Source: a virus. From it: a DNA stretch of 27,417 nucleotides. Position numbers and translations under genes: made by a program. Positions 1 to 27,417 of the stretch are shown one piece after another. The notes beneath the pieces were generated by a model that was not told the origin of the DNA, did no database searches, and saw only the letters and a program-made list of their open reading frames with translations. Location: IMG/VR virus record IMGVR_UViG_3300005532_000035, positions 1 to 27,417 of that record. One strand, 5' to 3'. Every line of letters begins with the position of its first letter. The stretch's first letter is position 1.

Positions 1-2
1 TG

Positions 3-83
3 GCGAAGCAGTTTGTGGCCCGTGTGCTGGCGCACATCGGGCTTCCGCAGGCTGATGCGTACGTCTGGAAGGGAGAAGAGTAG
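3..83 (+). CDS. C-terminal end of an unidentified flanking gene (partial)
   Basis: An open frame runs from the window edge to a TAG at 81-83 and gives the last 26 residues of a protein, ending in VWKGEE. The composition looks coding and the downstream DNA is non-coding, so this is probably the 3' end of a chromosomal gene next to the prophage. The piece is too short to assign a family. It could also be a chance open frame. Confidence 0.4.
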   Translation, partial: AKQFVARVLAHIGLPQADAYVWKGEE

Positions 84-901
84 GGTGAGTAGTAAATTCT
101 GTAAATTCTTCAAAATAAATGGCATCCTATGCATCTGACGGGAGTTGACGGTAGTGTGGGATCATGATTGACCCCCTCCCCCCCGGTGTTTTGTACGGGA
201 AATGTTTGTTTTCAATAAGTTACGAGTGATGGTCTGTACGGGAATCGTTTGTTTTCAATGAGTTAGCTAAGAAACGGCCAGCGGTCAGCCGGTCAGCGCC
301 TGCTTCGCAGGCTGTCAGTTCCACAGTTCACTGGCTTTCCATAGATAAACTGGGTATATAGAAAAGTCATGCGATTATCTTGATGTAAGTTGTTGAAAGC
401 ATGGATATTTGTTTGCTTTTATGTCTTTGTTTTTCGTGCAATTTGATACCTAGATTGTCTACTTATGCCCGGAGAATGGACGATGGGGATTTATCCTGCA
501 TGTTATTGAATGCAAATAAGTTTTCGATGCCATTGCGGCCAAGTTTCTGAGCGGGCCGCTTCCCTAGTTTATCTATGTATGCCTGGGCCTTTGATTTTTT
601 TTCAGCGGCTTTAAAGCCATACCCCTTCAAAACCGAATAGCCGGTATGATTTCGACCGGATGGTCGGGATTGGCTAACCTTTGCATCGCTGAGATTCTTT
701 CTCCCTACGGTCGTCAGAATGACGGAATATATAGTTTATGTAAATTCTTGAAAATATGAGGTTTTTTACGTTCTCGGCCTTATTTTGAGGGCAAAATAAT
801 AGCTGGACTGTCTACGTATCCCGGCACGGGGCTTCAGCAAAATTGCCTTTTTCTTTCAGGATATCAGGTTGAGAGGGGGAAACGGACAATGGATGGATCG
901 C
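84..901. other. Gene-free, repeat-rich, host-like intergenic region
   Basis: No credible coding frame is present on either strand. The base composition is clearly AT-richer than the genes to the right. It contains a tandem 31-bp repeat (192-265), a short hairpin with 6-bp arms (298-303 and 307-312), and two similar blocks around 451-475 and 801-827 that share a GTCTAC.TAT.CCCGG core. TGTAAATTCTT also recurs near 100 and 739. The style resembles dispersed intergenic repeats that I recall from Acidobacteriaceae genomes, so I read the stretch as chromosome outside the prophage. That reading is inference. Confidence 0.55.
192..265. repeat. Tandem pair of 31-bp direct repeats
   Basis: Units lie at 192-222 and 235-265. 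Both begin TGTACGGGAA and share GTTTGTTTTCAAT; 28 of 31 positions are identical and the period is 43 bp. They follow a C-rich tract (173-184). Paired repeats near a transposable prophage could be transposase sites, but the form also fits a chromosomal intergenic repeat family, which I favour. Confidence 0.7.
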
Positions 902-905
902 TGTG

Positions 906-1035
906 ATTCTCAGAATTATATTGCACTGGTGGGATGTGACGGGAAGAGGTGAGAGATCGTGAGAATTGACGCGGGTCTGAGGCACTTTTCCACAGGCAAT
1001 TTTACACCGACGCTTTCTCAGAATTATTTTGCACT
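906..1035. repeat. Two 22-bp direct repeats, candidate transposase-binding end sites
   Basis: Copies at 906-927 and 1014-1035 match at 20 of 22 positions and share TTCTCAGAATTAT.TTGCACT. Related shorter matches are AATTTTACACC near 999, AATTTTGCACC near 1219 and an inverted AGTGCAA near 1235. The first copy starts four bases after a TG dinucleotide at 902. Mu-family ends carry several transposase sites, so these are candidates for L1/L2-type sites. Binding is not shown by the sequence. Confidence 0.5.
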
Positions 1036-1163
1036 ACTCGGCCATAGTTCCGTTGGATTTCATACCTAAGTTATTGATTCTTCGTAAAAGTCCAACGGAA
1101 CTCACTTCCGCTGGATTTTCGGGCGAGAAATTACATCTGTGGAAAAGTGCCTCAGACCCGCGT
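969..1163. repeat. Perfect 27-bp inverted repeat with 141-bp spacer
   Basis: The arms are 969-995 and 1137-1163 and are perfectly complementary over 27 bp; the left arm begins ACGCGGGTCTGAGG. The spacer holds a second inverted repeat of 12 bp (1046-1057 with 1091-1102), so the whole 195 bp can fold into a nested hairpin or cruciform. No flanking target duplication is visible. It may be a MITE-like insertion, part of the prophage end, or a bidirectional terminator for the leftward operon. Confidence 0.8.
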
Positions 1164-1256
1164 ATTTATTAGGCAAAAGCTCATTCAAAAATCCAACGGA
1201 ACTGGCCGTTTTTGATCAATTTTGCACCAATTTTAGTGCAATCCAACGGAACTATG
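1043..1256. repeat. Cluster of AATCCAACGGAACT repeats in both orientations
   Basis: The 14-mer occurs inverted at 1046-1059 and direct at 1190-1203 and 1240-1253. A 12-bp version is at 1091-1102 and a degenerate inverted copy at about 1106-1117. The first and last copies extend to a perfect 17-bp inverted repeat (1043-1059 with 1240-1256). The cluster lies just beyond the last leftward gene. A protein-binding array or a prophage-end feature are both possible. Confidence 0.75.
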
Positions 1257-1299
1257 AAAAATCATAACCCTAGACAAAAATAGGATAACTATATTAACA

Positions 1300-2106
1300 C
1301 TAACTGAAGCGTCCATTGTTATATAAGTAATCATTTTGGACGAAGGCAAGAGCAGAGGAGGCCGCGCCTGATTTGGTGAGGTCCTCGAAGAGGAAGCGTC
1401 CGATCTGGCCCTGGAATGAACCTCCGTAGGGAGAGCCTGGATTGATGGCCGGAGCGGAAGTCGGAACCGGCAAACCTCCGCTCGGCACCGCAGCAGTAGT
1501 TGTGCCAACGAGCACGGGCGAAGCAGTTGGAGTGCCAACATAGACGTTCGTCGTAATATTGCCTCCGGAGACAACGAACTCTGCAAACACCTGATAGACC
1601 CCGGCGGCAGGAAACGTATAGCTTACGGTCGAATTTCCGGCGCGCAGGTTATATTGCAGACCTCCGCCATTACTTTGCATCCAGACCCACTGATAGTAGC
1701 TAGCGTCCGCACATGCAGCGCCACACGGTATGCCCGAGCCGGGCTGTGTTGCGCCGATCTTCACCCAGCCGCCGACCAGCCAGTGCGTAGCTGTGGCTGC
1801 CAGCTTGCAGGACGGCGGCAAGGAAACATGCTCGTTGAGAGTGTCGAACGTCAGCCCCGTCGTGCCGATGCCTGCCGTGCTGCCCGCACCCGTCAGAGCT
1901 AAGTCGGTGAACAATTGGTCTACATAATTGAAAAACTGCTGACCAACCGCGATGGGCGCAGCCGGCAATGAGCCGTTCGGATATCCGGCAGGATCGAGAA
2001 AATCGGCGCACACAATTGTGCCGCCGTCAATCGCGGCGTCAGCATAGAGAGTGGGTAGCGTGTTATCTGAGCTGGTGTAGTTCGTGTACTGTAGGATGTC
2101 TGCCAT
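1300..2106 (-). CDS. LamG/concanavalin-like tail-associated protein (putative)
   Basis: The product has 268 aa. ATG at 2106 is preceded by GGAGA with good spacing, and the gene starts 8 bp after the tail-fibre-like gene ends, so the two are probably co-transcribed. There is no signal peptide or membrane segment. From about residue 90 a beta-rich region (HWLVGGWVKIG, then YQVFAEFVVSGG, then FQGQIGRFLFEDL near the C-terminus) resembles the jelly-roll LamG/concanavalin fold used by phage surface proteins to bind glycans. The N-terminal region resembles the start of tail-associated proteins. I infer a virion surface or receptor-binding role from the fold and the neighbour; no exact family was recognised. 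Confidence 0.6.
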   Translation of the reverse strand: MADILQYTNYTSSDNTLPTLYADAAIDGGTIVCADFLDPAGYPNGSLPAAPIAVGQQFFNYVDQLFTDLALTGAGSTAGIGTTGLTFDTLNEHVSLPPSCKLAATATHWLVGGWVKIGATQPGSGIPCGAACADASYYQWVWMQSNGGGLQYNLRAGNSTVSYTFPAAGVYQVFAEFVVSGGNITTNVYVGTPTASPVLVGTTTAAVPSGGLPVPTSAPAINPGSPYGGSFQGQIGRFLFEDLTKSGAASSALAFVQNDYLYNNGRFS

Positions 2107-2114
2107 GAGTTCTC

Positions 2115-4499
2115 CTAATTGATAAGTAGGTTGCGGGCCGTGATGAATTCGCTCAGTATCTGGGCAACCACCGTGTAACCATACTGGTTTGGGTGGGTCA
2201 CGTCGAACATGAGCGACGATGGTGGCACATCGTTGCTGTGGTCCGTCACGTCCTGCGAGTTGTTAGGGTTATAGCTGGCCACGAGGCGCTGCCGCACATC
2301 GCGTCCTTGCGCGTCCACGACGAAATATTGCGGATACGTCGTGCGCATCCAGCTGTTCAGGTTGGTGATGGCTGTCCACTTGGTCGAGCCTGAATTTTCG
2401 GTCCCATCCCGTTTGTTTGTGACAGCGAGCAGGCAGATTTTCTTATTCAGCGGCTTGAGGAAGTTGATCATCGCTGTGATGTTGTTCTGCACCGTCTGGA
2501 TTTCTGCAGCGCTTCCGGTTTGGATATCGTTGCGTCCTACCCAAATGAATTGCCATTGCTGGTCGGTGCCCTGCGGGTCTGCGATCCACGGAGTATTTGC
2601 CGGGCAAGCTGCACCGGTTGTGCCTGCATCCGGCGTGAAGGTGTACGTCTCAGTTGTGGAAGGCGGCCCGCCCGTTGCTGTTCGCGTAAGAGTGCCGTGA
2701 ATGCCCGCAAGCGTCCCTTTTGCGGTGTGCGTGTAATTCTCCGCGCCGCTCGACAAGAACAAAGCGAATGCCTGCGTCCAGCCGCTGATAGTATTCCCGT
2801 CAATCGCTGTGACCTGCACTGAGCCAGGCGCAGCAGGAATTGCATTGCCACTCACGGTAAGCTGCGGCACGTATGCGCCTTGCCGCGCCGCAATCATCGT
2901 GCTGGTCTGTCCGCCAATGCCATTGTTGGTGAGCGTGAGAGGTACCAGCGTCGCCAGCACAGTCTCATACGTGACGCCTGAGCCATCTTCGCCGCCTTGC
3001 GTGAGACTGTCCCCCCAACAAATGGCTGTGCCCGGACTCACAGGAAAAACTGGATACTCGGTACCTCCCGCAGCCGGAACGTACATCAGCCCGCGCACAA
3101 GCGGGGGATTGAGACTGCGATCAGTGTTGAAGATCACCTTCGCGCCATCCGATGTGAAGCGCGGATTGTAGTTATTGCTTCCGGAAGACGTGACCTGCTT
3201 TGTTCCGCCTGTGCTCACTTTGTCGCGCGAGCACACCTGAAATTTTCCACTGGTATCGGTGATAGTGAAAGCTGAATAGTTGGCTGCGTCAGCAAATGCT
3301 TGCTGCACGCCGGAGAGGCCGCTCACCACGGCAACCTGCTTGCTCCCCAGCCACACGCTGCCATCTTTTTTAATGCCGAAGATGATTTTGCGCGACGCGT
3401 CTACGATTGCAGTCAGCCATCCACTGCGTCCATAGCCAGACAAATATTGCCCCGGCTGATCTCCATATGTCACTTGCGTGATAGTCAGACCGCCATTGAT
3501 GGTTGCGCCCTGCTGAAAGGTCGCGGCGCGGTGGAAGGTGACCTTCGAGAAGAAATGCTGGATGCCGGCGCCGTCTATCCCGGAAAGTACCTTCTTTGCT
3601 GAGTCCAGAACGGTAGCAACCCAGCCACTACGCCGCGCGTCGCCAGCGATCGTGTATTGCTTGCGGCTCGATGTTGTGAGCGTGTCAGTCGTCAGACCGC
3701 TGGTGATGGTCGCGCCTTGCTGAAATGTCGCAGCGCGATGAAGCGTGATCTTCGAGAAGAAGTGCTGGATGCCAGCGCCGTCAATTCCGGAAAGAATCTT
3801 TTTTGCCGAGTCCACAACAGTAGCTACCCAGCCAATGCGCTGCGTGCTGCCTGCAATTGCATATTGCTTGCGGCTCGACGTCGCGAGCGTGTCAGTCGTC
3901 AGACCACCGGTGATGGTCGCGCCTTGCGGCGCTACCAGCGGAGCAGAAAGCGTGCCGGACAAAGTGCCGCCGGCGGCCCACAGGCTGGTGTTCGCAGTGT
4001 CTACAGAGCCAAACGTGGACCCGCTCTGATATGACTGATTCACTATATAGCTGCTGCCCTGGTAGAAAAAATAATCGAGCTGATTGTAGAGAGTGTTGGG
4101 TGCCCAGTTGCCGCGATTATGCGGCGTTGGCACTGCCATCAGCGTAGGCAGCCCAGGCAGATTGGGAATGAAGCTATCAAAACTCCACGCGGACCCTGTG
4201 GGCTGGATGACGTATCCGGGACCGAGCAGGTTATTGCCGCTGGTGTTGTCAATGACCGTGACTTTGTAGGCGATGTTTTTCGGATTGGTCAGCGATGTGT
4301 CAGCAAGCTGAACAGAGAATGCTCCATTGCTGACCTGCGCTGTGATCGGCGTATCAATTGCCTGCCCGCTGCCATTCACCTGAAAAGAGAGCGGCACGCC
4401 GCTGGAATTGCAGGGCTGAAAGCTGATTGTGGCGTTGCTGATCTTATTGCCGCTTGCATCGGTCAGGTTCGATGCGCTGACGGTCGTATAGCCTGCCAT
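2115..4499 (-). CDS. Tail-fibre-like protein with C-terminal SGNH/GDSL hydrolase domain
   Basis: The product has 794 aa from ATG at 4499. A TTG at 4538 would add 13 residues, and the frame stays open to 4577; neither start has a clear ribosome binding site. The N-terminus (about 1-110) is an immunoglobulin-like beta segment, the middle (about 190-345) has two near-identical 69-residue repeats plus a diverged third, and the C-terminus (about 485-790) is an SGNH hydrolase. Its visible blocks are GDSLTQGG (about residue 495), NNGIGGQTS, WVGRNDI and FDVTHPNQ with the catalytic Asp/His (about 766). SGNH domains on phage fibres typically deacetylate surface glycans, so I infer receptor binding and polysaccharide modification. 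It is transcribed opposite to the head genes and follows the early operon, an unusual place for a fibre gene. Confidence 0.75.
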   Translation of the reverse strand: MAGYTTVSASNLTDASGNKISNATISFQPCNSSGVPLSFQVNGSGQAIDTPITAQVSNGAFSVQLADTSLTNPKNIAYKVTVIDNTSGNNLLGPGYVIQPTGSAWSFDSFIPNLPGLPTLMAVPTPHNRGNWAPNTLYNQLDYFFYQGSSYIVNQSYQSGSTFGSVDTANTSLWAAGGTLSGTLSAPLVAPQGATITGGLTTDTLATSSRKQYAIAGSTQRIGWVATVVDSAKKILSGIDGAGIQHFFSKITLHRAATFQQGATITSGLTTDTLTTSSRKQYTIAGDARRSGWVATVLDSAKKVLSGIDGAGIQHFFSKVTFHRAATFQQGATINGGLTITQVTYGDQPGQYLSGYGRSGWLTAIVDASRKIIFGIKKDGSVWLGSKQVAVVSGLSGVQQAFADAANYSAFTITDTSGKFQVCSRDKVSTGGTKQVTSSGSNNYNPRFTSDGAKVIFNTDRSLNPPLVRGLMYVPAAGGTEYPVFPVSPGTAICWGDSLTQGGEDGSGVTYETVLATLVPLTLTNNGIGGQTSTMIAARQGAYVPQLTVSGNAIPAAPGSVQVTAIDGNTISGWTQAFALFLSSGAENYTHTAKGTLAGIHGTLTRTATGGPPSTTETYTFTPDAGTTGAACPANTPWIADPQGTDQQWQFIWVGRNDIQTGSAAEIQTVQNNITAMINFLKPLNKKICLLAVTNKRDGTENSGSTKWTAITNLNSWMRTTYPQYFVVDAQGRDVRQRLVASYNPNNSQDVTDHSNDVPPSSLMFDVTHPNQYGYTVVAQILSEFITARNLLIN
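3485..3930 (-). repeat. Internal 207-bp tandem repeats in the fibre gene
   Basis: Two copies of a 207-bp (69-codon) unit are offset from about 3485 and 3692, with the start of a further unit to about 3930. For example TTCGAGAAGAA.TGCTGG occurs at 3544 and again at 3751. The encoded units share SGIDGAGIQHFFSK and HRAATFQQGATI. A third, diverged copy is encoded at about 3340-3480. In-frame duplication of shaft segments is common in phage fibres and can change fibre length. Confidence 0.85.
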
Positions 4500-4569
4500 G
4501 AGAACATGATGCGGTTGTGGCGTGCTTTCTGCTGACAATGCAGCGACAGATGCAATAGCTGCAAGCTGC

Positions 4570-4827
4570 CTATTCGCTCACATAGCGCTTATCGAGTCCA
4601 TTGCGCTCATGCAGAGTGTCCACGTACTTCATCAGTGAGTCGTAGTTAATGCGCCACGGGCTGTTCCACTTGTCCGGGCGGATCTTGTACGCCTGAAGAG
4701 TGCCGTCTTCGATCATGCGGCAAATGGTGTTGATGGAAACATCGAGAATCTCCGCCGCGCGCGCAGCCGAGATGGTGCGGCGCGGGTGCCACGGTAACAG
4801 AAGCTGGTCTGGCACGCGGAAGCTCAT
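4570..4827 (-). CDS. Excisionase-like helix-turn-helix protein
   Basis: The product has 85 aa and starts in an ATGA overlap with the upstream gene. The central segment ISAARAAEILDVSINTICRM followed by IEDGTLQAYKI is a MerR/excisionase-type helix-turn-helix (HTH_17-like) covering about residues 18-50, with a short winged C-terminal extension. It is the last gene of the tightly coupled early operon. DNA binding is well supported. The specific role is unknown; control of late transcription or of the fibre genes downstream is possible but speculative. Confidence 0.75.
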   Translation of the reverse strand: MSFRVPDQLLLPWHPRRTISAARAAEILDVSINTICRMIEDGTLQAYKIRPDKWNSPWRINYDSLMKYVDTLHERNGLDKRYVSE

Positions 4828-5048
4828 TCGCGCACCTCGACATCGGGCACGATATGCAATTTCCGCAGGAAATCGGCATCTGACTGGATGTGTTCAGGCA
4901 GCCGCTCTATCAACGCTTCAATCATCACTCCGTTTACGCGAATGCCAGCAGTATGTAGCTGGCGCACCACGCTGGCGGTCTTCTCGTGGGTAAGAATGGC
5001 TTCGGTTGCGGCTTCGATAAGTAATCTCGCTGCGCGTTCAAGCGTCAT
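4824..5048 (-). CDS. Small early hypothetical protein
   Basis: The product has 74 aa and overlaps both neighbours by 4 nt. It is predicted mostly helical, with an N-terminal amphipathic stretch (LERAARLLIEAATEAILTHEK) and a second helix around residues 38-50. There are no cysteine clusters, membrane segments or recognised motifs. Its only functional clue is its place inside the early operon, and no family could be assigned. Confidence 0.65.
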   Translation of the reverse strand: MTLERAARLLIEAATEAILTHEKTASVVRQLHTAGIRVNGVMIEALIERLPEHIQSDADFLRKLHIVPDVEVRE

Positions 5049-5587
5049 GCGGTCCGTCTCCTGTATTCTCCTTCATCTCTCCACACGCCGCGCGATTGCG
5101 CCATGCGCTTGAGTGCCCACCAGACGCGGTTTGCGTCACCGACGGTACGGATTGCTGGATTGGAGCGCTTACCCAAAGGAGAGCGCGGTGAGCGGAGCCA
5201 TGCTTCGAGTTGCTCCTGTGTCCAGCCGAGTAGGTCGAGTGCGTACTGAATTCGCGCGAGGTCGTGCGGGCCTACGAGCGTATGTTTATCAGGCGAGCCA
5301 TCGCGACGGCCTTCTGTGCCCGCCTGCAGGGCGGCCTCACGGCTGAGCCGTTCCCGCTTTTTTGCCGGTGCTTTCACGCCGAGCTGCTGTTGCGTGATAT
5401 CAATGAGGTGCTTCGCGTCGTTGAAAGTCAGGTCGCTGAACGAAGATATTTTCCGGCAGACAAGCTGCGAGGCCCAGGCCAGCCGCGCTTCACGGCTGCC
5501 GTCACCACCATCGAAGGTGCTGCGTACGAGCTGTGCATACAGCACCTGCAGGCGCTTCATCTGTGCGGGTGTGATCTTCGCTTCCAT
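5045..5587 (-). CDS. Early phage protein, possibly GemA/gp16-like (DUF1018)
   Basis: The product has 180 aa. ATG at 5587 is preceded by AAGGA about seven bases upstream, inside the end of the previous gene. The N-terminal part (ITPAQMKRLQVLYAQL, then SFSDLTFNDAKHLIDI) and the C-terminal half (LARIQYALDLLGWTQEQLEAWL, then a DANRVWWALKRM helix) are reminiscent of the helical Mu gp16/GemA family, which acts early in infection. A linker rich in charged residues (about 72-100) separates the halves. The similarity is by eye only, so the family call is tentative. The gene ends in an ATGA overlap with the next. Confidence 0.6.
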   Translation of the reverse strand: MEAKITPAQMKRLQVLYAQLVRSTFDGGDGSREARLAWASQLVCRKISSFSDLTFNDAKHLIDITQQQLGVKAPAKKRERLSREAALQAGTEGRRDGSPDKHTLVGPHDLARIQYALDLLGWTQEQLEAWLRSPRSPLGKRSNPAIRTVGDANRVWWALKRMAQSRGVWRDEGEYRRRTA

Positions 5588-5590
5588 CGT

Positions 5591-5770
5591 TCAGTCCTTA
5601 CTTTTCTGTTTTCGTGGTCTTCCGCGTTTGCGTTTCTTTCCGCATTGTTCGCATATCTGACTGCGAAGCTCCGCGCGGAAGTCGGCGAGCACGCACGCCT
5701 CGCTGCAAAACCTCATTCTGGGATGTTTGACCAGATTGCTGCATCCTGGCCGCTGGCACTGAAGTGGCAT
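5591..5770 (-). CDS. Small zinc-finger protein nested in the end of the upstream gene
   Basis: The product has 59 aa. ATG at 5770 has a strong ribosome binding site (AAGGAG, 4 nt spacing). The protein reads CQRPGC, then RFCSEAC, then ICEQCGKK, followed by a Lys/Arg-rich tail (KRKRGRPRKQKSKD). This gives a six-cysteine zinc-binding module with a basic, AT-hook-like end (RGRPRK), so DNA or RNA binding is likely. It overlaps the last 173 bp of the 152-codon frame in another phase. The protein-like pattern and the strong start site argue that this frame is the real one here. It ends 3 bp before the next gene starts. Confidence 0.75.
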   Translation of the reverse strand: MPLQCQRPGCSNLVKHPRMRFCSEACVLADFRAELRSQICEQCGKKRKRGRPRKQKSKD

Positions 5771-6056
5771 CGTTCTCCTTCCCCTGTTTCACTTCATGCA
5801 GGGAGGCGCCGAGGATGCCGTACCCTGCAATATCTCTGTATGGTGATTCGCCCAGCGCATCGCAGTCCGTGGCAATGCGCTGGAGCTTGTCAAAAATGCG
5901 CGTGATGAGCAGCGCATCATCGTACTGCTCCGGCAAAATACCGTTTGGATACAAAAGGCCGAGAAACTCACCCGTCTTGGCAAAGCTGTTGCCGTAGGCA
6001 GCGTTCTTCTGCTCGACCAGCTCGCCGATTTGTTGGGCGATGGCGCGGAAGGTCAT
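5598..6056 (-). CDS. Small early protein resembling DUF1599/Nmad1-type phage proteins
   Basis: The 152-aa frame starts in an ATGA overlap with the receiver gene. Residues about 1-95 look like a conserved phage helical domain: VEQKNAAYGNSF, then ITRIFDKLQRIAT, then GESPYRDIAGYGILGA, a pattern I associate with the DUF1599 (nucleotide-modification-associated) or MazG-like helical families. The last about 57 residues are Thr/Arg/Gln-rich and overlap the 59-codon zinc-finger gene in another phase. That tail looks like antiselected read-through rather than a domain, so the ancestral protein may have ended near residue 97. Function is inferred only from the pattern. Confidence 0.65.
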   Translation of the reverse strand: MTFRAIAQQIGELVEQKNAAYGNSFAKTGEFLGLLYPNGILPEQYDDALLITRIFDKLQRIATDCDALGESPYRDIAGYGILGASLHEVKQGKENDATSVPAARMQQSGQTSQNEVLQRGVRARRLPRGASQSDMRTMRKETQTRKTTKTEK

Positions 6057-6478
6057 GCTGACCTCCGTAGGGCTTCACTTGATGCTACCGATTGGGCGAG
6101 GTTCTTTTTGTGTGCCCCCGGCTTGCGGGCCGTAAGCAGTTTTACGCGATAAAGCATTTCGGCAGCAGATGCACCCTTTGGCAAAAAGGAATCTGCATGG
6201 TGCGCGGCAGAATAGTTCATCGTGGCACCGCTATAAATAATTACTGGTACCTCGGCGTCTATATCCTTCAGGCGTGCTGCGAGGTCGTTGCCATTCATAC
6301 CAGGCATGATGAGGTCAGTGAGCACCAGGTGAGGCCGCTGCTGCTCAAATATCAGAATGGCTTCCTCGCCACTCATTGCCGTCAGCACGCGAAAGCCGTG
6401 TGTTTCCAGCACAATTCGGCGCAGTCCCAGGACGGTTTCGTTATCGTCCACGCATAGGATTATTTTCCGCAGCCTCAT
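6053..6478 (-). CDS. Stand-alone CheY-like response-regulator receiver protein
   Basis: The product has 141 aa. All hallmark receiver residues are present: the acidic pair D11/D12 (CVDDNE), phospho-acceptor D55 in LVLTDLIMPGMNG, the conserved Ser at 83 (IIYSGAT) and Lys101 (FLPKG). The receiver fold ends at about residue 120 and the last about 20 residues are an unstructured tail, so there is no output domain. It probably receives phosphate from a host histidine kinase, or titrates one. It is embedded in the early operon with ATGA overlaps on both sides, which ties its expression to the lytic early phase. I recall no such gene in Mu. Confidence 0.9.
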   Translation of the reverse strand: MRLRKIILCVDDNETVLGLRRIVLETHGFRVLTAMSGEEAILIFEQQRPHLVLTDLIMPGMNGNDLAARLKDIDAEVPVIIYSGATMNYSAAHHADSFLPKGASAAEMLYRVKLLTARKPGAHKKNLAQSVASSEALRRSA

Positions 6479-6774
6479 GCCACCACCTCGGGTTTCTTTG
6501 CTATGCGGGCCTCAATGGCGGCGATCTCTTTTTCCAGAACCTCAATCATGCGCGTTTTCTTTTCGGCTTCTGCAACGGCGATCTGGGCGCGGACCGTGGC
6601 GAGAAGATAAGCGCGGACGCTGCCTCCCCGCTTCCATTCATCGAACGTGCGACAGGCTTCATGCTGGATGCGCAGAGGAACCTTCTTCCAATGACGGGCG
6701 CACATCAGGTATTCGCTTCGGATAACGGCATTGCAGCCGGCGACACAGCACGGCTTTGTCTTCCGCTCGTTCAT
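6475..6774 (-). CDS. Small zinc-binding phage protein with coiled-coil C-terminus
   Basis: The product has 99 aa, with ATGA overlaps at both ends. The N-terminus has CCVAGCN, then LMCARHWKKVP, the CxxxGC..MCxxHWxxVP arrangement seen in many small phage and plasmid proteins and expected to bind one zinc ion. From about residue 55 it is a charged helix (AQIAVAEAEKKTRM, then EKEIAAIEARI), probably a coiled coil. No enzyme motif is visible. Nucleic-acid or protein binding is likely. Confidence 0.75.
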   Translation of the reverse strand: MNERKTKPCCVAGCNAVIRSEYLMCARHWKKVPLRIQHEACRTFDEWKRGGSVRAYLLATVRAQIAVAEAEKKTRMIEVLEKEIAAIEARIAKKPEVVA

Positions 6775-7208
6775 TGCTTTGCCTCAAGTTGAAGTTGGCC
6801 GAGCAGCTCCAGCGCGGACTGGTGGCCGGCCACGGCGCGCACGACTTCGAGTTCGGCGCGTATCTGGTCGAGCGGACCTTTCAGAAAGACCGCCTGGTCT
6901 TCCGGCGTGATGATGATGAAGTAACCGCCATCTGTGCCATGCTTCGAGCTGCCAATGGGCAGACGGAAGCTGATGCGCAGCGTGCGCACGATAAGTTTGA
7001 TCTGGCGGTCACTCATCTTCAGGCGCTGCGTCAGCTCGCGGATCGGCAAGGCATTGCCTGCGCCGCGATGGTAACGGATGGCCTGGAGCACGGCCTTTTC
7101 TTCCGGTTGGAGGCGCAGGCCCAGAGGGCCACCGCTCTCGCCCACCAGCAGGCTGGCAATGTACTGGTCAATTTCAATCACACGGTCTGGAAACAAATGC
7201 CCGTTCAT
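6771..7208 (-). CDS. Winged-helix DNA-binding early protein
   Basis: The product has 145 aa. ATG at 7208 lies in an ATGA overlap with the upstream stop, which fixes the start. Residues about 45-105 contain a winged helix: ALPIRELTQRLKMSDRQIKL is the helix-turn-helix, followed by a beta wing (HGTDGGYFIII). The C-terminus (LDQIRAELEVVRAVAGHQ) is a helical, possibly dimerising segment. It may regulate the operon or aid replication; the sequence does not tell which. Confidence 0.7.
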   Translation of the reverse strand: MNGHLFPDRVIEIDQYIASLLVGESGGPLGLRLQPEEKAVLQAIRYHRGAGNALPIRELTQRLKMSDRQIKLIVRTLRISFRLPIGSSKHGTDGGYFIIITPEDQAVFLKGPLDQIRAELEVVRAVAGHQSALELLGQLQLEAKQ

Positions 7209-7405
7209 CGCTTCCCCGCTTTTCTTGCGCAGTCCGGGCAGAGTTCTCGCATCCGCCCGCTTTCCAGCTTGCGGCGCGACCATCCATCGCAGCGCGCGTC
7301 ATCGCGCAGATCGCGGGGAGTGATGAACGCTCCGTCCCTCAGCCCTGTGCTGGGATACATCCTTTTGCACGAATCGCATTCAAGAGCAATAAAAGTGCGC
7401 AGCAT
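7205..7405 (-). CDS. Small zinc-ribbon protein
   Basis: The product has 66 aa. ATG at 7405 overlaps the upstream TGA by one base (TGATG). Two CxxC knuckles (CDSCKRMYP near residue 10 and LCPDCARK near 57) with a basic stretch between them form a classic zinc ribbon. Such proteins usually bind nucleic acid or act as adaptors. It is one of several zinc proteins in this operon and has no recognised family. Confidence 0.75.
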   Translation of the reverse strand: MLRTFIALECDSCKRMYPSTGLRDGAFITPRDLRDDARCDGWSRRKLESGRMRELCPDCARKAGKR

Positions 7406-7602
7406 CACTGCACCATCTTTCTGCGCTTGATTGCTGCGCTCTTTATGGCGAGGTCGAAGCACACGGTGGCAGACATGCGTGCGCGAAACTCTTCCACTCG
7501 CTTGTGGGGAATGTCAACATACAGGCGCAATAACGTCAGTTCTTCACGCGCACGCTCGATGTTGTCATCGGCTATCTTCAACAATGTAGCCAGCGTCTTC
7601 AT
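7405..7602 (-). CDS. Small helical early protein
   Basis: The product has 65 aa. The start at 7602 lies in an ATGA overlap with the preceding stop, with AGAGGG upstream. The sequence is mostly helical (LLKIADDNIERAREELTLLR) with a basic C-terminus (KSAAIKRRKMVQ). No motif or family was recognised. The tight overlaps on both sides support it being translated. Confidence 0.65.
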   Translation of the reverse strand: MKTLATLLKIADDNIERAREELTLLRLYVDIPHKRVEEFRARMSATVCFDLAIKSAAIKRRKMVQ

Positions 7603-8105
7603 CGTGCGGCCCTCTTGCAGAAGCTTAGCTGCATCTTGCTGGCCAGCTCGCTCTCCCATTGGCTGCTGACGACTTCGCCCTTCTGCGCCGGCGAGAGCAT
7701 GTTCCACCAGGCGTCGAGGGCATCTTCGCTCAGTTGCACGTTGATGGATTGTAGCTCTTCGGTGGCGTGCTTTCGCCCGAACTCCGGATAATGCTCATCG
7801 AGGAATTTTGTGGTCTTTTCCACGAGATCGCGGAACTCACCCTTCTCATCGCGTGTTTGGATGAGATCATCCAAGCGTTGCTTGCCTGCATCCGTAATGC
7901 TCACAAGATTCATGACCGTAATCTGGACGAGGCCGTATTGGGACAGCTCATTGATTCTTTGCCTGATCTCATCGAGCGAGATAGACCATTTGTTGTCCCA
8001 GAGCGCCTGCGCTATTTCGATGGATGACTTGTATCCGGATGCCAGTTCCTGCAGGATGCACAATTCCTGCAATTCGCGCTCGCTGAGCGTGTGCTGCATA
8101 GTCAT
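7599..8105 (-). CDS. Winged-helix early protein
   Basis: The product has 168 aa. ATG at 8105 lies in an ATGA overlap; a second ATG two codons later is also possible. The N-terminal half has a helix-turn-helix/wing pattern (SSIEIAQALWDNKW, then LDEIRQRINELSQYGLVQI, then LVSITDAGKQRLDDL) typical of MarR/PadR-like DNA-binding proteins. The C-terminal half (FRDLVEKTTKFLDEHYPEF, then LDAWWNMLSPAQKGEVV) is helical and unrecognised. A role in early regulation is likely but undefined. Confidence 0.7.
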   Translation of the reverse strand: MTMQHTLSERELQELCILQELASGYKSSIEIAQALWDNKWSISLDEIRQRINELSQYGLVQITVMNLVSITDAGKQRLDDLIQTRDEKGEFRDLVEKTTKFLDEHYPEFGRKHATEELQSINVQLSEDALDAWWNMLSPAQKGEVVSSQWESELASKMQLSFCKRAAR

Positions 8106-8602
8106 TGCTTTCTGCCTTTCTTCGCTGGCGTATTTGAGCCAGCGATCACGACTTTGAGAGATGGTTTCTTTGAACGTACGGTGATGCAGCGTCCCCACAA
8201 GTTGAGGACTTTCTCGGCCAGTCGCTTCGGCAGCGGTTCGGTCTTGAGTGCATCGGTTGCGCCCTCTACCACTTCATACTTCGAGCGCAGCGTGAACAGG
8301 CGGCCAAAGAACTCGCCCCGGCCATTGGCCTCCAGCGCTTCTTTAAGGTCTGTGACGCGATCATCATTGACGGTGAGCGTGTCGCCTTTGGTAACGGTCA
8401 GCTCTGCCAGGTGGCCGCGCAGACGCCGCGACTTCTCCGCATAGGGCGGGACCATACCATATTGCGTGACCATCGCAATCGCTTCCTGCTCGATGGACTC
8501 GAACTCGGCCTTCTTCTCGTTCAATTCCTGTTTGACTGACTCATAGCGTTCGGCCAGCGCATCAATCTGCTCCGGCGTGGGACGAATGGTTTCAGGTGTC
8601 AT
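8102..8602 (-). CDS. Early helical protein, possible Gam-like position
   Basis: The product has 166 aa. ATG at 8602 follows GGAGG and overlaps the preceding stop (ATGA). An N-terminal coiled coil (ALAERYESVKQELNEKKAEF, about 15-45) precedes a compact alpha/beta part (AELTVTKGDTLTVNDDRV, then FFGRLFTLRSKYEVVEGA). Mu encodes the DNA-end-protecting Gam protein a few genes after B, and a coiled coil plus small beta region would suit such a protein. I could not confirm Gam motifs, so the comparison rests on position and architecture only. Confidence 0.6.
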   Translation of the reverse strand: MTPETIRPTPEQIDALAERYESVKQELNEKKAEFESIEQEAIAMVTQYGMVPPYAEKSRRLRGHLAELTVTKGDTLTVNDDRVTDLKEALEANGRGEFFGRLFTLRSKYEVVEGATDALKTEPLPKRLAEKVLNLWGRCITVRSKKPSLKVVIAGSNTPAKKGRKQ

Positions 8603-8841
8603 ACTGCCTCCGGTGATGCAGGTGTGGTTTTGCTGTTGATATCGAGCCACTGTGAGAGCCGCTTGTGCAGGCATTCTTCGCCACAGATGTGCTGACAGTT
8701 CTCAAGACTGGAAGTCTCGACTGCTTCCTGCCAAGGCAACACTTTGAACTCCATTTCGTTGATCGCCCACACGGCAAACCAGTGGTTTGTCTCGCCTTTG
8801 TCTTTGCCGCATACATCGCAGCAATAGTTTGGGTATTGCAT
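8599..8841 (-). CDS. Small treble-clef-like zinc protein
   Basis: The product has 80 aa. ATG at 8841 overlaps the upstream TGA by one base (TGATG), which decides the start over a longer upstream frame. It contains CCDVCGKDKGETNHW near the N-terminus and CQHICGEECLHKRL near residue 57, a four- to six-cysteine zinc site. The spacing resembles a treble clef or truncated FCS/MYM finger. No family assignment was possible. Confidence 0.7.
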   Translation of the reverse strand: MQYPNYCCDVCGKDKGETNHWFAVWAINEMEFKVLPWQEAVETSSLENCQHICGEECLHKRLSQWLDINSKTTPASPEAV

Positions 8842-9098
8842 CAGCGTGTCTCCTTTTCTGCCGCGAAGAGCGATTGCTGTCTTTCGCGGTGCCGGGTGTG
8901 CAGCGGACAGTAGTCCATCTCCGGCCCGATGTTCGTAGCACAGCGGTCGCACATCGGTGCATTGCAGGTGCCGTTGAGGACTGGATGGTCGCAGAGCTTC
9001 GTGGCAACGCCGGTGTTGCAAAATTTGCATCGCGGCCTACGGCCACTTCTGCACAGAATCGCGGTGCAGGTGTCGAGTTTGACTGGTGTGCAGATCAT
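8841..9098 (-). CDS. Cysteine-rich zinc-binding early protein
   Basis: The product has 85 aa and begins 3 bp after the previous gene stops. It carries CKFCN, CDHP, CNAPMCDRCA and DYCPLHTRH, giving at least eight cysteines and several histidines between residues 23 and 70, so probably two zinc sites with a B-box or ZZ-like layout. This cysteine spacing is familiar from proteins near A/B genes in Mu-like phages. Function is unknown; protein or nucleic-acid binding is likely. Confidence 0.75.
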   Translation of the reverse strand: MICTPVKLDTCTAILCRSGRRPRCKFCNTGVATKLCDHPVLNGTCNAPMCDRCATNIGPEMDYCPLHTRHRERQQSLFAAEKETR

Positions 9099-9101
9099 GG
9101 G

Positions 9102-9344
9102 CTACTGCACCGCCTGGGCCACGCGGCCATCAAAGAATGCCGGAACGATTTCGACCAGCAGCCAGACCACAACCGTGAGCAGAAACACAGTGCAAAGCAT
9201 GTCGCCGAGGCTGCGAGGCTTACGCGGATGTACCGTGATCTCGACGTCTTCAGGCGGCACACCGCCAAGCAATGGGTCTACATGCGCAGCCTCAAAGCGA
9301 ATCATGCCGTACTTGCAACGCAGAACTTCTTTGTAGGAATTCAT
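9102..9344 (-). CDS. Small single-pass membrane protein
   Basis: The product has 80 aa. The start overlaps the end of the MuB gene (ATGA). After a polar N-terminal half, residues about 49-68 form one strong membrane segment (MLCTVFLLTVVVWLLVEIV). In Mu the small gene after B is kil, a host-killing protein, but no sequence similarity can be claimed. A membrane-acting early protein such as an exclusion or division inhibitor is conceivable. Confidence 0.7.
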   Translation of the reverse strand: MNSYKEVLRCKYGMIRFEAAHVDPLLGGVPPEDVEITVHPRKPRSLGDMLCTVFLLTVVVWLLVEIVPAFFDGRVAQAVQ

Positions 9345-10387
9345 GCGACCACTGCCTCCTTCGTTTCACTGGCTTCGGTGGCTGACTGACGAATCTGGTC
9401 GAGCGCGTTGGTCAGCGTGCGGATGTTGATGTAGGTGCGGCCCCGCTCAAATGCGTCCTTCGTCACGGCCTGGTCAATGAGCTTTTCGACCAGCGCTGTG
9501 GCTTTTTCGGGCTGCATCGGCGCGAGCAGGGCGCCGATCTCACGGCGCACAATGCCGTGCGCTTCTTCCCGCAGCAGGCCGGGCAGTTTGACTTTGGCGA
9601 TGATGCGCGAGTTCCACTGCTCCAGAGTGGCCGAGAAACGGTCGAATTTTTGTTTCAGGTCATGCGACCCGGCAAAGAGCAATGAAAAAAATGGCGGTTG
9701 GTCGAGCAGCTCGCGCAAAACCTCGAAGCACTCAATCTCCAGATGCTGGGCCTCATCCACTACGAGCAGCACGCGACGGTTCTGGAAATCGAAACGAATA
9801 TTCGAGAGCATCCGGTCAATGTCATTCCCTGCCTGCGAGCCGCAGGCCGCGGCCACGCGCTTCATCAGATCGCGCGGGCGCAGGTTCTGCCGTGCGTAGA
9901 CGTAATAGGCGCGACGCCCATGTCCATTCTTTGCCAGCTCTTCCCGATTGAGCCGCGCAACCTCGTGCTCCAGCACAAAGCTCTTCTGCGATCCCGGAGG
10001 CGCATAGATCATATAAGCGACCGGCTTTGGGAGGAGCTTCTGGAAGGTGTCACGGATCATGCGCACGTTCGCCGTGTCATATAGTTCGCCGACCACGCGG
10101 TGCGGCGGTTCTATCGGGTGTGCGCGCATGTACTCATCAATGGCTTTGCGAATGCGCGCGTCATTGCCCGCGGCGGCGTGGTACATATCGCGCAGGTAGA
10201 AGCCGAGCGTGACGCCGGAATAGCCGATGCGGCGCGCGAAGTCATTCGGGTGCAGGCCCGCGCGCTGGATGTAGTCCTTGACCGCGACAATGTGATTGCG
10301 GCGCTCCCGGGCATTTGCCTCCAGGCGCCGGCTGTTGTCGTTGTCAATCCGGCGAATACCGTATTCGCGGTGTTCCCCTTTCCTCAC
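9341..10387 (-). CDS. B: MuB-like AAA+ ATPase, transposition target selector
   Basis: The product has 348 aa. It starts at GTG in a GTGA overlap with the transposase stop, with GGAGG 7 nt upstream. An N-terminal helix-turn-helix region (about 35-70, DFARRIGYSGVTLGFYL) precedes an ATPase domain with Walker A YAPPGSQKS (about 128-136), Walker B RVLLVVDEAQHL (about 205-216, D211/E212) and a sensor-like LLFAGSHD. MuB binds target DNA as ATP-dependent filaments, stimulates MuA and confers target immunity. Position and architecture both match the family. Length is near that of Mu B (312 aa). Confidence 0.93.
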   Translation of the reverse strand: MRKGEHREYGIRRIDNDNSRRLEANARERRNHIVAVKDYIQRAGLHPNDFARRIGYSGVTLGFYLRDMYHAAAGNDARIRKAIDEYMRAHPIEPPHRVVGELYDTANVRMIRDTFQKLLPKPVAYMIYAPPGSQKSFVLEHEVARLNREELAKNGHGRRAYYVYARQNLRPRDLMKRVAAACGSQAGNDIDRMLSNIRFDFQNRRVLLVVDEAQHLEIECFEVLRELLDQPPFFSLLFAGSHDLKQKFDRFSATLEQWNSRIIAKVKLPGLLREEAHGIVRREIGALLAPMQPEKATALVEKLIDQAVTKDAFERGRTYINIRTLTNALDQIRQSATEASETKEAVVA

Positions 10388-12474
10388 TTGAGTGCCTCCA
10401 GAAAATTAGCTGCGATATCGGCAGCCGACGGGGGCGCGGCTGCTTCAGGATCGGGTTTCAGTTTGGGAGCGCGGTGTGTCAGCGCGTTCTCTACGATGGG
10501 GGAAACCTTCGCGCGTTCAGCGAGCATCGCGACGGGGGGCCGCGCGCCATTTGCGCGCGCTGCGAGACTGATGCTGTCCAACGCATTGCGCACGGATTTT
10601 TCAAAGTGCCGGCGGTCTGCCATGCTCTCGCCAATCCGGCGCTGGATTTCTTTGTCGGCAGGATCGAATCCGATTCGCTCTTCAGCACGCGCCCAGCAAA
10701 GAAAATGCCCGCCGGCATCGAGAACTGCGACTCCGTCCGGATCGAGCGGATCGTAGGCCACGATGACCTCGCGCTCATTCATCTCGTGCAGGACATCGCG
10801 TGAGACTGCGTCGTAGTGGATGTAACGGCGTTTGTTCAGCTCGATGGCGCACTCGCGCACCTTGCGGCGCGTCTGCTCGGCAAGCAGGAGCGCAAGGGAC
10901 TGGCTATCCAGACGTTGCGCGCCGCGCGCGGGATTCTGCTCCGATGCAAAGACTTCAGCCGGAGTGCGTCCGTCCATGCCTTCGCCGGAGTGCGGGCGCT
11001 GGTGATATTCTTCGATCCATGCCATGCACAACGCGATGAAGACGCTTGCCGGGGGATGCAGCGACTCATCCACACGCCCATGCTTCATCAGCTTGCGGTG
11101 CATCTGCATTGCGGCAGATGTGGCATCCGGACGGAGGTGCGAAGCGCCTCCGGTGTAGTTCTGATAGAAACGCTTATCAAACTGCTGATGCAGGGTGCCG
11201 AAAAAGCGCTCCACATGCTTCGATTGCGGATGACGCACGATGCAATGCGTGACCTTGATGCCGAGCCGGGCCAGAATTCCCTGCTGTTCGATCTCGAGCA
11301 TTTCGCGCTCATGCCAGCCGCGAATTTCTTCCGGGTCGGACAGATACGCAGGCAGCGCGCCTTTGGCAACCTTCAGGTAGTCCTTGCCGTTGTCGCAGTA
11401 GAAATGCTCGCATGGGCCATGCTGGGCGAATGCCCGGCGCATGGCTGTGGCAATCGAGCGCGAGCTGCCTTCCCACGCCCAGCTCGTGCCCACGACATAG
11501 CGCGAGCGGAAATCCAGCAGGCAGGTAAAGCGCAGCCGAATCGGCGCGCCATACGGCGCTTCGAAGAAGCAATCGTTCATCACCTCCACGTCATGGATCA
11601 TGTGATCGCTGACCCATATCTGGTTGGCAAACACATCGCTGTAGCTGCGGCTGAGATACGGGGCCATGCGCTCCTGATATGCACGGCGGCCCTCGCGGGC
11701 ATAAGTCCGGAGAGAAGGCGGCGCACTGGCCAGCCAGTTGCGGACGGTGTTGTAGCTCGGCAGTTGAGTCACGCCGAGCAGCTCCGCATCCTGAACAATC
11801 GCTTCGTGGCAGACGCGATAACTCTGCCTGCAATTCAGGTAGAGATAGGCCGCCAGCGCAGCGGCCTTCGGGTGCTGCTGGAACCAGCGCGAAGTGTTCT
11901 TGTCCTCGCGTTGCTTGTCGGCCAGCGCTGGGAACCCACCATCGCGGTAACGCTTCAGCCAGAGTTTAACCGTGCGCTGAGAAATTCTGTGTGTCTCCGC
12001 CTGATACAGCACCATGCGCGAGCGCGACGTGACCGCGCGGCCATCGCTGAGGCGAAGTTGCGCGTAGCGCTCCGGATTGTAATTGACGATGGGGTCGAGA
12101 ACCGCAAGGCGCTGTTCTGCCTGCGCCTGGTCTTCCGGGTCGGGCAGCGTCACGCGCGCCAACGTGTCAGAGGGCTGACTGGTGAAGAGCGTAAGAGCGG
12201 CGGGTTGCGGTGCGCTCACGGATTGCTCCCCACCAGTCATCTTCCTGCGGGCCTCCGGCGGCAAGGACCCCGCAAGATATTCACGAATGCGACGGCCATT
12301 TCGCGCAAACTGGCCGGATTCACGCGAGACGATATTGCCAATCTCGGCTTGCTTCCGCAACCAACGGTCGCTCCAGCCTGTGACCGCCATCACTTGCTCA
12401 GTGGTCAGCCACTCACCTGCCTGCTCCGGTGCCGTTGACGCAGGCAGAACGTAGATTGCCGCCTGCGCGCTCAT
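10384..12474 (-). CDS. A: MuA-like DDE transposase
   Basis: The product has 696 aa. ATG at 12474 lies in an ATGA overlap with a strong GGAGGAAG site. N-terminal helix-turn-helix domains (about 20-70 and 140-185) would bind the prophage ends. The catalytic core shows D290 (WVSDHM), D361 (YCDNGKDY) and E422 (QSKHVERFFGT), matching the DDE triad of MuA (D269, D336, E392). A beta-barrel segment follows (about 545-610), then a C-terminal tail (AADIAANFLEAL) of the type that contacts MuB. The protein cuts and joins prophage ends during integration and replicative transposition. It is slightly longer than Mu A (663 aa) and appears intact. Confidence 0.97.
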   Translation of the reverse strand: MSAQAAIYVLPASTAPEQAGEWLTTEQVMAVTGWSDRWLRKQAEIGNIVSRESGQFARNGRRIREYLAGSLPPEARRKMTGGEQSVSAPQPAALTLFTSQPSDTLARVTLPDPEDQAQAEQRLAVLDPIVNYNPERYAQLRLSDGRAVTSRSRMVLYQAETHRISQRTVKLWLKRYRDGGFPALADKQREDKNTSRWFQQHPKAAALAAYLYLNCRQSYRVCHEAIVQDAELLGVTQLPSYNTVRNWLASAPPSLRTYAREGRRAYQERMAPYLSRSYSDVFANQIWVSDHMIHDVEVMNDCFFEAPYGAPIRLRFTCLLDFRSRYVVGTSWAWEGSSRSIATAMRRAFAQHGPCEHFYCDNGKDYLKVAKGALPAYLSDPEEIRGWHEREMLEIEQQGILARLGIKVTHCIVRHPQSKHVERFFGTLHQQFDKRFYQNYTGGASHLRPDATSAAMQMHRKLMKHGRVDESLHPPASVFIALCMAWIEEYHQRPHSGEGMDGRTPAEVFASEQNPARGAQRLDSQSLALLLAEQTRRKVRECAIELNKRRYIHYDAVSRDVLHEMNEREVIVAYDPLDPDGVAVLDAGGHFLCWARAEERIGFDPADKEIQRRIGESMADRRHFEKSVRNALDSISLAARANGARPPVAMLAERAKVSPIVENALTHRAPKLKPDPEAAAPPSAADIAANFLEALK

Positions 12475-12845
12475 TCTTCCTCCCCGGTGACATCAACAAG
12501 GAACCGCTCGGCTTTTCGCTTTCTCGCATAAGCTATGCCTATCGCGATCAGACGAAGTTCTTTGTGTCCGACCATGCGAAAACCTGCACGGCGCACGCGA
12601 TCACGCAGGAGCCTGTAGTCTCCCACGGCTTCACAGAAAGCGATGTCGTATGCCGCAGGCCAGCGGTGCGCTGATTTTGCCTCGGCAGTGAAGGCATTAA
12701 GCATATGTTCAGTTACCCGAACACCAAGAAGCCTGCTCATGTCGTCTGCTATTTGCGCCCTGCTTTTCCCGGAGCGTTTAATCGCCCTATTCAAAACGCT
12801 GCGAATTGAAACGCCATCATTGGCGCGGTGAGTGCGTCTGGTCAC
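12471..12845 (-). CDS. Early regulator-like protein, second paralogue
   Basis: The product has 124 aa. It starts at GTG in a GTGA overlap, with a GGGGTGG-type site upstream. The core KSRAQIADDMSRLLG, then RWPAAYDIAFCEAVGDYRLL, is shared with the gene just upstream, so the two are tandem paralogues. A helix-turn-helix-like segment covers about residues 25-45. The family is familiar from genes preceding the A transposase in Mu-like phages, but its role is undescribed to my knowledge. Confidence 0.75.
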   Translation of the reverse strand: MTRRTHRANDGVSIRSVLNRAIKRSGKSRAQIADDMSRLLGVRVTEHMLNAFTAEAKSAHRWPAAYDIAFCEAVGDYRLLRDRVRRAGFRMVGHKELRLIAIGIAYARKRKAERFLVDVTGEEE

Positions 12846-13336
12846 AGTTCCACCCCTTGCAGCCGTTTTTCTAAGAGCTGAACGCGTTCATTTGCCCGCT
12901 TTTGCCGAAGATATTCGCGGCCAAGTTCCAAAAGCTCAATTTCGTCGGCGGTGATGAGCCTATAGCCGGCAAGCTCTGCCCGGCAGCGCAGCAGTGTGTC
13001 ATCCCCGGTCGCATGGCAGAAGGCCCGGTCAAGTTCTGCAGGCCAGCGGTAATCTGTTCGGCTCTCGGCGGTGAATTTGTTAAGTGATATTTCCGTTAGC
13101 TTGCGTCCGCTGAGAAAACTGATTTCTTCTGCAAGCTGTGCGCGGCTTTTCTTGCATTTCCTGATCGAGTCCGTAAGGACCTTTCGTACCAACTCGCCAT
13201 CATCAAAGCAGCCAAACTGCACCTCAGAAGCCGATTGGAATAAGTTGGTCTGGTTGTTCCCGGAAAATTTCTCTGAAGAGCTAGCCGTTGCAGATAAAGC
13301 ACCTTGCCTCGGAAACTGTGCATGTGATGATTTCAT
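12842..13336 (-). CDS. Early regulator-like protein, first paralogue with N-terminal extension
   Basis: The product has 164 aa. ATG at 13336 lies in an ATGA overlap with the Ner-like gene. Residues about 60-130 (KSRAQLAEEISFLSG, then RWPAELDRAFCHATGDDTLL) are the same domain as in the next gene, while the first about 45 residues are an unrelated Ser/Gln-rich extension. The C-terminus is a charged helix (LRQKRANERVQLLEKRL). Helix-turn-helix character suggests DNA binding near the operator or the transposase. Confidence 0.75.
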   Translation of the reverse strand: MKSSHAQFPRQGALSATASSSEKFSGNNQTNLFQSASEVQFGCFDDGELVRKVLTDSIRKCKKSRAQLAEEISFLSGRKLTEISLNKFTAESRTDYRWPAELDRAFCHATGDDTLLRCRAELAGYRLITADEIELLELGREYLRQKRANERVQLLEKRLQGVEL

Positions 13337-13545
13337 GCAGCACGCTCCGAAACGATTTTGCTGAATTCCTGCTTGAACGCTCGCATCACTCTCACGGAGT
13401 GGCGGCGACCCATAACAACCTCTTTAACGTGGTGGGAGGAAACGCCAAGTTGGCGAGCAACCCTGGTGTAAATCCCACGATATCGAGCGGCCTTTTCAAG
13501 TTCCGCTCTGATTCGGATAACATTAACCGTGGAATATCTCGTCAT
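13333..13545 (-). CDS. Ner-like small DNA-binding protein, first early gene
   Basis: The product has 70 aa from ATG at 13545; an ATG at 13575 would add 10 residues but would sit inside the operator palindrome. Residues about 20-55 (RVARQLGVSSHHVKEVVMG) form a helix-turn-helix. Its place as first gene of the leftward operon, divergent from the repressor, matches Mu ner, which turns down early transcription. If the promoter at 13556-13585 is used, the message has almost no leader. Ner identity is inferred from position and the motif. Confidence 0.7.
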   Translation of the reverse strand: MTRYSTVNVIRIRAELEKAARYRGIYTRVARQLGVSSHHVKEVVMGRRHSVRVMRAFKQEFSKIVSERAA

Positions 13546-13546
13546 T

Positions 13547-13575
13547 ATGAAAGTGAGCATAATGCGCGCTTTCAT
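13547..13575. promoter_or_regulatory. 29-bp palindromic operator between repressor and early operon
   Basis: A palindrome is centred on 13561. Outer arms ATGAAAG (13547-13553) and CTTTCAT (13569-13575) and inner arms GCAT (13557-13560) and ATGC (13562-13565) pair perfectly; 12 of 14 base pairs match overall. It covers the -10 box of the leftward promoter and the possible -10 of the rightward one. The position strongly suggests the binding site for the repressor, the Ner-like protein, or both. Confidence 0.75.
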
Positions 13576-13585
13576 ATTCCGTCAA
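13556..13585 (-). promoter_or_regulatory. Leftward early promoter
   Basis: On the minus strand a TTGACG -35 box (13580-13585) is separated by 18 bp from a TATGCT -10 box (13556-13561). Transcription would start near 13549, just before the ATG at 13545. The -10 box lies at the centre of the 29-bp palindrome, so bound regulator would block polymerase. A CATAAT at 13558-13563 could be the -10 of the opposing repressor promoter, but its -35 is weak. Confidence 0.6.
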
Positions 13586-13596
13586 GGGAAAAGTGT

Positions 13597-14379
13597 GTGC
13601 CTGTGAAAAAAAAACGCGCTGATGATATCGGGAGTAGAATTAAGGCCCTTCGGACAAAGTTGCAGATGAATCAAAGCGCGTTTGCTGTATCGCTCGGCGC
13701 GAACCAGGGGACTGTCTCCAATTGGGAAAAGGGAAAGAACCGCCCGACTCCGGATGCTTTTGTGCGGATAGCAAAGCTGGCAGAAGACCCTGAAGACAAG
13801 ATGTTTTTCCTCGACCAAGCTGGAGTGCCAGACACCTACTTTCTGGGTTCGCCCATGCCACCTGAAATTCTTATGGCGACCACTGAGGTCGTCGCCAAAG
13901 CGATTCCCACAGCCAAAGGCGCAATGCAGCCTTTACCTATCGTTAATCCGGTGCGTAAAATCCCTTTATTAAAAAACCCTAAAAAACTAGGGACGAAGGA
14001 CGCTCTGGAAGCTGTGAATATAGATGATTCTCTGCCTTTGCCTGCCGGATGGTTCCCTCAAGAATCTGCCATCCACGCCGTAAAATTCTCTAACCTGAGT
14101 TCCCTGTTCACGGAAGGGGAAATTATTGGCCTGATTGATGTTCATTGGCGCGACCCCGATCGTTTAATCGGACAAATTGTTGCTGTCCGAACGGAGGAAG
14201 GTATCGAGCCAATGAAACTCCGCAAAGACGGATCGGCCTATCTTCTTTTACCTTTGCGGCCAAATGCTGAGGCGCGGTTATTGCGGCCTAGCGGAAATGG
14301 AAGTATTGTTGGCCGTCTTGTGAAGTGGATCGCTGACGCTCCCGGCCCTGATGTCACAAATAGAAAAAAAAGAATATAA
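13597..14379 (+). CDS. XRE/CI-type phage repressor with LexA-like C-terminus
   Basis: The product has 260 aa. GTG at 13597 has AAGGGA 7 nt upstream; a GTG at 13603 is a weaker choice. Residues about 13-62 form an XRE helix-turn-helix (QSAFAVSLGANQGTVSNWEKG). The C-terminal part (LFTEGEIIGLI, then RLIGQIVAVR, then SIVGRLVKW) has the S24/LexA beta-fold pattern, with K in MKLRK in the catalytic-lysine position but no clear SM motif for the serine, so self-cleavage is uncertain. It is divergent from the early operon across the palindrome, as expected for the lysogeny repressor. Confidence 0.85.
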   Translation: MPVKKKRADDIGSRIKALRTKLQMNQSAFAVSLGANQGTVSNWEKGKNRPTPDAFVRIAKLAEDPEDKMFFLDQAGVPDTYFLGSPMPPEILMATTEVVAKAIPTAKGAMQPLPIVNPVRKIPLLKNPKKLGTKDALEAVNIDDSLPLPAGWFPQESAIHAVKFSNLSSLFTEGEIIGLIDVHWRDPDRLIGQIVAVRTEEGIEPMKLRKDGSAYLLLPLRPNAEARLLRPSGNGSIVGRLVKWIADAPGPDVTNRKKRI

Positions 14380-14435
14380 GAGCTGTACCGCTTTATCCTT
14401 GATCTGCGTTGTTGAACTCATGACAAGAAGAAAAA

Positions 14436-14819
14436 ATGCAGAAGCCTTTAAAGACTGTTTTATTACTTCTCAGCGTTGCGATTCTTGCGGGCATATCATG
14501 CGCAATTACCTACGTACTGCATCGGCGCGCTATCCGCTCGGAGATACTACAAGCCTATGGTGCAGTTGAAACTGTAGCTGATTACCAGGGTAACACGGCA
14601 TTTCTGGAAGCTGATCTGGCCGCGCGCCAACGGCTGATTGCGCTGGAATCATATGGCCTGAACACAAAAGATGAACAGATTGTGAAGTGCGTTCAGGAAT
14701 ATCTGGAAGCTGTGGAATCGTTAAATTCTTCCATGTCAATAGAAGACACACGGTTGCGCCAGAATATTGCTGTTGAAGCCGCTGAAAAAGCGGAAAAATG
14801 CATTAAGGACCTGCGATAA
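14436..14819 (+). CDS. Membrane-anchored helical protein, lysogeny cargo candidate
   Basis: The product has 127 aa. ATG at 14436 follows AAGAAGAAA. Residues about 7-28 are a hydrophobic anchor (TVLLLLSVAILAGISCA), followed by about 95 residues of mainly helical sequence that would lie outside the cytoplasm. A Cys at the end of the anchor could suggest lipidation, but the lipobox is poor. It lies downstream of the repressor on the same strand and so could be made in the lysogen. No family was recognised; a surface-exclusion role is speculation. Confidence 0.7.
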   Translation: MQKPLKTVLLLLSVAILAGISCAITYVLHRRAIRSEILQAYGAVETVADYQGNTAFLEADLAARQRLIALESYGLNTKDEQIVKCVQEYLEAVESLNSSMSIEDTRLRQNIAVEAAEKAEKCIKDLR

Positions 14820-14853
14820 GAAAAGAATTTGGATCCCAACCGGGAGAAGAAAA

Positions 14854-15825
14854 ATGCCTATCTTTGATGATCCTCTGCCTTTATTGGAGCAAGAGCCGAA
14901 AGCGGGATTCGGCAAATGCAAGTTCTGCGGCAAGTGGGTAGGGATTTTTAAGCATGAGCATCCGGAGTGCGCAGAGGAACATGCGCGCCTTAAGCAGCAG
15001 CGTATTGAAGAAGAAAACCAGACCACTGCCATGGCGAAGGAAGCGAAGACCCTGATGGCTTCAGCTCCGGCGGGTGCTGTTTCCGTCGAAGAACTCACTT
15101 CATTGCTTGATCCCATCGCTGACGGAAAAAATGAGGTCCTCTGGCGGGCTTTTTGCGCTTGGATCGGTGACCTGGTCGGCGGGAACCAGCCTCCGACGGC
15201 AGCCGAAGAGTCGCTTGCGGGAGCGCTTCTCAATCATTACAAGTTCGAGCGGGAGAAAATCCCGAATGCAGGGTGGAACAAGCTCGTCCGGTTCTGCGCC
15301 ATGCGCGACCTGGATGAAGGGAAAATTCCACAGCGCTGTGTAGTGGAACGCAGCCCCTTCAACCTTGAAGCCGGAGAAGTCATCGTCTGGGCCTTCCCGG
15401 ATACGCAATACATGGAAGACAAAGTCGTGCGTTCTTCCATGCGCGGCTATGCAGGAATGAGCGTGCGCGTTGCGCCCGGAGTGTATCTTCATGGGGGCAA
15501 CTCATCGCCGGCTTCTATCAGCGAGGGATATATTCCGGTAGATGCGGGGCTGCTCGCGCTGACGGACCGTGCCGTTCTCTTTCGCGGGAGTCACAAAGCC
15601 ATCCGCTTCAAATACAAAGATATTGCCACATTCACGCGGTATGATTATGGCTTCGCCATCTGCAAGGGAACGCAGACTGCGCGAAATATCGGGTTCGAGA
15701 CAAAAGATGTCTTCGCGGGTTTTCCAGACTTCCTGCTGCGGGCACTGGCCAGGTTGCATATGGAGTCGAAGGCGAATCTTCCGAAGCGCTCACGCTCATC
15801 GAAGCCGGCTAATGAGACTCTCTGA
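14854..15825 (+). CDS. Zinc-finger protein with C-terminal PH-like domain, cargo candidate
   Basis: The product has 323 aa. ATG at 14854 has a GGGAGAAG site. The N-terminus has a zinc finger (CKFCGKWVGIFKHEHPEC, about 22-39) and then a charged helix (about 40-65). The middle is helical. From about residue 170, VERSPFNLEAGEVIVWAF and later GLLALTDRAVLFRG, then FKYKDIATFTRY, match the pattern of bacterial PH-like domains that read out as small beta-barrels. It follows the repressor and a membrane protein on the same strand, so expression in the lysogen is plausible. Low relatedness to core phage functions suggests accessory cargo. No precise family was assigned. Confidence 0.75.
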   Translation: MPIFDDPLPLLEQEPKAGFGKCKFCGKWVGIFKHEHPECAEEHARLKQQRIEEENQTTAMAKEAKTLMASAPAGAVSVEELTSLLDPIADGKNEVLWRAFCAWIGDLVGGNQPPTAAEESLAGALLNHYKFEREKIPNAGWNKLVRFCAMRDLDEGKIPQRCVVERSPFNLEAGEVIVWAFPDTQYMEDKVVRSSMRGYAGMSVRVAPGVYLHGGNSSPASISEGYIPVDAGLLALTDRAVLFRGSHKAIRFKYKDIATFTRYDYGFAICKGTQTARNIGFETKDVFAGFPDFLLRALARLHMESKANLPKRSRSSKPANETL

Positions 15826-16050
15826 ATAGCTGAGCCCACCTATTGCATCTTTTCCTACTTCTCCTGCTTTCTCATAGCGCAGCGTTGCTGCCCTTTAGTC
15901 TCACCACAGACCTGAACGGTCGGAAGCCGCGACTTCACCGAAAGGAGAATCGCGGAGTGCCAGAGCAGAGCGTGTAACTCGCGGACCGGTTGAAGTGCTT
16001 GACTGCTCCGCGCAGCGCTCCCGGGTTGGCCGTTCGGCTGAGGTGAGACG
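15826..16050 (+). other. Intergenic region before the lysis module
   Basis: These 225 bp separate the cargo genes from the lysis genes and should hold the late promoter. No convincing sigma70 boxes are visible, which fits activator-dependent late transcription as in Mu. AAAGGAG at 15941-15947 precedes GTG at 15957, which reads only six codons before TAA. A GC-rich stretch near 15990-16030 has weak inverted symmetry. No activator site can be named. Confidence 0.4.
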
Positions 16051-16230
16051 ATGCCGAAACAAGGCCGCGCTATCAAATGTTCGCACTGCTCCCGCGTCTT
16101 TCGCGGCAAGGGTACCTCGCGCGTCTTCTGTTTTGTCCTGTTCCACTTCTGCCCCAAATGCTGGCTGACGCGTCGCGCCGCGTGTGAAGCGCAGGCCGTG
16201 GCTGTTGCCACGCCGGAGGCGGCGGTATGA
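16051..16230 (+). CDS. Small zinc-ribbon protein preceding the endolysin
   Basis: The product has 59 aa. ATG at 16051 follows GAGGTGAG. It contains CSHCSRVFRG near residue 10 and FCPKCWLTRR near 34, a two-knuckle zinc ribbon, then an Ala/Val-rich tail. The stop overlaps the endolysin start by 4 nt (ATGA), which supports translation. A longer frame on the opposite strand covers the same DNA but lacks any motif. It is the first gene of the rightward late operon; its role is unknown. Confidence 0.75.
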   Translation: MPKQGRAIKCSHCSRVFRGKGTSRVFCFVLFHFCPKCWLTRRAACEAQAVAVATPEAAV

Positions 16231-16733
16231 ACCAGCAGCAATCGGATTTTCTGCGCAACGTGGTGCCCGCCGCGCAATCATCGCAGCGCGTCTATGGCGT
16301 TCCGGCTTCGATCACCATTGCGCAGGCCATTCTTGAATCTGGCTGGGGGCAGAGCGCGCTGGCGAAGCAGTGCAATAACTATTTCGGCATCAAGGCGACG
16401 GCGAATGCTTTGCCGGACAGCTATGAAGAATTTCCGACAATCGAGTTTGTGGACGGGCGCAGAACGTCTGTGATGGCCGCATTCGCCAAATACCCTTCGC
16501 CTGCAATGTGCTTTGCCGCGCACGCGCGGCTGCTGGCGCTGGCCCCGCGTTATAAAGCAGCGATGGCTGTGCGCAATGATGTGTTGGCCTTCGCCGGGCA
16601 GCTTCAGCGCTGCGGTTACTCCACCAATCCGGACTATGCGGCATTGCTGATGTCGCTGGTGAAGGAATATGACCTCACGCAGTATGACATTCAGCCGGAG
16701 CCGCCCGCGAACCAGGCAGAGGTGGCGGCATGA
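16227..16733 (+). CDS. Endolysin: GH73 N-acetylglucosaminidase
   Basis: The product has 168 aa. The start lies in an ATGA overlap. The FlgJ/LytG-type glucosaminidase domain covers almost the full length: VPASITIAQAILESGWGQS contains the catalytic Glu (E37), followed by NNYFGIKA and the FAKYPSPAMCFAAHARLL region typical of the family. The enzyme cleaves peptidoglycan glycan strands to release progeny. There is no signal peptide, so it depends on the holin encoded downstream. Spanin and holin genes follow immediately. Confidence 0.92.
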   Translation: MNQQQSDFLRNVVPAAQSSQRVYGVPASITIAQAILESGWGQSALAKQCNNYFGIKATANALPDSYEEFPTIEFVDGRRTSVMAAFAKYPSPAMCFAAHARLLALAPRYKAAMAVRNDVLAFAGQLQRCGYSTNPDYAALLMSLVKEYDLTQYDIQPEPPANQAEVAA

Positions 16734-17341
16734 CCACGCGCGAAAGAATTGATGCTGCGCTGATCATCCTGCTGATTGCTGGTGTGATTTTTGCCGCGCA
16801 CGAATGGCAGCGCGAGCGAAAGGCCCGCGTGCAGGCCGAAAATGTGCAGGCTGCGCAGCAGAAAGTGATTGACGCAGCCAAAGCCGACCAGGCGAAAACA
16901 GCAGCCGATTTACAGCAGAAAATTGCAGCGCTTGAAGGGCAGAAGAAACAGCCCATCACGCCGCAACAGTTCGTGGCGGGTACAGCAAAGCTCTTTCCGA
17001 AATTGCCGCAGCCGATGACGGTGGTCGAGCGGCCTGCAATTACGACGGTGATTGACGGCAAGCAGGCGACGCTGCCGTCCGCGCCGGTGGTCGAGATTCC
17101 GGCGGCAGATCTGTCCACGCTGCGCGATTACAAGCTCTCCTGCGACGAGACACAGGCGAAGCTTGATGCCTGTGCGAAAGACAAAACTGACCTCACTGCC
17201 GAACTGAATGCCACGAAGATGCAGCGCGACCGATGGCAGGCCACGGCCAAAGGCGGCACATGGCTGCATCGCACGCTGATTGCGGCGAAATGGATTGGGA
17301 TCGGCGCGGGTGTTGGCTATGCGGCGGGACACAAGTGGTAA
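16730..17341 (+). CDS. Rz-like spanin or lysis accessory membrane protein
   Basis: The product has 203 aa and overlaps the endolysin stop (ATGA). An N-terminal membrane segment (about 10-23, ALIILLIAGVIFAA) is followed by a long charged coiled coil (about 25-75), a proline-rich linker, a second helical stretch (about 130-170) and a C-terminal Gly/Ala-rich hydrophobic segment (WIGIGAGVGYAAG). One anchor plus coiled coil next to endolysin and holin is the layout of inner-membrane spanins. No separate outer-membrane lipoprotein partner was seen. The role is inferred from layout. Confidence 0.7.
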   Translation: MTTRERIDAALIILLIAGVIFAAHEWQRERKARVQAENVQAAQQKVIDAAKADQAKTAADLQQKIAALEGQKKQPITPQQFVAGTAKLFPKLPQPMTVVERPAITTVIDGKQATLPSAPVVEIPAADLSTLRDYKLSCDETQAKLDACAKDKTDLTAELNATKMQRDRWQATAKGGTWLHRTLIAAKWIGIGAGVGYAAGHKW

Positions 17342-17613
17342 GCGCAATCAAGGCATGGCTGCGCGAAGTTTTGAGCGAGGACGGCGTCGGCTCCAGTTCG
17401 CGGCTGTGCCTGTTGCTGGTTGTGGTCTTCGCCTGCGGATGGATTACGGGGCTGCTGTTTCTGGTGCGGAGTCCGTTGCGGCTCTCTGAAGTTGCGGAGT
17501 TTGTGGGAGCGCTCACGGGTTTTGTTTCTGCCATCGCGGCGGCGACTTATGGCGTGAACCGCTTGACTGAGGCGTGGAGTAACCGGGCGGCAAACCCAAA
17601 GCCGTCCGAATAG
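17335..17613 (+). CDS. Putative holin
   Basis: The product has 92 aa from GTG at 17335, overlapping the previous stop by 7 nt. Two membrane segments are clear: LCLLLVVVFACGWITGLLFL (about 21-40) and a second around VGALTGFVSAIAAATYGV (about 57-74). Charged ends and small size fit a class II holin that forms lesions so the endolysin reaches the cell wall. Its neighbours are the endolysin and spanin-like genes. No specific holin family was identified. Confidence 0.75.
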   Translation: MVSAIKAWLREVLSEDGVGSSSRLCLLLVVVFACGWITGLLFLVRSPLRLSEVAEFVGALTGFVSAIAAATYGVNRLTEAWSNRAANPKPSE

Positions 17614-17623
17614 GAGGATGCAA

Positions 17624-17803
17624 ATGGAATTTCTGATTGGCGCAGGCGTGGGACTGGCGACCGGGCTGCTGGTGGAGCGGGTCTTCGGCAAGAACATAAT
17701 CAGCGAAATCAAAACGTATGTTGAGAAGCTCCTGCAGGGCGTGGAAGTCCGCATCAAGCAGGAGATTGCCGTCGTGAAGGACGAGCTGAGCAAAAAGGTC
17801 TAG
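17624..17803 (+). CDS. Small membrane-associated lysis-module protein
   Basis: The product has 59 aa. ATG at 17624 is favoured over ATG at 17618 because GGAGG (17613-17617) is 6 nt away from the former and abuts the latter. Residues 4-16 (LIGAGVGLATGLL) are hydrophobic and the rest is an amphipathic charged helix ending in KDELSKKV. It follows the holin by 10 bp. Antiholin or accessory membrane roles are possible. Confidence 0.65.
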   Translation: MEFLIGAGVGLATGLLVERVFGKNIISEIKTYVEKLLQGVEVRIKQEIAVVKDELSKKV

Positions 17804-17835
17804 CGGCATTTTTTTTGATGATGAGGTCGCCGAAG

Positions 17836-17870
17836 CCCACGCCGGAAAGCCAACCAGCGTCCGGCGTGGG
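17836..17870. repeat. Hairpin with perfect 10-bp GC-rich arms
   Basis: CCCACGCCGG at 17836-17845 pairs with CCGGCGTGGG at 17861-17870 around a 15-nt loop. No U-run follows, so it is not a classic terminator. It lies between two small genes, just upstream of the AAGGAG site for the next one, and could limit read-through or protect the message. Confidence 0.7.
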
Positions 17871-17892
17871 CAGAGGCAAAAGGAGAGCGGAA

Positions 17893-18069
17893 TTGAAACC
17901 GGCGATTGGACGAATTGTTCATTATCTTCCGACTGCTGCCGAGCAGGAGGCATGGGGTGGGAACCAGGCACAAGTTCTTCCTGCCGTAATTGTGGCCGTC
18001 TGGAGTGAAGGATTCGAGATCACGGGGGTCTGGAAGTGGCCGTCCCGGGCAGAGGCCGTAAGTTGTTGA
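17893..18069 (+). CDS. Small conserved-type phage protein
   Basis: The product has 58 aa from TTG at 17893, chosen because AGGAG is 7 nt upstream; an ATG at 17818 in the same frame would run through the GC-rich hairpin. The sequence PAIGRIVHYLP, then QVLPAVIVAVWSEG, resembles a widespread small phage beta-rich protein of unknown function found near lysis and head genes. It ends just before the structured non-coding element at 18079. Confidence 0.6.
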   Translation: MKPAIGRIVHYLPTAAEQEAWGGNQAQVLPAVIVAVWSEGFEITGVWKWPSRAEAVSC

Positions 18070-18078
18070 TTTTTCGTA

Positions 18079-18176
18079 AAACGCGAAATTTCGCGTTTAA
18101 AGCCGTTTTAAGGCGTCGAAAGGCTTCGGATGGGGGTAAGGGTCATCCGGGCAGAGAAAACGCCTTAAAAAATTTT
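18079..18176. other. Structured non-coding element with perfect 20-bp palindrome
   Basis: A perfect 20-bp palindrome lies at 18079-18098 (centre GAAATTTC). It is followed by an 11-bp inverted repeat (18106-18116 with 18160-18170) enclosing a further small GGATG/CATCC hairpin, and then AATTTTG. The DNA is AT-richer than its surroundings. The second stem could be a terminator of the lysis operon. Mu carries a strong gyrase site near its centre at a similar distance from the left end, but no gyrase site can be recognised from sequence here. Confidence 0.6.
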
Positions 18177-18282
18177 GTCAGATTTAATTTGGGTATTCCA
18201 GAACGGGTCGGGATGGCAGATTTGGCAGTTTTCGGAAATCGGGGGTGCGATTTGGGTCCTGTTCCGGGTTTTGTGGGTGTCT

Positions 18283-18828
18283 ATGACGGGTCTTGATCTG
18301 GGTGGAAAAGGGCATTCGACGGATGTCCGGATTGGCTTTCGCACCGGAGTGTTTCGCAGCGTGAGCATTGCGCTGGGCGGGGCCAGTGGCGCGGCGGTCA
18401 TCCTGGGCGGATATGAGCTGCTTCAGCGCCAGCCCGAAAAAGCCTTCGCCTTGCTGCAATCGTGGGGTCCTGCCTTTCTGATTGCGCTGCTGGCCATCTT
18501 CACGCTGGGTTCGTTCCTTTCCGGGGTAAATGCCACGCTGCGCGAGAGCGTAACGATGATCGCTGAAAGTGCGAAGGAAGGCGCGCAGGCATCGGCGCGG
18601 ACGGCTGATGCTTTGACACGCCTGGCGGACCAGGGGAGCCGCCAGTTTGAAGAAGTACAGAGAATGAGCATTTATGTATCGCGCGAGCTGCCTCACTTGT
18701 ATGAGCGGCTGGACCGGCAGGACGAAATGCTGGAAGCGGTGGGTGACTCGCTGCGGCGGTTGCACGCAAAGATGCCTTGGGAAGGTCTGAAAAAAGATGA
18801 GCGCGGAACTGATACAGATCAGGCGTAA
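18283..18828 (+). CDS. Membrane and coiled-coil protein, DUF2730-like position
   Basis: The product has 181 aa from ATG at 18283; in-frame TTG (18175) and GTG (18361) are alternatives, and the ribosome binding site is weak. Two hydrophobic segments (about 26-46, and 60-85 with AFLIALLAIFTLGSFLSGV) are followed by a long helix (about 90-170) ending in DSLRRLHAKMPW. In Mu-like phages a DUF2730 membrane/coiled-coil gene lies just before the two genes found next here, so I place it there by synteny. Direct family similarity is uncertain. Confidence 0.65.
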   Translation: MTGLDLGGKGHSTDVRIGFRTGVFRSVSIALGGASGAAVILGGYELLQRQPEKAFALLQSWGPAFLIALLAIFTLGSFLSGVNATLRESVTMIAESAKEGAQASARTADALTRLADQGSRQFEEVQRMSIYVSRELPHLYERLDRQDEMLEAVGDSLRRLHAKMPWEGLKKDERGTDTDQA

Positions 18829-19111
18829 ACGGGGAATCATCCTCAAGATGGTGCGCTACGGCCATGAGCAGCAGATGTCGCGCATGGATGACTACGAAGT
18901 CTGGTGCATTCTGCAGGACATGGGCTACAACATGGGCCGCAATCAGGTGCTGACTATGTTGCAGGACCTCCAGATTCTTGGCTATCTGCGCTTCGAGCAG
19001 GAGACGAACGAGTACACCGGGCGCACGGAGATCAGGCAGATTGAACTGACGCCGGCGGGCATCGGCCTGGTGACGCGGCGCAAAAGCAACGAAGATGTTT
19101 TGTTCGATTGA
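18797..19111 (+). CDS. VpaChn25_0724-like winged-helix phage protein
   Basis: The product has 104 aa and overlaps the preceding gene by 32 bp. A winged helix is visible: YEVWCILQDMGYNMGRNQVLTMLQ is the recognition part, LQILGYLRF the turn, and IRQIELTPAGIGLVT the wing and end. This pattern and the place just before the DUF3486 gene match the small family named VpaChn25_0724 in Mu-like phages. Its molecular role is unknown; a packaging-related DNA-binding role is possible. Confidence 0.75.
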   Translation: MSAELIQIRRKRGIILKMVRYGHEQQMSRMDDYEVWCILQDMGYNMGRNQVLTMLQDLQILGYLRFEQETNEYTGRTEIRQIELTPAGIGLVTRRKSNEDVLFD

Positions 19112-19117
19112 GGCGCT

Positions 19118-19810
19118 ATGGCGAAACGACCAAAGACGGGCGAAAAGCGCCGCACACGACAGCCTCTCAGGATAGACCGGCTCCCGGTCGAGGTGCGCGA
19201 GGCCATCCAGCAATTGCGCGCACAGGGCAAGACGTGGATTGAGATCGAAGAGCTTTCCTCGCTGCCGCTGAACAAGGGCGGTTTTGTGAATTGGGACGCG
19301 CTGCCCACCTCTGTTCTTGAGCTGTTCCCGGGCCTGCGTATTCCTCACTCGAACCTGCACCGCTGGTATGACATGCGCGTGGAGCAGGTAGCGGCAGAAG
19401 TCCTGGAACGCGCTGAGCAGGCGCGCTCTATTGCGAAAGTCTTCGCATCCGCCGGACTCGACAAAACCAACGAAGCGGTGATGAATGCCGCGCGCGACAT
19501 CATCTTCGGCATGTTGCAGGCGACCGACAGCAAATCGCAGAAAGACGCTGCCCGGGCGCTGCTGGCGCTGGCGGAAATTGTGCAGCAATCGCGCTCGAAT
19601 GATATCCGCGAGCGCGCTGTAGCCGTGGATGAGCGCAAGATCAAAGCGCTTGAGGCCCGCGAAGAGCTGACGCGCCGCAAGCTCGAAGCCGAAACCGAAA
19701 AGGCCGCTAAGAAACTCAGCAAAGGCGAACTTACCGTCAAAGACCTGAACCGTCTGCGCGAGCGCGTCTTCGGTCTGCCTCCGGTTGAGCAGGTGGAAGA
19801 ACATGCCTGA
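19118..19810 (+). CDS. Mu gp27-like DUF3486 protein, probable small terminase
   Basis: The product has 230 aa. The N-terminal region IDRLPVEVREAIQQLRAQGKTWIEIEELSS, broken here as IDRLPVEVREAI and KTWIEI, is the family signature for a helix-turn-helix-like recognition domain, followed by the IPHSNLHRWYDM motif. The rest is a long helix (about 85-205). The gene directly precedes the large terminase and overlaps it by 8 nt. In Mu gp27 is thought to recognise DNA for packaging. Length matches the family. Confidence 0.88.
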   Translation: MAKRPKTGEKRRTRQPLRIDRLPVEVREAIQQLRAQGKTWIEIEELSSLPLNKGGFVNWDALPTSVLELFPGLRIPHSNLHRWYDMRVEQVAAEVLERAEQARSIAKVFASAGLDKTNEAVMNAARDIIFGMLQATDSKSQKDAARALLALAEIVQQSRSNDIRERAVAVDERKIKALEAREELTRRKLEAETEKAAKKLSKGELTVKDLNRLRERVFGLPPVEQVEEHA

Positions 19811-21254
19811 GATGTCCCCCGCATTGCCGTTGCGTGAATATCAGAAGCGCTGGATCAATGACAAATCGCGCTTCAAGATCGCGGTGAAGTCTGCGCGTAT
19901 TGGCTTCTCCTTTGCCACCGGCCTTGAAGCGGTTGAGGACTGCCTCATCACGCCTAACACCACATGGACCGTGCTCAGCGCATCAAAGGCGCAGTCGGTC
20001 GAGTTCATCGAAACCTGCCACAAGCTCATCGAGCTGATGTATGGCGCGGCGCAGCTCTATCAGGATGAAGACTGGTGGGACGAGCTGGGCAGGATCGAAG
20101 CCATCCAGCAGCGCATCGTGATGCCGAATGGCGCCCGGCTGATTGCGCTGCCTGCCAATCCGCGCACGGCGCGCGGATATCCCGGCAACGCCATCCTCGA
20201 TGAATTTGCGCACCATGAAGAGAGCTATGCCATCTGGGCCGCGATTACGCGGCAGGTGGCGCTGGGCCACAAAGTGCGCGTGCTCTCGACGCCGAACGGC
20301 GAACAGGGCAAGTTCTACGATCTCTGCAAAGAGCTGGGACTGATGGATGGTGTTCCTCCTGCGCACAACTTCACCACTTACAAAGGCTGGTCGGTGCATT
20401 GGATCAATGCGGACATGGCCATCGCAGACGGTTGCCCAATCAATATGCAGGAGATGCGCGATCTCATCAAAGACGAAGACATCATCGCGCAGGAGTTCTA
20501 TTGCGTCTTCCTGAAGAGCACCGGCTCCTGGCTGCCGCTCGATCTGGTCAGTATGTGCGAAGAGCCGCAGCTTGATTGCCCGCTCATCGTGCTGGGGCCG
20601 GATTCACCGGACACTGCGCTCGACCAAATCGTGCAGAAGATGGAAATGGGCGGCATTTATTACGCGGGCATTGACGTGGGCCGCGACCATGATGCCACGA
20701 CGCTCTGGCTTGATGAGCAGATCGGCGATGTTTCCTGGACGCGCGCCGTGGTCTGGATTTACGCGACGCCATTTCCGAAGCAGATCCGGCTGCTGAATCC
20801 AGTGGTGAAACATACATTGCGCACGGCGATTGACCGCACGGGCATGGGTGTTGCTCTGGTGGATGGCCTCGAGGAAAAGAACGCCGGGCGCATCATGGGC
20901 GTAAGCTTTGCGGGTAGTAACGACAACGGCGTAAAGATGAAGACCGACCTTGCCGTGCGCATCAAGAAGAAATTTGAAAAGCGCGCGAGCCGGATTCCGT
21001 TCTCGCCTCAAGTGCGCACCGAGCTGATGGCCATCAAGCGAGAGTCCACGGCCAGCGGCGTGACCTTTGACGCGCCACGGATCGAGGTGGATACGGCGGT
21101 CGCGGGCGGCGTCAGGAAAAAGAAATATGCGCACGCCGATGCTTTCTGGGCAAAAGCGCTCGCCGACTTTGCTGCTGAGTCCAGTCCGATTCAGCTTGGG
21201 ATACAGGCACCGCCTGTGCCCGCTTCTTATACCAGACTGGAGGGCTACTTCTGA
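19803..21254 (+). CDS. Mu gp28-like large terminase (ATPase/nuclease)
   Basis: The product has 483 aa from ATG at 19803 (site AGGTGGAAG), overlapping DUF3486. The ATPase shows the family form of Walker A, KSARIGFSF (about 29-37), Walker B ILDEFAH (D133/E134) and the coupling motif LSTPNG. The C-terminal RNase H-like nuclease has D291 in GIDVGRDHD, a second Asp in LVDGLEEK and a third in AHADAFW. It packages phage DNA into proheads by headful from the integrated genome. The gene appears intact; the portal gene follows by a TGATG overlap. Confidence 0.93.
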   Translation: MPEMSPALPLREYQKRWINDKSRFKIAVKSARIGFSFATGLEAVEDCLITPNTTWTVLSASKAQSVEFIETCHKLIELMYGAAQLYQDEDWWDELGRIEAIQQRIVMPNGARLIALPANPRTARGYPGNAILDEFAHHEESYAIWAAITRQVALGHKVRVLSTPNGEQGKFYDLCKELGLMDGVPPAHNFTTYKGWSVHWINADMAIADGCPINMQEMRDLIKDEDIIAQEFYCVFLKSTGSWLPLDLVSMCEEPQLDCPLIVLGPDSPDTALDQIVQKMEMGGIYYAGIDVGRDHDATTLWLDEQIGDVSWTRAVVWIYATPFPKQIRLLNPVVKHTLRTAIDRTGMGVALVDGLEEKNAGRIMGVSFAGSNDNGVKMKTDLAVRIKKKFEKRASRIPFSPQVRTELMAIKRESTASGVTFDAPRIEVDTAVAGGVRKKKYAHADAFWAKALADFAAESSPIQLGIQAPPVPASYTRLEGYF

Positions 21255-22672
21255 TGGCCGATGAACAGACTCAGGCCGTGCCGCCGCTGCCGCAGCGAGG
21301 CGAGATCGTCTCGCTGCAGGCACTGTATGAAGCGCAGATCTCGCTCTACCGCAATTCGCTCGCCTTCGGAGGACAGCGCGACCCGAGCAGCATTTGGGCC
21401 ACGATGGTCTACAACCATCCGCAGGCCATCATGCTATATCGCGAGCTTGAAGACAAAGACGAGGACGTGGCCAATGCGCTCGACACGTTGCGACTGAGCG
21501 TGCTGGAGCGCGACCGCAGCGTGACGCCTGGCGATGACAGCCAACAGGCGCTCGATGTCGCCAACTTCATTGAAGACCAGCTCGAAAAGTTACCGGATTT
21601 TCATTCCGTGCTCGACTGCATTCTTGACGCGCCTGGCTATGGCTTCAGCGTGCAGGAAATGGTCTTCGACACCAGCATGGGCCAGGCTTCGCTGGTTGAG
21701 ATCAATGACTGCCCGCAGGAACTTTTTCTCTTTGGGCAGCGCTATCAGCCGCAGGTGGGGCCGTTGCAGTTTCTTTCGCAGCCGTGGGCCTCGACTGGCG
21801 AACCTGTGCCGGAAGAGAAGTTCATCGTCTTCACATATCGCAAGCGCGCGCGCAACCGCATGGGCCGTCCGCTGCTCAAGAGCGTCTTCTGGCCGAGCTG
21901 GTTCAAACGCAACATTCAACGTCTCTGGGTGCAGTTCGCCGAGAAAGGCCCCGGCACAGCAGTTGTGCGCTACAACGATCCGGACAACGTTGCCGAACGC
22001 CAGCAGGCTGCCTCCATCGCCCAGGCGATCATTGATAACGTAGCGATTGCCGTTCCGCAGAACTTCAATTACGACGCCGATCTGCTGAAGATCGCACGCA
22101 CGCAGGACCCGGCAGTCTACGAGCACTTCTTCCAGGCGATGCAGTACTCCATCGCGCGCAAGATTCTCGGTGAGACGCTGACGAGCTTCGGGAATGAAGG
22201 CGGAACAGGCGCAAAAGCGCAGGGTGAAGTCCATGCAGACACGCTCGAAAAGCGCACGGTGGAGCTGTGCCGCGCTGTTGCCTCAGTCATCAATCGCCAG
22301 CTCGTGCGTCCGCTGGTGCTGTGGAACTTTGGCCCGGATGCGCCGATGCCAACGTGGAGCTTTGACCTTGAGCAGGAAGAAGACCTGGCCAAGCGGCTCG
22401 CGATTGATTCCGGCCTGCAGCGCATGGGCAAGCAATTCACTGTTGGCTACGTGGCTGACCGCTATGACGTGCCGATGGCCGTGGGCGAAGACCCGGAGCA
22501 GGTGCTGACGCCGAACACGACCGCGCCTCAGGTCAATCTGTCGGACAAAGCATTTGCGGAAAACGAGCATGAGCTGCGCGAATTTGACAAGCTGTTTGCG
22601 CAGCTCAGGGAGGGCGCGGAACCGCTACTCGCCGAACGGACGCGCGACATTGCTGCGGCGGCCATACCATGA
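21254..22672 (+). CDS. Portal protein, Mu gp29-like (DUF935)
   Basis: The product has 472 aa and starts in a TGATG overlap with the terminase. The DUF935 pattern is clear: an early MLYRELEDKDEDVANAL, a central GRPLLKSVFWPSWFKR, then TQDPAVYEHFFQ and ARKILGETLTS, with an extended helical C-terminus. It forms the dodecameric portal ring through which DNA enters the head and docks the terminase encoded upstream. Length agrees with Mu gp29 (about 510 aa). Confidence 0.93.
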   Translation: MADEQTQAVPPLPQRGEIVSLQALYEAQISLYRNSLAFGGQRDPSSIWATMVYNHPQAIMLYRELEDKDEDVANALDTLRLSVLERDRSVTPGDDSQQALDVANFIEDQLEKLPDFHSVLDCILDAPGYGFSVQEMVFDTSMGQASLVEINDCPQELFLFGQRYQPQVGPLQFLSQPWASTGEPVPEEKFIVFTYRKRARNRMGRPLLKSVFWPSWFKRNIQRLWVQFAEKGPGTAVVRYNDPDNVAERQQAASIAQAIIDNVAIAVPQNFNYDADLLKIARTQDPAVYEHFFQAMQYSIARKILGETLTSFGNEGGTGAKAQGEVHADTLEKRTVELCRAVASVINRQLVRPLVLWNFGPDAPMPTWSFDLEQEEDLAKRLAIDSGLQRMGKQFTVGYVADRYDVPMAVGEDPEQVLTPNTTAPQVNLSDKAFAENEHELREFDKLFAQLREGAEPLLAERTRDIAAAAIP

Positions 22673-22686
22673 TGGAGGCGGCATAA

Positions 22687-23556
22687 GTGGAACTGCGCGT
22701 CCAATCCGGGGTCCCTAGCGACAGGTCTTCGTCGCTGGGGTGGCACGGCCTAACGCGGGACAACGCTTTTGTCCAGCGCATGAGCGAAGTGCTGGCGCGC
22801 AAACTTGCTGCCGCTGACCTGCTGGGACGGCTGCAGATTGTGCGTCATGGCTATCTCAAAACAAAACGCAAATTGCCGCTGAGCCCCGCCGCCGGCTCTG
22901 TGCGGTTCGATGAAGGCGATAACGATGCGCTGCTCTCGGCGGGCATCAGCTTCAACATCTCCAGCGACGATGTGGCGGATTACATTACGCGGCTCGTCCC
23001 TGTTACGCGCGATGTCTTCGACGGGCTGACTGCGCAGTATCGTAGAGATGCCTTCACGCTTGCCGGAGCAAGCGACGTGCGGCTGGTGCAGCAGGTACAA
23101 GAGGCGCTGGCCGAGATCGCGCGCAAAGGCGGGACAGATGCGGAATTTCGCGCGGCAGTCAAAAAGCTCACCGGTGAAGCGGGTGTGCAGCAGATCAATG
23201 CGTTCACGCTTGACACGGCGTTTCAGACGGCGATGCAGAAGGCATACAGCGCAGGCCGTCTTGCGCAGATGCGTGAGCCGCACATGATGGAAGCTCTTCC
23301 GTTCTGGCAATACTGGACGGTGGGCGATCTGCGCGTAAGGCCGGAACACGCGGTGCTCGATGGCTTCTGCGCGCGGGCCATTGATCCGGTATGGTTGAAA
23401 ATCTATCCGCCTTCTGGATTCAACTGCCGCTGTTCGGTTATACCTATTCCTGAAGAAGACGCGCCCACAGGCAGCGATGAAAGCGGCCTGGAACGTCTGC
23501 CGCTGCTGGCCCGGTTGCTTGTCCCGCAGAAGGGCTTCCACAGCCTTATTCATTAA
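22687..23556 (+). CDS. F: Minor head protein, Mu gpF / SPP1 gp7 family
   Basis: The product has 289 aa from GTG at 22687, with GGAGG shortly upstream. The C-terminal signature of the family is present: TVGDLRVRPEHAVLDG, then PPSGFNCRCSVIPI (about residues 215-258). The N-terminal half is helical. The protein is needed for head assembly and may be ejected with DNA. It is shorter than Mu F (about 425 aa) but has the complete signature. It ends with a double TAA. Confidence 0.9.
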   Translation: MELRVQSGVPSDRSSSLGWHGLTRDNAFVQRMSEVLARKLAAADLLGRLQIVRHGYLKTKRKLPLSPAAGSVRFDEGDNDALLSAGISFNISSDDVADYITRLVPVTRDVFDGLTAQYRRDAFTLAGASDVRLVQQVQEALAEIARKGGTDAEFRAAVKKLTGEAGVQQINAFTLDTAFQTAMQKAYSAGRLAQMREPHMMEALPFWQYWTVGDLRVRPEHAVLDGFCARAIDPVWLKIYPPSGFNCRCSVIPIPEEDAPTGSDESGLERLPLLARLLVPQKGFHSLIH

Positions 23557-23652
23557 TAAACGCGGCCTTTCTCTCATCTCAGCTTACGCCGCGTACCCGA
23601 AAGTATTGCACCTTTTCCGCCTCTCGCGCATCTGTCCTCTCTTGCTCAAATC

Positions 23653-24990
23653 GTGTTTTCGCCCGCATACATTGGCTTCGTGGCCGAACTTACAAAAACA
23701 GTAGATGGCAAGCCGTTGACCGCCGACCAGTTCGCTTACGTTGGCGATCCGAAGGACATCTCTACATGGCACCTGCCGATTGACAAAGACCACATCGAGT
23801 CTGCGCTGAAGCTGTTCGGACATGAGAAGCATGTTCCTGATGCTGCGATGGCGGCAACGGCGCGCAAGATCGCCGCAGCCGCAAAGCGCGCTGGTTTGGA
23901 CGCAAAAGACTTTGAAGACAAATACTGCAAAAGCTCTGAGCACGCTGAGCAGCCCTCCCCCTGGATTGAAATCTTCAGGGCTGGCGATTACTCAGCGCAG
24001 GGCAAAGGCGTGATTACGCGTAGCGATCTTGAGCGGGTCATCCGCAATTACGACCCGGCCTATCATGAGGCCCCGGTATGCGTGGGCCATCCCAAAGACA
24101 ATCTCCCTGCGTATGGATGGATTGAGCGCCTTGCGCTTGACGGCGATACGTTGCTCGCGAAAGAAAAGCAGGTTGATCCCAAATTCCATGAGGCCCGCAA
24201 GGCGGGCCGCTATAAGAAGCGTTCGGCAGCGTTCTATCAGGATGCTGGCGGCAACATCTCCGGCCTGCGGCATGTCGCCTATCTTGGCGCACAGCCTCCG
24301 GAAGTCAAAGGTCTACAGGACGTCAAATTCAGCGACGAGGGCCGCGAGTTCATTGAGGTGAGCTTCGGCGAGGAGGAAACTTTGGATAACGATCAGAAAA
24401 CTTTTAGTGAGCGTTTGGAAGCATGGTTCCGCGAGAAATTCGGTGTGGCCCCTGCGGTCAAGACGTTCAGCGAGGACGATGTGAAGCGCATCGTCGCCGA
24501 AGCCGTCGCCCCGTCTCAGGCGAAGATTGCGCAACTTGAGGAAGAGCTGAAGAAGCAGACCGCGGCTTTCAGCGAGCGCGAGCAGAAGATCGCGGGTTCG
24601 GAAGTGAAGCAGCGCAGCGTAGAGGCCATCAATCGACTGAAGTCTGCGGGCAAGTGGATTCCTGCCTATGAAAAGATGGGCCTCGGCCTTGTCTTTGACG
24701 AATTGGCGAAGACGACCGCAACTGTGGAGTTCGGTGAAGGCAGCGATATGACGCCTCTCGAAGCGCTGCTGCAATTCATGGAAGGTCTGCCGAAGATTGT
24801 GCCAGCGGGAACGCATTACAGCGGTGGCTCTGTTCGCGCGGGTAGCGGCTCAACGGGCGACCCGCTGACCGATGCAGCGAAGGCGCGCCAGAAGGAAAAG
24901 AACATCACCTTCTCCGAAGCACTCGACCAGATTGTGGCAGAGCGGCCCGAACTGACATTGCCCGGCGCGGCCCGCGCAGGCGCGGTCTAG
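23653..24990 (+). CDS. Prohead protease/scaffold, Mu I-like, with DUF6582-like N-terminus
   Basis: The product has 445 aa from GTG at 23653; no good ribosome binding site is visible. Residues about 18-85 (WHLPIDKDHIESAL, then ARKIAAAAKRAGL) resemble DUF6582, a small domain often fused to phage proteases. The protease domain shows H146 in CVGHPKDN and S191 in KKRSAAFYQD, the catalytic His/Ser pattern of Mu I, then ISGLRHVAYLGAQPPEVKGL. A coiled coil (about 275-320) and C-terminal region would be the scaffold. It matures the prohead with the capsid encoded downstream. Confidence 0.85.
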   Translation: MFSPAYIGFVAELTKTVDGKPLTADQFAYVGDPKDISTWHLPIDKDHIESALKLFGHEKHVPDAAMAATARKIAAAAKRAGLDAKDFEDKYCKSSEHAEQPSPWIEIFRAGDYSAQGKGVITRSDLERVIRNYDPAYHEAPVCVGHPKDNLPAYGWIERLALDGDTLLAKEKQVDPKFHEARKAGRYKKRSAAFYQDAGGNISGLRHVAYLGAQPPEVKGLQDVKFSDEGREFIEVSFGEEETLDNDQKTFSERLEAWFREKFGVAPAVKTFSEDDVKRIVAEAVAPSQAKIAQLEEELKKQTAAFSEREQKIAGSEVKQRSVEAINRLKSAGKWIPAYEKMGLGLVFDELAKTTATVEFGEGSDMTPLEALLQFMEGLPKIVPAGTHYSGGSVRAGSGSTGDPLTDAAKARQKEKNITFSEALDQIVAERPELTLPGAARAGAV

Positions 24991-25020
24991 CTAATCGGCA
25001 AAAAGCAAAGAGAGGAAACA

Positions 25021-25422
25021 ATGACAAACATCAACGTAGAAGTGAAAGGGCCGAAAGGCCCGCAGGTCAAAGAGAGCCTGCTACCTGCCGCATTACCGCT
25101 ACAGCGCGGGCTGGCTGTGGTCTACGGCTCGGATGAGTATCACGCAACGCTGGCAACAACGGCCGGCGGAGCAATTCAGGGCGTGGTCGAAGAGGACGCA
25201 GTCTCGCTGGAGTTGCCCATTGCTGTGATCGAGGAAGGGCAGACCGTATTGCAGATCGGCGCAGCCGTGACGCCGGGGCAGGACCTCGCCATCAATGCCA
25301 CGGGGCAGTTTGTGCCTGCGGCTGCGGGCAACCGGATTGTGGCCCGCTCGCTGAGCGGCAATCCCAACGCCGGCGATTACGTCACCGGCTTTGTCTTTTT
25401 GTCGCAGCCGACGCATCCTTAG
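25021..25422 (+). CDS. Capsid decoration-like protein (DUF2190-like)
   Basis: The product has 133 aa. ATG at 25021 follows AGAGAGGAAA. It is beta-rich, with repeated turns such as GGAIQGVVEEDA, AVTPGQDLAINATGQFVPA and a final DYVTGFVFLSQP. The pattern and place between protease and capsid match DUF2190-type head decoration proteins, which bind the mature shell. No trimer motif can be proved by eye. Confidence 0.75.
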   Translation: MTNINVEVKGPKGPQVKESLLPAALPLQRGLAVVYGSDEYHATLATTAGGAIQGVVEEDAVSLELPIAVIEEGQTVLQIGAAVTPGQDLAINATGQFVPAAAGNRIVARSLSGNPNAGDYVTGFVFLSQPTHP

Positions 25423-25478
25423 CCGGGGCTGAGGCAGGACTTTAGATTTGAGGCCCGCGAGGGCAGGAGGAAACATCA

Positions 25479-26528
25479 ATGGGTGCATTTGTACCTACCA
25501 TGCCAGCCGGAACGCTGAATGTTGCGCTCAGCAACTTCGCCAAAGAGTTCCGCAACAATGCATTCGTGGGCGAGAGGCTCGCGCCGCGCGTGCCTGTCAA
25601 CCGGCAGAGCTTCCAATACGTGGTTTGGAACCGCGATGACTGGCGCGTGCCCAGCTCCACGCTGCGCGCTCCGGGCGACCGTCCCATCACGGTCCGTCGC
25701 GGCTACAGCACGAAGCCATATATGTGCGAATCACACGCGCTGAGCGGGAACGTGCCGTATGAATCGGAGCAGTATGGCCTTGGCCTCGGCTTCTCGACTA
25801 AAAAACAGTTGACCCAGCAGCTCATCAATCAAATCAACCTCGACCGCGAAGTACGCATCGCCCAGACGCTGCTCAACGTCACAAACTTTCCCAATGGGGT
25901 CACGCTCTCCGGGACCTCAATGTGGGACGCCTATCCTTCGACGCCGAATACCGGTACCGACGGCTCGCACCCAATTGTTGTGATTGACGCCTACAAAGCA
26001 CTGCTGCGCCAGTCTGGTATTCAGGACAGCGACATGATGCTGTTGCTATCTGATCCAGTGTTCACCAAGGTGCGCAATCATCCGGATATCATTGACCGCT
26101 TCAAGTACACCAACCCCCAGGGCGCGGTGTCGGTGGAGCAGTTGAGTGCTGCCTTTGGCGTGCAGGTCGTCGTAGCAAGCGCCATTCAGCTCGACAAAGG
26201 CAATAACGCGAGCTGGGTGTGGGGCAACAACGCGGTGCTGGCCTACGCGCAGGCCGCGCCCACCATGCAGGAAGTCTCCTGCCTGAAAACATTTGTATGG
26301 ACGGGCGGCGTAGACGAGAAGGGGAACCAGCTCCCTGGCCCTCCGGACACGGTGGACGGCTATGGCGTCATTGAGTTCCCTGATCCTTACCGCGATTCCA
26401 AGCGCGACTGGCTCTCAGTGGACTGGTACTACGGCATCGAAGTCACCGCGCCTGAGACGGCGATTCCGATCCTCAACGCTGTGACTGCGCCAACGATGGG
26501 CACGATCCCCAGCGATATTGAGGGATAA
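25479..26528 (+). CDS. Major capsid protein
   Basis: The product has 349 aa. ATG at 25479 has a strong AGGAGGAAAC site, fitting high expression. It follows protease and decoration genes. Recognisable parts include NNAFVGERLAPRVPVNRQSFQY at the start of the shell domain, broken here as FVGERLAPRVPV, then DREVRIAQTLLN, LSDPVFTKVRNHPDI and the C-terminal DWLSVDWYYGIEVTAPE. This is the HK97-fold capsid of the Mu T-like group. An intrinsic terminator follows within 20 bp. Confidence 0.88.
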   Translation: MGAFVPTMPAGTLNVALSNFAKEFRNNAFVGERLAPRVPVNRQSFQYVVWNRDDWRVPSSTLRAPGDRPITVRRGYSTKPYMCESHALSGNVPYESEQYGLGLGFSTKKQLTQQLINQINLDREVRIAQTLLNVTNFPNGVTLSGTSMWDAYPSTPNTGTDGSHPIVVIDAYKALLRQSGIQDSDMMLLLSDPVFTKVRNHPDIIDRFKYTNPQGAVSVEQLSAAFGVQVVVASAIQLDKGNNASWVWGNNAVLAYAQAAPTMQEVSCLKTFVWTGGVDEKGNQLPGPPDTVDGYGVIEFPDPYRDSKRDWLSVDWYYGIEVTAPETAIPILNAVTAPTMGTIPSDIEG

Positions 26529-26546
26529 TCGCGCCGCGATCAACTG

Positions 26547-26575
26547 AGGCGCGCTGAAGCATGGCGCGCCTTTTT
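26547..26575 (+). terminator. Intrinsic terminator after the capsid gene
   Basis: AGGCGCGC (26547-26554) pairs with GCGCGCCT (26564-26571) around a 9-nt loop and is followed directly by a T run to 26575. The perfect 8-bp GC-rich stem plus T-tract is a textbook Rho-independent terminator. As downstream head genes continue in the same direction, it probably acts as a partial attenuator that keeps capsid mRNA in excess. Confidence 0.85.
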
Positions 26576-26596
26576 CACACGAACGGAGGAGAGGCA

Positions 26597-26764
26597 ATGG
26601 CAAAGCAAAAACAGAATGTCGGACCGGTGGAGGCGTATCGCGTGCTCAAGCCGCTGCGTCACAACCTTAAGCACTATATTGTGGGCGAGACCGTCGAGCT
26701 GACGAAAGAGGACGCGAAACCGCTGCTCGCCCTCAAAGTGGTGGAAGCAATCAAGGCGGAGTAA
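26597..26764 (+). CDS. Mu gp35-like small head-region protein
   Basis: The product has 55 aa. ATG at 26597 follows GGAGGAGAGG. The sequence VEAYRVLKPLRHNLKHYIVGETVELTK, broken here as YRVLKPLRHN and YIVGETVELTK, with ALKVVEAI near the end, matches the tiny gp35-like family found between capsid and DUF1320 genes of Mu-like phages. The pattern is a small SH3-like barrel. Its role is not established. Confidence 0.75.
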   Translation: MAKQKQNVGPVEAYRVLKPLRHNLKHYIVGETVELTKEDAKPLLALKVVEAIKAE

Positions 26765-26767
26765 GCG

Positions 26768-27208
26768 ATGGCCTACGCGACCCAAAGCGACCTCGTCCCG
26801 CTGCGCATGTCGCAGAAGGACCTGGTCGAGCTGACCGACGACGCCAACAGCGGGCAGGTGAACACGGCCATCGTAGATGCAGCTCTCGAAGAGGCGTCGG
26901 GCCGCGTGGACAGCTACTGCCGTGGGCGGTACGTCACGCCTTTGCAGCAGAGCGATACGGTTAAGTCGCTGACACTCGACATTGCCGTGTACCTGCTGTT
27001 CAGCCGCCGGCGCGAGACGCGCATCAGTGACACCGTACAGCAGCGCTTTGAGCAGGCAATGGCTTTTCTGAAAGACATTGCCACGGCAAAGGCATCGCTG
27101 GACCAACCTGCGAATGCACAACCGCAAACGTCTCTTTCCGGCCCGGAGCCGTCAGAGAAAGATTGTCATCTGCGTTTTCGTGACGGGCACCTCGAAGGAT
27201 ATGTGTGA
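26768..27208 (+). CDS. Mu gp36-like DUF1320 protein
   Basis: The product has 146 aa, starting 3 bp after the previous gene. The DUF1320 pattern is visible: YATQSDLVPLRMSQKDLVEL, broken here as YATQSDLV and KDLVELTDD, then VDAALEEASGRVDSYCRGRY and LTLDIAVYLLFSRR. These proteins act at the head-tail interface, similar to connector/adaptor proteins. The stop overlaps the next start (TGATG). The last about 35 residues are a variable tail. Confidence 0.9.
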   Translation: MAYATQSDLVPLRMSQKDLVELTDDANSGQVNTAIVDAALEEASGRVDSYCRGRYVTPLQQSDTVKSLTLDIAVYLLFSRRRETRISDTVQQRFEQAMAFLKDIATAKASLDQPANAQPQTSLSGPEPSEKDCHLRFRDGHLEGYV

Positions 27209-27417
27209 TGGCGACAGAAGTCATCAAGGTGGACAGCAGCAAAGCGCTGGTTGCGCTTGGACGCTTCCGTCTCTCCCTGCAAGAGAACGATGAGCTGATG
27301 CGTCAGATCGGTGCGTCCATGCTGCTTTCTGTGCGCCGCACATTTCGCGAGCAGGGCGTGCCCGCAAATTCATGGGTGCCGCTCTCGCCGAATACGGTCA
27401 GGCGCAATCCAAAAAAA
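27208..27417 (+). CDS. Virion morphogenesis protein, Mu gpG/P2 gpS family (partial)
   Basis: The first 70 residues are inside the window. KALVALGRFRLSLQENDELM, then IGASMLLSVRRTFREQG and SWVPLSPNTV, match the phage virion morphogenesis (tail completion, pfam05069-like) family. In Mu the G gene lies between F and I; here it follows DUF1320. The gene runs off the window end. Confidence 0.85.
   Translation, partial: MATEVIKVDSSKALVALGRFRLSLQENDELMRQIGASMLLSVRRTFREQGVPANSWVPLSPNTVRRNPKK

Follow-up and report, generated by a model that had tools for sequence, protein, structure and literature searches.

Introduction

Receiver domains carried by phages and receiver domains that have departed from the canonical phosphorylation switch are each known from previous work. 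In Rhodobacter sphaeroides, the single-domain receiver Osp, which is devoid of the acidic pair, binds directly to the kinase CckA and thereby inhibits it, as described in the cited excerpt (PMC9430884). Osp and FixT share with the decayed phage homologues presented below the single receiver domain and the missing acidic pair, but both are chromosomal, the same excerpt mentions no KRGP tail, and the phage protein at the center of this study keeps the acidic pair (PMC9430884). The receiver of FrzS from Myxococcus xanthus resembles the decayed relatives in that its fold works without a phosphorylated aspartate, although, according to the excerpt of the respective study, it is part of a non-viral motility protein, whereas the aspartate is present in the phage protein investigated here (PMC1974792). 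In Pseudomonas phage LSL4, the early protein PIT4 targets two-component systems of the host; it binds histidine kinase domains and differs from our protein in that the excerpt of its source does not call it a receiver (PMC10714779). Finally, the cREC domain of jumbo phages is likewise a phage-associated divergent receiver domain, which is linked to NAD+/ADP-ribose enzymes and in this respect differs from the receiver described here, for which a Pfam scan of neighbor genes found none (PMC7824862).

A viral family that is based on one core host receiver, with its tail kept and its switch erased, was not found described in the literature surveyed. Our survey of the open-licence literature on phage-encoded and pseudo-receivers yielded no account of this viral receiver family, and no dedicated model for the viral or the host family was found in Pfam, PHROGs or NCBIfam. 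The viral takeover of two-component signaling is itself rarely documented. In the present case, a single core host regulator faces several viral copies that were acquired separately and have for the most part lost the switch, which points to its importance in the infection of Acidobacteriaceae, a group that is very abundant among soil bacteria. The stretch of DNA analyzed in this study, termed the window, is a virus record of 27,417 bases (IMG/VR IMGVR_UViG_3300005532_000035) without host chromosome.

The receiver gene and its operon

The gene of interest extends from position 6053 to 6478 of the window, as reported in an initial annotation, and resides on the minus strand, with the plus strand showing no open frame in this interval. 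Its product of 141 residues matches the receiver family PF00072 between model positions 1 and 110 of 111 (E-value 1.7e-19, 70.5 bits at a curated cut-off of 30.2 bits), thus defining a receiver domain that encompasses residues 7–112 (6143–6460, minus). Sequence and an alignment with 80 host receivers place the acidic pair D11-D12, which would bind Mg2+, at 6443–6448, the predicted phosphoacceptor D55 at 6314–6316, the switch residue S83 at 6230–6232 and the conserved lysine K101 at 6176–6178 (all minus), so that each of the hallmarks listed in the initial annotation is present. The claimed absence of an output domain holds as well, since PF00072 is the sole match and just 29 residues, modeled with low confidence, follow residue 112. 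The basic N-terminus MRLRK (6464–6478, minus) corresponds to the conserved family form MRPKK, and the C-terminal tail ARKPGAHK (residues 117–124; 6107–6130, minus) deviates in the alignment from the family form ARKRGPKK. AlphaFold2 predicts a confident (beta-alpha)5 receiver fold (mean pLDDT 87.9, with about 52 in the tail), and Foldseek matches this model to conventional receivers, among them YycF, Spo0F and DivK. With the open frame, the domain match, the codon statistics given below and the modeled fold in agreement, and with the D-D/D/S/K set complete, we conclude that the protein is a real single-domain receiver, which may be phosphorylated.

The gene is embedded in a leftward cluster and displays ATGA overlaps on both sides. 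Directly upstream, a 99-residue gene related to phrog_18063 (6475–6774, minus) ends at 6475, inside the receiver start at 6478, and the end of the receiver gene at 6053 in turn overlaps the start at 6056 of a 152-residue gene related to phrog_1485 (5598–6056, minus). The former and a 180-residue gene further downstream (5045–5587, minus), which is Mu gp16-like by position only and without Pfam match, served as markers of the slot occupied by the receiver. Next to the 99-residue gene lies a 170-residue gene of phrog_2113 (6771–7283, minus), whose homologues provided a bait that is independent of the receiver. The cluster begins with genes coding for a MuA-like transposase (10384–12474, minus; PF09299, phrog_310) and a MuB-like transposition ATPase (9341–10387, minus; PF13401, phrog_296), and the earlier assignment of the receiver to a transposition operon therefore stands. 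A repressor-like gene (13288–14379, plus; HTH_3, phrog_4) is oriented divergently. With a MuA protein containing Mu-transpos_C and a MuB-like ATPase, the carrier classifies as a Mu-like transposable phage. The position in the operon suggests that the receiver would be expressed early, together with the transposition genes; a promoter scan of the window did not exceed the level expected by chance. Among the scanned neighbor genes of the window, no Pfam match to an NAD+/ADP-ribose enzyme, as associated with cREC, was detected, and the matches obtained with PADLOC were too weak to carry meaning. A second record (L003) is identical to the window in every window protein that it covers.

Conservation of the slot in related phages and prophages

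In a sister phage (L004), whose MuA is 82% identical, the same slot contains a receiver with 67% identity that retains all five residues and ends in the tail ARKRGPRK. When compared by codon, the two receivers show a dN/dS of about 0.08, and their synonymous sites are close to being saturated. The slot of L005 (MuA 58% identical) is occupied by different genes, that of L011 by a homologue lacking the acidic pair and the lysine, and that of L006 by a receiver that is even more diverged than the one in L011. To obtain a sample of slots that is not biased by the receiver itself, viral contigs were fetched with the 170-residue neighbor gene as bait. Of the resulting 31 contigs, two end too soon, and among the 29 that are adequately covered a receiver homologue is found in 22, whereas the seven related phages without a receiver in their slot indicate that the gene is dispensable.

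Prophages of the same type are contained in genomes of Acidobacteriaceae, which were selected as members of the family that includes G021, the genome harboring the host locus L037. A first scan of the genomes with a MuA alignment had returned no matches. Three of these prophages (L212, L213 and L214) carry decayed receivers in the slot, and a fourth (L216, on a 6.3-Mb contig), with MuA and MuB being 68% and 78% identical to their counterparts in the window, has a slot without receiver.

A host counterpart in Acidobacteriaceae

A genome scan with four phage receivers identified at least 552 relatives, of which the best 80 (L025–L104) were analyzed. These 80 originate from Acidobacteriaceae or other Terriglobia, except for one odd metagenome-assembled genome. 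The locus L074, labeled Rhodanobacteraceae, displays the gene neighborhood of Acidobacteriaceae and probably lies on a contig that was assigned to the wrong taxon. The host proteins share an MRPKK start and an RKRGP end, with K119-R120-G121-P122 found in all of the best 80 of at least 552 relatives. Since the patterns used for the host scan omitted the tail, this conservation was not built into the search. Among the matches listed, the closest host gene is about 50–53% identical to the window receiver.

The counterpart was detected in 177 of 200 genomes of Acidobacteriaceae, nearly always as a single gene, and in 17 of 149 genomes of an even phylum sample. All seven genomes inspected for copy number contain one copy, which scores about 200–240 bits compared to at most 105 bits for the next receiver. 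Its neighbors, named from their sequences without a family scan, are chromosomal and conserved, comprising a PhzF-type gene and a peroxiredoxin followed by an ABC ATPase, a RecG-like helicase or a PIN-domain gene. No kinase gene recurs beside the counterpart in the neighborhoods of the host loci. The presence of a single copy, the conserved neighbors and the absence of a recurring adjacent kinase gene make the host protein look like an orphan core regulator, and a described function for this KRGP-tailed receiver was not found in the literature surveyed.

The window protein shares with this core receiver (MRPKK...ARKRGPKK) the fold, the length, the intact active site, the basic N-terminus and its position in the tree. 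It is, however, only about 50% identical, is borne by a phage and carries the tail RKPGA instead of RKRGP. It thus groups with the MRPKK/RKRGP family without displaying its tail, and we describe it as a homologue carried by a virus, without counting it among the members of the host family.

Loss of the switch and retention of the ends in viral copies

A scan of viral contigs that used the N-terminus and the tail as patterns uncovered 41 loci. Many of them derive from Mu-like phages that share this operon and others from unrelated phages, where some are located near methyltransferase-like genes. Most of the 41 proteins lack the phosphorylation residues and 18 are missed by the Pfam receiver model. 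Since the ends of the protein were part of the search patterns, tail conservation in this set is partly built in. We have thus based any claim concerning the tail on the scan with the neighbor gene, on the phages L006 and L011, which were fetched with MuA, and on the host scan. The loci L022–L024 of other phages, which code for ordinary receivers lacking the tail, were not included as family members. Matches in annotated phage records, which all remain below 60% identity and mostly resemble bacterial regulators in contaminated or uncurated records, were disregarded.

The neighbor-gene bait retrieved 19 distinct slot proteins, in which the complete set of five residues is found in only two, the window receiver and its homologue in L004. 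The other 17 have lost it and, in contrast to the window protein, they would qualify as atypical or pseudo-receivers, defined by the loss of the acidic pair or the phosphoacceptor. KRGP is found in 18 of the 19 proteins, the exception being the window with KPGA, and the 17 decayed proteins all keep KRGP and nearly always MRPKK. Their identity to the host consensus amounts to 0.94 in residues 1–5 and 0.81 in the tail, but drops to 0.22 in the acidic (DD) loop, to 0.27 near K101 and to 0.14 in the loop that follows D55. The decayed copies are not pseudogenes, as evident from dN/dS values of 0.14–0.22 in four pairs, which indicate purifying selection, and from the retained receiver fold, which for the decayed protein of L126 was found with AlphaFold2 and Foldseek. 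Two proteins of other phages (L019 and L106) have their phosphorylation residues intact.

Origin of the viral receivers

In a phylogenetic tree, the receivers of the window and L004 are placed among host sequences and apart from the main decayed clade, in a set of 22 rows that includes 17 hosts and has a support of 98/94. A tree constrained to unite all slot receivers in a single clade was rejected (AU test, p = 0.011). Both results suggest that the slot has probably been filled more than once, although long branches are involved, which weaken the receiver tree. As judged from the phylogeny, the viral receivers require several acquisitions, and the window copy was acquired separately from the main decayed clade.

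Proposed function

In the receiver fold, strand 1 begins and helix 5 ends on the face opposite to the phosphorylation site. The MRPKK segment and the KRGP tail would therefore form one basic surface, to which the first six residues contribute a net charge of about +3 to +4 and the tail one of +4 to +5, in a protein whose core is acidic. Since this surface survives the loss of the active site, it would be the surface rather than phosphotransfer that is needed by most of these phages, and the contrast between a lost active site and a kept KRGP tail marks it as a candidate functional region. We consider the chances to be about even that the viral receivers mimic or compete with the core host regulator via this conserved surface, mostly independent of phosphorylation, while the window copy may still be phosphorylated. 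The pattern of conservation would in this case reflect mimicry of partner binding by the host regulator, and it suggests that these viruses imitate the regulator rather than sense signals. Using the basic surface, the viral proteins would bind to the partner that the host regulator normally engages, and they would substitute for the host protein, compete with it or lock it in a state independent of its kinase. The window copy could, in addition, take phosphate from a host kinase and serve as a phosphate sink or as a signal-responsive variant, and since its tail is the least typical it may act differently. More tentatively, we propose that phages have repeatedly captured the core host receiver into one slot and converted it into a family of phosphorylation-blind decoys that act via their basic ends. 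If true, this would constitute a viral decoy-receiver family directed against one host regulator.

A basic surface fits binding to nucleic acids and to proteins equally well. The fold might scaffold a basic patch, made up of MRPKK and the KRGP tail, for binding to DNA or RNA of either the phage or its host, perhaps together with a zinc-finger/AT-hook protein encoded downstream. In the window, a 59-residue open reading frame (5591–5770, minus), whose translation contains a zinc-finger-like cysteine pattern and the AT-hook KRKRGRPRK, is placed out of frame over the 152-residue gene. Frames with related zinc-finger/AT-hook motifs are found downstream of the receiver in 10 of 16 loci of the Mu type and, in one phage (L132:6001–6612), a decayed KRGP-tailed receiver is fused in frame to a relative of the zinc-finger protein, with the 203-residue product reaching its stop at the contig end. 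The charge distribution, the frame at 5591–5770 and this natural fusion make the nucleic-acid role a serious rival. Yet the RGR core that characterizes an AT-hook is missing from the tail, and outside the Mu-type phages the zinc-finger neighbor seldom accompanies this tail (0 of 24 loci in other phages and 3 of 80 in hosts). In our judgment, this role is unlikely.

Somewhat more doubtful is the view that the phage receiver serves as phosphate acceptor for a histidine kinase of the host, thereby reading or draining a host two-component pathway during infection. Intact phosphotransfer residues in the window and L004, where the gene is under strong purifying selection, and likewise in L019 and L106 would agree with such a role. 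However, the gene is kept in the 17 of 19 slot homologues that have lost these residues, and phosphotransfer thus cannot be the general function; sensing by this mechanism appears possible only for the window copy and a few others (L004, L019 and L106). In the initial annotation, the phage was suggested to sense or redirect host signaling during early lytic growth. The redirecting part is plausible in light of purifying selection, the slot and the homology to a core regulator, whereas sensing as a general function does not agree with the decayed majority. That the gene is neutral cargo, recently captured from a host and without a role in the phage, is very improbable and largely excluded, even though several related phages lack it, by the ATGA coupling, the low dN/dS of about 0.08 at near-saturated synonymous sites, a slot that is conserved in distant relatives and an identity of about 50% to the nearest hosts among the matches listed, where an accidental recent capture would appear as a near-identical host gene absent from related phages.

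Variation in neighboring genes

Several genes in the vicinity of the receiver vary between phages. The MuB-like gene of the window (9341–10387) is only 43% identical to its equivalent in L004 (12103–13116), compared to 82% for MuA and about 60–86% for most flanking genes, and these identities make it likely that MuB was swapped between phages. Between the repressor and MuA, the window contains two tandem paralogues of 124 and 164 residues with about 45% identity (12471–13336, minus), of which its relatives hold one or two copies. An excisionase-like helix-turn-helix gene that is single in the window (4570–4827) has two to three tandem matches in L008, L009, L011 and L214.
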